Below the pieces are notes generated by a model. That model did no database searches, was not told the DNA's origin, and saw nothing but the letters and a program-made list of their open reading frames with translations. Position numbers and translations under genes: made by a program. From positions 1 to 64,000 of the forward strand of contig JAKAJS010000285.1 of the NCBI GenBank assembly GCA_021813685.1: 64,000 nt of DNA, written 5' to 3'. Positions 1 to 64,000 of the stretch are shown piece by piece; position 1 is the stretch's first letter, and every line of letters begins with the position of its first letter. The stretch is from Deltaproteobacteria bacterium (GTDB lineage: Bacteria; Desulfobacterota; Syntrophobacteria; Syntrophobacterales; Syntrophobacteraceae).

Positions 1-8
1 TTTTGACT

Positions 9-401
9 TCAGGATTTGCCGGTCTTTGGAGGCGGGAGTTTTTCGATTTTCTGCCGGAGTTCCAGGAGCGAAAACGGCTTGTAGATAACGCAGGCAACCC
101 CTTGATCCATGGCCCTCAGGGTGGTCTCCACCGTCGGCTTTCCGGTCATCATGATCACCGCGCACGGCAGGGAGGCCGAGCGAACGTGGTGGAGCAAGTC
201 CATGCCCCCTTCCTCATTTCCGTCCACTCCGGGCATATTCTTGTCGATTAAAAGGATTTGGTAGTCGTTTTTCTCCAGCGCCTGCACCGCCGTCCGCACC
301 CCGTCGGCCGTATCCACCCGATACCCCTCCCGGGAGAGGAAAAGCTCGAGCATTTTGCGCATGCTCTCCTCGTCATCAACCACCAGGATGCGTTGTGCCA
401 T
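9..401 (-). CDS. Single-domain response regulator (CheY-like receiver)
   Basis: A 130-residue stand-alone receiver domain. The acidic pocket is D9/D10 (motif LVVDDEES), the phosphoacceptor is D53 (motif LLIDKNMPGVDG), and the conserved switch Thr and Lys are T86 (MMTGK) and K108 (YKPF). There is no output domain, so it would act by protein-protein interaction or as a phosphorelay shuttle. It has no adjacent cognate kinase in the window; genes beyond the left edge are unseen. The loop after D53 carries an extra acidic stretch (GNEEGG), which lengthens the beta3-alpha3 loop. The family call is secure; the pathway is unknown. Confidence 0.9.
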   Translation of the reverse strand: MAQRILVVDDEESMRKMLELFLSREGYRVDTADGVRTAVQALEKNDYQILLIDKNMPGVDGNEEGGMDLLHHVRSASLPCAVIMMTGKPTVETTLRAMDQGVACVIYKPFSLLELRQKIEKLPPPKTGKS

Positions 402-640
402 GTCGTCGTTACCCCCGTTCGCAGCTCATCGGCGGAGCTCAAAGGCCTGCGGAGCACTCTTCCGACCGACGCTGCCAGCCGAAAGCAAACGAAACAAGCC
501 CGCACGGGCGGCGTGAAAAAGGCCCCGGGGGCCGCACTGCCCGTTGCCAGGGCCGGCGAAGATGTGTGTCCCTGTGGGAAATGGCGCTATCGGGCCGGGA
601 GCCCTGCTTCCGGCCCGCATCGACGGATTAAAGGAGCCGG

Positions 641-844
641 TCAAGCCAGCTTTTTGACATTGGTCGCCTGAGGTCCCTTGGGACCGCGCTCCACTTCGAA
701 GCTCACATGGTCTCCTTCGCTCAGGGAGCGAAACCCCTCGGCGCTTATGGCGGTGTAATGGACGAAGACGTCTCCCTGTTCTCTTGATTCGATGAAACCA
801 TAGCCCTTTTTGTCATTGAACCATTTTACCCGACCTTCCGACAT
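641..844 (-). CDS. Cold-shock protein (CspA family)
   Basis: A 67-residue single cold-shock domain that binds single-stranded RNA/DNA as an RNA chaperone or antiterminator. The two RNA-binding motifs are present (KGYGFI for RNP1, VFVHY for RNP2), and the start [13 protein letters not shown] is typical. Length matches the family exactly. It is monocistronic: about 200 bp lie upstream to the stop of the large sensor protein, and 240 bp downstream hold no gene that I can support. The numbered csp paralogue cannot be assigned from sequence alone. Confidence 0.95.
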
Positions 845-1042
845 GACCGATACTCCTCCACCTTTGAAAAAAGTTCTGTTGCGTGTTGACGGGGAAACAG
901 CGCTGGAAAGCCTGGCAAGGTCTGGCGCACGGCGGCCGGACCTTTTTCGCCAAGCCTTCTGCTCCTGGCCGAAAGGATACCATCAGCGGGGGGGGGCGAA
1001 ATATAAAAGGTTTGCAGGTTAGTTGCAGGAAAAAACTACAAG

Positions 1043-3595
1043 CTAGCGGAGCGTGCCCAGGTAGGTCTGCAGGTTGAGCTTTTTGCCCGAAAGCCCGAGC
1101 TTTCTGCGTAAGCCCCGCCGGTGAAACACGACGGCCCACTCGGAGATGCAAAGAAGACTTGCGATCTCTTTGGAGCTTTTGCCCTGCCGGATGAGGTCCG
1201 CGATGCGAATTTCCGCCGGGGTGAGCCCGAGCAGGGGAGCCGAGAGCTTGTGAACAAAAGGGGAGGTGATCTCGAGCAGGTGGGATTCCAAAATTTCGAC
1301 GAACTGGCTCTGGTCGTCGGCGAGCCGGCTTTTTTTGAGCTTTTCCAGGTAGGGCAGGACGAGCTGCTTGACGTTTTCCAGAAGAGATTCTTCGAGTTCC
1401 TCGCGATCCTCTTCCCTTCGCTTGAGAAGAGCCTTCAGAGCCGCATTGGCCTCCTGGAGGCGCTCCCCCTGCGCCCGGACCGTATCCATGAGAGCTACCC
1501 GGGCAACGATCGCTCCGAGTTGGGCGGCGACAGCTTCGAGCGTGATTTGGATCTCGCGGGGTATGGAAGTTGCCGTGCGCGAAGCGAGGTTTAAAACCGC
1601 AACGACCTTTCCATCCGATTTTACGGGGATCACGGCAAGGGCGGTGAGCCCCTCCTGCGCGAGCAGATCTCCCGTATCGAAGAGACCGGCGGGTTTTGTC
1701 CAGTAGCCCGGTTCGCCCCGGGCCACGAAGCGAGCCTTCGCGGAAGTGGGCTCATAGAGGGAAACGCGCTCGACAAACGTGTCGGATAACCCCTGGTGAA
1801 AGGCGATTCGTTGCTCCCCGGTTTCTTTTTCGACCAGATGGATGCTCCCCGAGTCCAGCGGATCGAGTGTGAGGCAGGTCTTTAACAGGTGCTCCATGGC
1901 TTCGGGCAGGTCGCGCACCGAGGCGAGTCCGAAGGCGAGGTCCCGTTGGAACTGGAGAAGTTCCCCGGCCTTGCGGATCGCGGTAATGTCTTCGGCGATG
2001 CCCACCGAGCGCAGGGCGCTGCCCTTTTCCCGCACGGGATAGGCGCGCGCGCGAATCCAGCGAAACTCCCCGTCGGGGCGAAGGATTCTAAACTCATCGT
2101 CGAAGGGGACTGCGCCTTTTCTGTGGTTTTGATACGCCTTGCGCACACGGTCTTTATCTTCGGGATGAAGCGTTTCCCAAAGAGAGGAGGGCTCCCGGCA
2201 AAAGCTTTCGCGGCTCCGCCCCCACACCTTCTCGAAGCAGGGGCTGATATAAATCTTCTCGGCGGGGGCGTGCACCCAGAAGACCTCGTTTATGTTTTCG
2301 GCAATTTCGCGAAACCGTTCCTCGCTCCTCCGGAGAGTTTCCTCCGCCCTTCGGTGCTCCGTAATGTCTCGGAATATGGCTACGGCCCCCATGATGGCGC
2401 CGGAAGAATCCAGGACCGGCGCGCCCCAGACCCCCAGCATGATCCTCGAGCCATCCGGTTTTGCAATCTCCATGTCATTTATGTAAACCGACTCTCCCGA
2501 CATCGCCCGCATGACCGGCATGGACTCGGCGGGGTAGAGTTGGTCGGTTCCGGCACGGTATGCCTGAAAATAGGCGGCCATGTCTTCCGGGGCAATCGAG
2601 TCGGGAAGGGATCTGCCCAGCAGTTCTTCCCCCCTGCGGTTCACCAGGACGGGTTTGAGAGGATTTCCCTCATACATGGTGAGGCCCGCGGGCATGCTGT
2701 CCAAAACGGCGCGAAGCCGCGCATTCTGGACGGCCAAGGCCTCTTCGGCCTCCTTTCGCACCGTAATGTTTGCGTGCACCACCACCGCCCGGGCGAAGCG
2801 GTGCTCTTCAAAGCGCGTGATGCGCAGGTTGAACCACCGTTTTTTGCTGGGGGAGTGGCAGGAATATTCCAACTCGAAGAGGTCCCTGCGGCCGGAGAGC
2901 ACTTCCCGGATGCCCGCCGCCACAGTACGGGCTTCCTCGGCCCCCACCCCCCTGGCATCCTCGCAGATCGACAGGTAGTTGATCCCCGCAAAGCGATAGC
3001 CCCGAAGGCCGTTTTCTCTTCCAAAGGTTTCCCAGGAAAGGTTTGTGTAGAGGATACAACCCGCTTCGTCGAGGATCACGATATGCGCCGAGAGAGCATC
3101 CAGGGTGGACCGGGTAAAATTTTCGCTCGCGCGCAGCGCCTCGTTGGCCTTCAGCAGTTCTGCGGTGCGCTCCCGGACCCGCCTCTCCAGCTCCCGGTTC
3201 GCGTGCATTCGCTCGATCGCGTAGCGGATCGAACGTTCGAGCGTTCTGGTGCCCATCTCCTCTTTGGGAAGATAATCGGCCGCCCCTGCCTGCATCGATT
3301 CGAGGTCCAGCGCGTAATCGCCATAACCGGTCAGAAGAATCACCGGGGTCGAACACCCCCGCGTCACGGCCTCTCGCAAAAGATCAAGACCGCTCCGCTC
3401 CCCCAGGCGGTAGTCCAGAAGGCACACGTCAAAGGAGCTCCCGAGCAGAGCCGCAAGCCCTGCATCGTATTGCGCCTCCCATCCTATTGCGTAGCTTTGC
3501 ACCGACACATCGGAGAGCAGTTCTCGAATCAGATGCAGATCGTCTTCATCGTCTTCGATGAGAAGCACTTTTACCGGGAGCCGCCCCATTTCCAT
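1043..3595 (-). CDS. Receiver-PAS-GAF protein with C-terminal LuxR-type HTH
   Basis: An 850-residue multidomain regulator. Residues about 8-125 are a receiver (acidic D15/D16, phosphoacceptor D61 in CLLDYRLGERSG, T89, K111). Three PAS domains follow at roughly 150-275, 285-415 and 420-550, then a GAF domain at about 555-700, a glutamate/lysine-rich coiled-coil linker, and a LuxR/GerE-type helix-turn-helix at about 780-850 (motifs LTPAEIRIADLIRQGKSSKE and SEWAVVFHRRGLRRKLGL). It lacks histidine kinase domains, so I read it as a DNA-binding response regulator with its own ligand- or redox-sensing PAS/GAF modules. The receiver closely resembles that of the kinase at 59416-60936. An internal start at the third codon is equally possible. 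It ends 9 bp before the phaR stop side but is a separate unit. Confidence 0.85.
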   Translation of the reverse strand: MEMGRLPVKVLLIEDDEDDLHLIRELLSDVSVQSYAIGWEAQYDAGLAALLGSSFDVCLLDYRLGERSGLDLLREAVTRGCSTPVILLTGYGDYALDLESMQAGAADYLPKEEMGTRTLERSIRYAIERMHANRELERRVRERTAELLKANEALRASENFTRSTLDALSAHIVILDEAGCILYTNLSWETFGRENGLRGYRFAGINYLSICEDARGVGAEEARTVAAGIREVLSGRRDLFELEYSCHSPSKKRWFNLRITRFEEHRFARAVVVHANITVRKEAEEALAVQNARLRAVLDSMPAGLTMYEGNPLKPVLVNRRGEELLGRSLPDSIAPEDMAAYFQAYRAGTDQLYPAESMPVMRAMSGESVYINDMEIAKPDGSRIMLGVWGAPVLDSSGAIMGAVAIFRDITEHRRAEETLRRSEERFREIAENINEVFWVHAPAEKIYISPCFEKVWGRSRESFCREPSSLWETLHPEDKDRVRKAYQNHRKGAVPFDDEFRILRPDGEFRWIRARAYPVREKGSALRSVGIAEDITAIRKAGELLQFQRDLAFGLASVRDLPEAMEHLLKTCLTLDPLDSGSIHLVEKETGEQRIAFHQGLSDTFVERVSLYEPTSAKARFVARGEPGYWTKPAGLFDTGDLLAQEGLTALAVIPVKSDGKVVAVLNLASRTATSIPREIQITLEAVAAQLGAIVARVALMDTVRAQGERLQEANAALKALLKRREEDREELEESLLENVKQLVLPYLEKLKKSRLADDQSQFVEILESHLLEITSPFVHKLSAPLLGLTPAEIRIADLIRQGKSSKEIASLLCISEWAVVFHRRGLRRKLGLSGKKLNLQTYLGTLR

Positions 3596-3604
3596 TCTGA
3601 AAGC

Positions 3605-4048
3605 CTACCCTTCGCGTTCTTCCCCTTCGCCTCTCTTTTCGACCCGGGCGGAAAAAAAATCCAGATATGCCTGCGGCGACGAATGGCTGCCGCCAAATTC
3701 CACCCACTGCCGGAACTGTTCGTCAAATGTCTTCTTGTAGCCCAGATAGTTTTTCAGGACCAGTTCCAGGTAGTTGTCGAAAAACTCGCCAAGGGCTGTT
3801 TTCCCGCATTCGATCAGCAGGTGCAGCAGGGAGACCGGCAGAAGAGTCCTGTTCGTTCGCGCTTCCTCTACGAGGATCCGGGTCAGGATGAAGGCGGTGA
3901 CGTCCTCTTCGGTCCTGGCATCAAAGACTGCGACCCTTTGGCCTCCCCTGATCATGTCCGCCACCTGCGCAAGCGTCACGTAGGTCTTTTTTTGCGTGTC
4001 GTAGAGCCGCCTGCTCGCGAATTTCTTTAGCAGTACGGGTTCTGCCAT
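3605..4048 (-). CDS. phaR: Polyhydroxyalkanoate synthesis regulator PhaR
   Basis: A 147-residue protein with the PHB/PHA accumulation regulator DNA-binding domain at its N-terminus (LLKKFASRRLYDTQKKTYV, with the RLYDT hallmark), followed by the PHB_acc region (residues ~65-120). Known PhaR proteins repress phasin genes and come off DNA when PHA granules form. I chose the ATG giving MAEPVLLKKF because a GGGGG-rich ribosome site precedes it and homologues start there; an upstream in-frame ATG at 4099 would add 17 unconserved residues. It is divergent from the phasin gene, as expected for a regulator and its target. Confidence 0.9.
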   Translation of the reverse strand: MAEPVLLKKFASRRLYDTQKKTYVTLAQVADMIRGGQRVAVFDARTEEDVTAFILTRILVEEARTNRTLLPVSLLHLLIECGKTALGEFFDNYLELVLKNYLGYKKTFDEQFRQWVEFGGSHSSPQAYLDFFSARVEKRGEGEEREG

Positions 4049-4080
4049 CTTCGCCCCCTGCCTTGCGTGCAAAACCTCCC

Positions 4081-4097
4081 GGGGCCTGTCAGGCCCC
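4081..4097. promoter_or_regulatory. Short perfect hairpin in the phaR leader
   Basis: GGGGCCT-GTC-AGGCCCC forms a perfect 7-bp stem with a 3-nt loop, 33-49 nt upstream of the chosen phaR start. It would lie in the 5' untranslated region on the minus strand. There is no T tract, so it is not a standard terminator. Its function is unknown. Confidence 0.4.
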
Positions 4098-4214
4098 AAG
4101 GCATTCTACCCCGAAAGGAAAATGCATGCAACGGCGCAACAAATCCATTTCCGATCGCCACCACCGTTGACCATTGGAACCCTGATGCCTGTACTCGACG
4201 CGCCTTATCATGCT

Positions 4215-4259
4215 GCATGCGCAAAGCATGCTTGACGGCCCGGCGTCCATGATTAGAAT
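4215..4259 (+). promoter_or_regulatory. Phasin promoter with candidate PhaR operator
   Basis: Two self-palindromic hexamers, GCATGC at 4215-4220 and 4226-4231, flank GCAAA and abut a good sigma-70-like promoter: -35 TTGACG at 4232-4237 and -10 TAGAAT at 4254-4259 with a 16-bp spacer. A related TGCATGCA octamer lies at 4123-4130. TGC-rich palindromes are reported PhaR targets in alphaproteobacteria. The position directly upstream of the -35 in the phaR/phasin interval fits an autoregulated operator. Transcription would start near 4266, giving a leader of about 110 nt. Confidence 0.55.
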
Positions 4260-4377
4260 TCGTATCGGTCGCTTTCCTTGGCTTTTCTTACGCGGCACGG
4301 AAACTTTACCCAAAACGATTGCAGGGCTCCCGGCTTCCCGGCATCTCACCCTTCCGCCATCATGAGGTAGAACGAAG

Positions 4378-4656
4378 ATGAAACCAGAAGAACTGGCAAA
4401 ACAGATGATCGACTTCAACAAGTCAACCTTCGATAACAGCTTCGGTATGATGGTCCTGCTTCAGGAGCAGATGGAAAAGACGACAAACGCTTTTATCGAG
4501 CAGGCGGCCTGGCTTCCCGAGGAGGGCAGGAAGGTGCTTCGCGAGTGGGTTTCGACCTACAAAAAGGGGCGCGAGGACTTTAAAAAGCTGGTAGACGAGA
4601 GCTATCAGAAGGTGGATGCCTGGTTTGCCTCCCGGAAGGATCGGCCCGGGACTTGA
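4378..4656 (+). CDS. Phasin-like PHA granule protein
   Basis: A 92-residue, entirely helical amphipathic protein (MKPEELAKQMIDFNKSTFDN start; heptad-like Leu/Phe/Val spacing through residue ~85) of the type annotated as phasin or PHA-granule-associated protein. Phasins coat polyhydroxyalkanoate granules and limit their size. It is short compared with the ~110-180 residues of classical PhaP. Its divergent pairing with phaR supports the call more strongly than the sequence does. A purine-rich ribosome site (GAGGTAGAACGAAG) precedes the ATG. No PHA synthase (phaC) lies in the window. Confidence 0.7.
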   Translation: MKPEELAKQMIDFNKSTFDNSFGMMVLLQEQMEKTTNAFIEQAAWLPEEGRKVLREWVSTYKKGREDFKKLVDESYQKVDAWFASRKDRPGT

Positions 4657-4682
4657 CGGGCAGGTTTTCGGAGGCCTCTTAC

Positions 4683-4745
4683 TCCTGTAATCCTGTCCAA
4701 GAGCTTTTCCTCTTTACAAGCACAAAGCCGGACAGGATTACAGGA
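4683..4745. repeat. 16-bp inverted repeat of the 'GACAGGATTACAGGA' family (locus A)
   Basis: TCCTGTAATCCTGTCC at 4683-4698 and its exact reverse complement at 4730-4745 are separated by 31 bp. They lie between the convergent phasin and PEBP genes. The same core sequence recurs at 6481-6977 and 13484-13870, so this is one copy of a dispersed intergenic family. It could fold into a 16-bp stem and act as a bidirectional terminator. Confidence 0.85.
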
Positions 4746-4835
4746 TTGGGAGAAGTAAGCCGGGGCCGTCCAGGCAGTAAGCCTGCGCCGGTTGGGCTAT
4801 TCTGTCTCTTAATCCCGCAGTGTGGGAAGTTTGGG

Positions 4836-5333
4836 CTATCGCTTGAAAAGCCCCATGATTTTCGCCTTTTCCAGCGTATTGAAGTGCAAATTGAAGCCAA
4901 CGACCGCGGCCGACGTATCGGCGCTCACATCCAGCTTTTCAACCTGTACGGCAAATACGGTGAAGAGGTAGCGATGCGGATGGTCCCCCGCGGGCGGGCA
5001 GGGGCCGCCGTATCCGGGTGCGCCGTAATCGGTACGGATCTGCAGCGCGCCCGCCGGCATTTGTCCGCCTTTGCTGCCGGCGCCCTCGGCAAGTTCGCTT
5101 ACCGTTGCGGGAATGTTTACCACCACCCAGTGCCAAAAGCCCGAGCCGGTTGGCGCATCGGGGTCAAAGCAGGTAACCGCAAAGCTCCTCGTGCCGGCGG
5201 GAGCCCCCGACCATCGCAGGTGCGGCGACTTGTTCCCGCCCTCGCAGCCAAACCCGTAGTCCGCCGACAAAACGAAATCGCTTTTCAGGTAATCGCCGTC
5301 TTTAAAGCTGCTGCTACTCACGGTGAACGCCAT
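4836..5333 (-). CDS. YbhB/YbcL-type PEBP-fold protein (Raf kinase inhibitor-like)
   Basis: A 165-residue member of the phosphatidylethanolamine-binding protein family. The ligand-pocket motifs are present: CFDPDAPTGSGFWHWVVVNI, the GPCPPAGDHPHRY segment and the FTVFAV strand. Length is typical of the bacterial YbhB/YbcL group, whose biochemical role is unknown. I took the ATG giving MAFTVSSSSF, which follows an AGGGGGAG ribosome site; the upstream in-frame ATG at 5381 adds a charged unconserved tail. It has no signal peptide, so it is cytoplasmic. The preceding gene is convergent and the next is divergent, so it is monocistronic. Confidence 0.9.
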   Translation of the reverse strand: MAFTVSSSSFKDGDYLKSDFVLSADYGFGCEGGNKSPHLRWSGAPAGTRSFAVTCFDPDAPTGSGFWHWVVVNIPATVSELAEGAGSKGGQMPAGALQIRTDYGAPGYGGPCPPAGDHPHRYLFTVFAVQVEKLDVSADTSAAVVGFNLHFNTLEKAKIMGLFKR

Positions 5334-5422
5334 TTTTTCTCCCCCTTTTCTTCGAATGTGCTCCTCTGCATGACCATCCACGGGAAGATCATCTTCTTTC
5401 GCTTCCTAAAATAAACACTTTG

Positions 5423-5428
5423 TATAAT
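5423..5428 (+). promoter_or_regulatory. Candidate -10 box for the ornithine cyclodeaminase-like gene
   Basis: A perfect TATAAT hexamer sits about 77 bp upstream of the ATG at 5505 in an AT-rich patch of the divergent interval. No convincing -35 sequence is visible 16-18 bp upstream, so the assignment rests on the -10 alone. Confidence 0.35.
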
Positions 5429-5504
5429 AGTACATCTTTATGCCCGGAACACTTGATTTAAGCAAGGGGGCAGAGCCTGTTGAAGAAAAGAAGAGGAGAA
5501 ACTC

Positions 5505-6488
5505 ATGCTGCTCATTAACAGAACCGAACTGGAAAAGGCGCTGCCAATGACGACTGTCATCGAGGCAATCGAGGAGGGCTTTCGCGAGCATCAACGCGGC
5601 CGTTCGCTTACGCCGCCGCGGATGCACGTCGAACTGGAGCCGGTGGAGGGGGTCTATCTGCTGATGCCCTCGTATCTGGAAAATGGTTCTCTTTTCGGCA
5701 CCAAGCTGCTCTCGGTCTACCCGCGAAATCGGCAGAGGCAGAAGCCTACCATCAATTCGGTCTATATCCTGAACGATGCAGTCGACGGAACGTTCCTGGC
5801 GATGATGGACGGGATATTCCTCACCGGGGTCCGAACCGGGGCCGCCTCGGCGGTCGCGGCCAAATATCTGGCCCGTGAGGACGCAAGCGTTCACGGCATT
5901 ATCGGCTGCGGCGGCCAGGCCCTCTACCAGGCGGAGGCCATTGCCGCAGTAAGGCCGATCGAAAAGCTCCTTTTTTGCGACCACAAAAAAGAATCGGCCG
6001 AGGCATTGGCCCGAGAGGCTGCCGCGCGGTTTTCCATCCCCGCCCGGGCGTTGGACACTCCGGCCGCTGTTGCGTGTCGGGCAGACATTCTGACCACGGT
6101 CACCACCTCGAGCACCCCGGTTGTCAAGCTTTCCGATTTGAAACCGGGCTGCCATGTCAATGCCGTGGGAGCTTTCAAACCGACCATGCAAGAGATCGAC
6201 GGCGACATTGTCCAAGAGGCACTGGTTGTGGTCGACAGCTATGAGGGATGCCTCCGGGAGGCAGGAGATCTGATCATCCCGATCGAACGAGGTGAGTACC
6301 GGCGGGAAAACATCCATGCAGAACTTGGCGAGATTCTGCTCGGCGAAAAGTACGGACGAAGCTCGAACGCCCAGATCACCCTGTTTAAGTCGGTTGGCGT
6401 CGCATTCGAGGATCTTTCGGCCGCCAGGCTTGCCTATCGGGCAGCCACCCGGGAAGGGCTCGGAACCAGCCTCAGCCTGGAGGATTGA
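5505..6488 (+). CDS. Ornithine cyclodeaminase / mu-crystallin family protein
   Basis: A 327-residue NAD(P)-dependent enzyme of the OCD/mu-crystallin superfamily, which includes ornithine cyclodeaminase, archaeal-type alanine dehydrogenase and ketimine reductases. Substrate-side residues appear in GTKLLSVYPRN (residues ~64-74) and VRTGAASAVAAKYLAR. The dinucleotide motif is IIGCGGQA in place of the usual GxGxQA, followed by an acidic strand end (FCDHKK). TTVTTSSTPVV and VNAVGAFKP are the further family motifs. The exact substrate cannot be deduced. AGGAG precedes the ATG. The TGA stop lies inside the first copy of the downstream tandem repeat. Confidence 0.85.
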   Translation: MLLINRTELEKALPMTTVIEAIEEGFREHQRGRSLTPPRMHVELEPVEGVYLLMPSYLENGSLFGTKLLSVYPRNRQRQKPTINSVYILNDAVDGTFLAMMDGIFLTGVRTGAASAVAAKYLAREDASVHGIIGCGGQALYQAEAIAAVRPIEKLLFCDHKKESAEALAREAAARFSIPARALDTPAAVACRADILTTVTTSSTPVVKLSDLKPGCHVNAVGAFKPTMQEIDGDIVQEALVVVDSYEGCLREAGDLIIPIERGEYRRENIHAELGEILLGEKYGRSSNAQITLFKSVGVAFEDLSAARLAYRAATREGLGTSLSLED

Positions 6489-6977
6489 CATGATTTACAG
6501 GACTATGAGTCGAGGAGGTTGGCCCCGGCGCAGGATTCCCGACTGGACGATCCGATTGCGAAAGGGGCCTGGGAGAGGGAAAAGACTTCTTCTCTCCCAA
6601 TCCTGTTAATCCTGTAATCCTGTCCAAGGTTTTTGTTCTTCCCGGCGGCAAAGGCGAAAGACTCGGACAGGATTGACATGATTTACAGGACTATGAGTCG
6701 AGGAGGTTGGCCCCGGCGCAGGATTCCCGACTGGACGATCCGATTGCGAAAGGGGCCTGGGAAAGGGAAAAGACTTCTTCTCTCCCAATCCTGTTAATCC
6801 TGTAATCCTGTCCAAGGTTTTTGTTCTTCCCGGCGGCAAAGGCGAAAGACTCGGACAGGATTGCAGGATTTACAGGATTTACAGGCGAGGAAGTGGACCG
6901 AACGCAGGCGAAGGAGCCAGGAAAGGAAAGAAAAGGAAACCCTTTTTTTCCCCATCCTGTAAATCCCCTCCTGTTCA
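6481..6977. repeat. Tandem 188-bp duplication plus degenerate third unit (locus B)
   Basis: Positions 6481-6668 and 6669-6856 are 188-bp direct repeats that differ at a single base (G6575 versus A6763). A diverged third unit continues to about 6977. Each unit opens with AGGATTGACATGATTTACAG and contains an inverted counterpart (TCCTGTTAATCCTGTAATCC), so every unit can fold. The array fills the space between two convergent genes. The stop codon of the OCD-like gene and the last codons and stop of the FmdE-like gene lie within repeat sequence. Confidence 0.95.
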
Positions 6978-7562
6978 TCCTGTCAATTCTGTCATTTGCT
7001 CATAGGGAGATTGACCGCTGCAGCCAAGGCAGAGGGCTCCGTCTTTTTGCGGGTACGGCTCGCCGCACCCCGGGCAGTTCGCGATGGCCCCCTTGCTCGT
7101 TTTGCCCAGATATCGCGGATCGATCCGAACGGGGCCCGCGCTCAGTATGGCGCATCCTGCCTCCCGTATCTGGGCCAAAAGAAGGTCTTTATCCTGCTCC
7201 CGTTTGGTTTTGAGCTTGTAGAACCAGTTCCAGATTTCCTCCCACCCGTTGAGCTTCCCGCCGTCCACAAAGACCCGGACGCCTTCGCCCCGGTACTTGT
7301 CATAGAGGCTCAGTGCGAAGCGGCCAAGATCGATCACCTTGAGCCACCCGTTTCCGATCGTGCAGGGCGTTAGAAGCTGGATGGCGTCGGGCAGACAGGA
7401 GGAGGTTTCGCAGATCGCGTCAAACAAGACGCCCGGCTCCATTTGCCCGAGGGCGTAATCCACCATGATCCCCCCCAGCACGAGCCCCGGGGATTCGCTG
7501 CCGTGAAAGGATTTGATCACTTCGAGATATTGTTCGAAGGAATAGCGGCCGATTTTTTCCAT
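6975..7562 (-). CDS. FmdE-like protein with C-terminal zinc ribbon
   Basis: A 195-residue protein of the FmdE/FwdE family, named after a subunit associated with formylmethanofuran dehydrogenase. The family N-terminus is clear (SFEQYLEVIKSFHGSESPGL followed by LGGIMVDYAL), with a conserved Cys-containing CETSSCLPDAIQLLTPCTIG segment. The C-terminus holds a treble-clef zinc ribbon, CPGCGEPY...LCLGC. Homologues in non-methanogens sit next to molybdenum or tungsten oxidoreductases, and this one is 31 bp downstream of such a gene on the same strand. A cofactor-delivery role is inference. The final residues (TELTG) and stop codon are contributed by the repeat array. An AAGGGTGAGA ribosome site supports the chosen start. 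Confidence 0.85.
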   Translation of the reverse strand: MEKIGRYSFEQYLEVIKSFHGSESPGLVLGGIMVDYALGQMEPGVLFDAICETSSCLPDAIQLLTPCTIGNGWLKVIDLGRFALSLYDKYRGEGVRVFVDGGKLNGWEEIWNWFYKLKTKREQDKDLLLAQIREAGCAILSAGPVRIDPRYLGKTSKGAIANCPGCGEPYPQKDGALCLGCSGQSPYEQMTELTG

Positions 7563-7593
7563 TCTCTCACCCTTTTCACGCAGACTCACCGGG

Positions 7594-9645
7594 CTAGACT
7601 TTCCTGATGCTGCACAAAAGCCCCTTCCACTGCGGGTACCCCATGATGGGCTCCCTGCATTGACAATCGGTGAGATTATTGCAATTGGCCTCTCCGGGCC
7701 AGCCGTGGGGAACGAGCACCACCCCCTCCATGACCCGTTCGTCAACGCTCGCCTTCATTTTAACATACCCGCGATCGGTTTCCACAATGACGTCGTCCAT
7801 GTGGGCGATTCCGTAGCGCGCGGCAGTCTGCGGGCCGATCTCCGCTTTGGGGTGGGGGCTCAGCCGCGTGATGGAATCCACATTGTGGATCATCGTGTTG
7901 GTGTAGTGGATGTCGCGCGTGCCGGTGGAAAGAATGAGCGGATAGGTGCTCCCGAGTTCCTCCCAGCGCACCCCCTGGGGGCTCTTGTCCGGCTCCCGGT
8001 AGGTCGGAAGAGGGTCAAAGCCCGCCTTCTCGAAGGCTTCACTGTAGATCTCGATCTTGCCGGTGGGCGTCGTGAACGATTTTTCGGTGCAGCCGTATTT
8101 GACTTCCTGGAAAAAGCGCCCTTCGGGGACTTTCTTCAAGTCTTCCAGAGAGAGCCCGCTCGGTCCCAGTTCGTAGGACACCAGCTCTTCTCCCGACTTC
8201 CAGGGAAACTTCTCGCCAAACCCGCACTTCTGCGCAAGCTCGGTGTAGACCTCCCGCATGGACTTACACTCGTGATAGCGCTCGAGAAAGGGGCTTCTGA
8301 GCATCAGGTACGGCAGACAGTGGCACACATTGTAATTGTAGGCAAGGCCTGCGAACTCGAACTGGTTGGCCGCGGGCAGCACATAATGGGCAAACTGCGC
8401 CGTTTCGGACAGAAACTGGTCGTAGACGACCAGAAGGTCGAGTTTTTGAAACGCATCCCTGAGAGCGTTGGAATCGGGCATGGTGACAAGCGGATTTCCG
8501 CCTGCGACCATGAAAGCCTTGATCTTTCCCGGAACACTTTCCGGAACCATGTTCATGACCGCATAGGGGCTCGTACGCCCCCACAGTTCGTAGAAAAGCG
8601 GGTACTCATCGGCTCCCAGAGGCTTGCCCGGAAACGGCAGGCTGGCATCGGCCAGCCGCAGCCGGGGACTGATCACCCATCCGCCCGGCACGTTGATGTT
8701 GCCGGTAATGACCTGGAGGATGGCCATCGCGCGGTCGGTCTGGCTGCCGTTTGCACACTGGTCCTGGGTACAGGTGCCGTGAAAAATGCTCGCCCCCTTC
8801 GTCGTGGCAAACCGGCGGGCAAGAATGCGTATCTGCTCGGCCGGAACCGAGGTGATCGGTTCGGCCCACTCCGGGGTGTATTTCTGGATATGGGGCACGA
8901 GCGCATCGAAGCCATGGGTCCATTTGCTCACAAAGTCGGCGTCGTAGAGCTTTTCGTTTATGACAACGTTAATGAGTGCCAGAGCCAGCGCGCCGTCGGT
9001 TCCCGGTCGTATCGGAAGATACATCTCGGCCCTGTCCGCAATCGGGATTCTCCTCGGGTCGATGACGATCACCCGGGCGCCTTTGCGGATGTTTTCCTCC
9101 ATGGCCATGGCCAGGGGGAAGTCCGAGGCCGCAGGGTTGTGGCCCCACAGTAAATAGAGATTGGAGTTCATCTCCTCGACCGGATATTTTCCGAAGGTGA
9201 TCTGTCGCGCCCGGATCCTCATCCTGTAACAGATCGATTCCACCGAAAAAAAGTTGGCAGACCCCAGGGCCGCCTTGAAGCGGTGGGTAAGAGAGATCAT
9301 CTCGAGGTTTTCCACCCCGATCGATCCGCAGAAAAAGGCGATGGCCGAGCCGCCAAACTCCTCCTTGAGCGCCATGAGCTTTGCCGATATTTCCTCGATC
9401 GCCTGGTCCCAGGGAATCCTCTGAAACTCCCCGTTCACCTTCTTCAAGGGATACTTGAGCCTGTCCGGGTGATAGAGGTGTTCCACCGCAGCGCCCCCCT
9501 TCGGGCACAAACGACCCTTGTTCAAAGGATGAGAACTCTGCCCCTCGACCCTGACAGCCTTCCCATCTTCCACCGTCACCTCCATGCCGCAGCTGTGATA
9601 GCAGATGGCGCACCCGGTCAGATACTTCTTCGCTCCCTCGGACAT
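7594..9645 (-). CDS. Molybdopterin-dependent oxidoreductase (DMSO reductase superfamily)
   Basis: A 683-residue catalytic subunit carrying a bis-molybdopterin guanine dinucleotide cofactor. An N-terminal [4Fe-4S] site has Cx2Cx3C (CAICYHSCGM) plus the later CPKGG cysteine. The likely metal-ligand region is FFSVESICYRMRIRARQ, with Cys at the position used by Ser, Cys or SeCys in the superfamily. MPT-contacting motifs (WGHNPAASDFP, VIDPRR, GTCTQDQ, GGNPL, STGTRDIHY) occur in the expected order. There is no Tat signal, and no electron-transfer or membrane-anchor subunit is adjacent, so it is probably cytoplasmic. The neighbouring FmdE-like gene is the only partner. Acetylene hydratase, formate dehydrogenase-like and polysulfide/thiosulfate reductase-like activities cannot be separated here. 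The start follows an AGGGGTG ribosome site. Confidence 0.88.
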   Translation of the reverse strand: MSEGAKKYLTGCAICYHSCGMEVTVEDGKAVRVEGQSSHPLNKGRLCPKGGAAVEHLYHPDRLKYPLKKVNGEFQRIPWDQAIEEISAKLMALKEEFGGSAIAFFCGSIGVENLEMISLTHRFKAALGSANFFSVESICYRMRIRARQITFGKYPVEEMNSNLYLLWGHNPAASDFPLAMAMEENIRKGARVIVIDPRRIPIADRAEMYLPIRPGTDGALALALINVVINEKLYDADFVSKWTHGFDALVPHIQKYTPEWAEPITSVPAEQIRILARRFATTKGASIFHGTCTQDQCANGSQTDRAMAILQVITGNINVPGGWVISPRLRLADASLPFPGKPLGADEYPLFYELWGRTSPYAVMNMVPESVPGKIKAFMVAGGNPLVTMPDSNALRDAFQKLDLLVVYDQFLSETAQFAHYVLPAANQFEFAGLAYNYNVCHCLPYLMLRSPFLERYHECKSMREVYTELAQKCGFGEKFPWKSGEELVSYELGPSGLSLEDLKKVPEGRFFQEVKYGCTEKSFTTPTGKIEIYSEAFEKAGFDPLPTYREPDKSPQGVRWEELGSTYPLILSTGTRDIHYTNTMIHNVDSITRLSPHPKAEIGPQTAARYGIAHMDDVIVETDRGYVKMKASVDERVMEGVVLVPHGWPGEANCNNLTDCQCREPIMGYPQWKGLLCSIRKV

Positions 9646-9860
9646 TTCACACCCCTGGTCTTCTGTGTTATCGTGAGCACTGGGTTCCAAACGGACACAC
9701 GCGCGGCGTTCCGCCGCGAGGAATGACACAGTAGCTATGATACCGCTACAATGTAACTTGGACGCACTACCCTGTCAACAAATTTCATTACCCGGGAAAG
9801 GGGTCGCTCTTCCACTCGGAAGATCCTCCTTTTTTCCTGCCACAGACGAGAGGACTGCTC

Positions 9861-10619
9861 ATGGACAAATCTCTTAAGGGGAAAACCGCCATCGTAACGG
9901 GTGCGAGTTCGGGTATCGGACGGGCAACGGCCGAGGGTCTGGCCGAAGCGGGAGCGGCGGTGGTGCTTCATGCCAGGCGAAAGGAAAGGCTCGAAGCGCT
10001 CGCCGCCGAAATCACGGCACGGGGCGGAAAAGCCCTCGCCGTCGCAGGGGATGCGAAAAAACCGGAACAGATCGATCTTCTGCTGGATAGCGCGTTGCGC
10101 TGGAAAGAAGGAGGCTCGAAGGTGGACATCGTTATCGCCAATGCGGGAAGAGGGCTTGCGGGGGGCGTTTTAACAAGCGATGAATCCTCCTGGCGCGAGC
10201 TCTTCGAGCTAAACGTTCTCGGGGCGGCCCACCTCCTTCGCGTTGCAGCGCAGTACATGGTGGCGCGAAAAAGCGGCGACATCGTAATTCTGGGATCGGT
10301 CGTCGGGCGAAACGTATCTCCTTTCAGCGGATTTTACGGTTCGAGCAAGTTCGCCATAGGAGCGATCGCAGAGGGGCTTCGCCGGGAGGTTTGCGCGCAC
10401 GGCGTCCGCGTCTCGCTCATCATGCCGGGGATCGTGGAAAGCGAATTTCAGGAAGTTGCCGGCTATACCGAGGAAAACTTCGGCAAAAGCGTCGCGCGGT
10501 TCGGGAAAGTGCTCGAGCCCCGAAATATCGCCGCGGGCATCCTCTGGCTTCTCTCTATGCCTGCACATGTAAGCGTAAACGAGATAACGATCCGCCCCAC
10601 GGGCCAAGACTACCCGTAA
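9861..10619 (+). CDS. Short-chain dehydrogenase/reductase (SDR) family oxidoreductase
   Basis: A 252-residue classical SDR using NAD(P)H. The nucleotide-binding motif is TGASSGIG, with a basic residue cluster after beta2 (HARRKERLE) that favours NADP(H). The structural NAG is present (ANAGRG), and the catalytic triad lies in ILGSVVGRN...FYGSSKFA (Ser, Tyr, Lys). The C-terminal substrate loop gives no substrate clue. The closest generic description is a YdfG/serine-3-dehydrogenase-like enzyme. It stands alone, divergent from the molybdoenzyme gene. Confidence 0.9.
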   Translation: MDKSLKGKTAIVTGASSGIGRATAEGLAEAGAAVVLHARRKERLEALAAEITARGGKALAVAGDAKKPEQIDLLLDSALRWKEGGSKVDIVIANAGRGLAGGVLTSDESSWRELFELNVLGAAHLLRVAAQYMVARKSGDIVILGSVVGRNVSPFSGFYGSSKFAIGAIAEGLRREVCAHGVRVSLIMPGIVESEFQEVAGYTEENFGKSVARFGKVLEPRNIAAGILWLLSMPAHVSVNEITIRPTGQDYP

Positions 10620-10620
10620 G

Positions 10621-10647
10621 CGGGCGGCGGCGTGTCGCCGCTGCCCG
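10621..10647 (+). terminator. Strong GC hairpin directly after the SDR stop codon
   Basis: CGGGCGGCGGCG and CGCCGCTGCCCG pair over 12 bp (one G-U) around a TGT loop, beginning 2 nt after the stop codon of the SDR gene. It is followed by GGTGGCC rather than a T tract, so it is either a non-canonical terminator or a relative of the GC-rich palindromic element just downstream. Confidence 0.5.
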
Positions 10648-10690
10648 GGTGGCCTTGCCCTTTCGCGCTGCCGTTAGGAAATCGTCATGG

Positions 10691-10753
10691 CCCCGCCGCC
10701 GCCGAAGGCAGCGGCGTCATCGGCTGGGCAATCCCGGCTGCGGCGGCTCGCCG
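10691..10753 (-). repeat. GC-rich two-hairpin palindromic element, copy 1 (in methyltransferase 3' end)
   Basis: This 63-bp element aligns with copies at 30176-30239 and 46584-46644. On the plus strand it begins CCCCGCCGCC, followed by the stem GCC-GAA-GGC and then AGCGGCG. It ends with a GGCGGCTCGCCG hairpin. Copy 1 supplies the last residues (GEPPQPGLPSR) and stop codon of the methyltransferase gene and extends beyond it. Confidence 0.8.
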
Positions 10754-11664
10754 CCCGCCGTCGCCGCGAAGTGGATGTGGTCCGAGGCGCGGTAGCCGTC
10801 GGTGCGGTCCGCGAAGTAGCGTCTTTGGATCTCCGGGGGGGCGAGGTCTTCCATGAGGTGCAACCCGACGCCGGCAAGGTCGGTCGCAAGTGCTGCGGGA
10901 GAAAATCCCGTCCGCAGCGGCTCCCCCAACTCCTTAAGCGAATCGGCGATCGCCTTTAACCGCCCGGCCGCTTTTGCATCTCCGGGCACATTCGGTTCGA
11001 GGTAATCGAAGACGAGCGTGCTTTTCGGGGCCGAAATCCTCGCCGCGGCGGCCAGGGTATCGAGGACGGTCTCCCGCGGGAGATAATAGGTAACGCCAAG
11101 CCAGCTGAAAAAGGTCGAGGCTGTTGGGTCATAGGGGGCGTGCGCTGCGAGATCGAAAAGAGATCCTTTCGTAAAATCGAGCGGAACGAAATGGAGGCCG
11201 GGCGGGATGTTCCAGCCCAGTTCCCGGATGCGTTCGCGCTTAAAGGCCTGCGTTGCCGGATGATCCACCTCGAACACCTCGACCCGTGTGAGGGCCCGGG
11301 GGCAGCGGAAGGCGAAGGTGTCCATCCCGGCCCCCAGGATCACGTACTGGGTTGCGCCCCGGTCGATCGCGACGCGCAGGGCTTCCTCCGCATAGCGTGC
11401 GCGGCTTAAAACGACGGCGGCCCCGGTGCACAGCTCAAGCGCGCGCTTTACCGTGCTCGTCTCGTCCCCGCACGCGGCCGCCCCCTCGGGGTCAATCGAC
11501 TTGAGCCTCGCGATCAGGTGCTCGGCGATGAGAAAACGCTCCCTATCCGTCAAGAGGTCGTATGCCAGAGGGTCGTTAAACAGGATCGGGTTGTCGTTTC
11601 GGGCGTGGAAGCCGCGCATGAACGCGGTGCCAAGGGCTGTGAGGCTGAAACCATTCTTTTCCAT
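10717..11664 (-). CDS. Class I SAM-dependent methyltransferase (leucine carboxyl methyltransferase-like)
   Basis: A 315-residue protein of the bacterial family related to leucine carboxyl methyltransferases and polyketide O-methyltransferases. The SAM site is shown by YVILGAGMDTFAFRCP (motif I), VFEVDHPATQ (acidic residue after beta2) and FVPLDFTKGSL. FFSWLGVTYYLPRE is the family's post-motif segment. The substrate is unknown. I chose the ATG giving MEKNGFSLTA because GGAAGG lies 7 nt upstream; two further in-frame ATGs lie just before it. The C-terminus is unusual: the final ~11 residues and stop codon are encoded by the palindromic repeat. Confidence 0.85.
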   Translation of the reverse strand: MEKNGFSLTALGTAFMRGFHARNDNPILFNDPLAYDLLTDRERFLIAEHLIARLKSIDPEGAAACGDETSTVKRALELCTGAAVVLSRARYAEEALRVAIDRGATQYVILGAGMDTFAFRCPRALTRVEVFEVDHPATQAFKRERIRELGWNIPPGLHFVPLDFTKGSLFDLAAHAPYDPTASTFFSWLGVTYYLPRETVLDTLAAAARISAPKSTLVFDYLEPNVPGDAKAAGRLKAIADSLKELGEPLRTGFSPAALATDLAGVGLHLMEDLAPPEIQRRYFADRTDGYRASDHIHFAATAGGEPPQPGLPSR

Positions 11665-11903
11665 CGCCATCCTTCCCCGGATCGAGAAAAAGCGAGGCAC
11701 GCGCGTCCTTTACTCGTCCACTCTCAGGTTCTTAGCCGCTTTCTTTCTGAAATTACCAGATACACAATCGAAATACCAAAACTCACCGGCAAAGGCCCCC
11801 CCTTTGGCCGCGGACCTGCCCGGGAAAAGCCCCGCCCCGCTGGCATGGCGAATGCAACCGTTGGGGGGAGAAGTGCAGGCCTTACAGGAGAGGTTCAAAA
11901 AAA

Positions 11904-12200
11904 ATGGAAAAGCAAACCCGGCCGGTTCACCCCGGTAAGATCCTGCTTCACGAATTTCTCGAGCCCCTGGGGATAAGTCAGACAAAGCTGGCGCTTTTTC
12001 TAAACGTCCCCCCGCGCCGCATCAACCAGATAGTTCTGGGAAGGCGCAGGATAAGCGCCGATACGGCCCTTCGCCTCGGCCACTGCCTCAACACCTCGCC
12101 CCAGTTCTGGCTGGGGCTGCAGTCGGACTACGACGTCTCTATCGCGCAAAACCGGCTAAAAGACGAGGTGCGCCGCGATGTCCTCACCTGCAGCCCGTAG
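11904..12200 (+). CDS. HigA-family addiction module antitoxin (orphan)
   Basis: A 98-residue Xre-family protein of the VapI/HigA group: HPGKILLHEFLEPLGISQTK, the helix-turn-helix in LFLNVPPRRINQIVLGRRR, and the hallmark LNTSPQFWLGLQSDYDV. It normally binds DNA to repress a higBA operon and neutralises a RelE-like HigB nuclease encoded just upstream. The 200 bp upstream here contain no recognisable HigB, so it appears orphaned or serves as a lone regulator. AGGAGAGG precedes the start. The next gene is convergent, 9 bp away. Confidence 0.88.
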   Translation: MEKQTRPVHPGKILLHEFLEPLGISQTKLALFLNVPPRRINQIVLGRRRISADTALRLGHCLNTSPQFWLGLQSDYDVSIAQNRLKDEVRRDVLTCSP

Positions 12201-12209
12201 ACCCCCGCA

Positions 12210-13409
12210 CTATTTTTTCCTCTTTTCTTCGAGCTTTGCCTGTAGAAGGTCTGCCAGGGTTCCCATGGGAGCGCGCCCTTTCGAATAATTCGAAAAATCC
12301 TCTGCGCCCTGCTCTTCGTCTCCTTCGCCCCCGGCGGGGGAAAGCGAGATACGCTTGTTTTCCCTGTCGATCGCCTCGATCTTTACCGCGAGCACCGCTC
12401 CCCTGGCCACCACGTCCTGCGGGTGCCGTATCTTTTTGCCGCCGCTCCCAAGCTTTGAGATGTGCAAAAGCCCGTCGACGCCGGGGGCAAGGGAGACGAA
12501 GGCGCCGAAATTGGTGAGCCGCACGACCGTTCCGCTGTGCTGCGAGCCGACGGGAAACGCTTTTTCCACTCCCTCCCAGGGGTCTGGCAGCGCCCGTTTC
12601 AGGCTGAAGGAAAACCGGTCGTTTTCCCAGTCGAGCTTCATTGCCACAACCTCGACTTCCTGGCCGACCTGCAGCACCGAGCCGATCTCTTCGGTCCTCT
12701 CCCAGCCGATTTCCGAGATCGGTATGAGTCCCTCTATGCCTCCGATGGTGACAAAGGCGCCAAAATCCCGTATCGAGCTGATCGTACCCGTCACCCGTGC
12801 TCCTTCCAGAATCCGGCTCCTTTGCTCCTCTTTTTGTCTGCGCCGCTCCTCTTCCATCACCGCCCGGTTGGATAAAACGATGTTTCGCCCCTTTTCGCCG
12901 TATTGGGTGATGAGAAAATTCAGATGGCGCCCGGTTACCTCCTTGGGGTTTTCCCGCTGGAGCCCCATCTGGGAAAACGGGCAAAACCCGCGAAGCCCCC
13001 CCGCGATCCGTATCTCGAAGCCGCCCTTGATCTCTTTTTCCACCAGCCCTTCGACCGGAATCTTGTTTTGCCAGGCCTCCTCGAGGTGGTACCTCGCCGC
13101 ATCGCCTCCGGAAATCCGGGTCGTAAAGCGCATCTGGCCTTCCTCGGCCGAAAGATAGTAGGCCTCGATCACCTCGCCTTCACGAACCGAGAGTTCCCCC
13201 TCGTCGTTTAGAAATTCCTTCGCTTCGAGGTATCCCTCGCTCTTGGCCCCAAGATCTATAAAGACCCACTCGGAGGAAATGTTTACGATCCTCGCCTTCA
13301 CCTTTTGCCCCGGGCTAAACCGCACGGGCTTTACCTCGCTTTCCCGCAAAAGCTCGGCAAAACTCTTTTCTTCCTCCATTTCATCCCGCACTTCTTCGTC
13401 TTCTCTCAT
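12210..13409 (-). CDS. S1-repeat RNA-binding protein (RpsA-like)
   Basis: A 399-residue protein with an acidic N-terminus and four S1 (OB-fold) repeats. Repeat 1 begins at VKARIVNISSEWVFIDLGAK, repeat 2 is diverged (VEGLVEKEIKGGFEIRIAGG), repeat 3 starts at VTGTISSIRDFGAFVTIGG and repeat 4 at SGTVVRLTNFGAFVSLAPG. E. coli ribosomal protein S1 has six repeats; four-repeat forms occur as S1 homologues or accessory RNA-binding proteins. The two C-terminal repeats are the best conserved. I chose the ATG at 13409 because longer in-frame extensions run into the repeat array, and an AAGAGGTCG purine run lies upstream. There is no cmk gene beside it, unlike true rpsA loci. Confidence 0.85.
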   Translation of the reverse strand: MREDEEVRDEMEEEKSFAELLRESEVKPVRFSPGQKVKARIVNISSEWVFIDLGAKSEGYLEAKEFLNDEGELSVREGEVIEAYYLSAEEGQMRFTTRISGGDAARYHLEEAWQNKIPVEGLVEKEIKGGFEIRIAGGLRGFCPFSQMGLQRENPKEVTGRHLNFLITQYGEKGRNIVLSNRAVMEEERRRQKEEQRSRILEGARVTGTISSIRDFGAFVTIGGIEGLIPISEIGWERTEEIGSVLQVGQEVEVVAMKLDWENDRFSFSLKRALPDPWEGVEKAFPVGSQHSGTVVRLTNFGAFVSLAPGVDGLLHISKLGSGGKKIRHPQDVVARGAVLAVKIEAIDRENKRISLSPAGGEGDEEQGAEDFSNYSKGRAPMGTLADLLQAKLEEKRKK

Positions 13410-13483
13410 ACGGCCATCGACCTCTTTTCGAAAAATATTTACCCTCTGGACCTGCGGCAAACCAATCCGGCAGGTATCATACT

Positions 13484-13870
13484 CTATATTTACAGGATTT
13501 CCCTTCTTTCTTCTTTGCGGCTTCGCGCGAGAATATTTTTCCCGCAAATCCCGCCCGCTCGCTCTCAAAAGACTTTTGACAGGATTACAGGATTTACAGG
13601 ATTTTTCTTCTCTTCTTCTTCACGTCTTCGCGTGAGAAATCTTTTCCCGCAAATCCCGCCCACACGCACGCTTTCACAAGACTTTTGACAGGATTACAGG
13701 ATTTACAGGATTTCTCTTCTCTTCTTCTTCGCGTCTTCGCGTCTTCGCGTGAGAAATCTTTTCCCGCAAATCCCGCCCGCACGCACGCTTTCACAAGACT
13801 TTTGACAGGATTACAGGATTTACGGGATCGCCCTTCTCTTCTTCTTTCGCGCCTTCGCGTGAACTCGCCC
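13484..13870. repeat. Compound tandem repeat array (locus C)
   Basis: Three and a half units lie between the S1 gene and miaA. The shared landmark ACTTTTGACAGGATTACAGG starts at 13572, 13681 and 13798, giving periods of 109 and 117 bp. A partial unit precedes the first. Each unit joins the 'GACAGGATTACAGGATTTACAGGATT' core to a CTTCTTC tract, one to three CTTCGCG(T) steps, and a TTTTCCCGCAAATCCCGCCC spacer. The longer period is explained by an extra 'cgtcttcg' step. The 463-bp gap between the two genes holds no other feature. Confidence 0.93.
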
Positions 13871-13872
13871 CC

Positions 13873-14841
13873 TCACCGCCGCCCCGTCTCGAGTCTTTGG
13901 CAGATGAAACGATGGATTCCCTCGAGATCTTCGGCCGCAAAGGAGACAAAATCGGCTTCCCCGCCAAACCAGGTGATCTGCCGTTTGGCATAGCGCCTCG
14001 TCTCCCGCTTTATCGAAAAAAGCGCCTCCTCCAGCGGGAGCGCCCCCGCGACGTGTGCCGCCATCTGCTTATAGCCGATCGACTGCATCGATTTGAGCTC
14101 CGGCCCGTAGCCCATGGCAAGGAGCCCTTCGACCTCGGACTTAAGCCCCGCGGAAATCATTCCTTCGACCCTTCGCTCGATTCTTTCGTAGAGCTCCCCC
14201 CGCTCCCGGGTGATAAAGATCTTGATCGTCGGGAAAAGCTCGCGGGAAAATCCGTGGGGCTTTTGGAGGGCGGAAAGGGCAACCCCTCCGACCCGGTAGA
14301 CCTCGAGGGCACGAAGGATCCGCTGTCGGTCATTTGGGTGAATCCGTGCCGCAGCCTCCGGGTCAACGCGTAAAAGCTCCTCGTAGAGGGGCGCAAGTCC
14401 ACGGGTCTTTTCCAAAAGGATGAGTTCCTCTTTTACTGCGGGGTCGGAAGGGGGCCCGGAGCATATTCCCCGGGTCAAAACCCTCATGTAGAGTCCCGTT
14501 CCGCCAACGACCAGGGGGAGTACCCCCCGGAGGCGAAGCGAATCTATCACCGGGCGCGCGGCCGAAAGGTAGCGCGCGGCATCGAAGGGCTCATCGGGGT
14601 CGGCAACGTCGAGCAGGTGATGGCGCACCAGGCTCCGCTCTTCTGCGCTCGGCTTTGCGGTGCCCACGTCCATGTGCCGGTAGACCTGCATCGAATCGGC
14701 ATTGACTACCTCCGCGGGGAGGTTTCCGCCAAGAGCGCCTGCGAGGGCGAGCGAAAGCGTTGTCTTCCCCGAAGCCGTCGGCCCTGCGAGAAGCACCGCG
14801 GGGAGCTCACGTTCTTTTAAAGAATCGGTAAATCTCGTCAT
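13873..14841 (-). CDS. miaA: tRNA dimethylallyltransferase (MiaA)
   Basis: A 322-residue enzyme that prenylates A37 of tRNAs reading UNN codons, using dimethylallyl diphosphate. The P-loop is LLAGPTASGKTTLSLALAG. The catalytic Asp region is VNADSMQVYRHMDVGTAKP. GGTGLYMRVL and the LKSMQSIGYKQMA and KRETRRYAKRQITWF tRNA-binding motifs follow. Length is normal. Its start overlaps the 3' end of mutL by 35 bp, the common miaA-mutL arrangement, here with mutL first. The product of miaB (46757-48109) acts next on the same nucleotide. Confidence 0.97.
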   Translation of the reverse strand: MTRFTDSLKERELPAVLLAGPTASGKTTLSLALAGALGGNLPAEVVNADSMQVYRHMDVGTAKPSAEERSLVRHHLLDVADPDEPFDAARYLSAARPVIDSLRLRGVLPLVVGGTGLYMRVLTRGICSGPPSDPAVKEELILLEKTRGLAPLYEELLRVDPEAAARIHPNDRQRILRALEVYRVGGVALSALQKPHGFSRELFPTIKIFITRERGELYERIERRVEGMISAGLKSEVEGLLAMGYGPELKSMQSIGYKQMAAHVAGALPLEEALFSIKRETRRYAKRQITWFGGEADFVSFAAEDLEGIHRFICQRLETGRR

Positions 14842-16621
14842 AGGTCACGGTGTGGGAAAGCGGCCGGCCGTGGGGGCAGGTAAAAGGGGTTTCTATTTCA
14901 TCGAGGCTAACGAGGAGCCGACGCATTTCCTCTGTCGTAAGCTTTTGCCCCGCGCGCACCGAGGCGTGGCAGGAAGCCGTTCTCGCAAGCCCCAGGAGTA
15001 TCTCCCCCTCGTTTGCCGGGCACTCCTCCTCGGCGTAGCGCAGGTAGTCGCGCACCATCTCCTCGGGGGCTATGCGCGAAAGGCACGCGGGAAGAGCGTG
15101 TATGGCGAAGCTCCCCCCCCCGTAGGGTTCGATCTCAAAGCCCAGGGCCGAAAGAGAAGGAAGAAGACCTTCGAGAAGCACCGCCTCCCGGGGCAGGAGG
15201 TGCACCATCGCGGGCCGGGTAAGACGCTGGGAGGCTCCCGTCTTTTTTTTTGCAAGGCTTGCAAAGACGATCCGTTCGTGCGCCGCGTGCTGGTCGATTA
15301 AAACGAGCCCCTCTGCGGATTCAAGGAGGATAAAGGAGTTTGCGAGCTGCCCGATGAGCGTAAGAGTCGAAAAAGAGCTTCCCGCAGCGACTCTCGCCCC
15401 GGCGGGGGAAAACCTCTCCTCGCGGGGAGGAGGTATTTGAGCGCCCGTCGGCAAAAAGGGCCTCGAAGCCGGCGACGCCTCCGCGTTTATCCGCTCGGCA
15501 GAAGGTTTGAAAGGTGTGAAGCCTCCTCGCCCCTGCCGCAAATAGGCCGCACCTTCCCCCATCCGCGCCTGGGAAAAGGGGGTGCCGGGCTCGCGGACAA
15601 AGTCCTGCGGCGCATGCCCGCCAAATTTTGGGCGAATCCCGGAAAGAGCCTCCAAAAGAGCCTTCCGGACGGTTGCCGTTACCTCTCCCGGGTCCCGGAA
15701 GCGGACCTCCCTTTTGGCCGGGTGTACGTTTACGTCCACCCCCTCAGGCGGAAGAGAAAGAAAGAGTACGGCCACCGGAAATTTGCCGCGCGGAATGAGG
15801 GCTTCATAGGCCGTAAGTACCGCCCGCTGAAACAACCTGTCGTAGACCGCCCTTCCGTTTACGTAGAGAAAAAGCCCCTGGCTGTTCGTTCGTTGCGTGT
15901 CGGGGGGGGAGAGAAAACCGGTGAGGCTCACCGCCCCGGAGCAAAAATCGACCGGGGAAAAGGCCCGCGCGACTTCTTCTCCCAGCACCTTCGAAGCCCT
16001 GGGAAGAAGCCCCTCGCACTTGGGGTGGTCGCACACCACGCGCTCCTGGCTCTTTAGCTGCAGGTGGATGTGCGGATTGGCAAGGGAGACCCGCAGAAAC
16101 TGGTCGGTTATGTAGGCAAGCTCGGTCTCGGGCTTTCGAAGAAATTTTCGCCGCGCGGGAAGGCAAAAGAAAAGATCGCGCACGAGCACCCGGGTTCCGG
16201 GCGGCATCCCCTTTTCGCGCACATCCTTTATCACCCCCCCCTCGACCCGGATCGAGGTCCCGGAGAGAGCCCCCTGCTCGCAGCTATTTAGCTCAAAGCG
16301 GCTGACAGATGCAATCGAAGGGATGGCCTCCCCGCGAAACCCGAGAGAAGAGACCCCGGCGAGATCCGCGATCGTTCGGATCTTGCTCGTCGCGTGCCGT
16401 TCCAGCGATAGAAGCGCATCCTCCCCGCTCATCCCGCAGCCGTTATCCACAACGCCTATCTCGCGGCGCCCCCCCTCCAGAAGGCTTACCGCGATCCTTG
16501 TGCTCCCGGCGTCGATGCTGTTTTCGACCAGCTCCTTTACGACCGCAGCAGGCCGTTCGACGACTTCGCCGGCAGCGATCTGATTGCACAATATGTCGGG
16601 TAAAACCGCAATTTTTCCCAC
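14807..16621 (-). CDS. mutL: DNA mismatch repair protein MutL
   Basis: A 604-residue GHKL ATPase that couples MutS recognition to strand incision. N-terminal ATPase motifs are complete: QIAAGEVVERPAAVVKELVE with ENSIDAG, VVDNGCGM, and SLGFRGEAIPSIASVS. A Pro/Gly/Ala-rich linker (about residues 340-410) leads to the dimerisation/endonuclease domain. There the metal motif reads DQHAAHERIVFA, so the final Glu of the DQHA-x2-E-x4-E consensus is Ala. SCHASVRAGQ and CPHGRPL, which accompany endonuclease-type MutL, are present. Nicking activity is therefore uncertain. No mutS or mutH lies in the window. Confidence 0.97.
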   Translation of the reverse strand: MGKIAVLPDILCNQIAAGEVVERPAAVVKELVENSIDAGSTRIAVSLLEGGRREIGVVDNGCGMSGEDALLSLERHATSKIRTIADLAGVSSLGFRGEAIPSIASVSRFELNSCEQGALSGTSIRVEGGVIKDVREKGMPPGTRVLVRDLFFCLPARRKFLRKPETELAYITDQFLRVSLANPHIHLQLKSQERVVCDHPKCEGLLPRASKVLGEEVARAFSPVDFCSGAVSLTGFLSPPDTQRTNSQGLFLYVNGRAVYDRLFQRAVLTAYEALIPRGKFPVAVLFLSLPPEGVDVNVHPAKREVRFRDPGEVTATVRKALLEALSGIRPKFGGHAPQDFVREPGTPFSQARMGEGAAYLRQGRGGFTPFKPSAERINAEASPASRPFLPTGAQIPPPREERFSPAGARVAAGSSFSTLTLIGQLANSFILLESAEGLVLIDQHAAHERIVFASLAKKKTGASQRLTRPAMVHLLPREAVLLEGLLPSLSALGFEIEPYGGGSFAIHALPACLSRIAPEEMVRDYLRYAEEECPANEGEILLGLARTASCHASVRAGQKLTTEEMRRLLVSLDEIETPFTCPHGRPLSHTVTYDEIYRFFKRT

Positions 16622-16703
16622 CCGCTCCCCCGAAAATCCAAAGCCGCAAAATACCCTGCGACCGCCTTCCCCTTGGCCCGCCCCCCCGAGCCTTTAGTCT
16701 ATT

Positions 16704-16733
16704 GACAAAAAGGGGCTCTATCCGGTACTAACT
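16704..16733 (+). promoter_or_regulatory. Candidate promoter upstream of the GAF/GGDEF-like gene
   Basis: A perfect -35 TTGACA at 16704-16709 is followed after 18 bp by TACTAA at 16728-16733, a poor -10. It lies in the 251-bp divergent interval between mutL and the GAF gene. The rest of that interval shows nothing recognisable. Confidence 0.35.
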
Positions 16734-16872
16734 TAGCCACTTTGCAGTATATCACATCCGGAAAACTCTCCGGAGGCAAATCGGGACGTTTTTTAAAAGG
16801 CGCACCCCTTGCGGCCGGGGCGCTCCCGGGAAGGCAAATGTCCCCCTCCTTTGACCGCTAAAGAGTGCATGA

Positions 16873-18318
16873 ATGGACGAAAACCCCTATCAACCGCTCG
16901 TAAATCTTTTGTCAAACGTTTTGGAAGCCTATACGACGGCTTTTTTCGTCTTCGACAAAAAGAGCCGCAAGCTCCATGTGGCCGCCATTCAGAGCCTCAG
17001 CAAATTCATCCCCCCCCGGCTCTCGCTGCCTCTCGAGGGAAGCGGCATCCTCTCCCAGGTCCAGAAGGTGGGACAGATCATTCACCTCGACAAGCTCCAC
17101 GAGGCGACCTCCTCGATCTCTCTTACCCTTCCCTTCTACCGGGAGGGAGAATCCCACATAAAGGGGCTCTATGCGGCTCCGGTGGCAGGGGGGGCGGGGA
17201 TTCTCTACGTCGATACCAAATACGGCTGGGGCTTTAACGATAAGCAGCAAAAGTGGATCCGCGAATTTGCAGACCTTCTGGGGAGGCTTCTTCTCAGCCG
17301 TGAAGCCAAAGGGCGGCAGGAAAACCACGCAAACATTTTCGAGGTGCTCCTGCGGCTCGATGAGATCGCCTTCAAGGGGTGCGACTTCGAAAACTACTGC
17401 GGTCTTTTTGCCACCGAATGGGCAAAACTTTTGGGCATGGATTACGGGTTTTTGGTGCTGCAAAGACCGGGCGGAAAAAACTACCGGGTCCTTGGCGCCA
17501 CGGCCAATACGCCAAGAGGGATTTCGACCCAGAGTTTTTCGGCCGACAAGGGGCTCATCGGCTGGGTGCTGAAAAACCCCAAGAATCTGCTCATCATGCG
17601 CATGAACCCCGCCACCTCCGATCACTATCTCTTCTCTCCCGGCGAAAACCTGCCTCACCAGGGAACGGTTTGGGGAATGCGCGGACAGACCTCGCTAGGA
17701 TACTCTCTGGCACTCCTTTTTCTCTCCCGCCAGCCGATCGACTGGAACACGGACTGCGAACGGGCCGTGGCGCACGCCTTCCGCTTCCTGTTGCTTTTGC
17801 TCGAACAGATCTACTGCAGGGAGGAAAACGAGGCTCTTCGCTGCTACGACATCACGACGGGGCTCTTTAGCGCACCCGCTTTCGAATCGCGGGTCGAGGG
17901 GATCTTTCACGCCTCGATGCAGTCAAACGCCCCCTTCACTCTGGGCCTCATCCAGTTCGAACCCTGGCAGATCCTCACCACCAAGGTCCAGCCCCCGAAA
18001 CTGCGGCAGCTCCAGCGCGATCTGGCGACCGCCCTTTGCGAGGCCCTGCCCACGGGGGTGCTGATCGGCCAGCTTGCCCAGAACCGATTCGGGCTTCTGT
18101 TTGCCGAAACGACCGTCCACGAGGCCGAAAGCCAGCTCCTGGAGCTCTCCGGCTACGGAAAAATCGCTCTAAAGGGCCTAAAAGGCGTAAAACTCCACCC
18201 TTACGTCTCCTCTGCGGGGTTTCCTCAGGATGCGGCAAAGCTCGAAGAGCTCTGGCCCCTTGTGAGCAAAAGACTCTTTGCGGCATTTAACGTACGGCCC
18301 GAAAAGGCGGCTTCATAA
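16873..18318 (+). CDS. Tandem GAF protein with degenerate GGDEF-like domain
   Basis: A 481-residue cytoplasmic protein. Residues ~1-150 and ~155-310 each read as a GAF domain (e.g. LHVAAIQSLSKFIPPRLSLP with GLYAAPVAGGAGILYVDTKY; ENYCGLFATEWAKLLGMDYG with ADKGLIGWVLKNPKN). Residues ~320-465 resemble a GGDEF fold: the start YDITTGLFSAPAFESRVEGI matches the usual D-x-L-T-G-L-x-N-R region, but the active-site loop reads QLAQNRFGLLF rather than GGDEF, so it should be catalytically dead. It lies 134 bp upstream of mreB on the same strand, which suggests but does not prove a regulatory link to cell shape. Confidence 0.75.
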   Translation: MDENPYQPLVNLLSNVLEAYTTAFFVFDKKSRKLHVAAIQSLSKFIPPRLSLPLEGSGILSQVQKVGQIIHLDKLHEATSSISLTLPFYREGESHIKGLYAAPVAGGAGILYVDTKYGWGFNDKQQKWIREFADLLGRLLLSREAKGRQENHANIFEVLLRLDEIAFKGCDFENYCGLFATEWAKLLGMDYGFLVLQRPGGKNYRVLGATANTPRGISTQSFSADKGLIGWVLKNPKNLLIMRMNPATSDHYLFSPGENLPHQGTVWGMRGQTSLGYSLALLFLSRQPIDWNTDCERAVAHAFRFLLLLLEQIYCREENEALRCYDITTGLFSAPAFESRVEGIFHASMQSNAPFTLGLIQFEPWQILTTKVQPPKLRQLQRDLATALCEALPTGVLIGQLAQNRFGLLFAETTVHEAESQLLELSGYGKIALKGLKGVKLHPYVSSAGFPQDAAKLEELWPLVSKRLFAAFNVRPEKAAS

Positions 18319-18452
18319 ACAGTTGACCGGCCGGTTCATTGTCTATAGACTCTTTGACGGTTTCGCTCATCATTTTCCGGGAAGAGGCGGGGACCACGGA
18401 ACAGTCCCGCGTCCGCCCGGTTTGCCAATAAATAAAATGGAAGGGTTCGCGT

Positions 18453-19475
18453 ATGTTCGGATGGCTCCAGTCATATTTTGCACAAGACCTGGCCATGGAC
18501 CTCGGGACCGCCAATACGCTCATCTATATGCGCGGAAAAGGGATCGTTTTAAACGAGCCCTCGGTTGTGGCCCTGAACCAGGACACCAACCAGGTCATCG
18601 CTGTCGGGCAGGAAGCCAGAAATATGATCGGCAGGCACGGTCACAGGATCGTCACCATCCGTCCGTTAAAAGACGGCGTCATTGCCGATTTCGAGGTAAC
18701 GGCGGTGATGATCAAATATTTTTTGTCCAAGATTTTGAACCGGCGCCAGCTGTTTAAACCCCGGCTCGTCGTGGCTGTCCCCACCGGAATCACCTCGGTT
18801 GAAAAGCGGGCGGTGATCGAGGCCGCCGAGCAGGCCGGTGCGCGCTACATTCACCTCATCGAAGAACCGATGGCCGCGGCCATCGGAGCGGGTCTTCCCA
18901 TCGACCAGCCGCACGGAAACATGGTGGTGGACATCGGGGGCGGGACGACCGAGGTGGCGGTGATCTCCATGTTCGCGGTGGCCTACAGTGAATCGGTGCG
19001 GGTGGCAGGAGATGAGGCAAACGAGGCGATTCTTCGCTACATTCAGCGGGAGCGCCAGATGATCATAAGCGAGGTGCTCGCCGAATCGGTCAAGATGCGC
19101 ATCGGCTCGGCTGTCGCCTTCGAAAAGCCCGAATCGATCGAAATCACGGGAAAAGAGATCCTCTCAGGGATCCCCAAGACATTTGCGATAAGCGATGAAG
19201 AGATCCGCACGGCCATACGGGAGCCCATCGAGGCGATCGTCGAAGCGGTAAAGCGCGCCCTTGAGAAAACCCCGCCCGATCTTGCCGCAGACATCCATGA
19301 CAACGGATTCTGGCTCGCAGGCGGAGGGGCTCTCCTGAAGGGGCTCGACAGGCTTTTATCCCGCCACACGAGCCTCAAGGTCAATATTGCCGAAGACCCC
19401 CTCACCGCCATCGCCAGGGGCGCGGGGTCGGTCATCGAACACGTAGACTTCTACAGGAGCGTCTTTATCAACTGA
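18453..19475 (+). CDS. mreB: Rod shape-determining protein MreB
   Basis: A 340-residue bacterial actin that organises lateral wall synthesis at the inner membrane. Phosphate-1 motif AMDLGTANTLIY, phosphate-2 VVDIGGGTTEVAVIS, and adenosine motif LAGGGALLKGL are all present, with IEEPMAAAIGAG and VAVPTGITSVEKRAV between. Length is typical. There is no mreC or mreD downstream; instead an unknown gene starts on the base after the stop codon. This may be one of several MreB/Mbl paralogues. Confidence 0.96.
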   Translation: MFGWLQSYFAQDLAMDLGTANTLIYMRGKGIVLNEPSVVALNQDTNQVIAVGQEARNMIGRHGHRIVTIRPLKDGVIADFEVTAVMIKYFLSKILNRRQLFKPRLVVAVPTGITSVEKRAVIEAAEQAGARYIHLIEEPMAAAIGAGLPIDQPHGNMVVDIGGGTTEVAVISMFAVAYSESVRVAGDEANEAILRYIQRERQMIISEVLAESVKMRIGSAVAFEKPESIEITGKEILSGIPKTFAISDEEIRTAIREPIEAIVEAVKRALEKTPPDLAADIHDNGFWLAGGGALLKGLDRLLSRHTSLKVNIAEDPLTAIARGAGSVIEHVDFYRSVFIN

Positions 19476-20069
19476 ATGGCCGATATCATCGATTTTTCCT
19501 CGCGGTTAAAGCAGGGGGACAATCTCATTTCGGTGTCGCCTCTCGAATTCCGCAAAGGCCCGTGGCTCTCCGGAAAGGCGATTCTTTGCACGCGGGAAGA
19601 ATCTGCAAGACTTGAGTCCCAGTATAGAAAATCGAGCCCCGATAGACCCCTCGTGAGCCTTGTCCCCAATCACCAGACGCTTGAGGGCGGCTGGCACTAC
19701 ACGGTCCTGTGGCTTTTCCGGTTTCGGGAAAAGGAGGAGTTCATGCGGAGGCTCTATCGCCTCGCCGGCCTCATGGAATGCGCAACCTCGGCCCCTTCCC
19801 CGGTTTTGCGAACCGATCTCGTGCGGCGGTTCTTCAAGATCATACACGAGGAGCGCGAAGCGCTAAACGTCTTCTGGAAGGGAAGTGTGCGGAGCTTTCT
19901 TTTGCCGCTTCGAAGCGAACACTACGACCAGGGGGGATTTTTTTCCCGGGTGAGCAGCGCTTCGAACCTGAAGGAGCTCCTTGACGCAATAGAAAGGGAA
20001 ACGAACGAACAGTTCGACATCCTTGCCAAACACTACGTCTTCTATGTGCCCGCAGCCTTTCTCCGGTAA
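19476..20069 (+). CDS. Uncharacterised protein translationally coupled to mreB
   Basis: A 197-residue protein I do not recognise. Its ATG directly abuts the mreB TGA, a configuration that usually means translational coupling. The sequence is soluble, basic and aromatic-rich, with no signal peptide or membrane segment. Notable stretches are MADIIDFSSRLKQGDN at the N-terminus, VSLVPNHQTLEGGWHYTVLW mid-protein, and a helical C-terminal half ending KHYVFYVPAAFLR. The tight pairing suggests a role with MreB, but no function can be assigned. Confidence 0.75.
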   Translation: MADIIDFSSRLKQGDNLISVSPLEFRKGPWLSGKAILCTREESARLESQYRKSSPDRPLVSLVPNHQTLEGGWHYTVLWLFRFREKEEFMRRLYRLAGLMECATSAPSPVLRTDLVRRFFKIIHEEREALNVFWKGSVRSFLLPLRSEHYDQGGFFSRVSSASNLKELLDAIERETNEQFDILAKHYVFYVPAAFLR

Positions 20070-20078
20070 GCCCGCAGC

Positions 20079-21056
20079 CTAAAAGCGGATGAGGTTTGCC
20101 CCGTAGCTCAACCCGCCTCCGAAGGCAACGGTCGCGACCAGGCTCCCTTCGCCGATCATGCCCGCCGCTATCGCCTCATCGAGCGCAATCACCACCGAGG
20201 CGCTCGCCGTATTGCCGTACCGGTCGAGATTTACGAAAAACTTTTCAAAGGGCACTTCGAGCACGGACGCAAGCTCCCGCAAAATGTTCACGTTCGCCTG
20301 ATGGCAGATGAAGCAGTCGATTTGACCGAGCCCCACCCCGGCCTCCCCGCAAAGCCTTCGAACGATCTCGGCCCCGCGTCGCAGCGCAAACTCCTTTATC
20401 GCCCGCCCGTTCATCTTGAGGTAGATCGCGTTGGGGTTGGAAAGCCGATGGAACGGGTTTAGCGTCCCGCCTCCGAAAACTCCCAGTTCATCGCTCATGT
20501 GACCGTCGGTTCCCAGACAGGAGTGAAGGACCCCCTTTTGGGATCCGGACGCCTCGAACAATATGGCGCCTGCGCCGTCCCCGAAATAGGGGGCGGTTCC
20601 GAAATCGTTGGGGTTTAAAATCTTGGAATACATCTCCGCGGCGATGAACAGGATGTTTTCAAACCTTCCCGATCGGATGAGACAGTCGGCCATGCAGATG
20701 CCGAAGGTGCTCCCCGAGCAGACCGAATTCATGTCGAAGGCAAAGGCCTGCGGAACGCCCAGGCGGGCCTGCGCCCGGGCAGCGGTTGCGGGCTGCACGC
20801 AGTCGGGAGACGAGGTGGAGAGCAACACTCCCTGTACCTTTCCGGGGGGAAAGTTCGCCTTAACGAGGCACGCGCGCCCGGCCTCGATTGCCAGATCGCT
20901 CGTGCACGCCTCTTCAGGTGCGATTCTTCGCGAAAGCACCCCCGTCTTTTCGGCTATGCGCGGAATCGAACCCGCGGGAAACTGGGTCAGCTGCTCGTTT
21001 CGCACAACGTTTTCGGGCAGGTAGCTCGCCGTGGCCGTGATGATCGCATTTTTCAT
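20079..21056 (-). CDS. fabH: 3-oxoacyl-ACP synthase III (FabH-like ketosynthase)
   Basis: A 325-residue thiolase-fold condensing enzyme that starts fatty-acid or related chains from acyl-CoA and malonyl-ACP. The active-site Cys is in NSVCSGSTFG, His in FICHQANVNIL and Asn in RYGNTASASVV, giving the Cys-His-Asn triad. GDGAGAILFE and the terminal GGGLSYGANLIRF are family motifs. No plsX, fabD or acpP is adjacent, so this may be a secondary KASIII acting on special acyl groups. The chosen ATG (MKNAIITATASYLPENVV) follows a purine-rich AGGAAAGATGGGAAGAG. The 324 bp upstream, up to the dehydrogenase gene, contain only a 19-bp repeat copy. Confidence 0.9.
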   Translation of the reverse strand: MKNAIITATASYLPENVVRNEQLTQFPAGSIPRIAEKTGVLSRRIAPEEACTSDLAIEAGRACLVKANFPPGKVQGVLLSTSSPDCVQPATAARAQARLGVPQAFAFDMNSVCSGSTFGICMADCLIRSGRFENILFIAAEMYSKILNPNDFGTAPYFGDGAGAILFEASGSQKGVLHSCLGTDGHMSDELGVFGGGTLNPFHRLSNPNAIYLKMNGRAIKEFALRRGAEIVRRLCGEAGVGLGQIDCFICHQANVNILRELASVLEVPFEKFFVNLDRYGNTASASVVIALDEAIAAGMIGEGSLVATVAFGGGLSYGANLIRF

Positions 21057-21178
21057 ACTCTTCCCATCTTTCCTGGAGGTTAATCCGAAAAATTTCATTC
21101 CTGGAGCGGATGCGATCAATGGGGAGAATGCAGTAAATTGGATGCTGATTGTCAGTAACTACCAGCACCTATTTTTCC

Positions 21179-21197
21179 TTCGCTTTGGGCGTCGAAG
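21179..21197. repeat. 19-bp direct repeat, left copy flanking the dehydrogenase gene
   Basis: TTCGCTTTGGGCGTCGAAG occurs here and again at 23079-23097, exactly 1900 bp apart, on either side of the dehydrogenase gene. In the right copy it encodes FFDAQSE near the C-terminus of the ABC ATPase. Here, read on the minus strand, it encodes a short look-alike (NNFDAQSEGKI) with a stop upstream, consistent with a duplicated gene fragment. Confidence 0.75.
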
Positions 21198-21380
21198 TTG
21201 TTAAAAAGCTGAAACTCGCCTCAGTTCCAAACAAATCCGACAAAAAGGCTGGCATGCTTTTGGGACAGGGAGACGTTCCCGAACGGGTTCGTTCGGATTG
21301 GGCTCGATGTGGCCGGAGCGCGCATCGCGCTGTGGTTTATGACGGGAAGGCAAGTCTAGTCGATTGTTTCAGGAGAAAAA

Positions 21381-22955
21381 ATGGATACTTTGGATCGAAT
21401 GTTTTCGGAAAGCAAGTATCGGGTAGACCCGGGCAGCCCCTCCAGGCTCAAGTACTGTGTGGATGGAGAATGGCTGGAATCATCCACAACGAACTACATG
21501 GATTGCTATGACCCTTCAACGGGTGAAATCATTGCGCACGCCCCCCAGTGTACGAGCGAGGAGGTCGAGTCGGCCATAGCGTCGGCAAAAGCCGCTTTCC
21601 CGGCCTGGGCCGATACGCCGCCCAACAGTCGGACGCAGGTCCTGTTTCGCATGAAGGCGCTGCTCGACAAGCACCTCGACGAACTGACATACCTTTTGTG
21701 CAAGGAAGAGGGTAAATCCTGGACCGAGTCCATGGGCGACGTTCTCAAAGTGACCGAGGTTGTCGAATTTGCCTGCGGGATTCCCCATCTCATGAAGGGC
21801 GAATCCATCATGAACGTTTCCAGAAACTATGACACCGTAATGTACCGCCAGCCTCTCGGGGTCTTTGCCGGCATTCCCCCGTGGAATTTCCCCGCGATGA
21901 TTCCCCACGGATGGATGGCGTCTCCTTGCGTAGCAACCGGCAATACACTTGTCCTCAAGGCCGCAAGCTTTGTACCCCAGTCCGCGTTGCGCATCATGGA
22001 GCTGTGGCAGGAAGCGGGTCTGCCCAAAGGCGTGCTCAACATCGTGACTGCGGGCAGAAACGAGGCGGAAATCCTTCTGAGACATCCGGATATCGTTGGC
22101 GTAACTTTTGTGGGTTCCACCAAGATCGGCCGCCACATCTACGCCACGGCGGCGGCCAACGGCAAAAGAGTCCAGGCGTTGACCGAGGCCAAAAATCACG
22201 CGCTCGTGTTAAGCGACTGCCAGTTGGAGCGCACCGCGCAGGGAATCCTTAACGCCTTCTGCGGCTGCGCCGGGGAACGCTGTATGGCCCTTCCGGTCAT
22301 CGTTGCCGAAGAGGCGATTGCAGACCGGTTGGTTGCCAAATTAAAGGAGTTCGCCTCCCAGCTGAAACTGGGCAAGGCATACGACAAGACCACCCGGTTG
22401 GGACCTCTTGTCAATGCCGGCCATCGCAAGTTTGTGACAGACTGGATCGAAAAGGGGGTTCAGGAAGGAGCCCGGCTGGCTCTTGACGGGCGCAACCCCA
22501 AAGTCCCCGAAGGGTGTGAGAAGGGGTTTTTCGTGGGACCGACCATTTTCGATCACGTTCTGCCGGGCATGAGCTGCGGCGACCAGGAAATCTTCGGCCC
22601 CGTGCTGTGCGTAAAACGCGTGAAGGACTACGAGGAAGGTCTGGCTATCATGAATGCCAGCGAATTTGCCAACGGTTCTGTCATCTACACCCAGAACGGT
22701 CACTATGCCAGGGATTTTGCCTACCGAACCCATGGCGGAATGGTGGGTGTAAATGTTGGAATTCCCGTGCCGCTCGGAATCTTCGGATTTACCGGTCACA
22801 AGAATTCCTTTTTCGGCGATCTCCATGTGATGGGCAAGGACGGAGTGCGGTTTTTCACCGAAGTCAAATGCGTCACTTCCACATGGTTCAAAGAGGAGGA
22901 CGAGTCGAAGAAGGTCGACACCTGGGACGGCACCATCAGTTCGCTCCCAAAATAA
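21381..22955 (+). CDS. mmsA: CoA-acylating methylmalonate-semialdehyde dehydrogenase-type ALDH
   Basis: A 524-residue aldehyde dehydrogenase superfamily enzyme. The nucleophile Cys lies in GCAGERCMALPV, and the usual general-base Glu segment is replaced by TEAKNHALV, the Asn form typical of CoA-dependent methylmalonate-semialdehyde dehydrogenases. The C-terminal region (VPLGIFGFTGHKNSFFGDLH then GKDGVRFFTEVK) matches that subgroup closely. It would convert a malonate-type semialdehyde or related aldehyde to acyl-CoA with NAD reduction. Other CoA-acylating substrates are possible. It is monocistronic with an AGGAG ribosome site and is bracketed by 19-bp direct repeats. The N-terminal ~25 residues before LKYCVDGEW look like an extension. 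Confidence 0.85.
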   Translation: MDTLDRMFSESKYRVDPGSPSRLKYCVDGEWLESSTTNYMDCYDPSTGEIIAHAPQCTSEEVESAIASAKAAFPAWADTPPNSRTQVLFRMKALLDKHLDELTYLLCKEEGKSWTESMGDVLKVTEVVEFACGIPHLMKGESIMNVSRNYDTVMYRQPLGVFAGIPPWNFPAMIPHGWMASPCVATGNTLVLKAASFVPQSALRIMELWQEAGLPKGVLNIVTAGRNEAEILLRHPDIVGVTFVGSTKIGRHIYATAAANGKRVQALTEAKNHALVLSDCQLERTAQGILNAFCGCAGERCMALPVIVAEEAIADRLVAKLKEFASQLKLGKAYDKTTRLGPLVNAGHRKFVTDWIEKGVQEGARLALDGRNPKVPEGCEKGFFVGPTIFDHVLPGMSCGDQEIFGPVLCVKRVKDYEEGLAIMNASEFANGSVIYTQNGHYARDFAYRTHGGMVGVNVGIPVPLGIFGFTGHKNSFFGDLHVMGKDGVRFFTEVKCVTSTWFKEEDESKKVDTWDGTISSLPK

Positions 22956-23036
22956 GACCGACGTGACGTACACTCGAGGAGTTATGCCAAGCAGATACCA
23001 GTGGACAGTGCCGAGCTGTTACCCACCGCCGATACA

Positions 23037-24170
23037 TTATCGCGGTACATTTTTAGAGGGATCGGTCACTATTCTCTTTTCGCTTTGGGCGTCGAAGAAG
23101 TGAAGGCGGGCAGGGTCGAAAGAGAGGGCGATCGATTCGCCGCAGGGGGGCAGAGAACGCGGAGCGGTGCGCGAAACGAGCTCGAGGCCGGCGTAGCGCA
23201 GGTAGACGAATATCTCGTTTCCGACCGGTTCGACGACGTCGAGCTGCCCGATCAGCCGGGGCGGGTCGCTGCGGGCGCGCGGGGCGGCGGCGTCAAGCCG
23301 GAGGTCTTCAGGGCGAAGGCCGACGGCGATGTTGCGGCCTGCAAGTGCGCGGATCTTTTCCGGTACGGCGCCGAGCGGCAGCGGGGCTTCTCCTGAGTCG
23401 AGTTCGAGGCATGCCTCCGCGTCGTTTCTCAACCGGCCCCGGAACACGTTCATGGCGGGACTTCCCAGAAAGCCCGCAACGAACAGGTTGGCCGGGCGGT
23501 CGTAGAGAGCTGCCGGGGAATCGATCTGCTGGATCTCGCCGTCTCGCAGCACGACGATGCGCTCCCCAAGTGTCATAGCCTCCACCTGGTCGTGGGTAAC
23601 GTAGATCATGGTGGCGCCCAGGCGCCTGTGGAGCCTCGCGATTTCGGCCCGCATCGACAGACGCAGCTTTGCGTCGAGATTGGAAAGAGGTTCGTCGAGC
23701 AAAAAGACGCTGGGTTCACGCACCATGGCGCGGCCGAGCGCGACGCGCTGCCGCTGGCCTCCGGAGAGCTGGGCGGGCAGGCGCTCCAGCATCTCCTCCA
23801 GGGCAAGGAGAGCCGAAACGTGAGCCACACGGCGAGAGATCTCCTCACGGGCGACACGGCGCAGCTTGAGCCCGAAGGCGAGGTTTTGCGCTACACTCAT
23901 GTGGGGGTAGAGCGCGTAGTTTTGGAAAACCATGGCGATATCGCGTTCCCGGGGCGCCACCTCGTTTACGACGCGGCCGCCGATGGAAAGCGTGCCCTCC
24001 GTTATGGACTCAAGGCCTGCGATCATGCGAAGCAAAGTGCTCTTGCCGCAGCCCGAGGGGCCCACGAGCACCATCAGTTCGCCGTTCCGCACTTCGAAGG
24101 AAGCCCCCTGTATCGCCACATAGCCGCTTTCATATACTTTCCGCACATTTTCGAAACGAACACCGGCCAT
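23037..24170 (-). CDS. Sugar ABC transporter ATP-binding protein (MalK/UgpC type)
   Basis: A 377-residue nucleotide-binding subunit of a CUT1 sugar importer. Walker A is GPSGCGKST, Q-loop FQNYALYPH, signature LSGGQRQRVALGRA, Walker B VFLLDEPLSNLDAKLR, H-loop THDQVEAM. A C-terminal TOBE/regulatory domain (residues ~240-360) includes VGLRPEDLRL. Its natural partners are the permeases at 28200-29908 and the binding protein at 29889-31280, although a beta-glucosidase and a glycosidase-like gene intervene. It is divergent from the beta-glucosidase with 51 bp between starts. The 3' end contains the 19-bp sequence repeated at 21179. Confidence 0.95.
   Translation of the reverse strand: MAGVRFENVRKVYESGYVAIQGASFEVRNGELMVLVGPSGCGKSTLLRMIAGLESITEGTLSIGGRVVNEVAPRERDIAMVFQNYALYPHMSVAQNLAFGLKLRRVAREEISRRVAHVSALLALEEMLERLPAQLSGGQRQRVALGRAMVREPSVFLLDEPLSNLDAKLRLSMRAEIARLHRRLGATMIYVTHDQVEAMTLGERIVVLRDGEIQQIDSPAALYDRPANLFVAGFLGSPAMNVFRGRLRNDAEACLELDSGEAPLPLGAVPEKIRALAGRNIAVGLRPEDLRLDAAAPRARSDPPRLIGQLDVVEPVGNEIFVYLRYAGLELVSRTAPRSLPPCGESIALSFDPARLHFFDAQSEKRIVTDPSKNVPR
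23079..23097. repeat. 19-bp direct repeat, right copy, inside the ABC ATPase 3' end
   Basis: Exact second copy of TTCGCTTTGGGCGTCGAAG, here within coding sequence for the C-terminal LHFFDAQSEKR of the ATPase. See the left copy at 21179. Confidence 0.8.
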
Positions 24171-24221
24171 AGCCGTCTCCTAAAACCCGAGTTATCTTTA
24201 ATAATATCAGGGAGAAACATT

Positions 24222-25580
24222 GTGACAAATCTTTTCCGGTTTCCTCAAGGCTTCCTTTGGGGCTGCGCCACGGCCGCCTACCAGATCGAGGGCTCTCCTC
24301 TGGCCGACGGGGCCGGTCCCTCTATCTGGCACCGCTTTTCACACACCCCGGGAATGACCCTCAACGGGGATACGGGAGATGTCGCCTGCGATCATTACCG
24401 GCGCATGGAAGAAGATGTGCACCTCATGGCCGGCCTCGGCCTCAATTCCTACCGCTTCTCGATCTCCTGGGGGCGGGTCTTGCCCGAGGGAGTGGGAAAA
24501 ATCAACGAAAAGGGGCTCGATTTTTACGATCGGCTGGTCGATAGACTCCTTGAAAACTCCATTGCTCCCATGGTTACCCTCTATCACTGGGATCTGCCCG
24601 AATCGCTCGATAACCGCGGCGGATGGCTCAACCGCCGCATCGACGACTGGTTTGCCGAGTACGCCCGCGTGTGTTTCAAAAGGCTCGACGACCGGGTGAA
24701 ACTGTGGGTGACGATAAACGAGCCGTGGGTCATCGTCGACGGCGGCTATCTTCACGGAACACTTGCCCCCGGGCACCGAAACCTCTTCGAGGCTCCCCTC
24801 GCGACCCACAACCTGCTGCGCGCCCACGGCCGGGCGGTGGAGGAGTACCGCGAGGTCGGAAGCCATCAGATCGGCATCGTGGTCAACATCGAGCCCAAAT
24901 TTGCGGCCTCCGATTTGCCCGAAGACCTCGAAGCCACGGGACGCGCCCACGCGTACATGAACAGGCAGTACCTGGACCCGATTTTCCACGGCACCTATCC
25001 GGAAAAGCTGCGGGAGATGTTCGGGGAGGCCTGGCCCGACTGGCCGGCCAAAGATTTCGAGCTGCTCCGAACTCCGATCGATTTTCTCGGTCTCAACTAT
25101 TACACCCGGGGAGTCGTGCGCCACGACCCGGACCGAATTCCCGAAAAGGCCTCCCCGGTGCGCCGGAAAAACGCGACTTACACCGAGACGGGCTGGGAAG
25201 TCTATCCCAGGGCACTGACCGACACCCTGCTCTGGCTCAAAAGTAACTATGCAAACCCGGTCGTCTACATCACCGAAAACGGCGCGGCATTCTACGACCC
25301 GCCGGTCGTGGAGGGCGAGCGCCTTGAAGACCCGCTTCGCCAGAGCTATCTCCGAAAACATATCCAGGCGGCCCATGCTGCAATCGACGCCGGTGCGGAT
25401 CTTCGGGGCTACTTCGTCTGGTCGCTTCTGGACAACCTCGAGTGGTCCAACGGCTACTCCAAACGATTCGGTATCATCCATGTCGACTACGCTACGCAAA
25501 AGCGCACCCGCAAAGGATCGGCAGACCTCTACCAGCGCATCGCGCAAAGCAACGGGGAGCACCTGAGAACCTTTCAATAG
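24222..25580 (+). CDS. GH1 beta-glucosidase
   Basis: A 452-residue glycoside hydrolase family 1 enzyme. The N-terminus FRFPQGFLWGCATAAYQIEG is diagnostic, the acid/base Glu is in VTINEPWV, and the nucleophile Glu is in VVYITENGAAF; LDNLEWSNGYSKRFG near the end completes the -1/+1 site signature. There is no signal peptide, so it acts in the cytoplasm on oligosaccharides brought in by the neighbouring ABC transporter. I selected the GTG at 24222 because GGGAG lies 7 nt upstream and the family sequence begins there. It shares its upstream interval with the divergent transporter ATPase gene. Confidence 0.96.
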   Translation: MTNLFRFPQGFLWGCATAAYQIEGSPLADGAGPSIWHRFSHTPGMTLNGDTGDVACDHYRRMEEDVHLMAGLGLNSYRFSISWGRVLPEGVGKINEKGLDFYDRLVDRLLENSIAPMVTLYHWDLPESLDNRGGWLNRRIDDWFAEYARVCFKRLDDRVKLWVTINEPWVIVDGGYLHGTLAPGHRNLFEAPLATHNLLRAHGRAVEEYREVGSHQIGIVVNIEPKFAASDLPEDLEATGRAHAYMNRQYLDPIFHGTYPEKLREMFGEAWPDWPAKDFELLRTPIDFLGLNYYTRGVVRHDPDRIPEKASPVRRKNATYTETGWEVYPRALTDTLLWLKSNYANPVVYITENGAAFYDPPVVEGERLEDPLRQSYLRKHIQAAHAAIDAGADLRGYFVWSLLDNLEWSNGYSKRFGIIHVDYATQKRTRKGSADLYQRIAQSNGEHLRTFQ

Positions 25581-25594
25581 ACCGTCGGAATTTT

Positions 25595-25734
25595 TTTGTC
25601 ACGCGAAGCCGCGAAGGCGCGAAGTTGAAATAAATTAGTGTGCGTCCGGAAATCTGGAGCGTATCAGGCGATTCGAACGCAAATCCCCCTTTGATCCTTA
25701 TTAGCTTCGCGCCTTCGCGGCTTCGCGTGACAAA
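25595..25734. repeat. Perfect 30-bp inverted repeat of the 'cgcgaag' family
   Basis: The left arm 25595-25624 (TTTGTCACGCGAAGCCGCGA...) and the right arm 25705-25734 are exact reverse complements of 30 bp, separated by 80 bp. They lie at the convergent ends of the beta-glucosidase and glycosidase-like genes. The right arm encodes the last residues (LSREAAKAR) of the latter. The spacer contains an 'aaatccccctttgat' fragment like the MITE at 45540. The arms can form a long stem that may terminate both genes. Confidence 0.93.
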
Positions 25735-28076
25735 GTATCTCCGGCGATTGTCACGTCTGCATGCGCGGTGTTAATGTGGAGCTCGCCGTTTTTCCAGTGC
25801 GCCTCCTGGCCGTTTATGACCGTTTTGCCGGGGGAGCCGGCCAGGGGCCACGGCAGGACGAACCCCCCGGGCGGGAGTGCGCTTGCGTCTATATGCAGGT
25901 GCACCTGGTCGCCCGTTCGCCGTAGCGAGTAATCGAGCCTGCCCCACTGCGTGCGAAGACCCGAGACGCCCACGCCGGCTCCTTCGAGCCAGGCGGGCGG
26001 GACCCCTGCGGCAAGCACCATCGATTTATCCGAAGAGCGCCCGTAGGCGAGCATGTCGAGCAGCGAGCGGATAAAATCCGAGGCTATCCACGCGTGGGGC
26101 ATATCGCCGATAAAGCCCGGTTTGCGCCTGTCCCTGCGCACGACTTCCGCCCAGCCGTTCCATGCCGCCGGCCGCCTGCCCTCCAGAAAAAAATCGAGCA
26201 GCGTCTGCACGCGGTTGCGCCACCCCAGGCGCGTAAACGCATCAATGTTGCGTATCTCGTAGGGCGTATAGTCTTTCCAGGGTTTTTCTCCGTTCAGGCG
26301 GGTCAAAAACTTTCGCCAGTAGAGTTCGAAAGTGCCGCGCAGCGGCTTTTTGGGCAAAATCCGCCAGGCGCCTGTCGGCGAGAGCGCTATGGTCGTAGAG
26401 GTCGGATCGAAGTCGCCGAGCTCTGAGCAGCCCGGCACGTAGTCGATCCGGTGAAGCTTTACCGCAAGACGCACCGATGCGGCGAGATCCTTTCGGAACC
26501 GGTCGCGGGAGGCTCCGATTTTTCCTGCCTCCGCTCCCTTCCCCAGGCTGCGGGCGAGATAGAGCGCATCGTCGTAGCCTTTGAGCGCCCAGAAGTCGTC
26601 CCAGTAGGAGTGCATCGGTTTTTTGCAATATCCTTCGTGGCTGATCGATTTGGGCAGGAGGCCGAAAAACGAGCGGCGCCCGGGACAAAGATTTTTCGGC
26701 GTGCTTTCACGTGCCCGCAGGCGGTCCATGTACTCTACGGCCCGGATCACATGCGGCCACAGCTTCTTTAGATCCGCCCTGTCGTGGCTGAACCGATAGA
26801 GTTGGGCGACCGTAAAGATGAACTCGCCGCTACTGTCGTTTTCAGGCGTTGGATCCGCACCGCGCCAGTCCACGCAGCAGGGCACTTTCCCGCTTTCAAA
26901 CTGATGGCGGGCATACCAGTTTAGGAAGCTGCGCACGGCATCTATATTTCCCATGCGCAAAAGCGCCTCGGACATCATCGCTGCGTCCCGGATCCAGGTG
27001 CGGGCGTAGGAACGCGTTCCCGGCTGAAGGGCGGGGCCGTTTCGCGATAGAAGAATATAGGCGAGCGAGGTGCGAAGCGTGTCCGCGATCGGGCGAGCGG
27101 AGAGCGGCAGGTGAACCGCTACCGAGTTTAGCCTTGCGCGCCAAAACTCTTCGACCCTGCTTCGCGCACGCGCGGTCCACCCTGCCGGGTGCAGCAGAGC
27201 GGCTTTGGGGGCCTCGAAAGAGCCCGATAGCGGTGCGAGCAGGTGAATCGTTTTTCGGCCGTGGGGGGCGACGGAAAGCCGGAAGAGCATCGCGCCCGAA
27301 GCACAGCAGGACTTGGAACTTGCGCTCTCGGCCTTCGGAACCCTCCCCGCATCGAGTCTTGCGACTATATCCCCGGAGGGAGAGCCGGCGGCGGAAAATT
27401 TCTGAGGCGCCTCGAGCGGAAACAGGCGCGGCATCCCGTTTACCACGACCGCCTTGCCGTTCCATCCGATCGTTTGTATCGGGCTGAACCCGCCGGGGGA
27501 ATTTAGAAACTGGGCCGGAGGGTCTACCTGGAAGGGCCGCACCGCAAGAGCCAGTGTGAGGCTCCCGGAGGTGTCTCCATCGTTTTTGACCGTGTAGCTC
27601 ACATGCAAAAGGGACTTTGCGGATGTTCCGGAGGCAAAGGTATTAATGTGCAAAGACCAGCCCGGAGTCTTCCATGTCACCGAGGGCATCGGCAGATAGC
27701 CCTCTTTGAGTCCCTGGCTGGACTCTGCGTCCGCCCGGGTGAGAAGCCGCCCGTCTATGATCAGAAACGGCTCGACCGAAAACCCGCCCTTGCGCGGTTC
27801 CACCGCCCCGTCTTCGGAAAGAAGCGCCGAACTGCCTCCTCCGCCATCGACCCCAACGAGAGTCCAGTAGGGTTGTTGGCCGGAAAACCCCCGAGGGTAG
27901 AGGCCTCGCCGTGCGTGGCGCGCCAGACGTTCGAAAAAACCGTTGGAGACAGGCCGGAGCGGGTGCGCGTCGGGCCGGGAAAAGGCCTTTAAGGAGGATA
28001 TAGTAATGAAAGTGAGAGTAAGTGCGAGTAAAATCGCCAAGCGATTCAGCCGCATCCAGATTGTATCGTTAAACAT
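25701..28076 (-). CDS. Six-hairpin glycosidase-like protein, exported or membrane-anchored
   Basis: A 791-residue protein with an N-terminal hydrophobic segment (residues ~12-30, LAILLALTLTFITISSLKAF) and a large N-terminal beta-rich region. A catalytic-type (alpha/alpha)6 toroid follows, recognisable from SYARTWIRDAAMMSEALLRM, VDWRGADPTPENDSSGEFIF and PAAWNGWAEVV. This fold is shared by GH15, GH63, GH94 and related families. I cannot place it in one. The Asp/Glu residues in RTWIRDA and PENDSSGEF are candidate catalytic residues. In context it may cleave or phosphorolyse a glucan before or after import. The C-terminal ten residues are encoded by the inverted repeat, so the original terminus has probably been replaced. 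Confidence 0.75.
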   Translation of the reverse strand: MFNDTIWMRLNRLAILLALTLTFITISSLKAFSRPDAHPLRPVSNGFFERLARHARRGLYPRGFSGQQPYWTLVGVDGGGGSSALLSEDGAVEPRKGGFSVEPFLIIDGRLLTRADAESSQGLKEGYLPMPSVTWKTPGWSLHINTFASGTSAKSLLHVSYTVKNDGDTSGSLTLALAVRPFQVDPPAQFLNSPGGFSPIQTIGWNGKAVVVNGMPRLFPLEAPQKFSAAGSPSGDIVARLDAGRVPKAESASSKSCCASGAMLFRLSVAPHGRKTIHLLAPLSGSFEAPKAALLHPAGWTARARSRVEEFWRARLNSVAVHLPLSARPIADTLRTSLAYILLSRNGPALQPGTRSYARTWIRDAAMMSEALLRMGNIDAVRSFLNWYARHQFESGKVPCCVDWRGADPTPENDSSGEFIFTVAQLYRFSHDRADLKKLWPHVIRAVEYMDRLRARESTPKNLCPGRRSFFGLLPKSISHEGYCKKPMHSYWDDFWALKGYDDALYLARSLGKGAEAGKIGASRDRFRKDLAASVRLAVKLHRIDYVPGCSELGDFDPTSTTIALSPTGAWRILPKKPLRGTFELYWRKFLTRLNGEKPWKDYTPYEIRNIDAFTRLGWRNRVQTLLDFFLEGRRPAAWNGWAEVVRRDRRKPGFIGDMPHAWIASDFIRSLLDMLAYGRSSDKSMVLAAGVPPAWLEGAGVGVSGLRTQWGRLDYSLRRTGDQVHLHIDASALPPGGFVLPWPLAGSPGKTVINGQEAHWKNGELHINTAHADVTIAGDTLSREAAKARS

Positions 28077-28199
28077 CGAAAAACCGCCAAAATGGAGTCA
28101 ATTTTGAAGATCGATTATAGCAATCCTGTACGCTTCCGACTAGAAGGCGCCGGGTGGATGAAAACCCTCTTCCCGCTTCCCGCTCCTCGCTTCCGCGGT

Positions 28200-29021
28200 T
28201 CAACCCTTCACGCTTCCGGCTAGAAGGCCCTGGATGTAATAGCGCTGCAGGGCGAGGAAGAGCAGGAGAACCGGTAGAATGGTCACGACCGAACCGGCCA
28301 TCATCAGTTCGCTGTCCTGCGCATGTTCGCGCGAAAGGGCCGCGAGGGCGACCGGGAGGGTATAGTGCCCCTGGCCTGTCAAAACAATCAGGGGCCACAT
28401 GAAATCGTTCCAGCTGGCCAGAAAGGTAAAAATCGCAAGTGTTACGAGGACGGGTTTCAGCAGCGGCAAAACGATCTGCGCAAAGATCCGCAGCTCACCC
28501 GCCCCGTCGATGCGGGCGGCTTCGAGCAACTCATCGGGAATCGTCCGGGCGTACTGGCGTACGAGGAAAATGCCAAAAACGCCGGCGAGCATCGGAGCCA
28601 TGACTCCGGGATAGGTGTTGATGAGCCCCATGTATTTGAGGATCATGAACAGAGGGATCATGGTCACCTGAGAGGGGATTACGAGCGCGCCCAGCAGCAT
28701 CTGAAAGATGCGCTCACGGCCCGCAAATCGCAGCTTGGCGAAGGCGTAGCCCGCCATGGCATTGAAGCAAAGGCTTATGAGCGTAACGGAGCCCGCCACC
28801 ACAAAGCTGTTTAGCAGATAGCGCCCCATGCCGGCATAGGCGAAGAGCCTGACGTAGTTTGCGATCGTCGGGTGGGAAGGTAGAAACGGCGGAGGAAAGA
28901 CCTGCGCCCCTCCCGGGGGCATGAACGAAACCGAAAGCATCCATAAAAGCGGCGCAAGACAAATGAGGGCGAGGCCGATCAAAAGTCCGTTTATCGCAGC
29001 CCTGGCCAGACGGGAATTCAT
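28200..29021 (-). CDS. Sugar ABC transporter permease 2 (CUT1, MalG type)
   Basis: A 273-residue inner-membrane permease with about six transmembrane helices (first: LLIGLALICLAPLLWMLSVS). The cytoplasmic EAA loop that contacts the ATPase is ELLEAARIDGAGELRIFAQI. It starts by a 4-bp ATGA overlap with the stop of permease 1, showing translational coupling. It functions with the binding protein at 29889 and the ATPase at 23037. The C-terminal codons (GLLAGSVKG) resemble a stray 18-bp sequence at 28131-28149 beyond the gene end (one mismatch). Confidence 0.95.
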   Translation of the reverse strand: MNSRLARAAINGLLIGLALICLAPLLWMLSVSFMPPGGAQVFPPPFLPSHPTIANYVRLFAYAGMGRYLLNSFVVAGSVTLISLCFNAMAGYAFAKLRFAGRERIFQMLLGALVIPSQVTMIPLFMILKYMGLINTYPGVMAPMLAGVFGIFLVRQYARTIPDELLEAARIDGAGELRIFAQIVLPLLKPVLVTLAIFTFLASWNDFMWPLIVLTGQGHYTLPVALAALSREHAQDSELMMAGSVVTILPVLLLFLALQRYYIQGLLAGSVKG

Positions 29022-29908
29022 ACCCTTGCTCCCCCCCGGCGCATCAGGCGCACAAACACCGCCGTTGCCGCAAACATTATGAGAAACAGCACAAACGCTT
29101 CCGCCGAGGCGATGCCAAGATTCCACCATTTGAAGGCGTCCTGATACATGAGGTAGAGCACGCTCACCGTGCTCTGGAGCGGCCCGCCCTCGGTGATTAC
29201 GTAGGGCTCGGCAAACAGCTGGAAATATCCCGCCATGGTCAGAATGGAGACCAGCTGGAGAGTTGGTCCCAACATAGGAAGCGTAATGTGCCGGAACTGC
29301 GCGGGTGCCGAGGCGCCGTCGATGCGGGCGGCTTCGTACAATTCTTCGGGGATCGACTGCAGGCCCGCCAGAAAGATGATCATGTTGTAGCCGAAGTTTT
29401 TCCACACGGCGAAAAGGATGATCGTGGGCATGGCCCAGTGCGGATTGCCAAGCCAGTCGACAGGGTGAACGCCTGCGAGGGAAAGAGCGTAGTTTACCAG
29501 CCCGAAACGCGTATTGAAAAGGTAGCGCCAGATAACCGCAACCGCGACCAGGGTGGTCACGACCGGCGCAAAGAGAGCGGTGCGAAAAAAGGGCTTGAAG
29601 CGGGCAAGCTTGGAGTGGAGCAGCAGCGCCGCGCCAAGGGAGGTGAGAATGGAGAGCGGAACGCCTGCTGCGACAAAGTAGACCGTATGCCAAATCGCCG
29701 CCCAGAAAAGCGGCCGGTGCAGCAAATGCCAGTAGTTGCCAAGGGCAACGAAACGCAGATTGTGAATATCGGCCAGCGCATACAGGTCGAAGTCGGTAAG
29801 ACTCAACCCGAAGGCGGCAAACACCGGCACGAAGAAAAAGACGCCCAGAACGATCAGCGCCGGCGCCAGGAAAAACCATGCGGCGTATTTATTGCCCGAT
29901 CCGTGCAT
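29018..29908 (-). CDS. Sugar ABC transporter permease 1 (CUT1, MalF type)
   Basis: A 296-residue inner-membrane permease with six predicted helices (first: WFFLAPALIVLGVFFFVPVF) and the EAA loop EELYEAARIDGASAPAQFRH. I favour the ATG giving MHGSGNKYAAWF because GGGGGTG sits 6 nt upstream; an alternative ATG lies 12 nt earlier. Either start overlaps the 3' end of the binding-protein gene by about 20-32 bp. The three genes therefore form a coupled operon in the order binding protein, permease 1, permease 2. Confidence 0.95.
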   Translation of the reverse strand: MHGSGNKYAAWFFLAPALIVLGVFFFVPVFAAFGLSLTDFDLYALADIHNLRFVALGNYWHLLHRPLFWAAIWHTVYFVAAGVPLSILTSLGAALLLHSKLARFKPFFRTALFAPVVTTLVAVAVIWRYLFNTRFGLVNYALSLAGVHPVDWLGNPHWAMPTIILFAVWKNFGYNMIIFLAGLQSIPEELYEAARIDGASAPAQFRHITLPMLGPTLQLVSILTMAGYFQLFAEPYVITEGGPLQSTVSVLYLMYQDAFKWWNLGIASAEAFVLFLIMFAATAVFVRLMRRGGARV

Positions 29909-31280
29909 GGGCACCCCCATTCAAGACGCGAACGAAAGCGCCGAAGGCGTCGGCGGCTTGCCGCCGGTGAAGCACCCAGCGGCGTTTGGCCAGGATCGCA
30001 TCGGTACGTCGATCGAGGTCCCTTGCCGCCTGATCCACGCTCAGTTCCCCATGGGCCAGCCGCTCCCCCACTACGCCGATCTGTGAGGCAATCTGCTCCC
30101 ATTCCGGGACCTTCGGAGTGGGCCGCGCCAGTTCAAGTTGCTCACGAAACGCGGCTACATGCGGGGCAGTAAAGACCCCGCCGCCGCCAAAGGCAGCGGC
30201 GCTGCCGGGCCTGGCAGACTCGGCCCCGGCGGCTCGCCGGCGCGGGGGCAGGTCGCCTGTCATGCGGTAGAACCGGCGCTGGACGTCGGGTCGGGATAAA
30301 TATTCGATGAGCTGCCAGGCGGCGCGCTTGTGGCGGGAGGTGCGAAAAATGACCAGGCTCGCCCCGCCGGCGATGGAGGCCCCGGGCCCGTCGGGACCGG
30401 GAAGCGGGGCGGTCGTCCAGGCGTTTTGCAGCGCTTTGGGCATGTGCGCTTCGAGTTCTTCGAGCATCCAGGGGCCGGAGATAAAGAAGGTGAAGTAGCC
30501 ACCGGCAAACTCGCTCACCTCGTTTGAAATCTCGGCATCGGTGACTTTGGGAGCCCATCGGTTGTGGAACATGTCCGCATAGAATCGCAGCGCTTTTTTG
30601 AAACCGGGACTTTCGAAGTTTCCGTAGCGGTCGCCGTTGCGCAGGAGAGGCTCGCTTTGCTGGAGCCCGAACGCAACGAGGGGTTCGAATTCGTTTAGCG
30701 GCAGAAGTACCGAGTAACGGCCGGGGCCGACCATTTTCTTGATTGCGGCGAGTTGCTGAGCCCACTGCGCCCAGGTTTTTGGCGGTCGGGTGAATCCTGC
30801 CCGGGCGAGCAGATCGCGACGGTAGAAAAGAAGCCGCGTATCGACATACCAGGGCACCCCGTAGAGTGTTTTCCCGATGCGGTTGGTGTCCCGGATTCCC
30901 GGGAAGTACTCGTTCGGGTTGATGACTTTGGAAGTCTCTACCCGCGCTGTGAGCGGCGAAAGAGCGCCCACTTCGGCAAATTCGGGGATCCAGGTGTTTC
31001 CCATCTGGCAAAGATCGGGCGTCGAGCCGCCGGCGAAGGCGGTTAAAAGCTTTTGGTGCGCGCCGGACCACGGCAGCGTCTGCACATCGACCCGTATCCC
31101 GGGGTGTTCGCGCTCAAAAGCCGGGATCAGCAGGCCCACCGCGTCTCCTTCGCGCCCCATGGCCCAGAAAATGAGGGTATTTTTGCCGGCGTCCTTCGCG
31201 CTCAAGCCGAGAAGCGCTACGGCTCCGATCAGGCATAGAATGGTGATGACCAGCCACAGGCTGGTACGGGAGATTTTCAC
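29889..31280 (-). CDS. Extracellular sugar-binding protein (family 1) with repeat-derived insertion
   Basis: A 463-residue family-1 solute-binding protein for the CUT1 importer. The N-terminus has a signal/anchor sequence (residues ~7-27, LWLVITILCLIGAVALLGLS). Binding-protein features include TLIFWAMGREGD, YGVPWYVDTRLLFYRRD and FISGPWMLEE. Near the C-terminus, between TGDLPPRRRA and AAFREQLELARPTPKVPEW, about 21 residues (AGAESARPGSAAAFGGGGVF) are encoded by the GC-rich palindromic element, apparently in a surface loop. I chose the GTG at 31280 since GGAG precedes it by 6 nt; an upstream ATG adds 20 residues. The substrate is unknown but probably a glucan-derived oligosaccharide given the neighbours. 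Confidence 0.9.
   Translation of the reverse strand: MKISRTSLWLVITILCLIGAVALLGLSAKDAGKNTLIFWAMGREGDAVGLLIPAFEREHPGIRVDVQTLPWSGAHQKLLTAFAGGSTPDLCQMGNTWIPEFAEVGALSPLTARVETSKVINPNEYFPGIRDTNRIGKTLYGVPWYVDTRLLFYRRDLLARAGFTRPPKTWAQWAQQLAAIKKMVGPGRYSVLLPLNEFEPLVAFGLQQSEPLLRNGDRYGNFESPGFKKALRFYADMFHNRWAPKVTDAEISNEVSEFAGGYFTFFISGPWMLEELEAHMPKALQNAWTTAPLPGPDGPGASIAGGASLVIFRTSRHKRAAWQLIEYLSRPDVQRRFYRMTGDLPPRRRAAGAESARPGSAAAFGGGGVFTAPHVAAFREQLELARPTPKVPEWEQIASQIGVVGERLAHGELSVDQAARDLDRRTDAILAKRRWVLHRRQAADAFGAFVRVLNGGAHARIGQ
30176..30239 (-). repeat. GC-rich two-hairpin palindromic element, copy 2 (inside binding-protein CDS)
   Basis: A 64-bp copy: CCCCGCCGCC, stem GCC-AAA-GGC, AGCGGCG, then a spacer and the terminal CGGCGGCTCGCCG hairpin. 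It lies wholly inside the binding-protein reading frame and keeps it open. Its orientation relative to the host gene is the same as in copies 1 and 3. Confidence 0.85.
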
Positions 31281-31469
31281 ACATTGCTCCAGGAATAAAG
31301 TCGTGGCTGCCCGGGCAGAACTATTGGAAATATTTGCCAATATTTATAACTGGTTTGCCTCCGGCAGGGGAGGGGTTACACTTAGCCCGTCTAAAAAACA
31401 ATCCGAAATTTCGCCGCCTCAAGGGACGGCACAGGCCGACAGGATCGGCCGAACACTGGAAGGGCGAAC

Positions 31470-32927
31470 ATGCGTCTTACAAAGCTGTTTTGCGTTCTGT
31501 CCTGCGCAGTTTTGCTGGTTGCGGCCCTATGGAGCCTGAATGAGCGGGCCTCCGCCAAGGACCGGGTCGCGTGGAAGATTTCCGGGGAGCAGGAACAATT
31601 TCTGAAACATCTGCAAAGGAGAACTTTCAACTTCTTCTGGGATACCGCCAATCCGAAAAACGGGCTCATTCCCGACAGTTTCCCCGGTTCGAAATTTTCG
31701 AGCGTTGCCGGTGTGGGGTTTGCCCTGGCATCCTATCCGGTCGGGATAGAAGAGCACTATATCACGCGGGAGCAGGGGGCCGAGCGGACCCTTGCGACGC
31801 TGAACTTTCTGCTCCATGCCCCCCAGAACGCTTCTGCGGAAGGCGCTGCGGGCTACAAGGGGTTTTTCTACCATTTCCTGCGCATGGATAACGGCCTGCG
31901 GTACGGAAAGTCGGAACTTTCCACGATCGACACGGCGCTTCTCATGGCAGGCGTACTTACTTCCGGAACCTATTTCAATGGCGATAACCCCGTAGAGGCC
32001 AAAATTCGGGACGATGCCGAGGCGCTCTATCGCCGGGTCGACTGGCCGTGGGCATACTCCAGGGCGCACGAACCGCTTCTCAGCATGGGCTGGACCCCCG
32101 AGAAGGGGTATATCCAATATTACTGGACGGGCTATAGCGAAGCGATGATTCTCTACGTTCTCGCCATGGGCTCTCCTACGCACCCGATCGCCGCCGACGC
32201 CTGGACCCGTTTTACTTCGACCTACGTGTGGAGCGACCCGTACGGGTATGCCCACGTGAGCTTCGGGCCGCTTTTCGCCTACCAGTACTCCCAGGTGTGG
32301 ATCGATTTTCGCTCCATTCAGGATGCATACATGCGTGCCAAGGGGATCGACTACTTTGTCAACTCCAGGCGGGCCGTGTACGCCGGCAGGGCCTACTGCA
32401 TCGCGAACCCCGAGAAATGGCAAGGGTACGGCGACCTTGTGTGGGGGCTTACCGCCTGTAACGGGCCGGGGAGAAACCCGACAAAAGAAGATCCGCGCCC
32501 GACCCTTTTCCATGCCTACTGGGCGAGGGGATTTTGCTCGGGGTGCACGAGGGACGATGGAACGATCGCCCCGACAGCCGTTGCGGGCTCCGTTCCCTTT
32601 GCGCCCGAAATCACCATTCCAACGCTTGTCTACTTTCGCACCCGGTTCGGAAATGAGATCTATGGAAAGTACGGGTTCAAGGATGCGTTCAACCTCAGCT
32701 ACCGCACAGGGGAGACCGAGCCTGCGGGCTGGTTTGACACCCATTACCTGGCGATCGACCAGGGGCCTGTGCTTCTTATGATCGAAAACTACCGGACCGG
32801 GTTTCTGTGGAACCTCATGAAGAAAAACAGATACATACGGCAAGGGCTCGATCGGGCGGGGTTTACGGGCGGGTGGCTCGGGGCTCCCTCCCGGGAAGCG
32901 ATCGCGGGAGAAAATCCTTCGAGCTGA
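31470..32927 (+). CDS. Glycoamylase-family glycosidase (GH144-like), exported
   Basis: A 485-residue protein with a cleavable-looking signal peptide (MRLTKLFCVLSCAVLLVAAL then ERASAKD) followed by a ~450-residue (alpha/alpha)6 glycoamylase domain. Recognisable family motifs are QRRTFNFFWDTANPKNGLIP, SVAGVGFALASYPVG, GWTPEKGYIQYYWTGYSEAM, LFAYQYSQVWIDFR and GDLVWGLTACNGP. Characterised GH144 members are endo-beta-1,2-glucanases, but the wider family is annotated as 'glucoamylase'. Placed next to a sugar importer and GH1 enzyme, it would act in the periplasm or outside to release oligosaccharides. GGAAGGG precedes the ATG. It is divergent from the binding-protein operon. Confidence 0.85.
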   Translation: MRLTKLFCVLSCAVLLVAALWSLNERASAKDRVAWKISGEQEQFLKHLQRRTFNFFWDTANPKNGLIPDSFPGSKFSSVAGVGFALASYPVGIEEHYITREQGAERTLATLNFLLHAPQNASAEGAAGYKGFFYHFLRMDNGLRYGKSELSTIDTALLMAGVLTSGTYFNGDNPVEAKIRDDAEALYRRVDWPWAYSRAHEPLLSMGWTPEKGYIQYYWTGYSEAMILYVLAMGSPTHPIAADAWTRFTSTYVWSDPYGYAHVSFGPLFAYQYSQVWIDFRSIQDAYMRAKGIDYFVNSRRAVYAGRAYCIANPEKWQGYGDLVWGLTACNGPGRNPTKEDPRPTLFHAYWARGFCSGCTRDDGTIAPTAVAGSVPFAPEITIPTLVYFRTRFGNEIYGKYGFKDAFNLSYRTGETEPAGWFDTHYLAIDQGPVLLMIENYRTGFLWNLMKKNRYIRQGLDRAGFTGGWLGAPSREAIAGENPSS

Positions 32928-32993
32928 TTTCGGTCCGAAAAGCGATCTTATTCACCCCTGCGTCCTCAATCGTACGCTTTGCCTGTGCGTTCC

Positions 32994-33013
32994 GGACCCT
33001 GTCTATTGGGTCC
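32994..33013 (+). terminator. Possible terminator hairpin after the GH144-like gene
   Basis: GGACCC and GGGTCC pair around an 8-nt loop, and a TTTTTCTTTC tract begins 9 nt downstream. The stem is short and the T tract is offset, so this is tentative. The remaining ~240 bp before the next gene show nothing else. Confidence 0.3.
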
Positions 33014-33166
33014 GAGCAACGCTTTTTCTTTCAAAAATCCTTCCAAAGCTATATTATCTTCTCAGCTTTACCGACTTTACCGAAATTCAGTCTCTCCATG
33101 TGTATCCACGATAGTGCGCAGTGTGAAGCGGAACGCGGGAAAACCTGCAATTAGGCGAGGCATTAG

Positions 33167-34540
33167 ATGGAAAAACCCAAGCTGCTCATTGTAGACGATG
33201 ACGAGACCATACTCCTGGCAATGAAATGGGCATTCGCCGGAGACTACCAGGTCTTTACCGCAGGGGAAAGGCAGGGCGCTCTCGATCTGTTCAAAAAAGA
33301 ACGGCCGCCCCTGGTGACCCTGGACCTTGGCCTCCCGCCCCACGCCCAATCCGCCGAAGAGGGATTTCTCACTCTTGCCGGCCTGCTCGAGGAAGACCCT
33401 TATGTCAAGGTGATCATCGTTTCCGGTCAGGAAGAGAGGAGCAACGCGCTTACAGCGGTCGACCAGGGCGCGTGTGATTTTTTGTGCAAACCGATGCAGG
33501 TGGAAGAGCTGGGAGTAATCCTGCGGCGGGCCTTAAGACTCTATGATTTGGAAAGCGAAAACAGGGTGCTGCGGGCCGCCCGGACGAATAACGCCTTTGA
33601 TGAGTTGATAGGGGCCAGCCCCCAGATGCAGCAGGTTTTTTTAACGATCGAAAAGGTGGCCGCAACCGATGCGCCAATCCTTATATTCGGAGAAAGCGGT
33701 ACCGGAAAGGAACTGGTGGCAAAGGCCCTGCACGCAAGAAGCTCGAGAAGGGAGGGGAGCTTTGTCGCCATAAACTGCTCGGCCATCCCGGAGAACCTTA
33801 TCGAAAGCGAACTGTTCGGCCATGAAAAGGGCGCCTTCACCGGAGCGCATACGCAAAGGAAGGGCCGAATCGAACTCGCCGACAAGGGCACCCTGTTTCT
33901 CGACGAGATTGGAGATCTGCCCCTGGCTCTCCAGGTAAAGCTGCTGCGCTTTCTTCAGGAGCACACGATCGAGCGCGTCGGAGGCAGAAAGGAAATTTCA
34001 ATTGACACACGGGTCATTGCCGCAACCAACGTGGACCTCGATGAGGCGATCCGGGAGGGACGCTTTCGAGAAGACCTCTACTACCGCCTCGGGGTGATAA
34101 AGGTACCGGTGCCCCCGCTGCGTGAGCGCTCGGGAGATGTCGAACTGCTGGCCATGAGTTTCCTCGAAAAGTACTCGGCCGAACAGAAACGGGAAGTATT
34201 CGGGATAACCCCCAAAGGCATGAACGCGCTCAAAGATCACAGATGGCCGGGCAACGTGCGCGAACTCGAAAACCGGATCCGGAGGGCGGTGATCCTGGTG
34301 CAGGGGCGAAAAATTACCGACGAGGACCTGGAGCTTGGCACTCAAAAATCGGGCAGAATGACCCTCAAGGAAGCCCGCCAGAGAGCCGAGCGGGAAATCG
34401 TGATGCAAACGCTTAGAGAAAGTAATTTCAATCTCACCAGAGCGGCTGCCAATCTGGGGATCAGCCGCCCCAATCTCTACGAACTGATGGAAAAGCTCGG
34501 AATAAAAAAAGACGAAAAACTCGGAGCGCCGGGTTCATAA
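33167..34540 (+). CDS. prsR: Sigma-54-dependent response regulator (PrsR / PEP-CTERM type)
   Basis: A 457-residue NtrC-family activator. The receiver (VDDDETILLAMKWAF, phosphoacceptor in VTLDLGLPP, Lys in LCKPMQ) is followed by the AAA+ domain with Walker A GESGTGKE, the sigma-54 contact loop GAFTGA and Walker B LFLDEIGDL. The C-terminal Fis-type HTH is FNLTRAAANLGISRPNLYEL. The receiver wording (IVDDDETILLAMKWA, TLDLGLPP) matches PrsR, the regulator of the PEP-CTERM/exosortase exopolysaccharide system. No PrsK kinase, exosortase or PEP-CTERM protein is nearby, so it appears detached from its partners in this window. Confidence 0.85.
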   Translation: MEKPKLLIVDDDETILLAMKWAFAGDYQVFTAGERQGALDLFKKERPPLVTLDLGLPPHAQSAEEGFLTLAGLLEEDPYVKVIIVSGQEERSNALTAVDQGACDFLCKPMQVEELGVILRRALRLYDLESENRVLRAARTNNAFDELIGASPQMQQVFLTIEKVAATDAPILIFGESGTGKELVAKALHARSSRREGSFVAINCSAIPENLIESELFGHEKGAFTGAHTQRKGRIELADKGTLFLDEIGDLPLALQVKLLRFLQEHTIERVGGRKEISIDTRVIAATNVDLDEAIREGRFREDLYYRLGVIKVPVPPLRERSGDVELLAMSFLEKYSAEQKREVFGITPKGMNALKDHRWPGNVRELENRIRRAVILVQGRKITDEDLELGTQKSGRMTLKEARQRAEREIVMQTLRESNFNLTRAAANLGISRPNLYELMEKLGIKKDEKLGAPGS

Positions 34541-34546
34541 AATCTC

Positions 34547-35431
34547 TCACTCTTTTCCCGAGTCGATCTCACCCGTTCGAAAAAGGGTTTCCGCATGATA
34601 GGAGCTTCGTACGAACGGGCCGCTGGCTACCCGGGCAAACCCCGATTGCAGGGCATGGTCGCGCCACGCCTCGAACTCTTCCGGGGGAACATAGCGTTCT
34701 ACGGCAAGGTGATCCGGAGTGGGTTGGAGATATTGCCCCAGGGTGAGCATACTGCAGCCTGCGTCGAGCAGATCCCGGAGGGTCTGCCGGATTTCCTCGG
34801 CCGTCTCGCCCAGTCCGAGCATCAGGCCTGACTTGGTCACCCGGGCGGGGTTGCACTCTTTTGCCAGTCGCAGCACCGCCAGCGAGCGGCGGTAATCGGC
34901 CTCGGGCCTCACAGACGGGTAGAGACGAGGCACCGTTTCGATGTTGTGATTCAGTACGTCCGGACCGGCTTCGATCACCTTCCGCAGGGCCTCGGGATCG
35001 CCCTGAAAATCGGGGATCAGTACCTCCACCCGGCTCTGCGGAGATCTCTCTCGGATGCGCGTAATGGTTCGGGCAAAAAAGGCGGCCCCGCCATCCGGCA
35101 GGTCATCGCGGGTAACCGAAGTCACCACCACATGGAGCAGGCCCAGTTTCAGGGCCGCTTCTGCGACCCGCGCGGGTTCTTCCGGGTCCGGGGCTTCCAG
35201 GGGCCCGTGATCCACCGCGCAAAAACGACAGTTGCGCGTGCAGCGCGGGCCCATGATCAAAAACGTCGCCGTCCTGCAGGAAAAGCATTCCCATTGATTG
35301 GGACATCTGGCCTCCTGGCAGACGGTGTGAAGATTGCCTTCCTTCAAGAGAGACCGTATCCGTTCGAACTCGGGTCCCGTGGGGAGCTTTTTCCTGAGCC
35401 AACTGGGTTTGGCCAAACGAAGTTCGGTCAT
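34547..35431 (-). CDS. lipA: Lipoyl synthase (LipA)
   Basis: A 294-residue radical SAM enzyme that inserts two sulfurs into octanoyl groups on lipoyl domains. The auxiliary cluster motif Cx4Cx5C is CQEARCPNQWEC and the radical SAM CxxxCxxC motif is CTRNCRFC; the C-terminal RSSYHAE Ser ligates the auxiliary cluster. Length is standard. It is the last gene of the glycine-cleavage cluster, 34 bp after gcvPB, which fits its role in lipoylating GcvH. No lipB or lplA ligase is in the window, so the octanoyl supply is encoded elsewhere. Confidence 0.97.
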   Translation of the reverse strand: MTELRLAKPSWLRKKLPTGPEFERIRSLLKEGNLHTVCQEARCPNQWECFSCRTATFLIMGPRCTRNCRFCAVDHGPLEAPDPEEPARVAEAALKLGLLHVVVTSVTRDDLPDGGAAFFARTITRIRERSPQSRVEVLIPDFQGDPEALRKVIEAGPDVLNHNIETVPRLYPSVRPEADYRRSLAVLRLAKECNPARVTKSGLMLGLGETAEEIRQTLRDLLDAGCSMLTLGQYLQPTPDHLAVERYVPPEEFEAWRDHALQSGFARVASGPFVRSSYHAETLFRTGEIDSGKE

Positions 35432-35465
35432 AATCGCCTCTCGAGTAGGGTCCCTTAAAAGATTC

Positions 35466-36920
35466 TCAGCAGGTCAGACAAGGATGTCTTGCCGCAAACG
35501 TTTCGTCGAGCCGCCGCAATTTGGGCCGCCGGGGCGCATCCCGTACAAGCTGGGGATTTTCCCCCGCCTCCTTCACCACCTCTTGAAACGCCTCGATGAA
35601 TGCATCCAGTTCCTCTTTGCATTCGGTCTCCGTCGGTTCGATCATGATGGCGCCGTGCACCACCAGCGGGAAATAGATCGTAGGCGGGTGGAAGCCGTAG
35701 TCCATCAGCCGTTTTACCATATCCAGAGTGGAGACTTTCTGCGTTTCCTGTTTTTTGTCGGAAAATACGCACTCGTGCAGGCTCGGCCTGTCGTAGGGCA
35801 GGTGCAGGGTGTCTTTGAGCCTGGCCTTGACGTAGTTGGCATTGAGCACTGCGAACCGGCTCACATTCTTCAGTTCCGCCCCGAGGCTCAGGATATAGGC
35901 GTACGCCCTGATCATGACCCCTACGTTGCCGTAAAACCCGTGGAGACGCCCGATCGAGTCCGGGAAATCCCCGCTGAGACTATAGGCGCCGTTTTCTTTA
36001 ATGATGCGGGGAACCGGCAGGAAGGGCTCCAGGTGCTTTTTGACGCACACGGGACCCGCTCCCGGGCCGCCGCCGCCATGGGGTGTGGAAAATGTCTTGT
36101 GTAGGTTCAGGTGCAGCACATCGACGCCGATATCCCCCACCCCCACGATGCCCATGATTGCGTTCATGTTGGCGCCGTCGCAGTAGACCAGGCCCCCCTT
36201 GGCATGAACGATATCGGCAATCTCTTTAATATTTTCTTCGAAAAGGCCCAGGGTGTTGGGATTGGTCACCATGATCCCGGCGGTTTGCTCATCCATTACC
36301 GCGGCAACCGTTTCCGGGGAGAGCACGCCCCTTTCGTTCGATTTCACATTTACGGGACTGAATCCGCACAGGGCGGCGCTCGCCGGGTTGGTGCCGTGAG
36401 CGGTATCGGGGACGATGATTTTGGTGCGTCGCTCCCCCTTGCTCCGGTGAAAGGCATGGATGATCATCATGCCTGTAAGTTCCCCATGTGCCCCCGCCGC
36501 CGGCTGAACGCTTACCGCATCCATGCCGGTCACCTCGGCCAGAAGGCCCTGGAGTTCGTACATCAACCGCAGTACCCCCTGCGAGAGGCCGACGGGAAGC
36601 AGCGGGTGCGCCCCGGCGAATCCGGGCAGGGCCGCCTGCTTTTCATGGGTCTTGGGATTGTATTTCATGGTGCACGACCCCAGGGGATAGAGTCCGGTAT
36701 CCACCCCGAAATTCCACGTGGAAAGCCGCGTGTAATGGCGCACCACCTCCGGTTCGCTCAAATCGGGAAAGTCCGGGCCTTCTCCCGTAAGCGATTCTTC
36801 CAGGGGAAAATTTTCCACATCCCTGCGGGGAAGAGAAATTCCGCAGCGCCCCTTTTTGCCCTTTTCCATGAGCAAAGGCTCATTGAGTATCAGGCCGGTA
36901 GTACCGATCGATTCTTTCAT
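35466..36920 (-). CDS. gcvPB: Glycine dehydrogenase (decarboxylating) subunit 2
   Basis: A 484-residue C-terminal half of the split glycine decarboxylase (P protein). The PLP-binding Lys is in HLNLHKTFSTPHGGGGPGAG, and TAHGTNPASAALCGF and YCDGANMNAIMG are active-site segments. With GcvPA it decarboxylates glycine and transfers the aminomethyl group to lipoyl-GcvH. The start codon overlaps the gcvPA stop by 4 bp, and GGAGGAAGAGG supports the chosen ATG; an upstream in-frame ATG would add 24 residues inside gcvPA. Confidence 0.97.
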   Translation of the reverse strand: MKESIGTTGLILNEPLLMEKGKKGRCGISLPRRDVENFPLEESLTGEGPDFPDLSEPEVVRHYTRLSTWNFGVDTGLYPLGSCTMKYNPKTHEKQAALPGFAGAHPLLPVGLSQGVLRLMYELQGLLAEVTGMDAVSVQPAAGAHGELTGMMIIHAFHRSKGERRTKIIVPDTAHGTNPASAALCGFSPVNVKSNERGVLSPETVAAVMDEQTAGIMVTNPNTLGLFEENIKEIADIVHAKGGLVYCDGANMNAIMGIVGVGDIGVDVLHLNLHKTFSTPHGGGGPGAGPVCVKKHLEPFLPVPRIIKENGAYSLSGDFPDSIGRLHGFYGNVGVMIRAYAYILSLGAELKNVSRFAVLNANYVKARLKDTLHLPYDRPSLHECVFSDKKQETQKVSTLDMVKRLMDYGFHPPTIYFPLVVHGAIMIEPTETECKEELDAFIEAFQEVVKEAGENPQLVRDAPRRPKLRRLDETFAARHPCLTC

Positions 36921-38260
36921 GACACAACCTCTTCCTCCAGGGTTTTCACCAGCAGATCCATGTCCTCGCGGGACTTGGTTTCGGTGACGCACAGCAGGTA
37001 GTGGCCGGCAAGCTCCGGATAGAAGGGTGCAAGGGACAGGCCTGCCACGATATTTTTTTCGAGAAGATTTTGATAGATGCTCTCCGAGCCGGGCCGGAAC
37101 TCGACGACAAACTCATTGAAGGTCGGTCCGGCAAAGGGAATGCGGAAGCCCGCGCCGCGAAGCCGGCTCTTCAGGTACTCGGTCTTGTCATAGTTAAGCC
37201 TCGCCATTTCCCGAAGACCCGTTCCGCCAAGGGAAGCCATGTACATGGCAGTTGTGGTTGCGCACAGCCCGGAGTTGGTGCAGATGTTGGAAGTCGCCTT
37301 CTCCCGGCGGATATGCTGCTCGCGGGTCGAAAGCGTCAACACGAAGCCTTGCCTGCCGTCGAGATCCATGGTCTTTCCCACCAGACGCCCCGGCATATTG
37401 CGTATGTATTCCTTCTTGCAGGCAAACATGCCCATTCCGGGACCTCCGAAGCTCTGCGGAATGCCGAAGCTTTGCCCCTCCCCGCAGGCGATGTCCGCGC
37501 CCTGAATCCCCGGGCCTTTCAGCAGACCAAAGGCCATGGGTTCGGTGAAGCAGGAGACAAGCAGGGTCTTTTGGCCCACGGTCGATTCTTTGGCCTGTGC
37601 CGGATTTTCGATGCAGCCGAAAAAATTGGGGGACTGCACGGCTACGGCGGCTACGTCGTCGAGTTTCGGCATTTTGGAAAAATCGGTCCTGCCGTCGGCC
37701 GAATAGGGCAGTTCGACGATTTCAAACTCCCCCGGCCCCAGGTAGGTCCGAACCACCTGGCGGTAGAAGGGGTGAATCAGGCCGGAGAGCACCACCTTTT
37801 TGAGGCGGGTGATGCGGCAGGCCATCAAAAGCGCCTCGGCCAGGGCCGAAGCACCGTCGTACATGGACGCGTTGGCGACATCCAAGCCGAGAAGCGAGGC
37901 CACAAGGCTTTGGTACTCAAAGATCGCCTGGAGCGTTCCCTGGCTGATCTCGGGCTGGTAGGGCGTGTAGGCGGTGGAAAATTCCGAACGGCCCAGAAGA
38001 TAGGAAACCGAGGCCGGGATGAAATGTTCGTAGCTGCCCGCGCCCAGATAGACCTTACACCGGTCGGCAGAACCCATGGTGGCGGCCATCGCCGCCATGT
38101 GGCTGTCCAGTTCCCATTCCGTCATGGGTTCGGGCAGATCGAGCGCGCTCTTGCGGCGGCACGCCCCGGGAATGGTGGAGAAAAGATCGTCGAGACTGCC
38201 AACCCCCACCACCCGGAGCATTTCGGCGATATCTTCATCGGTGTGCGGCAGATATCTCAT
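36917..38260 (-). CDS. gcvPA: Glycine dehydrogenase (decarboxylating) subunit 1
   Basis: A 447-residue N-terminal half of the split P protein, with the characteristic MRYLPHTDEDIAEML start, FLGAGSYEHFIPA-like segment (YLGAGSYEHFIPASV), YTPYQPEISQGTLQAIFEYQ and SNICTNSGLCA. Its start overlaps the gcvH stop by 4 bp and its stop overlaps the gcvPB start by 4 bp, so the three are translationally coupled and made in equal amounts. Confidence 0.97.
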   Translation of the reverse strand: MRYLPHTDEDIAEMLRVVGVGSLDDLFSTIPGACRRKSALDLPEPMTEWELDSHMAAMAATMGSADRCKVYLGAGSYEHFIPASVSYLLGRSEFSTAYTPYQPEISQGTLQAIFEYQSLVASLLGLDVANASMYDGASALAEALLMACRITRLKKVVLSGLIHPFYRQVVRTYLGPGEFEIVELPYSADGRTDFSKMPKLDDVAAVAVQSPNFFGCIENPAQAKESTVGQKTLLVSCFTEPMAFGLLKGPGIQGADIACGEGQSFGIPQSFGGPGMGMFACKKEYIRNMPGRLVGKTMDLDGRQGFVLTLSTREQHIRREKATSNICTNSGLCATTTAMYMASLGGTGLREMARLNYDKTEYLKSRLRGAGFRIPFAGPTFNEFVVEFRPGSESIYQNLLEKNIVAGLSLAPFYPELAGHYLLCVTETKSREDMDLLVKTLEEEVVS

Positions 38261-38664
38261 TGTCCCAATCCTTTAAGCATCTCCAGATAGGCACCTTTTT
38301 TCATCAGCCGGCTCAGCTCGGAAGGGTCGGCGGGTTTTACTTCGATGATCCACCCCTTGCCGTAGGGGTCCTGATTGACAAGGGCAGGCGCCCCCTCAAG
38401 CTCTGTATTGACGGCAACAACCTCGCCTCCGAGGGGAATCAACATCTCGGCCACCGCCTTGACCGATTCGAGCGTTCCGAATACATCGCCCTTTTGGAAA
38501 GTCGCCCCCACCTCCGGGACTTCCACGAACACGATGTCTCCGAGTTGATCCTGGGCGTAGTCGCTAACCCCGATCCGCACAATGTCGCCTTCGGCCTTTG
38601 CCCATTCATGGTCGTCCGAATAGAGCACCTCATCCGATAAACTCAAATCACTCAGTTCCTTCAT
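38257..38664 (-). CDS. gcvH: Glycine cleavage system H protein
   Basis: A 135-residue lipoyl carrier. The lipoylated Lys is K69 in FGTLESVKAVAEMLIP; HEWAKAEGDIVRIGVSDYAQ is the typical N-terminal strand, and NQDPYGKGWIIEVKP the C-terminal one. It shuttles the aminomethyl group among P, T and L proteins. It is 19 bp downstream of gcvT and overlaps gcvPA. Confidence 0.97.
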   Translation of the reverse strand: MKELSDLSLSDEVLYSDDHEWAKAEGDIVRIGVSDYAQDQLGDIVFVEVPEVGATFQKGDVFGTLESVKAVAEMLIPLGGEVVAVNTELEGAPALVNQDPYGKGWIIEVKPADPSELSRLMKKGAYLEMLKGLGQ

Positions 38665-38683
38665 CTCTTTTCCTCCTTCTTGG

Positions 38684-39958
38684 CTAGAGCATTTCGCGCA
38701 TGGCGCGCCGCGCCGTGCGGCCGGGGCGTATGTCCTCTACAATCGTTACGGTGATCTTGCGTAGCCTGTCCTTGAGCACTGCTCTTTCCCCGGGCGCAAG
38801 CCTGGTCTTTACCCGTACAAAACCGCAGCTCAGCCCCTTGGGTTCGAACCCTTCCGGCTTGTCAGGTGAGGCAATGCTCACGATGCGCCCCTCCTGGCGG
38901 CCGATCCCCATATCCGTAGCACAGGTCAAAACAACTCCGATCTCCGTTCCCGAAGCGTCCAGAACGACCGCGGGGTCACTTGCCGTGACCTTCCGCAGAT
39001 CGTCTCCCACAAAGGCATGGGTGAACTCGGGATTTTCGATCGCAAGCAGGGCTTTTGAGCCGAGAAAGCTCTTTGTAAAGCCCGTTTGGGCTCCGTTATA
39101 GGGCAAGGCGAACGACCAGGGATGATTGATAAAGGGCCAGTGACCGATATCCTGGTGCGACAGGGGCAATACGGCGCCCACCCGCAAAGAATCCCTTGCC
39201 CCCAGCCCGCAGGGCGATATGCCAAACGCTTCGCCCGCCTCGAGCAGCATCTGCCAGAGCCGCACGAAATGCGCCGGGTCGATGAAAAGCTCAAAGCCGA
39301 ATTCCCCGGTGTAGCCGGTGCGCGACACCAGGAGCGGTGTTCCGTCCTTCAGGCGGACCGGTTCGATGGGGAGCGAGGTTTCGCTAAAATAGCCCTTGAA
39401 TGAAAAGTAGCCCAGCTTGTCAAAGGTGGTTTGCGGGTCCAGGAGAACGGAACCGAGGATTTTGGCCGCCGTGGGCCCCTGTATATCCAGTTTCCCCACC
39501 CCGTCGGTCATGTCCTCGATGTGCACGGAAAGCCCGCCCCTTTGCACCGCAAGATGCGCCGCGATCTTTCCCCCCATCCCGGCGTTCACTACGACCAGGT
39601 AGGCTTCGTGGCACAACTGGTAGACGATGGCGTCATCGATCGTGTTGCCCGCACTGTCCAGGAAAGCCCCGTAGACGCACCTGCCCGGTATCAGACAGGA
39701 CCCGCCCGCGCCCAGGCACGCATCGAGATCTTTGGTAAAACAATGCTGGAGAAGCTCCCTTGCCCCCGATCCCCGAAGAGTCAGTACCGCCATGTGGCTC
39801 GTGTCGAAAAGACCTGCGCGAGTAAGCACCGAGAGGTGTTCGCCTCTTACCCCCGAAGGATACCAGAGCGGCATGTCGTAGCCGCCGAAATTCGCCATGT
39901 TCGCCCCGCTGGCGATATGCCAGGCGTGTAACAGGGTCTTTTTGGGTTGTGTCTCCAT
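38684..39958 (-). CDS. gcvT: Glycine cleavage system aminomethyltransferase (T protein)
   Basis: A 424-residue folate-binding transferase that releases ammonia from the H-protein intermediate and forms 5,10-methylene-THF. Family motifs are FGGYDMPLWYPSG, LFDTSHMAV, SRTGYTGEFGFELF and GLGARDSLRVGAVLPL. It is about 55-60 residues longer than typical GcvT; the extra length is spread over insertions (e.g. around LGSVLLDPQTTFDKLGYFSF and the C-terminal RPGRTARRAMREML tail) rather than a distinct domain. AGGAGAGG precedes the ATG. It is preceded by an Lrp-type regulator on the same strand. Confidence 0.95.
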   Translation of the reverse strand: METQPKKTLLHAWHIASGANMANFGGYDMPLWYPSGVRGEHLSVLTRAGLFDTSHMAVLTLRGSGARELLQHCFTKDLDACLGAGGSCLIPGRCVYGAFLDSAGNTIDDAIVYQLCHEAYLVVVNAGMGGKIAAHLAVQRGGLSVHIEDMTDGVGKLDIQGPTAAKILGSVLLDPQTTFDKLGYFSFKGYFSETSLPIEPVRLKDGTPLLVSRTGYTGEFGFELFIDPAHFVRLWQMLLEAGEAFGISPCGLGARDSLRVGAVLPLSHQDIGHWPFINHPWSFALPYNGAQTGFTKSFLGSKALLAIENPEFTHAFVGDDLRKVTASDPAVVLDASGTEIGVVLTCATDMGIGRQEGRIVSIASPDKPEGFEPKGLSCGFVRVKTRLAPGERAVLKDRLRKITVTIVEDIRPGRTARRAMREML

Positions 39959-39993
39959 CGTGCGCCTCTCCTGCCCCGCGGCCGATTCGAGCC

Positions 39994-40437
39994 CTAAAAG
40001 ATGTAAGGAACCCGTAAATTGAAGCTTTTGTACACCACGAAGGTTTCCACCGATTCCACGCCGTGGACCCGCGAGACCTCTTCGGTGTAAAATTGGAGAA
40101 GGTCATAGTCATCTTTTAGAAGCACCACGAGCATCAGGTCGAAACGGCCCGTCACAACGCTTACCGAAACGACTCCCTTGAGCTTGCTGAACTCCTCCCC
40201 CCTTTTCACAAGGTCCATGTTCTGCAGGCGAACGCCGATCATAACCACCTGGTGCCCCTGAATCGCTTCGGGATTTACCTGACCGGAAATATCAAACACC
40301 TCGTCTTCGACAAGCTTCTTTACCCGCGTCCGCACGGTGTTTTCGGTAAGGCCCATCTCCTCGGCGATTCGCTTGAAAGACTTTCGCCCGTCCCGCAGGT
40401 GTCTGATAATGGCTAAATTGGTTTCATCGATCCTCAT
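39994..40437 (-). CDS. Lrp/AsnC family transcriptional regulator
   Basis: A 147-residue feast/famine regulator: winged HTH at residues ~1-50 (NLAIIRHLRDGRKSFKRIAE then ENTVRTRVKKLVEDEVFDI) and a RAM effector domain (VVMIGVRLQNMD, VSVVTGRFDLMLVVLLKD, ETFVVYKSF). As first gene of the glycine cleavage cluster, 35 bp before gcvT, it probably senses glycine or another amino acid and controls this operon, itself and possibly the divergent lpdA. A GGGGGGATAG ribosome site precedes the ATG. Confidence 0.93.
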   Translation of the reverse strand: MRIDETNLAIIRHLRDGRKSFKRIAEEMGLTENTVRTRVKKLVEDEVFDISGQVNPEAIQGHQVVMIGVRLQNMDLVKRGEEFSKLKGVVSVSVVTGRFDLMLVVLLKDDYDLLQFYTEEVSRVHGVESVETFVVYKSFNLRVPYIF

Positions 40438-40500
40438 TTGGCTATCCCCCCTCTCCCCGTGTGCGCTCCGGCAATGGCGGAGCCCCCCTGTGCGGGAAAG

Positions 40501-40528
40501 ATTCTATCGCTATTTATGTTTCAGTCAA
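40501..40528 (-). promoter_or_regulatory. Promoter of the lrp-gcv-lipA operon
   Basis: Read on the minus strand, TTGACT (40523-40528) and TAGAAT (40501-40506) are spaced by 16 bp, a near-consensus sigma-70 promoter about 65 bp upstream of the regulator's ATG. The surrounding 310-bp divergent interval is strikingly AT-rich, as expected for Lrp-type binding. Confidence 0.6.
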
Positions 40529-40594
40529 TATAAATTTTGGAAAATTGTCAAGTCATGAAATATCTGGCCGTCATTTTAACACTTACACAATTTT

Positions 40595-40624
40595 TTGACG
40601 TTCACATCGATTTTAGAAAATAAT
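40595..40624 (+). promoter_or_regulatory. Promoter of lpdA
   Basis: TTGACG (40595-40600) and AATAAT (40619-40624) with an 18-bp spacer lie about 125 bp upstream of lpdA in the same AT-rich divergent region. An ATTAATTAAT palindrome just downstream is a candidate regulator contact. Confidence 0.5.
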
Positions 40625-40747
40625 TTTTATGTTTTCATTAATTAATAGCCATTTTTTTCTTGCTTTGAGACCCATCTTCGCTACCATGGCGGAAACCAAA
40701 ACAGGGGCCAGGCGGCCCGAACCGTTGCAAACAGGAGACAACAGGTC

Positions 40748-42181
40748 ATGGCGGAAAAGATCGCGATCGTAGGGGCGGGCCCCGGCGGGTATGTGGCGGC
40801 GGTGCGCGCGGCACAGCTGGGCGGGGAAGTGATTCTCATCGAAGAGGATAACGTCGGGGGGACGTGTCTCAACCGGGGGTGCATCCCCTCGAAGGTGCTG
40901 ATCACCACCTCCCGGCTCCTGGATTCGTTTGAACGGGCGCAGGAGTTCGGGGTAAGGCTCGAGGGGGCGTTTTGTCCCGACATGCAGACTCTTCTGGAGC
41001 GTAAGGAAAAAGTCATACGCGATCAGTCCAAAGGCATTCTCGAACTTTTGCGCCATCACAAGGTGCGCTATGTTTCCGGGAAGGCCTTCTTCGAGAGGCG
41101 GGGGCAGATACATGTTGCACTTCCGAATGGCGCGAAAGAGGAAATCTTGTGGGACAAGCTGATCCTTGCCCCCGGTACCCGGCCTCTTGGTTTTTCGGAC
41201 TTTCCCTTCGACGGAAACGGCGTCATTTCGAGTAACGATGCGCTTGGTCTGCGAGAGATCCCGCAATCGGTCATGATTCTTGGCGGTGGAGTCATCGGAT
41301 GCGAGTTTGCCTTCATATTTTCTTCTCTGGGTTCGTCTGTGACCATAGTGGAAGCGATGGACCGGCTTCTTCCGCTCCCCTCCGTCGATGAAGCCTGCTC
41401 CCGGGTACTTCACCGGGAGATGAAGAAGCGAAAGATCCGCGTGGTGTTGAAGCGAACCGTCGAGGGGGTCGCCTACGAGGACGGGAAACTGTCGGTGACA
41501 ACCGGTCCCTCGCCGCTCATCGAAGGTCTTGGCGAAAGGGAGCGGCAGCAGGCGGTGGAACCTGTCGAAAAGCTTCTGGTCTGTGTGGGCAGAAAACCGA
41601 ACACTACCGGCTTGGGGCTCGAAAACCTCGGCGTGAAGCTCGACGAACGCGGTTGGATCATCGCCGACGATCGTATGGAGACCAATGTGGCCGGCGTCTA
41701 TGCGGTGGGGGACGTTCTTGGCCCCAAAAAAATCATGCTCGCCCACGTGGCTTCGACCGAAGGGATGGTGGCCGCGGAAAACGCCCTGGGAGGGAGCCGC
41801 GTGATGGGCTACGAGGCCGTGCCCGGGGCCATTTTCACGCTGCCCGAGGTGGCAAATGTGGGGCTCACCGAGGCCCAGGCCGCTTTGCAAGGGGTTGAGG
41901 CGAGGGCGGAGACGGTTCTCTTTCGAGCGCTGGGAAAAGCCCGGGTGATCGGGGAAATCGCCGGCGAGGCCAAGATCGTTTCCGATCGGAAAACGGGCAG
42001 AGTGCTCGGGGTCCACCTCGTAGGTCCCCACGCGACCGACCTCATCGCCGAGGCGGCCCTTGCGATGAAGATGGGGGCGACGGTGCAAGACCTTGCCAAC
42101 ACAATCCATGCCCACCCGACCCTTTCCGAGATAATGCTGGAGACTTCTCTCAAATCCCTTGGCATGTCGTTGCACGGCTAA
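40748..42181 (+). CDS. lpdA: Dihydrolipoyl dehydrogenase (L protein)
   Basis: A 477-residue FAD disulfide oxidoreductase. FAD-binding GAGPGGYVAAVRAAQLG, redox disulfide GGTCLNRGCIPSKVL, NAD-binding GGGVIGCEFAFIFSSLG and the C-terminal catalytic His-Glu pair in HAHPTLSEIM are all present. It reoxidises lipoyl-GcvH with NAD+. Divergent placement from the gcv operon across a shared regulatory region marks it as the L protein of this glycine cleavage system, although it may also serve 2-oxoacid dehydrogenases. AGGAGACAAC precedes the ATG. Confidence 0.97.
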   Translation: MAEKIAIVGAGPGGYVAAVRAAQLGGEVILIEEDNVGGTCLNRGCIPSKVLITTSRLLDSFERAQEFGVRLEGAFCPDMQTLLERKEKVIRDQSKGILELLRHHKVRYVSGKAFFERRGQIHVALPNGAKEEILWDKLILAPGTRPLGFSDFPFDGNGVISSNDALGLREIPQSVMILGGGVIGCEFAFIFSSLGSSVTIVEAMDRLLPLPSVDEACSRVLHREMKKRKIRVVLKRTVEGVAYEDGKLSVTTGPSPLIEGLGERERQQAVEPVEKLLVCVGRKPNTTGLGLENLGVKLDERGWIIADDRMETNVAGVYAVGDVLGPKKIMLAHVASTEGMVAAENALGGSRVMGYEAVPGAIFTLPEVANVGLTEAQAALQGVEARAETVLFRALGKARVIGEIAGEAKIVSDRKTGRVLGVHLVGPHATDLIAEAALAMKMGATVQDLANTIHAHPTLSEIMLETSLKSLGMSLHG

Positions 42182-42278
42182 CGAGCACAGCCACCATGAC
42201 AATGTGGTTATGCCTTCTTTCGGGGCTTCAGTGCCTGAGCCAGGAAAAGGGGAATGCGAGCCTTATCGTCACTCGCGA

Positions 42279-42301
42279 GAGCCAACTCTCCACGTTGGCT
42301 C
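42279..42301 (+). terminator. Hairpin downstream of lpdA
   Basis: GAGCCAAC and GTTGGCTC pair over 8 bp around a 7-nt loop, about 100 bp after lpdA. No T tract follows. A second stem (CGTGCTC/GAGCACG, 42353-42378) lies nearer the end of the convergent ferredoxin-like gene. The 211-bp interval holds no gene I can support. Confidence 0.35.
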
Positions 42302-42392
42302 GCTTGAAACCCATCCACCTGTCGTGATGCTCGGAGCGCAGAAATTCATGGTCGTGCTCGTCAAGATCGGTGAGCACGAGCCTCATTGATAA

Positions 42393-43082
42393 TCACGATT
42401 GTCGCGGCTGCATAATCGTCGCTTCCACGGGACAGACCGTCACGCAAAGCCCGCATCCATAACAGGCGGCTGCATCGTAGGCCATTTGACCGTCTCCCAG
42501 AGATCTGGCATCGAAGGGACATCGTTCGACACATTCGCCGCAATGGATGCACAAAGCGACATCCGTTACAGCGACGTACTCGGATCGGACCATAATATGC
42601 TTGCGGCCGTACGACTTTGCTATCTGCATGTCGTGGCAACAGCACGAACAGCAACTGCAAAGGGCGGCGAGTTCATGGTCGGGCATATAGAGACTCATGT
42701 GGACCAGCCCGCTTTCATTGGCTTTTTTCAAGACCCGGGCGGCTTCCGATAAGGATATGTAGCGCGCTTCGCCTTTTGCGACAAATCTGTCGCCAAACTC
42801 GTTGAGAAATAAACATACGTCCAATGGTTTGTCACAACGCCCGTAATGGGTCCTGCATCTGCAATTACTGAGCGCTACGGACCTTGCGTTCCGCAGCAGC
42901 TCCAACGCCTGGTCGGTAGGGAGGACCCACTGTTGGGCGTCAAGGGATTCGAAGACAGGAATTACTTTTGAAGAAAAGGATATCTGGCCCTTGCTCAGCC
43001 ACTGGTCGTACTTGGCGATATACGGTTCAAGGTAGGGATCCATGCTCTCCGTTCGATCCAGGCTCTCATCCTTCGTTTCCAT
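42393..43082 (-). CDS. Ferredoxin-type 4Fe-4S protein with unusual cysteine-rich N-terminal domain
   Basis: A 229-residue protein. The C-terminus carries two classical [4Fe-4S] motifs, CIHCGECVERCP and CYGCGLCVTVCP. The N-terminal ~150 residues contain CRCRTHYGRCDKPLDVC and a dense CSCCSCCCHD run, suggesting a further cluster or metal site. Homologues appear as '4Fe-4S binding protein' beside electron-transfer genes; function is unknown. A GAGGGGAAGAATTC segment precedes the chosen ATG. It lies downstream of two iron-sulfur flavoprotein genes on the same strand and is probably part of that ArsR-controlled unit, though the 106-bp gap leaves room for its own promoter. Confidence 0.85.
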   Translation of the reverse strand: METKDESLDRTESMDPYLEPYIAKYDQWLSKGQISFSSKVIPVFESLDAQQWVLPTDQALELLRNARSVALSNCRCRTHYGRCDKPLDVCLFLNEFGDRFVAKGEARYISLSEAARVLKKANESGLVHMSLYMPDHELAALCSCCSCCCHDMQIAKSYGRKHIMVRSEYVAVTDVALCIHCGECVERCPFDARSLGDGQMAYDAAACYGCGLCVTVCPVEATIMQPRQS

Positions 43083-43188
43083 GAATTCTTCCCCTCGGAC
43101 TCCCAAGTGATTACGCACATTTCTTCAGTCGGGCTGCCTAAGACGGCATTCTCTTGGTTGTTATTCGATTTCACCGTCCCTTGCAGGG

Positions 43189-43764
43189 TTAATTCGAACA
43201 CACATTCCGCGCGATCTCTTCGGCCTCTGCCAAAATATCCCCGTGAGTTTCTATCGCTCCGGAATCGCGTACTCCGCAAGCCCGGATAAGGTGGCTTTCG
43301 GCAAAACCGTACCATTTCAGGAAGTAATCGTACCTCGGGAAGATATCGCCGAATAACTCCTTGTCAGGATTGCCCTGTGTCAGTGCAAACACAAGCTTCT
43401 TGCCGGCAGAAAGGCGAACGGGATTGGGATTGGTCAGGTAATCGGGCTTCAGGAAAGAGTAAAAGCGGTCTATCGCCCCCTTCATTTGGCTCGATATTTC
43501 GCCAAAGTAAACGGGAGAAGCCATTACCAGTACGTCACACTCCTGCACGGCTTCCAGGACTTCCGCCAGATCGTCTTTCAATGCGCATTTATCAAGCTTT
43601 GTCTTGCATCCCATACAGGCCTGGCATCCCCGGTACTTAAGCTCATTTAAACGATAAGTCTTTGTTTGAACTCCTAATTCTTCAGCGGTATCGATAAACC
43701 GTTGCGCGATGGCAGAGCTGTTTGATTTGGCCCTCGGACTTCCAAGTAAGCAGACAATTTTCAT
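43189..43764 (-). CDS. Iron-sulfur flavoprotein / NADPH-dependent FMN reductase family protein
   Basis: A 191-residue flavodoxin-fold protein. The FMN phosphate loop is LLGSPRAKSNSSAIA, and ASPVYFGEISSQMKGAIDRF is the second flavin-binding segment. A compact cysteine motif CQACMGCKTKLDKC matches the Cx2Cx2Cx4-7C of archaeal/bacterial iron-sulfur flavoproteins (Isf), which pass electrons between ferredoxin and O2, H2O2 or other acceptors. GGAGG precedes the ATG. It is the second gene of a same-strand unit, 48 bp from the paralogous gene at 43813. Confidence 0.88.
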   Translation of the reverse strand: MKIVCLLGSPRAKSNSSAIAQRFIDTAEELGVQTKTYRLNELKYRGCQACMGCKTKLDKCALKDDLAEVLEAVQECDVLVMASPVYFGEISSQMKGAIDRFYSFLKPDYLTNPNPVRLSAGKKLVFALTQGNPDKELFGDIFPRYDYFLKWYGFAESHLIRACGVRDSGAIETHGDILAEAEEIARNVCSN

Positions 43765-43812
43765 CACTTTCCTCCATTTCGCAGCCGTCTGGTTAATCAT
43801 CGGTCATTTGGA

Positions 43813-44469
43813 TCACGAACCGCTTGCGGCGGCCGTCAGTTTCACGCCTAAATCGAAGGCGCGTTTGCAGTCAAGCGGGAAGATCTCCTCGTGTCGCTTC
43901 TTCTTCGCCTCCGCGTCCCAGCAGGTTGACAGGTATTTCGAGTAGTCGCTGAACTGGTAAGTGTCCGTACAGAGCAAAAGATCGCAGATCCCGAAGGTGT
44001 GGCCAAAAAGGTCCTGTGAGGCGGCGAAGGTTTTGTCATACTTACGGACGGCCAGGTCCTTTTCGGCGGTATTCATCGTATATATCAGTCCAACCTGGAG
44101 CTTGCCGGGAAATATGGGGGCATAACCGGGTGTGTAAGTCCGAAACGGAAATAGAAGCCGTTCCATAAACGACCTCATCTCCCCGGTTTCTGCGCCGAAG
44201 TATACCGGGGTTCCCAGGATGAGGACATCGGACTCCGACACTTTCTTCAAGATGGGCGCCAGGCCGTCCTTCACTGCGCACCGGCCATAGCTCCCGCCGC
44301 CTATTTCTTTACAGGCAAAGCAACTCCTGCAGCCCTTGGAGTCAACGTCGTAGAGATGTACCATTTCCGTTTCTGCACCATTTTTGGCGGCGCCTGCCAA
44401 GGCGTGCTCGATCAGGCTTGCGGTATTCCAATTCTTCCTGGGACTGCCATTAACTCCAATCGCTCTCAT
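43813..44469 (-). CDS. Iron-sulfur flavoprotein / NADPH-dependent FMN reductase family protein
   Basis: A 218-residue paralogue of the adjacent gene, with the flavin loop GVNGSPRKNWNTASLIEHAL, the cysteine motif CRSCFACKEIGGGSYGRC (wider last spacing) and GTPVYFGAETGEMRSFMERL. It is the first gene of the unit divergent from the ArsR regulator. A strong AAGGAGGAC ribosome site precedes the ATG. A perfect 43-bp palindrome lies 61 bp upstream, so expression is probably controlled by that regulator. The physiological substrate is unknown. Confidence 0.88.
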   Translation of the reverse strand: MRAIGVNGSPRKNWNTASLIEHALAGAAKNGAETEMVHLYDVDSKGCRSCFACKEIGGGSYGRCAVKDGLAPILKKVSESDVLILGTPVYFGAETGEMRSFMERLLFPFRTYTPGYAPIFPGKLQVGLIYTMNTAEKDLAVRKYDKTFAASQDLFGHTFGICDLLLCTDTYQFSDYSKYLSTCWDAEAKKKRHEEIFPLDCKRAFDLGVKLTAAASGS

Positions 44470-44529
44470 GTGTCCTCCTTGTTACCCGGGATGATTCGCA
44501 TCCGGTCGGACCGGCAACTCACTCCCACA

Positions 44530-44572
44530 ACGGTTCGACTATTTTCGAACGGTTCGAAAATAGTCGAACCGT
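44530..44572. promoter_or_regulatory. Perfect 43-bp palindrome, candidate ArsR operator
   Basis: Positions 44530-44550 are the exact reverse complement of 44552-44572 around a single central G at 44551. The arm reads ACGGTTCGACTATTTTCGAA plus C. Each arm itself contains TTCGAC/TTCGAA half-sites. It lies between the divergent flavoprotein and ArsR genes and abuts the predicted ArsR promoter, the expected place for a repressor site. Confidence 0.85.
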
Positions 44573-44573
44573 A

Positions 44574-44602
44574 TTGCGCGGTCAAGCATTTTTTTGTATA
44601 CT
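44574..44602 (+). promoter_or_regulatory. Predicted promoter of the ArsR gene
   Basis: TTGCGC at 44574-44579 and TATACT at 44597-44602 are spaced by 17 bp, starting 2 bp after the palindrome and 22 bp upstream of the ATG. A repressor bound to the palindrome would occlude this -35. Confidence 0.5.
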
Positions 44603-44623
44603 GCCGGATGAAAGAGAGAAAAC

Positions 44624-44968
44624 ATGGTAGCGCAATGTATCGAACATGAGCAGCCGTCCCGCGACAGGATCGCTCTTCCCAAAGTGCTTCACGCGCTAAG
44701 CGACCCGGTACGGTTGGAGATAGTGCTCAAACTCGCCAATGCAGGTGAAGTCACGTGCGGGTGTTTCGGTTTGGCCATGCCCAAGTCTTCCTTATCCCAC
44801 CATTTCAAGGTTTTGAGGAATTCAGGCGTAGTCGCCACAAGGCGTGAAGGCAAGGAGTGGGTCAACAGCCTGCGAAGAGAGGATCTCGACGCATTGTTTC
44901 CGGGAGTCCTCGAGTCGGTCATCGCCGCGGCGCGCGCGGAACAGCAATTGGAGTCCCGGCGCAGATAG
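44624..44968 (+). CDS. ArsR-family winged-helix regulator
   Basis: A 114-residue ArsR/SmtB-type repressor. The HTH is VTCGCFGLAMPKSSLSHHFK followed by VLRNSGVVATRREGKEWVN, with LHALSDPVRLEIVLKL at the start. The CGC in the helix before the HTH could sense metal or redox state, but there is no classical CxC-plus-distal-Cys arsenic site. Its operator is probably the 43-bp palindrome upstream, giving control of itself and of the divergent iron-sulfur flavoproteins. Related regulators sit beside FMN reductases in other genomes. Confidence 0.9.
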   Translation: MVAQCIEHEQPSRDRIALPKVLHALSDPVRLEIVLKLANAGEVTCGCFGLAMPKSSLSHHFKVLRNSGVVATRREGKEWVNSLRREDLDALFPGVLESVIAAARAEQQLESRRR

Positions 44969-45117
44969 CGGGTATGGGACGCCGGCATGAGCGGGGCGAA
45001 AAAGCGAGGCATTCGATTCGTCCGACCGGTAAGGCTCAACTCGAAGGCCTGCCCGCCGCGCCGTCCACCCCGTCTGGAGCGGCTTTTCGGCGAACCGTCG
45101 GTTTTTGGCGCTCAGCC

Positions 45118-45539
45118 GTGACAGGGCCTCTGGGCATCGAGAAACTGCAGCGGAACCATGAGGTGGATGTTTTCACGCGTGGTGAGCCCGAACTTGACCG
45201 TTTCCTCAGCCGCCATGCACTGCAGGCGCAACGAATGAACTCCTCCCAAATCAGTCTGAGCCGCCGGATGGTGATCGGGTACCACACGATTGTCGCAGGT
45301 GAAGTTCGCCATGGCGAAGCGCCTGAGCGTGTCATAAAGGGAATGCCGTGTCATCCCCCGCTGCTTCTCGACGCCCCGGGGCGCGCCCGCAGGTGGCCGA
45401 TATGGTCGGCGTACGCGCCCTTGCCGTTCACGCAAAAGACGACACATTCTACCTCCATTTCGGGTTCATGCCTTCGCCCACCGACAGCCGACATCTCTTT
45501 ATGCTCATCAAGGACATCCGCGCTATAGCCGGAAATTAG
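45118..45539 (+). pseudogene. GNAT acetyltransferase toxin remnant (frameshifted, internally deleted)
   Basis: From a GTG at 45118 the frame reads GIEKLQRNHEVDVFTRGEPE and then LDRFLSRHALQAQRMNSSQ, VIGYHTIVAGEVRHGEAPER, the N-terminal half of a TacT-like GNAT toxin. After about residue 80 the frame is lost and the C-terminal end (VRALAVHAKDDTFYLHFGF then MPSPTDSRHLFMLIKDI) continues in the +2 frame. The acetyl-CoA P-loop segment (R/Q-x-x-G-x-G/A) that should lie between is missing. No DUF1778 antitoxin gene remains upstream. The stop codon abuts the MITE-like element. Confidence 0.85.
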
Positions 45540-45733
45540 GGAGCCTCTTGCAACCAGTGCGAAGACCGGGAGGGGCGGGGCAGATTCCCCCCTTTTTTTA
45601 AGGGGGGCAAAGGGGGATTTGAATTCTCTGCACACGCCTAAGGGCGCAAAATCCCCCTCGATTCCCCTTTTAAAAAGGGGGAAGAAGAAAGCACCGCTCG
45701 TGCCTGTCCACAGGCAGTTTTGCAAGAGGGTCC
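45540..45733. mobile_element. MITE-like element with 14-bp terminal inverted repeats
   Basis: Termini GGAGCCTCTTGCAA (45540-45553) and TTGCAAGAGGGTCC (45720-45733) are inverted repeats with one mismatch. Inside are nested palindromes: CCCCCCTTTTTTTAAGGGGGG, CAAAGGGGGATTT opposite AAATCCCCCTCG, and CCCCTTTTAAAAAGGGG. It encodes no protein. At 194 bp it fits a non-autonomous miniature transposable element. The rest of the 345-bp interval to the next gene is AT-rich with no gene. Confidence 0.75.
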
Positions 45734-45884
45734 AGGGGGTTCAATTTTCCTGTTCTTATTTTCCCCGATGGTTTACAAGTAGGATACGTTTCCCGTTACG
45801 GATTGTTTTTGTGCATTTAGACCAGGGCCTCGGTTGGGGCCGAGGCTGTTTTTTCTTTCCAGGGCTTTTGGAGGCAGGTCGGGT

Positions 45885-46676
45885 GTGAGCGAAAATAATC
45901 GGAAAAGTACGTTGCAGGCCGCTGAAGTGACCGTTTTCCAGGCAGGTGAGCAGATAATCCCGCAGGGTTTTGAGTGCCCCTGGTTTTATGTGATTCTGAG
46001 CGGGCAGGTGATGCTCAGCCAGAACGGGACGAAACTGAGGACCCTTGGCGAGCAGGATATTTTCGGCCTGGAGAGCCTGTTGCTCAAACGGCCTTCACAC
46101 TATGCGGCCGAAGCCGTGCACAGATGCAGGATTGCCAGATACGGACACGAGGTGCTCGACCGGCTCATTCGTCAAAGCCCCCGGATGGTTGAAGGAGTTT
46201 TGGTGTCCATCCTGCGCCAGCTGACCCAGACGGCTTTGAACCTGCTCGAGCCTTCTTCGCAAGTTCTGCCGGCGGATAAAGAGAGCCTGCGATTTTTTTC
46301 AGACGGGGAAGCGATCCTAGAGGAGACGGGGAGCGAGTGGGCGCTCTACCGGCTCATCACCGGCCGCTGCAAGGTAAGCGGGGCGGGGCGGGAAATCACC
46401 CAAATCAGCCGGCCCGGCGATTTTTTCGGCACTCCTCTTTCGCCCCGCAACTCCTGTGTGCGGAGCATCGGCCAAAGCGTAGTCGAAAAGTACGGTGCGG
46501 GCGACCTCCATACGATCGTAAGAGATTATCCCGATGCAGCGTTACGGATCATGGAGGCGATGATCGAACGGGATCGGGACGGGCGGCTGGCGCCGCAGCC
46601 GGATTGCCAAGCCGGGAGCGCCGCTACCTGCGGTGGCGGCGGGGCCGTTGGGGTAGACAAGAAGACAGCACGATAA
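45885..46676 (+). CDS. Tandem cyclic-nucleotide-binding-domain protein lacking an HTH
   Basis: A 263-residue protein with a CRP-like cNMP-binding fold at residues ~10-125 (VTVFQAGEQIIPQGFECPWF, VILSGQVMLSQNGTKLRTLG, QDIFGLESLLLKRPSHYAAE) and a second, diverged copy at ~140-225 (FSDGEAILEETGSEWALYRL, ITGRCKVSGAGREITQISRP, GDFFGTP). No DNA-binding helix-turn-helix follows, so it is more likely a sensor or adaptor than a transcription factor. The start is a GTG preceded by TTTGGAGG. The last ~25 residues (from GRLAPQPDC) are encoded by the GC-rich palindromic element and are probably not native. Confidence 0.8.
   Translation: MSENNRKSTLQAAEVTVFQAGEQIIPQGFECPWFYVILSGQVMLSQNGTKLRTLGEQDIFGLESLLLKRPSHYAAEAVHRCRIARYGHEVLDRLIRQSPRMVEGVLVSILRQLTQTALNLLEPSSQVLPADKESLRFFSDGEAILEETGSEWALYRLITGRCKVSGAGREITQISRPGDFFGTPLSPRNSCVRSIGQSVVEKYGAGDLHTIVRDYPDAALRIMEAMIERDRDGRLAPQPDCQAGSAATCGGGGAVGVDKKTAR
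46584..46644 (+). repeat. GC-rich two-hairpin palindromic element, copy 3 (in cNMP-domain protein 3' end)
   Basis: A 61-bp copy in the opposite genomic orientation to copies 1 and 2 but the same orientation relative to its host gene. On the minus strand: CCCCGCCGCC, stem ACC-GCA-GGT, AGCGGCG. The inner stem shows a compensatory change (ACC/GGT against GCC/GGC in the other copies). It stays in frame and encodes GSAATCGGGGA, matching GSAAAFGGGGV from copy 2. Confidence 0.85.
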
Positions 46677-46687
46677 AGGGGTAACGG

Positions 46688-46733
46688 CCCGCCCGCGAAG
46701 CAGGCGGGCAACCCGGCAGGCGGTCCCACCGCC
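46688..46733. repeat. Related two-hairpin GC-rich element upstream of miaB
   Basis: Hairpin 1 is CCCGCC/GGCGGG (46688-46693 with 46703-46708) and hairpin 2 is GGCGGT-CCC-ACCGCC (46719-46733), separated by CAACCC. The two-hairpin architecture matches the element only 45 bp upstream, but primary sequence similarity is weak. It fills the gap between the cNMP-domain gene and miaB and could alternatively be a terminator. Confidence 0.5.
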
Positions 46734-46756
46734 CGGTGGAAACAGGTAAACAGAAT

Positions 46757-48109
46757 ATGTCCGAACCACTTTTGCATTCATGCGCTCCGCGCCGATTGTA
46801 CGTGCAGACCTTCGGCTGCCAGATGAACGAATACGATTCGCTGCAGGTGCAGCGGCAGCTGGCGGCTCTGGGCTACCAACCGGTGGAGGAGATGAACCGG
46901 GCCGACCTTATCTTTTTAAACACGTGCTCTGTGCGGGGAAAGGCGGAACAAAAGGTCCACTCTTTTCTGGGAAGGCTGCGGCGGCTAAAGGAGGCAAACC
47001 CCGCTCTCAGGATCATCGTCGGAGGGTGCGTTGCCCAGCAGCTCGGGCAAAAACTGCTCGACAGGTTCGAGTATCTGGATCTGGTGGTAGGCACAAGGGC
47101 GGTCAACTCGATCGGGCAGTTGCTCCAACAGGTGGAAGAAAGCGGCCGCAGGGGGGCCTTTTTGCACGATGACGGAAACTGCGGTCCCGTGTTTCAACCT
47201 CAGGAGATTTTGCCGCAACCGGGGATAACGGCCCCGGTCACCATAATGCAGGGCTGCAACAATCATTGCGCCTACTGCATCGTGCCGGCGGTGCGTGGAG
47301 CCGAGCGGAGCAGGCGGCCGGGGGAGATTCTCGAAGAGATACGGCTGCTCGAACTTTCGGGGGTACGGGAGGTGCTTCTGCTGGGCCAGAATGTCAACTC
47401 CTACGGAAGGGGCCTGGAGGAGCCGATCGACTTTGCGGGGCTTTTGCGGCGGATCGTGGCCGAGACGCGTGTAGCGCGCATACGGTTTACTACCTCTCAC
47501 CCCAAAGACCTGACCGAGGATCTGATGAATTGCTTTGCCGAGCTGGGCCCGCTTTGCAAACACCTTCATCTTCCCGTCCAGGCCGGCTCGGACACCATCC
47601 TGGCCCGTATGAACAGGCGCTATACCGCCGGAGAGTACAGGGAAAAAGTGGCGCGGCTACGCCGGATTTGTCCGCAAATAGCTCTTACCTCCGATATCAT
47701 CGTCGGATTTCCCGGGGAGACCGAAGAAGACTTTGGCAAGACCATGGAACTGATCGAAGACATCCGGTTCGACAATCTTTTTTCCTTCCGCTATTCGGAC
47801 CGTCCGAACACGCGGGCGAGCGGATTTGCAGACAAGGTGGACGGGCAGGCCGCAGCGCGCAGGCTGGTCGAACTCCAGGGCCGTCAGGCGGCGATCACGC
47901 TGGAGAAAAATCTGGCCGAGACCGGATCGCTTCGGGAGGTGCTCGTCGAAGGACCCAGCAAAGCCTCCCACGGGCAGATCACCGGGCGCACCTCGCAAAA
48001 CAGGATCGTGAACTTCGAAGGACCCGTTTCTGCCACGGGGAAAATTTTGCCTGTAAGAATCGTAGCCGCCTATCTGCACTCGCTAAAAGGGACAGTGAGC
48101 AGCGAGTAG
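46757..48109 (+). CDS. miaB: tRNA-2-methylthio-N6-dimethylallyladenosine synthase (MiaB)
   Basis: A 450-residue radical SAM methylthiotransferase acting on the i6A37 made by MiaA. The UPF0004 N-terminal domain has its three Cys ligands (TFGCQMNEYDS, LNTCSVRGKAEQK, IVGGCVAQQ). The radical SAM motif is CNNHCAYCIVPAVRG. GFPGETEEDF and the C-terminal TRAM region (KASHGQITGRTSQNRIVNFE) follow. I favour the ATG at 46757; a GTG 21 bp upstream is an alternative. It precedes a bifunctional nuclease gene on the same strand. Confidence 0.97.
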   Translation: MSEPLLHSCAPRRLYVQTFGCQMNEYDSLQVQRQLAALGYQPVEEMNRADLIFLNTCSVRGKAEQKVHSFLGRLRRLKEANPALRIIVGGCVAQQLGQKLLDRFEYLDLVVGTRAVNSIGQLLQQVEESGRRGAFLHDDGNCGPVFQPQEILPQPGITAPVTIMQGCNNHCAYCIVPAVRGAERSRRPGEILEEIRLLELSGVREVLLLGQNVNSYGRGLEEPIDFAGLLRRIVAETRVARIRFTTSHPKDLTEDLMNCFAELGPLCKHLHLPVQAGSDTILARMNRRYTAGEYREKVARLRRICPQIALTSDIIVGFPGETEEDFGKTMELIEDIRFDNLFSFRYSDRPNTRASGFADKVDGQAAARRLVELQGRQAAITLEKNLAETGSLREVLVEGPSKASHGQITGRTSQNRIVNFEGPVSATGKILPVRIVAAYLHSLKGTVSSE

Positions 48110-48298
48110 TGACCAGCTGGGGATGGTTTTTTCTGTTCACTGTTCACCGGTCACTGTTCACTGAATAAGTGACACCGACCTTGCCTCTCCTGCCCTTTGC
48201 GGTTATAGTGTCCGGTAAGGCCTGCCTGCAAGGAAACCTCTTGACCACCGACAGCCAAATCCAGGCCGGGGGACGCCGGAACTACTTTGGAGGTATCT

Positions 48299-48793
48299 AT
48301 GTTCAAAGAGATGAAAGTGACCGGGTTGGTGATGGATCCCCATTCGAACACACCGATCCTGGTACTCAAAGACATTGCCGACGAAACAACGCTCCCGATC
48401 TGGATAGGTCTTCTCGAGGCCACGGCGATCGCTACCGAACTGGAAAACATCCAGTTCCCGCGCCCCATGACTCATGATCTGATCCGGAGCCTTTTCGATA
48501 TTCTGGAAGTCAAAGTGGAGCGTATCGAGGTCTGCGAGCTGAAAAACAATACCTATTACGCCCTTATCCACATCCGGAACGGCGAACAGCTCACCTCCAT
48601 AGACTCGCGCCCGAGCGACGCGATCGCTATCGCGCTCCGGACCAACGCCCCCATTTTTGTCAAAGACGAGGTGATTTCCAAGTACCTCAAATCCGATGAG
48701 GCCAAACCCTCTTTTGACGAAAAAAACAAGGAGCAGTGGAGCGAAATGCTCGACAAGCTCGATCCTTCCGATTTTAGCAAATATAAGATGTAA
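48299..48793 (+). CDS. Bifunctional nuclease family protein (DUF151/BFN)
   Basis: A 164-residue protein of the bifunctional DNase/RNase family: MFKEMKVTGLVMDPHSNTPI, LVLKDIADETTLPIWIGLLE, ATAIATELENIQFPRPMTHDL, and SIDSRPSDAIAIALRTNAPI. Related proteins have been shown to have nuclease activity; the physiological role is unknown. GGAGG lies 6 nt upstream of the chosen ATG. It follows miaB by about 190 bp, within which a CACTGTTCACCGGTCACTG repeat-like stretch occurs. Confidence 0.92.
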   Translation: MFKEMKVTGLVMDPHSNTPILVLKDIADETTLPIWIGLLEATAIATELENIQFPRPMTHDLIRSLFDILEVKVERIEVCELKNNTYYALIHIRNGEQLTSIDSRPSDAIAIALRTNAPIFVKDEVISKYLKSDEAKPSFDEKNKEQWSEMLDKLDPSDFSKYKM

Positions 48794-48932
48794 AACTGCG
48801 ACGGGGAAAGGCGGTGTCGTTTCCCCCCGAGCCCTTTTTCTGAGCCCCGGAGGAGCGAATCCCCCGGCTGCCGGTTGTCTATTGTTTTCTGCAACCAACA
48901 ACTAACAACCAACGACTGTAATTGGGGGGGCA

Positions 48933-50660
48933 ATGAAGTTGGACAGTGCGCGTTTGGCGAGGCTGATCGCAGTGGCCGCCGGAAGGCAGCCGGCCGACCT
49001 GTGTATCAAGGGATGCCGCCTGGTAAATGTTTTTACCGGGAAGATCGAAGAAGCGGATCTGGCCGTGTGCGAGGGCTTCATTGCCGGGGTGGGCGCCTAT
49101 GAGGGCAAGTGTACCCTTCGGGCCGAGGGAATGTTTGTGAGCCCCGGCTTTATCGACGGGCACATTCACATCGAGAGCACTCTGCTGAGCCCCGAATATT
49201 TCTGTGCGGCGGTGCTGCCCCGGGGGACGAGCGGTGTTGTCGCCGACCCGCACGAGATCGCAAACGTGCTCGGACTGGAGGGGATCCGCTATTTCGCCGA
49301 ATGCGCACGAAGGGTTCCGCTCGATATTTTTCTCAATCTGCCGAGCTGTGTGCCCGCTTCTCCCCTCGAGACTTCCGGGGCAAATCTGCGGGCTGTCGAC
49401 CTCGAGTCGCTTCTGCCCGACGAAACTATCCTCGGTCTTGCGGAAATGATGAACTTTCCGGGCGTCATCGGTGCGAACGCAGAGGTGTGCGACAAGCTCC
49501 TGCTTTTTCAGGATTCGGTCCTGGACGGCCATTGTCCGGGACTAACGGGCAGGGACTTAAACGCCTATATCGCCGCGGGGATCGGTTCGGACCACGAATG
49601 CACCTCGGCACGGGAGGCGGCGGAAAAGCTCTCGCGCGGCATGGCGGTCATGATTCGCCAGGGGAGCCAGTCAAAGGATCTTGCAAAGCTCATCGGCGTT
49701 GTCGACGATTCCACCTGGCAGCGGTGCATGTTCGTAACCGATGATCTGCACCCCGACGATCTGCTCGAAAAAGGCCACCTGAACGCCATCGTAAATGATG
49801 CGATGGCGTTGGGGATGGACCCGGTGCGCGCGATCGCCATGGCCTCCTGGACCCCGGCCAACTATTTTCGCCTCAAAAGGCGGGGGGCGCTTGCCCCGGG
49901 ATTTTTTGCCGATTTCAGCCTCAGCCCGACTCTCAATCCCTGGAACCCGGTGCGGGTGTTTAAAAGTGGACTCGAAATTGCCGCCGAGCGCAAACTGCTG
50001 GTTGATCCGGCCTCGTGGCGCGTGCCGACTGCACCCCGAAGCCCCATGAATCTTGGCGAAATCCTTCCGGAACATCTGCTCGTAGCGGCCGAAGGCAGGA
50101 GTGTGCGGGTGATCGAAGTGCTCGAGGCGACGCTTTTTACACGTAGCCTCTCCATGGAGCCCGCAATCGAAAACGGGTTTGCGGTAAGCGACGCGGGGCG
50201 TGACCTCTTAAAGGCGGCGGTCTACAACCGGTACGTTCCGGGCAGAAAACCGGCCGTCGGCTTCGTACACGGTCTCGGGCTGAAAAAAGGAGCCATCGCC
50301 ACCTCCGTTGCCCACGATTCGCATAATGTCATTGCGGTCGGGGTTTCGGATGCTGATATTGTGTCAGCGGTGTGCGCGCTGCGAGATAGCGGCGGGGGCA
50401 TGGCGGCGGCATCGGAGGGCAGGGTAGAAATTCTGCCTCTCCCCATTGCCGGGCTCATGTCCGGGCAGGCGGCGCCGGAAGTATCCCGAGGACTGCAAAA
50501 CTTGAAGGCATGCGCGAAAGCGTGGGGGGCGAAGCTGGAAAACCCCTTCATGGCGCTTTCCTTTTTGTCGCTTTCGGTCATCCCGGAGCTCAAACTGACC
50601 GATCTTGGCCTTGTAGATGTTTTGAAATTTTCGCATGTACCTCTGTTCGAAGAGGAGTGA
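48933..50660 (+). CDS. ade: Adenine deaminase
   Basis: A 575-residue amidohydrolase converting adenine to hypoxanthine and ammonia. The metal-binding GFIDGHIHIESTLLSPEYFC, GVVADPHEIANVLG, the substrate loop GANAEVCDKL, the Asp-containing FVTDDLHPDDLLEKGHLNAI, and the C-terminal domain motifs AHDSHNVIAVGVSDADI and GGGMAAASEG are all present. It contributes to purine salvage and nitrogen release. It is monocistronic, with a G-rich ribosome site; the upstream interval contains an AACAACTAACAACCAACGAC stretch. Confidence 0.96.
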   Translation: MKLDSARLARLIAVAAGRQPADLCIKGCRLVNVFTGKIEEADLAVCEGFIAGVGAYEGKCTLRAEGMFVSPGFIDGHIHIESTLLSPEYFCAAVLPRGTSGVVADPHEIANVLGLEGIRYFAECARRVPLDIFLNLPSCVPASPLETSGANLRAVDLESLLPDETILGLAEMMNFPGVIGANAEVCDKLLLFQDSVLDGHCPGLTGRDLNAYIAAGIGSDHECTSAREAAEKLSRGMAVMIRQGSQSKDLAKLIGVVDDSTWQRCMFVTDDLHPDDLLEKGHLNAIVNDAMALGMDPVRAIAMASWTPANYFRLKRRGALAPGFFADFSLSPTLNPWNPVRVFKSGLEIAAERKLLVDPASWRVPTAPRSPMNLGEILPEHLLVAAEGRSVRVIEVLEATLFTRSLSMEPAIENGFAVSDAGRDLLKAAVYNRYVPGRKPAVGFVHGLGLKKGAIATSVAHDSHNVIAVGVSDADIVSAVCALRDSGGGMAAASEGRVEILPLPIAGLMSGQAAPEVSRGLQNLKACAKAWGAKLENPFMALSFLSLSVIPELKLTDLGLVDVLKFSHVPLFEEE

Positions 50661-50866
50661 TGGGAAAAAAGGCGGGTTGGATGCGAGGAATGAAAGGTCT
50701 GGCTTATGCTGGGGCTCAGTGCGCATCCTAGCGAATTGCAGTGTTGAAACACCGGGTGACGGGGAGTTAGAATTTATGGGGGTACAAATTTAACCGACTA
50801 CTGGATCTCTCAGTATGGAGGTTGTACAATCTGTTGCCCAACTTTATCATGATCAGAACTGGATCT

Positions 50867-51350
50867 ATGAAGAAGCCGCGAATATATGTTGACACCTCTG
50901 TGATCGGAGGCTGCTTCGATCCGGAATTTGAGCCCTGGTCAGTTGGTCTGATTGAGGATTTTCGGAGGCGGATATTCAAGCTGGTGCTCTCAGATGTGAC
51001 CGCGGCCGAGGTGGCATCTGCTCCTGAGATTGTGCGGGATCTCCACGCAGAGCTCCTGTTATTATCTGAGATCCTGACGGTTACAGAGGAAGCTTTAGAT
51101 GTCCTGGCTGCATACGAAGGCCACCACATCCTAAACGCCCGCTTCCGAAATGACTTGCTCCATATCGCGTTGGCCACTGTGGCAGATGTGGATGTCCTGG
51201 TTTAGCTGGAACTTTCGACATATTGTAAGATTTGATAGGATCCAGCAATTCAATGCGATTAATCTTGCGCTTGGTTACAAATCTTTGGGGATCTACTCGC
51301 CCCGGGAGGTAACAACCTATGGTCGAGAAAATTCGACTCAAAACTGTTGA
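50867..51350 (+). pseudogene. PIN-domain toxin-like gene with a single-base frameshift
   Basis: The frame from 50867 reads MKKPRIYVDTSVIGGCFDPE through RNDLLHIALATVADVDVLV, a PIN-domain ribonuclease with Asp and Glu catalytic positions intact, then hits TAG at 51203-51205. The expected continuation (SWNFRHIVRFDRIQQFNAIN, LALGYKSLGIYSPREV) follows at once in the +1 frame. The sequence GTTTAGC would restore the frame if it had one T fewer. The tail overlaps the start of a small gene at 51319, the usual toxin-antitoxin order for this type. Confidence 0.85.
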
Positions 51351-51498
51351 TTTGATTAGACGCATTCGTGATGAACAGGCGCAGGTACTCTCAGGTAAAT
51401 CGAGGACCCAGATAATCGACTTTTTCAAAAAGGCGGGAGAGGCGGCGCGAAACGAGGCAGAGCAGAAACGTGCAAGTCGGTCCCACAAGCAGGGATGA
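51319..51498 (+). CDS. Small basic protein, probable antitoxin partner of the PIN gene
   Basis: A 59-residue protein: MVEKIRLKTVDLIRRIRDEQ, then AQVLSGKSRTQIIDFFKKAG, ending in a charged tail ASRSHKQG. GGAGG sits 9 nt upstream. It is mostly helical and charged, as expected of a toxin-binding antitoxin. Proteins of this size and pattern often follow PIN-domain genes of the upstream type. I do not recognise a named family. Its stop overlaps the next ATG by 4 bp. Confidence 0.6.
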   Translation: MVEKIRLKTVDLIRRIRDEQAQVLSGKSRTQIIDFFKKAGEAARNEAEQKRASRSHKQG

Positions 51499-51971
51499 GA
51501 GTAGTTCTCGGCATTGATGCGGCCTGGACCCGGGACGAACCTAGCGGCTGTGCGGTTGTGGCCTCTCGCCCAGGCGGGAAGTGGCGATGCTGCGGCGTTG
51601 CGCCGCCGACAATTTAGTATCGGCCGAATTCGGCTCGGCCTGGCATGCTCGGCGAGTCTTTTTCTGTCCAGCTTAAGCAAGCAGGTTACGGCATTGCGCA
51701 TAAAGGGGTGGGTGTCGGGACTCTCAAGAAGGTTGTGGACGTCTATCCTCACCCGACGCTCCTCGTGCTTTTAGATCGAGGGTTCCGGGTGCCATACAAA
51801 GTGGGCAAATCTCTGAGGTATCGGCCCGGGGTCCAAAAGAGTCGGCGGATTGCGGCTATCATTGGTGAGCTTCGGACAATTAACCGGGCTCTCGTCAGTG
51901 TTTTTGGCGAGCGGAACGGAATCATTGTTCCGGATGATGCCAGTGACGCCTCGCGAGTTCTGTTTGCTTGA
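51495..51971 (+). pseudogene. DUF429-family gene remnant
   Basis: The frame starting at 51495 gives MRVVLGIDAAWTRDEPSGCA and VVASRPGGKWRCCGVAPPTI before a stop. A second fragment from about 51640 reads MLGESFSVQLKQAGYGIAHK, KKVVDVYPHPTLLVLLDRGF and RVPYKVGKSLRYRPGVQKSR, the later part of DUF429 proteins. The central region is missing and the frame changes, so the gene is decayed. It overlaps the small gene upstream by ATGA, implying it was once co-transcribed with the PIN module. Confidence 0.75.
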
Positions 51972-52084
51972 CCGGTCCCTCTACATCGTCTCGCTGTTTT
52001 GAGGGGGGCCAATGCGCAAAATGTGTCAGGCGGTTTTCAACTTTTGAACTCTCTTGAAACATGAGAGATTATGGAGGATTTTCG

Positions 52085-52546
52085 ATGAGTGTTCTATCCT
52101 GTCATGCCGTTAGCGATGTTATCAATTTCGCGATCGAAAAAGAAGAAAAGGCGATGCAGTTTTACCAGGACTGCGCCGGGCGCGCGAAGAACCCGGGCAT
52201 CCGGGAGCTTTTCCGCGAAATGGCGGCTGAGGAGCAAAAGCACAGGGACCTGCTCAAAAACCTGGACGTGCTCAACCTGGGCGCGGTCCAGCTCAAAAAG
52301 GTGGAGAACCTCAAAATCAGCGACTATCTGGTGGAAGTGACTTTTTCGGAAAACATCACCTACCAGGAGGCCCTCATCATTGCGATGAAAAAAGAGGAAA
52401 AGGCCATGGCGTTCTATGGTTCCTGGAAGGATAAATGCGTGGACGAAAAAGCTTCCAAACTCTTTCAACTTCTCGAAAACGAGGAAGAAAAACACAAGCA
52501 GAAGCTCGAAAAACTCTACGACGAGGACATCCTGGGCTGGGATTGA
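52085..52546 (+). CDS. Ferritin-like / rubrerythrin-domain protein
   Basis: A 153-residue four-helix-bundle protein with two internally similar halves. Di-iron ligand patterns are EKEEKAMQFYQDC with EEQKHRDLL, and KKEEKAMAFYGSWK with NEEEKHKQKLE. There is no C-terminal rubredoxin domain, so it is an erythrin/ferritin-like protein rather than full rubrerythrin; peroxide detoxification or iron handling is likely. I chose MSVLSCHAVS, preceded by TGGAGG. It is monocistronic and followed by a terminator-like hairpin. Confidence 0.88.
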   Translation: MSVLSCHAVSDVINFAIEKEEKAMQFYQDCAGRAKNPGIRELFREMAAEEQKHRDLLKNLDVLNLGAVQLKKVENLKISDYLVEVTFSENITYQEALIIAMKKEEKAMAFYGSWKDKCVDEKASKLFQLLENEEEKHKQKLEKLYDEDILGWD

Positions 52547-52580
52547 GAAGCGAAAAAAGGGACGCGCAGCGGCGTGGGGG

Positions 52581-52609
52581 GGGAGGGGCGACAGCTCCCT
52601 CCCTCTTTT
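52581..52609 (+). terminator. Intrinsic terminator after the ferritin-like gene
   Basis: GGGAGGG (52581-52587) pairs with CCCTCCC (52597-52603) around a 9-nt loop, followed by TCTTTTC. It lies about 35 bp after the stop codon. Confidence 0.6.
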
Positions 52610-52708
52610 CGATTCGCCGCCCGGATGACTCTCGGGAAGATGAGGTTTATAATAAACATGAATCTGAGGCGACAATGATCAATCCAAATTGTATATGAGG
52701 GGCATCCG

Positions 52709-54493
52709 ATGCATGGCGAACCTCCGAATTTTCCCGACCAGGAAACTCTTGAAAAAGAGCTGAGCGATTATCTGACCAAAAAATACGGTTACCGGATCAA
52801 GGTTATCTCGCCCATGATGGCTACAGAACACACCCGGGAACCGGGGGAGGGGGCAGGGACATCGGGCGGTATCGAAAATATTCGGTTCGATATGAAGCCC
52901 GAGGAGCTCGAAGCCTACCTCGACCGGTACGTAATCCGCCAGGACGAGCCCAAGGCCGTCCTGGCCACAAAGATTTGCACGCACTACAACCGGATCAGGT
53001 ACCTCAAGAGCCTGTCCCGGTTCGGGTCCGAACCGATGGTTGGAAGGATAAAAAACAATATCCTTCTGATCGGCCCGACCGGTGTGGGCAAGACCTATCT
53101 GGTGAAGCTCATCGCCCAGAAGCTGGGGGTGCCCTTTGTGAAAGGCGACGCCACCAAGTTCAGTGAAACCGGCTATGTGGGCGGAGATGTGGAAGATCTG
53201 GTGCGCGAGTTGGTGATCCAGGCAAACGAAGACATCGAATTCGCCGAGCACGGCATAATTTACATAGACGAGATCGATAAGATTGCTTCTTCGCAGCACC
53301 TGATCGGCCCCGACGTCTCGAGGACCGGTGTCCAGAGGGCGCTTCTAAAACCCATGGAGGAGACCGAAGTCGATCTCAAGGTCCCCCACGACCCGATCTC
53401 GCAGATGCAGGCGATCGAGCAGTTCCGCAAGACCGGCAAACGCGAGAAGCGCACCGTTAATACGAAAAACATACTCTTCATCATGAGCGGCGCCTTCAAC
53501 GGTTTGGCAGAGATTATCAAACGGCGGCTCCAGAAGCAGGAAATCGGATTCGGTGCCCAGGTGCACAGCCGCGATAACGATTTTCGGTTCCTACGGCATG
53601 TAAAGGCCGAGGATCTGATCGAATTCGGCTTCGAAAGCGAGTTCGTGGGGCGAATCCCCGTCGTTGCGGTCTTAGAGCCGCTGGAAGTCTCGGATTTGCT
53701 CGACATTCTCAAAAACCCCAATAATCCCATCATCAATGCCAAGAAGGAAGATTTCCGCAGCTACGGAATCGACATAAGATTTGAAAACGAATCTCTTAGC
53801 ATAATCGCAGAACGGGCCTTTCTCGAAAAAACCGGTGCGCGCGGACTGGTGAGCGTGCTCGAAAGGGTCGTGCTTCCGTTTGAAAAAAAGCTTCCCTCCT
53901 CGGAAATCCGCCACTTTGCGGTTACCGCCGACATTGCCAAGAGCCCGGAGGAGGAGTTGAAAAAGCTGCTCGAGGCCCCGTCGGGAAAAAATTCGGAGAT
54001 CTACGCGAGGTTGGTCGAGGAAGAAAAGGCTCTCGTGCGGGAAAATGTCTTACAGACACGAAAGCAGTTCGCCGAGAATTACCCGCTCATCTTCACCCCC
54101 GACAGGACGGAGCTTGTGATAAACCATCACGTGAAGACCGGCATTTCCGCCGAGGCGGTCTTCGGGGAAGTCCGGTCACTCTATGAACAGGTGAGGGGAT
54201 TTGAGTCCGATTTTTATGAAAAACATGGCTTCAAGGTTCATTTCAACGAGCAGGCCTTAAACGAGATAATCTTCGAGGCCCTGCAGCAAAATGAAAGTGC
54301 CACCGCCATCTGCAACAGGATTTCAGTCGACTACGACTACGGTTTCCGGCTGATATCGGACCGAAGCGGGCGCACCCAGTTCATCATCCCCAGAGAAGCG
54401 GTGGTCGACCATCAGAAGTATCTGGACGAGTTGATTCGCGACAGTTACAAGCAATACCCTCTAAGGCCGGGCGAGGTTGCCAAGGAAAGATAA
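52709..54493 (+). CDS. ClpX-like AAA+ ATPase without zinc-binding domain
   Basis: A 594-residue unfoldase-type ATPase. Walker A is LIGPTGVGKT, pore-1 loop GYVGGDVEDL (ClpX-like GYVG), Walker B IIYIDEIDKI, sensor-2 KTGARGL. The ClpP-docking IGF loop of ClpX is kept (QEIGFGAQVHSRD), as is EFGFESEFVGRIPVVAVLEP. It lacks the ClpX N-terminal Cys4 zinc domain, having a ~70-residue unrelated N-terminus. A ~125-residue C-terminal extension after residue ~460 (e.g. TRKQFAENYPLIFTPDRTEL) I do not recognise. It is thus a ClpX paralogue, probably using the cell's ClpP with a different substrate range. No clpP or lon is adjacent. Confidence 0.85.
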   Translation: MHGEPPNFPDQETLEKELSDYLTKKYGYRIKVISPMMATEHTREPGEGAGTSGGIENIRFDMKPEELEAYLDRYVIRQDEPKAVLATKICTHYNRIRYLKSLSRFGSEPMVGRIKNNILLIGPTGVGKTYLVKLIAQKLGVPFVKGDATKFSETGYVGGDVEDLVRELVIQANEDIEFAEHGIIYIDEIDKIASSQHLIGPDVSRTGVQRALLKPMEETEVDLKVPHDPISQMQAIEQFRKTGKREKRTVNTKNILFIMSGAFNGLAEIIKRRLQKQEIGFGAQVHSRDNDFRFLRHVKAEDLIEFGFESEFVGRIPVVAVLEPLEVSDLLDILKNPNNPIINAKKEDFRSYGIDIRFENESLSIIAERAFLEKTGARGLVSVLERVVLPFEKKLPSSEIRHFAVTADIAKSPEEELKKLLEAPSGKNSEIYARLVEEEKALVRENVLQTRKQFAENYPLIFTPDRTELVINHHVKTGISAEAVFGEVRSLYEQVRGFESDFYEKHGFKVHFNEQALNEIIFEALQQNESATAICNRISVDYDYGFRLISDRSGRTQFIIPREAVVDHQKYLDELIRDSYKQYPLRPGEVAKER

Positions 54494-54498
54494 ACCTG

Positions 54499-54616
54499 AA
54501 TCCACCGCAGCATTTCTGCCAGGAAAAGAAGCGGGAAGCAGGAAGAAAACAGCCTCCCGCGTCTTTTCGTGGTTTCCCGGTGTGTCCCGTCGGGCCATGA
54601 ATTGCTGCGGTGGATT
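54499..54616. terminator. Inverted repeats between convergent clpX-like and iorA genes
   Basis: AATCCACCGCAGCA at 54499-54512 and its exact reverse complement at 54603-54616 enclose a smaller GCGGGA/TCCCGC pair followed by a TTTTC tract. The location between two convergent genes suits a bidirectional terminator. Confidence 0.6.
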
Positions 54617-54623
54617 GTTAATT

Positions 54624-56474
54624 TCACCGGTCTTTTACAGGTAATATGGCGTTTTCCGGACAGATCTGCGCGCACACCGAACAGCCCGTGCACTGAGCGG
54701 GATCGATCCACGGCCTGCCTTCGCGGATAGAAAACGCGGGGCACCCCAGCCGGTTGATGCAATCGCGGTGATCCCTGCATTTCTCCAAATCCACCCGGTA
54801 TCTGCGGGAGCTTTGCAGCTTGAGGCCCCTGGCGTAAAGCGTACACATCTCCCGGGAAATGACGACCGAGACTCCCTTGTGCGCGAGGGCTTTTTTTACG
54901 GCCTCGATGCTCTTGCGCACCTTGAAGGGCTCGATTACGGTCACGTTGCTCACCCCCGCCGCGCGCACGAGGTCTTCGATGGAAACCCGCCCGTAGCCGG
55001 AGAGTCCCAGCAGGTTCATATCCACCCCCGGATTCGGCTGGTGGCCGGTCATGGCCGTCGTGCCGTTGTCCAGAATGACGACGGTAAAATCATGGTTGTT
55101 GAAAACAGCGTTCAGGAGGCCCTGAACGCCGCTGTGGAAAAATGTCGAATCGCCGATAAAGGAGATGACCTTTTTGCCGGTTGCCCTGGAAAACCCCGAG
55201 GAAGTGCTTATGGAGGAGCCCATGCAGATTTGAAAATCGGCCATGGAAAGCGGGGGGAGCACTCCCAGGGTATAGCAGCCGATATCGGAAGGGTATATGG
55301 TGTCAAGCCCTTCGGCCGCCTGCTTGACGATGTAGTAGGTCGCCCGGTGAGAACATCCGGCGCACAGGTTGGGCGGGCGCTCCGGGATCTCGGGTAGATC
55401 CGAGATCTCGACGGGCTTTACCGGTTTATCGGCTACCCCGAAGCAGTTGGCGATAACGCTTCGCACCAGCGCCGGGTTGAATTCATAGAGGAGCGGGAAA
55501 CGGCCTTGGCCCTTTCCCTCGATCGGGACGATGAGCCCGCGCCGGTGGGCGATACCTCGTGTTGCATCCTCCATGATCGGTTCGCCTTCCTCGGCAACCA
55601 GCACCTTGTTGCATCCGGCAAGAAAGTCTCCGATCATTTTTTCGGGCATGGGGTTGGAAAACCCGATCCTGAGTATTTTGGCGTCCAGCCCCAGTTCCTG
55701 TACCGCATCGGAGACGTAGTTGTAGCTGACCCCGTTGCAGATGATCCCCTTGGGGCCGTTGCCCTCGATGAAGTTATAGGGACTCTTTTCGGAGATATCC
55801 CTGGCAACGCCGATGGTTTCGAGAAGCTTCGCGTGAAGCTTTCTGGATACGGCGGGTATCGCCACGTACCGGAAGGGGTCTTTTGTAAAATCCCCGTTCT
55901 TTTTTACCGGCGTAATTTCTCCGAGAGTGACAATTCCGGTCGAATGGTTGATGCGCGTCGTGGTCCGGAACAGTACCGGCTCCTGGAGCTTTTCGGAAAG
56001 CTCGAAGGCGTATCGGATCATCTCCTTTGCTTCGTCTATCGAAGAGGGCTCCAGTACCGAAAGACCGGAAAGCTTGCCGTAATAGCGGTTGTCCTGCTCG
56101 TTCTGGCTCGAAAACATGAAGGGATCGTCGGCTGTGAGGATGACCATGCCGCCACGAACCCCCAGGTATGCCAGGGTCATGAGGGGGTCGGCCGCCACAT
56201 TCAATCCCACGTGTTTCATGATCGCCATGCTGCGCAGACCCGAGTTGGCCCACCCGGCTGCCACCTCGAGGGCCACCTTTTCGTTGGTGCAGTACTCGAA
56301 GCAAAGCTCGCTTTCCCGCGAAATATCAAAAAGGTTGGCGGAGATTTCAGACGACGGGGTCCCGGGGTAGGTCGCGCCGAAGGCAAGACCCGCCTCGACG
56401 GCGCCCCGCGCAATCGCTTCATTTCCCAGCAGGAGCATCTTTTCGCCTGTTTTTTTGGAAAGCAGTTTGTGCAT
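54624..56474 (-). CDS. iorA: Indolepyruvate:ferredoxin oxidoreductase alpha subunit
   Basis: A 616-residue thiamine-diphosphate enzyme subunit that oxidatively decarboxylates aryl pyruvates to aryl-acetyl-CoA with ferredoxin. Pyrimidine-domain start LLLGNEAIARGAVEAGLAFG and TYPGTPSSEI, TPP motif GDSTFFHSGVQGLLNAVFNN with ILDNGTTAMTGHQ, and two C-terminal [4Fe-4S] sites (CRDHRDCINRLGCP and CTGCSVCAQICP) are complete. The beta subunit gene iorB normally lies next to it, but the flanking genes here are a convergent ATPase and a chemoreceptor, so iorA appears separated from iorB. Related aryl-CoA-forming enzymes remain possible. Confidence 0.93.
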   Translation of the reverse strand: MHKLLSKKTGEKMLLLGNEAIARGAVEAGLAFGATYPGTPSSEISANLFDISRESELCFEYCTNEKVALEVAAGWANSGLRSMAIMKHVGLNVAADPLMTLAYLGVRGGMVILTADDPFMFSSQNEQDNRYYGKLSGLSVLEPSSIDEAKEMIRYAFELSEKLQEPVLFRTTTRINHSTGIVTLGEITPVKKNGDFTKDPFRYVAIPAVSRKLHAKLLETIGVARDISEKSPYNFIEGNGPKGIICNGVSYNYVSDAVQELGLDAKILRIGFSNPMPEKMIGDFLAGCNKVLVAEEGEPIMEDATRGIAHRRGLIVPIEGKGQGRFPLLYEFNPALVRSVIANCFGVADKPVKPVEISDLPEIPERPPNLCAGCSHRATYYIVKQAAEGLDTIYPSDIGCYTLGVLPPLSMADFQICMGSSISTSSGFSRATGKKVISFIGDSTFFHSGVQGLLNAVFNNHDFTVVILDNGTTAMTGHQPNPGVDMNLLGLSGYGRVSIEDLVRAAGVSNVTVIEPFKVRKSIEAVKKALAHKGVSVVISREMCTLYARGLKLQSSRRYRVDLEKCRDHRDCINRLGCPAFSIREGRPWIDPAQCTGCSVCAQICPENAILPVKDR

Positions 56475-56572
56475 GGTTCAATCCCTCAATTCGGAAGGGG
56501 GTTTGTGAAAGCCTCGATATCGAGAATAGATCACATTTTACGTCATGCACCTTCCAGGGGCAAGATAAAGGC

Positions 56573-58333
56573 CTACCCGTTCACCATGAGCCACAGTTCT
56601 TTTATGATTTCTTTCACCTGGCCGGCCCGGGCGTTCATCTCGGTTGACTCCGAGGCCGATTCCTCAGCGCCTGCCGCATTTTGCTGGACGACCTTGTCCA
56701 TTTCCCCGATCGCCTGGTTGATCTGTTCGATTCCCCTGGCCTGTTCCTGGGAGGCCGCCGAGATATCACCGATGAGTTCGCCGGTTTTCTCCACCTCCTG
56801 GACGACCTCGCGGTATTCTGTTACGGTTTTTTGCGCCAGCCCCGATCCCCTGTCGATTTTTTGAATGATGACCCGGATCAGGCCGGCGGTATCTTTCGCC
56901 GCCCCGGCCGACTTCATGGCAAGGCTTCTGACCTCATCGGCCACGACCGCAAAGCCGGCGCCGGCCGCTCCGGCCCGCGCCGCTTCGACTGCCGCGTTCA
57001 ATGCCAGCAAATTTGTCTGGAAGGCTATCTCATCAATTGTCTTGATGATCTTGGAGGTCTCTTCGCTTGCCTCGGATATCTCTTCCATCGATGCGGTAAG
57101 CTCGCCCATCGATCGAGCCGAGCGGGCAACCGTTTCTTTGGTCAGTATCATCAGTTTGTTAGCCTCACGGGCATTATCGGCGTTCTGCCGGATCATCGAA
57201 GAGACCTCCTCAAGGGATGCGGAGGTCTCCTCGATGGCGGAGGCCTGCTCGGAGGCGCCCTGCGCCAGCCGATGACTTGCTGCCCCCAGTTCGGAGGCTA
57301 CCGAAGAGACCGATTCGGAGGCATTTGCGAGCTTTTCTGCCAGGTGCGCGACCGGCCTCGAAATAGTGCGCCCGACGGCGAAAGATAACGTGGCTGTGGC
57401 GGCAGCGAGTGAAAAGAATAAGGCGAGAACCCATCGGATCCGGGCGGCGGCGCCGGCTTTGAGGCGATTGATTTCCTTACTTATGATTGCCAGTTCTTCC
57501 TTTTTCAGCGCTGCGACATCCTTCACCTGCCGTGAGCCATCGAGAAAAAACATCTCGGCATCGACCCCGTAGTAGCCTGTTGCCGCCTTTCTGATTACAA
57601 CAAAGACGGTGTTAGACACATTGACCCAGGCTTGCTCTTTGGGGAAGGAGCGGATTTTTTTGAGCATTGCCTGATCGACGTTCAGAACCGGGGTGTCCAG
57701 GCCCGAGTAGACGCGTGCATAGAGCCCCATAATGGTTTCCAATTCGGGGCTGGTAACGGGGCGATCGGCCCCGAGCACATTTCTTAAAACCGCCCTCAGT
57801 TTTTGCGCGCTTTCGCCAACGCTTTCAAAAAGTGCTACGTCCTGCAGCTTTTTGTCCAACCCGACGACGCTTCTGGCGTCTATCGCCGCCTTTTCCGCAG
57901 CCATTACGGTTGCAATAATGCCGGAATAGCCTTTCAGACTTTTTTCCAGTCGAATTTTACTGTCCACACCCGAGCGCAGTCCGTTCAGGTCGGACAACGC
58001 CCGGCGTGCTGCATCCCGGTCCTTTGCAGCGATTTTCGCAAGAGCCGGACTCTTCAGGAAGTCTGCCACAGCGGGATCGGTCATTTTTCGCTTCGTCACC
58101 ACCTGCCCCCGATCGATGATGCTTTTGAGAAACAGGCTGGAGTATTCGCTTTCCGCCTGGAGAGTTGAAACCAGGTGTGAAGCCGAGTTTATGAGCTCCA
58201 CATTCAAAGCGATCCTATCGGTAGCATTGATAATCCTTCGTTCCTTGAGGACCATGAAGCAGGCGAACGCCATAAATACGGCAATGGGAATACAGGTCAA
58301 TGCGAGGATTTTCCGATTGATGCTGAAATTCAT
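56573..58333 (-). CDS. Methyl-accepting chemotaxis protein
   Basis: A 586-residue transmembrane chemoreceptor. TM1 is at residues ~10-30 ([20 protein letters not shown]), followed by a ~270-residue helical periplasmic sensor resembling the nitrate/nitrite-sensing (NIT) class, TM2 at ~300-325 ([20 protein letters not shown]), a HAMP-like segment, and the cytoplasmic signalling helices with the conserved tip [20 protein letters not shown] then [20 protein letters not shown]. It lacks an obvious C-terminal CheR/CheB pentapeptide. I chose [10 protein letters not shown], preceded by AGGAAAGG, over a longer start. No che genes are nearby. Confidence 0.92.
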
Positions 58334-58528
58334 GAAACTACCTTTCCTGAACGTTCGTTTTAGTTGAGAAAGAATAGTTCGCCCATAACTCCGTCCCACT
58401 TTGGAGACAGCGTTTCGAGGCTCATCCCGGACTGTAGTCGGCTGGAATGCCTTGTAACAGTATTACGGGGAGGTTACGGTTGTGTGTATTTAGTCATGAA
58501 GGCGGAAATGAGCGCTTAGCGGGGATTT

Positions 58529-58948
58529 TTATTTGGTGTGCCAGTTTTCAACCCGCAGGCCTTCAAATACGGAAAAATCGGCCGTATTTTGGGTAACCAT
58601 TACCAGTCCATTCACCTTGCTGATAGCGGCGATTTGACAATCAACGAAAGAGGGCGTCTTACCGAGGGCTGTCAGTCTTGCCCTTTCTTCGGCATGCCAC
58701 CGCGCCGCCCTTTCATCGTAGGGGAGAATAGGGAGATTTTTATTGACTACCTCTTCCAGGTAAGCCTCGATCAACTCGCGTCTTCGAGAAAGCGGCATGC
58801 GCAGGCAACCAAATCTTAACTCATGCAAGACCGGGGCGGCTGTAACAATGCTATCCTGATATCTCCGGAGCATGGCCATTACATTCACGTCGGGCGCAGC
58901 CTTCAAGGCCTCTGACAAGACATTTGTGTCGAGGAGGTACTTCTTCAC
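58529..58948 (-). CDS. vapC: VapC-type PIN-domain ribonuclease toxin
   Basis: A 139-residue PIN-domain protein of the FitB/VapC group: LLDTNVLSEALK (first Asp), LHELRFGCLRMP (Glu), TPSFVDCQIAAIS (second Asp) and LVMVTQNTADFSVFEGLRVENW. It would cleave RNA when not bound by its antitoxin. It overlaps the antitoxin gene by 4 bp, making a coupled module with the toxin second. Catalytic residues look intact, so the system is probably functional, unlike the PIN remnant at 50867. Confidence 0.92.
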   Translation of the reverse strand: MKKYLLDTNVLSEALKAAPDVNVMAMLRRYQDSIVTAAPVLHELRFGCLRMPLSRRRELIEAYLEEVVNKNLPILPYDERAARWHAEERARLTALGKTPSFVDCQIAAISKVNGLVMVTQNTADFSVFEGLRVENWHTK

Positions 58949-59226
58949 TCCAGTTCCACCCGTCGTCCGCAGGATTCATCCCGGAGGTGCTCAAAATCAG
59001 TATCGAAAATATGAATGTTTTCCTTCCTCATCTGTTCGCGAAGCGTTTCCAACGCCTGCCAGAATCCTTTCCCTTCACGGCTTAACTTTTCAAACTGGCC
59101 GATTGACAATAAAACGGCAACTGGCCGGCCATAGCGGGTCAGCGTGACGTGGGAACCCTCTTCGACGCTATGAACGATGGCGGGGAGCTTATTTTTTGCC
59201 TCGGCAATGGTGTAACGTTCCTCCAT
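58945..59226 (-). CDS. Phd/YefM-family antitoxin
   Basis: A 93-residue antitoxin whose N-terminal Phd/YefM fold (YTIAEAKNKLPAIVHSVEEG, SHVTLTRYGRPVAVLLSIGQ) binds the promoter, and whose charged C-terminal half (RKENIHIFDTDFEHLRDESC) would wrap the toxin. It precedes vapC with a 4-bp ATGA overlap. A palindrome 35-54 bp upstream is a likely autoregulatory site. Confidence 0.92.
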   Translation of the reverse strand: MEERYTIAEAKNKLPAIVHSVEEGSHVTLTRYGRPVAVLLSIGQFEKLSREGKGFWQALETLREQMRKENIHIFDTDFEHLRDESCGRRVELE

Positions 59227-59260
59227 GGGCCTTGCTCCTCAAGTTAGTGATTGTTCGATT

Positions 59261-59280
59261 ATAGCCATCTTTATGGCCAT
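59261..59280. promoter_or_regulatory. Candidate autoregulatory operator of the Phd-VapC pair
   Basis: ATAGCCAT and ATGGCCAT form an inverted repeat (7 of 8 positions) around CTTT, 35 bp upstream of the antitoxin start and within the divergent interval shared with the sensor kinase. The remaining ~130 bp show nothing recognisable. Confidence 0.45.
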
Positions 59281-59415
59281 AAACAAGCGACGATTCGCCG
59301 GATTTTTCGCTTTTCTCCCGACACTAGCGATGCTACAAACCTGGTTGCGGGGGATTAGCGGGCTATTATTCGAAAATAATGATTACACACACTCGAAAAA
59401 GCGATTGCGGGACGC

Positions 59416-60936
59416 ATGATTTCCGAGGCAGACACGGAAAGCCGGCCCATAAAGGTGCTGCTTGTCGAAGACGATGAAGAGGACTTTTTTATCCTCCGCA
59501 GCCTTCTTTCAAAGATATCCATGCAACGTTACGAACTGCAAAGGACCCGCGACTACGATACGGCACTGGCCTCCCTTGCCCGGAATGAGTGCGACCTCTG
59601 TCTGCTGGACTCCCGGCTCGGCCAAAGGAGCGGGATTGAATTCCTGAAGGACTCTTTGGCCTCTGGATGCAAGGCCCCGATTATCTTTCTTACCGCCCGG
59701 GGCGACGACCGCGTAGCTATGGAGGCGATGGAGGCGGGGGCCTCCGACTACCTGTCGAAAGAGGCTCTCAGTTCCGATCTGCTCGAGCGCTCCATCCGCT
59801 ACGCGACGCAAATGGCCGCGGCCCGAAAAGAGATCGATGCGCAGAGCGCGCGCCTGAAACAGGTCGAAGCGACGCTGCAGGAGAGCCGGGCAAATCTGCA
59901 GGCGGCCCTCGACAGCATGGCGGACGCCGTGTTCATCACGGACCTGGAGGGCCGCTTTATCGAGTTCAACGATGCATTGGCCAAATTCTACAGGTTTGGC
60001 AGCAAGGAGGAGTGTGCCAGGACGTTAGACGAATACCCGAAGTTTCTCGACGCCTGTATGGATGACGGGCGGCAGGTGCCTTTCGACCAGTGGGCGGTGC
60101 CAAAGGCTCTGCGGGGCGAGAGGGCTACAAACGCCGAATACACCCTGCGGCGAAAGGATTCGGGTGAGACCTGGATCGGGAGCTACAGCTTCGGACCCAT
60201 CCGTGACGGGAGGGGCGCAATCGTCGGCTCGGTTGTGGTGGCGCGTGACATAACCGAGCAAAGAAGAGCCGAAAGGGAGCTGTACGATTCACACCGGGAA
60301 AAGACCGCTCTTCTCAAAGAGGTCCATCACCGGGTCAAAAACAACCTCCAGATCGTGATAAGCCTTCTCGGGCTGCAGGCCAATCGAAGCAAAAACCCCG
60401 AGGTGCTCGCAATTTTTAAAGACACTCAGAACCGGATACGCTCCATGGCGCTTTTGCACGAAGTGCTCTACCGCTCCGGGAACCTCGCGCAGATAAGCTT
60501 TGCTGTTTACATAGAAGATTTTCTTCGCCACATTGCGGCCTCCTACGGGCGGGCGGCTCAACGGATCAAGCTGGAACGCCGGGTGGGAGATATTCAACTG
60601 CCTCTCAACCTTGCCGTGCCCTGCGGACTCATCGTCAACGAACTCGTCACCAATGCGTTGAAGCACGCTTTCCCCGGCGGTCGTGCCGGCAAGATACTGG
60701 TGGAGCTTGCGCGCGTAGAGGAAGAGGAGGTTTCTTTGAGCGTTTGCGACAACGGGACTGGACTTCCTCCGGAAGCCCGATCCAGTGCGTCCTCGACCCT
60801 GGGGCTCACCCTGGTTTCCGAACTTTCCCGGCAGCTCTCCGGGCGTCTCACCATGGAAAGGCCGGACGGGGGAGGCACGGTGTTTCGAATACGCTTCCCT
60901 CTCTCTGCAGGCACAACGGAAGGAGCGCAGAAATGA
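59416..60936 (+). CDS. Receiver-PAS hybrid histidine kinase (HisKA_2 type)
   Basis: A 506-residue cytoplasmic signalling protein. Residues ~12-130 are a receiver (acidic D19/D20, phosphoacceptor D65 in CLLDSRLGQRSG, T93, K115). A coiled coil and PAS domain follow (~150-285, LDSMADAVFITDLEGRFIEF). The HisKA_2 domain has phospho-His in LLKEVHHRVKNNLQIVISLL and an HATPase domain with N box IVNELVTNALKHAFPGG and G box VCDNGTGLPP and TLGLTLVSEL. The receiver closely resembles that of the regulator at 1043-3595. Its stop overlaps the start of the next kinase gene (ATGA), so the two are translationally coupled. Confidence 0.92.
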   Translation: MISEADTESRPIKVLLVEDDEEDFFILRSLLSKISMQRYELQRTRDYDTALASLARNECDLCLLDSRLGQRSGIEFLKDSLASGCKAPIIFLTARGDDRVAMEAMEAGASDYLSKEALSSDLLERSIRYATQMAAARKEIDAQSARLKQVEATLQESRANLQAALDSMADAVFITDLEGRFIEFNDALAKFYRFGSKEECARTLDEYPKFLDACMDDGRQVPFDQWAVPKALRGERATNAEYTLRRKDSGETWIGSYSFGPIRDGRGAIVGSVVVARDITEQRRAERELYDSHREKTALLKEVHHRVKNNLQIVISLLGLQANRSKNPEVLAIFKDTQNRIRSMALLHEVLYRSGNLAQISFAVYIEDFLRHIAASYGRAAQRIKLERRVGDIQLPLNLAVPCGLIVNELVTNALKHAFPGGRAGKILVELARVEEEEVSLSVCDNGTGLPPEARSSASSTLGLTLVSELSRQLSGRLTMERPDGGGTVFRIRFPLSAGTTEGAQK

Positions 60937-63900
60937 AATCGGCCCGCATACTCATTGTTGAAGATGAACCCGTCGTGTCTCTGGAAATCTTTGAGCGGCT
61001 GCTGGCACTGGGTTTTGAGCCGACCGGCAGGGCCATGACCGGTGAAGAGGCTCTGGCGGCGGCCGGAGAGCAATGCCCCGACCTGGTTCTCATGGACATC
61101 AACCTGGGCGGGGGGATGGACGGAATCGAGACAGCCGTTGCAATTCGTCGCATGTGCCGGACCCCGGTCGTCTTTCTTACCGCCTATTCGGAAGACGAGA
61201 CCCTGGACCGCGCCAAACGCGCGGAGCCCTACGGCTACATTCTCAAGCCTTTCGAGGACCGGGATCTCAAAACCTCTATCGAAATGGCTTTGAGCAGGCA
61301 CGGCTCCGACCTGGAAATCCGGCGGTTGAACAGGCTATATGATGTGTTGAGCCAGGTAAACCAGACCATCGTGCGCGTCCAGTCCCCCGAGGAGTTATTC
61401 CGGGCGGTGTGCCGCCTTTTGGTGGAGCGCGGAGAAGTCGACCTGGCATGGATCGGGCGTTTCGATGCCGCTTCTTCCCTTATCGAGCCGGTCGAGTATT
61501 TCGGAGAGGATCGCGAATTCTTAAGAAAAGCAGACTTCTACGCCGATGGGCGCCCGGAGAGGTGGGGGACGCCGGGCAAGGCCGTCCGTGAGGGAAAACC
61601 ATCCGTATGCAATCAGTGCGGCGATACGGCCTGCCCCTATCCCCGGAACGTGAGGCCGGGGCAGTTTGCGTTCGAATCCTGCGGCTCCTTTCCTCTACGG
61701 TTCAAAGGAAACATTTGGGGAACTCTCAACATCGCCGTTTCCGACCCCGGCTATTTTAGAAGTCGAGAGATTCATCTTTTGGAAGAAACGGCGATGGATA
61801 TCTCCTTTGCCCTCGACAAGATCGACGGGGACGCCCGGCGAAAGGAAGTTGAAGAGCTGGCTCTACGGCAGAACAGTGTACTATCCGGAATAAACCGGAT
61901 CTTCCGGGAGGCTTTGAGCACACACGGAGAAGAAGAGCTGGGGGAAAAATGCATTGCGGTCGCAGAAGAGCTCACCGAAAGCCAAATGGGGTTCATGGCG
62001 AAGCTCAGCGCGGAGGGGCGCCTGAAAGACATTGCGATGAGTGATGGCGCTGTGAGCGCCTGTAACGTGAGCGATTCAGGCGGCCACCGGCTGCGACTCA
62101 CCCACACCGAGGTTCATGGCATATACGGAAGTGTCATACTGGGCGGAAAGGCCTTTTACACAAACGACCCGCCGACTCATCCCGACCGTACAGGCTTTCC
62201 CCCCGGGCACCCGCCTCTTAAGACTTTCCTCGGGGCGCCTCTGAAGAGTGACGATCGCACTCTTGGCATGATCGCTGTGGGAAATCGTGAGGACGGGTAT
62301 GGCTCAGAACATATCCTGGCTCTCGAATCGATTGTGCCGGCCATTGTGGAATCTTTTTCCCGCAAGCAGGCGGAAAGGGAGCTGGCAAAAAGCAAGGCGC
62401 AGTTCCAGGCCATCTTCAACTCCATCTCCGACGCCATCGTATTTACGGACATCGACCGCAACATTCTTCTGGTAAACCCCGCCTTCACCACAATGTTCGG
62501 CTACGAAGCCGAGGAGGCGCTGGGGAGATCTACCGAATCGTTCTACCCCGATAGAAGAGCTTGGGAACAGGCGGGGCGCAGCCACTTCCACCTGGGGGAT
62601 TCCCCGAACAGCTCGCCTTTCGAGGCCGCCTTCCGGCACAAGAACGGCTCGCTTATTCCCACCGAATCGGTGGCAGTGCAGGTGAGGGATGCCCGGGGAA
62701 GGATCGTCGGACTTCTCGGCATGCACCGGGATATCACCCAACGCAAGAAGATGGAGGAGGAACGGGCCTCCGTCGAGGCCCAGTTGCGGCAGGCCCAGAA
62801 GATGGAGGCACTGGGAACGCTTGCGGGCGGAATCGCCCATGATTTCAACAATATTCTCGGCATCATTATGGGCTACACGGAAATGGCGCTCATGGAGATG
62901 GACGGCAAGGTGAAGGGCGATTTCCAGGAAGTCCTCAAGGCCTCCCAGCGGGCCAAAGACCTGGTTTCACAGATCCTGGCCTTCAGCCGGCAGACCGAGC
63001 AGGAAATGAGGCCGCTCCGGGTCGGCCCGATAGTGAAAGAGGCCGTCAAGATGCTTCGCGCCGCCCTGCCCTCGACCATCGAGATCAAATGGCAGGTGAA
63101 TTCGCGAGCTTCCATGCTGGGAGACCCCAGCCGGATTCACCAGGTGCTCATGAACCTTTGCACCAATGCCGCGCATGCGATGCAGGAGACAGGAGGGACG
63201 CTGGAGGTGAGAGTGGAGGACGTGCACTGCGACGCCGGGTCGATTCCCCCAAATTCGGGGCTGCGGCCGGGCGCCTATGTGCGGCTCACCGTCGGGGACA
63301 CCGGGCACGGGATCGACCCGTCCATTCGCGAGCGCATATTCGATCCGTTTTTCACCACCAAGGAGCAGGGAGTCGGAACGGGCCTGGGACTTTCGGTCGT
63401 ACACGGAATCGTGCACGGTTATGGGGGAACCGTACAGGTAGAAAGCCTTCCCGGCCAGGGCACCACCTTCAGCGTCTTTTTGCCGGTGTGTAGCGAAATC
63501 GAACGGACATCACCTGCAAACTCTATTTCCGTTCCCGGGGGAACGGAACGGGTGCTCGTCGTCGACGACGAACCCGCACTGGCGAAGGCGATGAGCCTGA
63601 TGTTGCAAAAGCTGGGCTACGAGGTTATCGTGAAAACGAGCGGCGCCGACGCACTCGAGGCGGTGCTCGGACAGCCCGAAGACCAACGGTTCGACCTGGT
63701 GATCACAGATCTGACCATGCCGCACCTGACCGGCGTGGAGTTGGCCGGGGAACTCGTCAGGCTCGACCCGCACCCCGCGATACTTCTCTGTACCGGGTTC
63801 AGCGACAGGCTCGATCCGGAAAAGGTCAAGCCTCTGGGCATTCAGGGATTTCTCATGAAGCCCATGGAGTTGCACGACCTTGCCGAAACCGTGCGCAAAA

Positions 63901-64000
63901 TCCTGGACGAAAGAATGGGGAGGCAAACGAAAAAGCCCATGACCCAACCTGCGAAAAAAAAGCAACCTACGAGGACCTCTACAACATCCCCGAAAACATG
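60933..64000 (+). CDS. Large hybrid sensor kinase: receiver-GAF-GAF-PAS-HK-receiver (runs off window)
   Basis: An open frame of at least 1022 codons with no stop before the window edge. Order: N-terminal receiver (1-125; [10 protein letters not shown], phospho-Asp in [10 protein letters not shown]), two GAF domains (~150-290, with [12 protein letters not shown]; ~310-470), PAS (~475-600, [20 protein letters not shown]), HisKA/HATPase (phospho-His in [40 protein letters not shown]), and a C-terminal receiver (~870-990; [27 protein letters not shown]). It is cytoplasmic, with no membrane segment. It starts in an ATGA overlap with the upstream kinase, which may phosphorylate one of its receivers. 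The natural stop is not seen; see the slippery heptamer at 63956. Confidence 0.92.
63939..64000 (+). other. Junction of the kinase with the start of a Uma2-like gene, with A AAA AAG heptamer
   Basis: In the kinase frame the codons GCG AAA AAA AAG contain the slippery heptamer A AAA AAG at 63956-63962. In the -1 frame just after it the sequence reads [13 protein letters not shown], which looks like the N-terminus of a Uma2 (DUF820) family protein; the in-frame prefix would be MTQPAKK from the ATG at 63939. Only the first residues are inside the window. Either the two genes are joined by frameshifting, the Uma2 gene is broken, or the A run is miscounted by one base. Confidence 0.45.

Follow-up and report, generated by a model that had tools for sequence, protein, structure and literature searches.

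Several MreBs in one bacterium are known. In Bacillus these are MreB, Mbl and MreBH (available parts of PMC7641798), and PMC4287179 counts three MreBs for D. gigas against two for other Desulfovibrio, naming no partner for them in its accessible part. Extra actin-like proteins of the magnetosome, MamK and Mad28, occur in Thermodesulfobacteriota and Nitrospirota, Mad28 being called a clade distinct from MreB in the available text of the same source (PMC10653835). A dedicated protein that binds MreB and sets its behaviour is RodZ, according to the accessible sections of PMC12372405. Like Bacillus, the bacterium studied here has more than one MreB per cell, and one of these is encoded directly downstream of a gene for a GAF protein, designated gene 1. 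To our knowledge, no GAF partner is known for the Bacillus MreB paralogs. A conserved gene for a ligand-type sensor beside mreB was not found described: full-text searches, made mostly outside subscription papers, returned no account of the pair, and the available parts of PMC4287179, PMC3546991, PMC7873302, PMC10653835 and PMC12372405 do not describe it.

The window, i.e. the whole stretch of 64,000 nucleotides that was analysed, belongs to an assembly of 5.06 Mb, 97% complete and 6% contaminated. The three genes of the preliminary description were recovered as open reading frames, the third one, u197, beginning with its ATG on the base directly after the TGA of mreB. The features of the locus are:

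16873..18318, forward strand: gene 1, 481 aa, predicted cytosolic protein of the order GAF-GAF-(GGDEF-like), from the open reading frame, the Pfam matches of its family and the AlphaFold2 model
16891..17367, forward strand: first GAF domain of gene 1 (residues 7-165), more strongly conserved than any other part of the family
17386..17847, forward strand: second GAF domain (residues 172-325), from the model and Foldseek
17869..18297, forward strand: GGDEF-like domain (residues 333-475), catalytically degenerate
18076..18090, forward strand: AQNRF replacing GG[DE]EF (residues 402-406)
18453..19475, forward strand: mreB paralog, 340 aa, of the gene-1-linked clade
19476..20069, forward strand: u197, 197 aa, lineage-restricted, a neighbour rather than a part of the core pair

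Gene 1 and mreB are spaced by 134 bp in the window. One promoter-like site was located between them, compared to 1.1 expected by chance in the region, and the scans for promoters, terminators and ribosome sites gave nothing decisive. To the left of gene 1, on the opposite strand, lie what we take to be mutL and miaA, and this neighbourhood was seen again in relatives. The nearest relatives in the genome scan mostly carry Syntrophobacteraceae labels.

The 340-residue protein matched NCBIfam model NF010539 over its full length with 479 bits (cut-off 293, E 5.3e-144) and TIGR00904 with 457 bits (cut-off 366), so that by its sequence it is certainly an MreB. It resembles the MreB/Mbl family (PF06723; NF010539, TIGR00904) in sequence, in its nucleotide motifs and in a mostly hydrophobic N-terminal segment, but differs in being encoded outside an mreBCD cluster, in belonging to a separate clade and in its link to a GAF protein. 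Identity with MamK was rejected for this actin, which scored 73.5 bits against the MamK cut-off of 400. At E 1e-114 or better, the genome encodes three MreBs: that of the window and those on contigs C8 and C35, which are 61% and 54% identical to the window copy, respectively. The C35 copy is canonical, being followed by genes for MreC (PF04085), a PBP2-type transpeptidase and a RodA-type protein on a contig separate from that of the window; a 173-aa open reading frame at the place of mreD had no Pfam match. The canonical cluster that the preliminary description had advised looking for was thus located (mreB-mreC-PBP2-rodA), and, as it had noted, neither mreC nor mreD was found after the window mreB, which is therefore an extra copy.

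The pairing of gene 1 with mreB was followed through named genomes, one per species, with the gene 1 alignment as query, which yielded 59 loci. In 55 of these, gene 1 is followed by an mreB of the same strand; in the remaining four (L163, L174, L189 and L194) the contig ends at gene 1 or at most 250 bases after it. The loci include those of Desulfovibrio, Desulfurivibrio, a Desulfobulbaceae MAG, Desulfacinum, Desulforhabdus and two Nitrospirae MAGs. The gap from stop to start was at most 332 bp in 52 of the 53 loci measured and 1505 bp in one, and a 4-bp overlap of both genes was present in six of the 53, suggesting translational coupling. Twenty-four genomes assigned to the same phylum as one of the Nitrospirae MAGs were also inspected. 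Gene 1 was present at full length in 18 of them and mreB adjoined it in 16, the exceptions being one locus that the end of its contig truncates (L239) and one with 1.5 kb of downstream sequence without mreB (L235, genome G458). Among the clustered loci, mreB was found within 1.5 kb of gene 1 in 41 of 47 members; the exceptions were G041, where it lies just past 1.5 kb, three genomes of family f3, G059 and G372. In family f3, gene 1 remains by mutL and mreB is located elsewhere (L086-L088, L121-L123), and in G059 gene 1 is present without a linked mreB. No fusion of the two genes was noticed among the open-frame lengths.

The neighbours of gene 1 vary by family (mutL/miaA, gatB/mtnA-like, suhB). 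A DivIVA gene (Pfam), or genes which we presume to be yggU or yggT, lie in the vicinity of the pair in families f5, f15, f21 and f23, which points faintly to envelope growth or division. Over 26 genomes, the distances of gene 1 covaried with those of the linked MreB at a partial r of 0.48 (0 of 5000 permutations as high), a value exceeded by that for the canonical MreB (0.54); the covariation is not specific with respect to canonical MreB and was therefore not counted as support. The core of the locus is the pair of gene 1 and mreB, which is conserved in two phylum-level groups, a conservation that far exceeds what the sequence of the window alone could reveal.

For the MreB tree, sequences were labelled solely by the genes that adjoin them: as linked if gene 1 lies upstream, as canonical if mreC (or PBP2/rodA) lies downstream, and as other in the remaining cases. 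Out of 108 rows, 19 were removed (15 near or same-clade copies, one duplicate locus and the three very divergent rows L113, L208 and L209). In the resulting tree of 89 MreBs, a branch with a bootstrap of 100 and an SH-aLRT of 99 has 36 canonical and four unlabelled MreBs on one side and all 41 gene-1-linked MreBs with eight others, namely third copies of f1, copies of f3 and the G041 copy, on the opposite side. A first tree of 69 rows, in which L113 was kept, placed the 41 linked MreBs and ten others on one side with a support of 97/64. The window MreB does not group with the mreC-linked MreBs. Together with the pairing in 55 of 59 and 16 of 18 loci, this dividing branch bears out the earlier proposal of a dedicated second MreB apart from the canonical mreBCD. 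The linked MreBs of the Nitrospirae attach near the dividing branch (90/61), so that the pair may have arisen once, before the split of the two groups, or have been transferred between them. Placement in the tree is least certain for the fast-evolving linked MreBs on long branches in f53, f70, f82 and f85. At loci L114-L118 (f53, f70 and f82), such a fast-evolving MreB is accompanied by a gene 1 of 294-322 aa in a cluster with genes for GatB and an MtnA-like protein.

With six very divergent linked rows set apart, 23 alignment positions consistently separate 40 canonical-side from 48 linked MreBs, among them E188 and N190, as against K and D. The phosphate-1 motif DLGTAN is present in 54 of 54 linked rows and a DIGGGT-type motif in all with one exception (DIVGGT), and the N-terminal segment is mostly hydrophobic, also in the window copy. 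Since the nucleotide motifs are kept, the linked MreB should be a working ATPase. The third MreB of the Syntrophobacteraceae nests in the linked clade with no gene 1 beside it, which makes the third MreB of f1 a later duplicate and means that some members of the clade live without gene 1. In six genomes, a gene for a D,D-carboxypeptidase (Peptidase_S11) on the opposite strand adjoins this third MreB (G000:C8:36444-37463, L066; L126-L130).

The number of MreB copies goes with gene 1. Of 40 genomes found to carry gene 1, 37 have at least two MreB matches (E 1e-40) and three (G059, G063 and G171) have one, while the 29 genomes without a gene 1 match comprised two with no MreB, 23 with one and four with two, in a set of genomes that was chosen rather than random, in which gene 1 was partly sought with a single sequence, so that distant copies may be missed, and from which G035, G036 (two abutting fragments) and G048 were left uncounted. 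Both MreBs of G055 and both of G089, two genomes without a gene 1 match, fall with the canonical MreBs in the tree. For G087 and G093, the extra MreBs share 31-33% identity with the window MreB and are too divergent to place, and the stretch examined around them held no gene-1-like open reading frame.

By itself, the window gene 1 protein matched no Pfam or NCBIfam model. Across its family, Pfam GAF_2 was matched by 44 of 53 members and GGDEF by 35 of 53. Its AlphaFold2 model (mean pLDDT 89.3) shows two GAF folds and a GGDEF-like domain, with long helices joining them and bounds that were read by eye from the secondary structure of the model; no membrane segment is visible in it. The model and the family matches agree with the double-GAF protein before mreB that had been recognised earlier. 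A Foldseek search retrieved GAF-type sensor structures, tandem-GAF ones among them, and GGDEF domains, with 5llw and 1ykd among the best matches, and the GGDEF-like part resembles the T. maritima GGDEF structure 4urs with a TM score of 0.80 by target length. The first GAF domain has a mean information of 2.47 bits versus 1.93 for the second, and all 11 invariant columns of the family fall within it; with this conservation it would be the likeliest shared functional site, either for a ligand or for MreB.

In the order of its sensor and GGDEF domains, gene 1 corresponds to the GAF-GGDEF diguanylate cyclases. Unlike in these enzymes, the active-site signature is intact in no gene 1 member examined and the domain can be missing. 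The loop reads AQNRF in the window, so the preliminary description was right to call it degenerate, and an intact GG[DE]EF was found in 0 of 40 long members and in 0 of 18 further relatives, in which the nearest-to-intact forms are kept (e.g. RYYGDVF). Twelve of the 53 members are shorter (309-357 aa) and have no GGDEF-like domain, which is therefore dispensable for the pairing. Synthesis of c-di-GMP by this domain was rejected, the signature being absent in every member checked, and no RxxD-type inhibitory site is visible by eye in the window protein. The c-di-GMP-like signal suggested earlier is thus unsupported, because the signature is intact in no member examined and the domain is entirely missing from the short ones. 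At L085, L094 and L089, the short form of gene 1 is immediately preceded by a small open reading frame (73-112 aa, cluster c27) that is rich in Cys. A gene-1-like profile match (1.6e-14) was also seen at L229:1741-3099, close behind mreC in the canonical cluster of G141.

We favour, with moderate confidence, a two-gene module, whose second MreB, dedicated and competent as an ATPase, would be regulated or positioned by the cytosolic GAF protein. The GAF protein would probably dimerise through the long helices between its domains and would bind a small ligand or respond to the state of the cell, the first GAF domain reading the signal; control by a ligand acting on the GAF domains is plausible. 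The gene 1 protein would bind the linked MreB and so control where or whether membrane filaments form. The f3 family and the third MreBs of f1, in which a member of the linked clade occurs apart from gene 1, speak against this mechanism. The second MreB would work beside the canonical MreBCD elongasome and may direct a specialised share of envelope synthesis or be a positional scaffold. Its coupling to gene 1 can be likened to that of MreB to RodZ by analogy only. RodZ resides in the membrane and carries an HTH domain, whereas gene 1 encodes a predicted soluble GAF protein, and RodZ-type HTH open reading frames occur separately in the genome. As these are present (HTH_25 matches G000:C199:9910-10092 and G000:C209:10452-10628, each in a 351-codon open frame), loss of RodZ is not supported as an explanation of gene 1. 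In the sampled f21 and f15 genomes, RodZ-type HTH_25 gave weak, short matches only.

The direction of control may be the reverse, with MreB as a scaffold whose filaments or patches bring the GAF protein to a particular place in the cell, where this protein would act on something else. Such an arrangement would suit a gene 1 protein that is predicted to be soluble and has sensor domains but no intact output enzyme, as well as linked MreBs that keep their ATPase motifs and mostly hydrophobic N termini. It appears unlikely, however, as gene 1 has no other consistently linked partner, its neighbours changing from family to family. The linked MreB could also be a redundant MreB of the elongasome that co-polymerises with the canonical one, as for MreB, Mbl and MreBH of Bacillus, the GAF gene being a linked regulator without contact. 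The identities of 61% and 54% to the other MreBs of the genome and the DivIVA, YggU and YggT genes near the pair in several families are in line with this explanation, but it is rendered improbable by the deep separate clade with its 23 diagnostic positions and by a gene 1-mreB linkage kept in two phylum-level groups.

The third gene was found in 49 of 97 sampled relatives, distributed by family as f1 25/26, f2 7/8, f3 0/5, f4 1/1, f5 10/12, f6 3/3 and others 3/42. Among the named loci, 21 of 59 have u197, in all cases within about 3.2 kb downstream of mreB: it abuts mreB in five, lies 375 bp off in one and follows a CBS-ACT gene in 15. It abuts mreB only within the genus of the window. In f5, f11 and f21 it lies away from the pair; the distance is 1.0 Mb in G069 and 2.6 Mb along a single contig in G044 (0.6 Mb if circular). 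The preliminary description had proposed a unit of three genes. This stands for gene 1 and mreB and fails for u197, since the trio breaks up in relatives, u197 being separated, distant or absent outside the genus of the window. It is scarcely credible that all three genes nevertheless function together and that u197 is a coupled partner of MreB. Its start on the base next to the mreB stop, both in the window and in 5/21 named loci, and its proximity in all 21 might indicate this, but u197 is located away from the pair in f5, f11 and f21, absent from 5/5 f3 genomes and separated from mreB by the CBS-ACT gene in 15/21 loci. We conclude that u197 is an accessory neighbour in one lineage, outside the core pair.

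The CBS-ACT gene (L069:5273-6010 and relatives) follows the linked mreB in most other f1 and f2 genera, has no counterpart between the mreB and u197 of the window, and is still beside mreB in f3 (L121-L123), where gene 1 is not. In f5 and f11, u197 adjoins a fumarase-like gene (L081, L083, L090, L103 and L104). The u197 family is conserved and the predicted model is mostly helical (pLDDT 83.7). The window protein had no Pfam match and 24 members gave a single weak one (E 0.0081); PDB sequences included no relative below E 0.49, and Foldseek against the PDB returned nothing better than E 1.6, with VIA-align Z at most 2.1, so that u197 is without an identified fold in these searches, which is no proof of a new fold.

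With the module of GAF protein and second MreB as the preferred reading, the second MreB of Desulfovibrio and relatives gains a defined lineage and a candidate partner, and gene 1 is usable as a marker of the linked MreB class. More tentatively, Thermodesulfobacteriota and Nitrospirota may share an old second actin system, in which the assembly of an MreB lineage of its own would be gated by a dedicated dual-GAF sensor and switched on and off by a metabolite or redox cue, next to the MreBCD elongasome. If the partner controls filament assembly, the pair would connect a small-molecule signal directly with a bacterial actin, along a path that can be tested.

Follow-up and report, generated by a model that had tools for sequence, protein, structure and literature searches.

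A perfect 43-bp palindrome as putative double operator between a RexT-like ArsR-family regulator and iron-sulfur-flavoprotein-like genes

What purpose could a perfect 43-bp palindrome serve between the divergent genes of an ArsR-family regulator (44624-44968, plus strand) and a flavoprotein (43813-44469, minus strand)? The question arises in the window analysed here, i.e. the whole stretch of 64,000 nucleotides from a Deltaproteobacteria bacterium of the Syntrophobacteraceae. An earlier note had proposed an unusually large binding site for several regulator dimers within a redox- or metal-responsive regulon. Based on inspection of the locus and comparisons to related loci, we propose that the palindrome is a double operator through which a thiol-based peroxide sensor represses itself and its neighbours.

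Palindrome and operator pair

Positions 44530-44572 form an exact 21-1-21 inverted repeat, with arm ACGGTTCGACTATTTTCGAAC, a central G and arm GTTCGAAAATAGTCGAACCGT, confirming the 21 perfect pairs around a single base that had been described. Perfect inverted repeats with arms of at least 11 bp and a loop of at most 10 do not occur elsewhere in the 64-kb window. Arms of this length have an expectation of ~3e-7 from composition, and when the 154-bp intergenic region was shuffled 2000 times under a first-order Markov model, the longest arm was 11 bp. In the 5.06-Mb genome, TTCGACTATTTTCGAA occurs exactly only at this locus, ruling out the dispersed repeat that the earlier note had named as grounds for refutation.

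The palindrome consists of two inverted copies of an 18-bp putative operator, GTTCGA-N6-TCGAAC, placed 19 bp apart. Site 1 (GTTCGACTATTTTCGAAC, 44533-44550, plus strand) is located at about the predicted start of flavoprotein transcription, while the minus-strand core of site 2 (GTTCGAAAATAGTCGAAC, 44552-44569, minus strand) contains the -10 hexamer of the same gene. Each copy has the size of an ordinary ArsR operator, with half-sites 11 bp apart, equivalent to one helical turn. The palindrome is best explained as a double operator of the adjacent ArsR-family protein with more than one dimer site. The earlier idea of several dimers survives in this form, with two ordinary 18-bp operators in place of an oversized, nested one.

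All other flavoprotein-partnered loci examined likewise have an operator pair, spaced 23-24 bp, at this position 5' of the regulator ortholog. These loci belong to the window's genus (L043/L014, L044/L015 and L016), to Geobacter, Geomonas, Geomesophilobacter, Geotalea and Desulfuromonadales/Deltaproteobacteria (L045-L050 and L075), and to two further genomes of the phylum (L112 and L113); L113 is apparently the same locus as L047, with identical intergenic letters, which slightly lowers the number of independent loci. Site 2 of L043 and of L112 departs from the motif at one of its ten fixed letters. More distant relatives in Bacillus, Azohydromonas, Caldimonas and Bryobacterales have a single TTCGA-N6-TCGAA-like site 5' of the regulator, as do Roseomonas-type loci, there with one mismatch. 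In a Nocardia relative (L079, 2854-2911), two CTTCGA-N6-TCGAAG sites precede the regulator 42 bp apart.

The pair is thus conserved, whereas only the window genome combines perfect symmetry with a spacing of 19 bp. Complete pairing of the six core bases between both sites is limited to the window and Geotalea (L075), compared to one to four of six in the other 9 of 11 loci, and the outer flanks in Geotalea agree at 11 of 15 positions versus 2-8 elsewhere. The Geotalea toluenoxydans regulator (L075, 3001-3302) is frameshifted in the draft assembly, with an intact operator pair and perfectly symmetric 18-bp cores. It is known that imperfect inverted repeats can become perfect, or closer to perfect, through template switching during replication (PMC7202029). 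The perfect symmetry is most likely a lineage-specific accident, i.e. the correction of an earlier imperfect palindrome by such a switch, which would fit the window and Geotalea alike, two examples that were picked after being seen. In congeners the spacing is five bases longer; compared to them, one site in the window is rotated against the other by about half a turn of the helix, and fixed contacts between the dimers are therefore probably not essential.

The RexT-like regulator

The regulator has 114 amino acids. It matches HTH_5 at 32.3 bits (cut-off 22), and profile and fold agree on an ArsR/SmtB-type winged helix-turn-helix. The best match in the PDB is RexT (7txm, E 6e-30; next 4e-6), to which 53 of 95 residues are identical (56%) in an ungapped alignment. 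A fold search with the AlphaFold model (mean pLDDT 86) returned six RexT chains at the top, at E 4e-11 to 1e-10, the next match being at 1e-4. By sequence and by modelled fold, the closest solved relative is RexT and not an arsenic- or metal-type sensor. Further 3' of the gene, at 45585-45690, the window has C-rich and G-rich inverted stretches (CCCCCTTTTTTTAAGGGGGG ... CCCCTTTTAAAAAGGGGG) that resemble a dispersed repeat.

In RexT, Cys41, Arg61, Thr68 and Asn77 are needed for H2O2 consumption, and Arg26 and Lys50 for DNA binding (PMC8960804; PMC13421787). The former correspond to C45, R65, T72 and N81 of the window regulator, and the latter to R30 and K54. C45 is invariant in 21 of 21 aligned sequences, and T72 is replaced by serine in Geobacterales and L044. 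The position of the resolving Cys40 of RexT is occupied by T44 in the window and by alanine or serine in orthologs. The only cysteines of the regulator are at positions 5, 45 and 47, and C47 is alanine in all aligned Geobacterales orthologs, in which operator and target are still present. With T44 at the Cys40 position and alanine for C47 in Geobacterales, the disulfide chemistry cannot be identical to that of RexT. Resolution of oxidised C45 may instead occur via another thiol, or the sulfenic acid may be stable; in the window's genus C47 could substitute for Cys40. Absence of this cysteine has parallels, as 20 of 105 thioredoxin-linked RexT sequences also lack Cys40, and homologs without it, as well as CyeR, share the RexT sequence cluster (PMC8960804). 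The same study describes the peroxide pocket as unlike that of other ArsR-SmtB members, and the vicinal disulfide as a feature of Nostocales (PMC8960804).

Promoters, target genes and distribution

Consensus matches and conservation were used to predict the promoters. On the minus strand, the flavoprotein gene has a predicted -35 element TTGACC at 44580-44585 and a -10 element TATTTT at 44557-44562, inside operator 2. The pattern TTGAC(A/C/G)-17 bp-hexamer, with the -10 (mostly TATTTT) within operator 2, is found in 11 of 11 aligned loci, the window included. For the regulator, promoter scan and alignment place a -35 element TTGCGC at 44574-44579 and a -10 element TATACT at 44597-44602 on the plus strand. 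A TTGCNN-17 bp-TATAAT-like arrangement that starts five bases past the 16-bp core of operator 2 is present in 9 of 11 loci; in the remaining two the best regulator-promoter match of the scan is off by one base. The palindrome does not touch the regulator -35, as had been assumed, ending one base short of it (44574). Bound to operator 2, a dimer would mask the flavoprotein -10 and encroach on the regulator -35; bound to operator 1, it would be placed at the predicted start of flavoprotein transcription. Such an arrangement is expected of a protein that represses both genes.

The first gene on the minus strand (43813-44469) encodes a flavodoxin-fold protein resembling iron-sulfur flavoproteins (Isf), with a CX2CX2CX10C motif. 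Twelve bp 3' of it follows a second such protein (43189-43800, minus strand; CX2CX2CX6C), likely in the same operon, and 70 bp further downstream a protein with a C-terminal 4Fe-4S dicluster ferredoxin domain (42393-43118, minus strand), possibly in it as well; a three-gene operon is the likely arrangement. Both flavoproteins match flavodoxin-fold Pfam families. The usual Isf cysteine motif is CX2CX2CX4-7C; the ten-residue interval of the first protein is kept in all its aligned orthologs. All double-site loci encode a divergent flavoprotein (identity 49-78%, one match being partial), which constitutes the conserved target. The matches of the second flavoprotein at other loci are orthologs of the first, and the ferredoxin-like protein has no match among the other loci compared. 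Of the two flavoproteins and the ferredoxin that the earlier note had placed downstream of the palindrome, all are adjacent here, but only the first belongs to the conserved module. Downstream of the regulator in congeners (L043, 3411-4280; L016, 2135-3028), we note an epoxyqueuosine-reductase-like iron-sulfur protein, not seen there in the window.

A genome search suggested in the earlier note did not yield a wider regulon. The genome holds 12 other TTCGA-N6-TCGAA places, 11 of which overlap a coding-looking open reading frame. The lone intergenic one (G000:C84:18917) was dropped, as look-alike letters in two congeners fall inside guaB-like and ksgA-like genes. Regulon is, hence, probably too large a word for the targets of this operator.

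The cassette has a patchy distribution. Within the genus, 4 of 11 genomes carry it, as do, at E <=1e-20, 3 of 395 genomes in a sample of the phylum, the window's own being counted in both. The closest copy, L112, is from another family of the phylum (regulator 81-82%, flavoprotein 78% identical to the window), compared to 72-77% and 70-73%, respectively, for the congeners, which suggests horizontal transfer of the cassette.

Proposed mechanism, alternatives and known systems

Starting from the computed operator pair and its conservation, the promoter layout, the RexT relationship and the conserved residues, we propose the following mechanism. One repressor dimer would bind each 18-bp GTTCGA-N6-TCGAAC site, and the reduced repressor on both operators would shut the flavoprotein operon and its own gene. 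H2O2, or a similar thiol oxidant, would then oxidise C45, which is part of the DNA-binding domain and shares a pocket with R65, T72 and N81. The oxidised repressor would leave the DNA, allowing production of the Isf-like flavoprotein and, in turn, removal of the oxidant or repair of its effects. Cruz and Ferry reportedly described an interaction of Isf with O2 and H2O2 in 2006 (cited in PMC4338226), and by analogy a role of the flavoprotein in oxidant removal appears reasonable. We assign a probability of roughly 0.7 to a RexT/CyeR-type thiol peroxide sensor that represses itself and an Isf-like flavoprotein operon via a double operator. A more far-reaching version is tentative: a peroxidatic ArsR switch of anaerobe lineages that dispenses with the vicinal disulfide of Nostoc, using a Cys-Arg-Thr/Ser-Asn pocket that needs only one cysteine or relies on another partner, and controlling an iron-sulfur flavoprotein that detoxifies H2O2 or O2.

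The same operator and autorepression could also serve an electrophile or quinone signal, where C45 is alkylated and the compound reduced by the flavoprotein. An old yellow enzyme is the target of CyeR, which belongs to the same sequence cluster (PMC8960804), and on reading, the divergently encoded peptide at Azohydromonas/Roseomonas-type loci resembles old yellow enzyme, while that at Bacillus loci resembles an antibiotic-biosynthesis-type monooxygenase. However, the window regulator retains the full peroxide pocket of RexT (C45, R65, T72 and N81), whereas the Bacillus relatives lack its threonine and asparagine and may sense something else; we therefore regard this signal as unlikely for the window. 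Sensing of a metal or arsenite by thiolates, with C45-G46-C47 as a CXC site by the DNA-binding helix, would come as a considerable surprise. The regulator does contain the motif and just exceeds the cut-off of the NCBIfam metalloregulator ArsR/SmtB subfamily model (56.1 vs 55 bits), but it scores far under the cut-offs of specific metal-sensor models, and metal-binding cysteines are not conserved, given the alanine for C47 in Geobacterales. Moreover, RexT, its structural match, is reported to bind no metal ions (PMC13421787), and no arsB, acr3 or arsC was noticed on reading the open reading frames around the locus. Of the redox or metal response envisaged earlier, the RexT relationship thus favours the redox part and metal sensing is disfavoured; the remark that the locus does not obviously concern arsenic resistance agrees with the operator and RexT evidence, which favours redox control of iron-sulfur-flavoprotein-like genes.

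Finally, the palindrome might act as a structure, i.e. an RNA hairpin, a cruciform or the remnant of a mobile element. Its single strand folds strongly (z -7.7), yet the operator letters persist in the 9 of 11 loci with incomplete core pairing, other exact copies are absent from the genome, and, given the predicted starts, no transcript would include more than about half of the palindrome. An RNA element or terminator was rejected on the grounds of this transcript content and of the poorly conserved hairpin, and we give a structural role in general hardly any credence.

The peroxide-sensing repressor that we favour would place a RexT pocket lacking the partner cysteine in anaerobe lineages, together with a defined operator, promoter layout and conserved flavoprotein target. 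The module hence offers a ready test of peroxide sensing by ArsR proteins that lack a vicinal cysteine pair, and is a candidate oxidant defence of Geobacter-type bacteria. No description of a Geobacter/Syntrophobacter module was found in the literature with the terms used; the parts are of known kinds, and their combination is apparently undescribed.

RexT of Nostoc/Anabaena sp. PCC 7120 (7txm; PMC8960804) is the nearest solved structure, with 56% identity over 95 amino acids, and all four H2O2-activating and both tested DNA-contact residues are present in the window regulator. The RexT operator, ATTCG-N15-CGAAT, shares the half-site letters TTCG/CGAA (PMC8960804; PMC13421787), but has N15 between ATTCG and CGAAT, compared to N6 between TTCGA and TCGAA in paired sites here. 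In addition, RexT has the vicinal Cys40 where the window regulator has T44, and controls thioredoxin in Nostoc, whereas the module of anaerobe lineages comprises a divergent flavoprotein and no adjacent thioredoxin gene. CyeR of Corynebacterium glutamicum (PMC8960804), compared by description, is likewise an ArsR-family thiol redox regulator of the RexT cluster, with a cysteine at the Cys41 position and a flavoenzyme target; this target is, however, an old yellow enzyme, and the second CyeR cysteine, seven residues away, is absent in the window regulator. As judged from sequence, the window flavoproteins appear to share the flavodoxin-like fold and a compact cysteine motif with Isf, although CX2CX2CX10C of the first exceeds the usual motif. 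The ArsR-ArsH system of Paracoccus denitrificans differs by the arsenite-binding C-terminal cysteines of its regulator, by overlapping ATCAA-N6-TTGAT operators and by its ars operon context, but it similarly combines a diamide-responsive ArsR repressor, a flavodoxin-like reductase target and two operator sites (PMC9137774).
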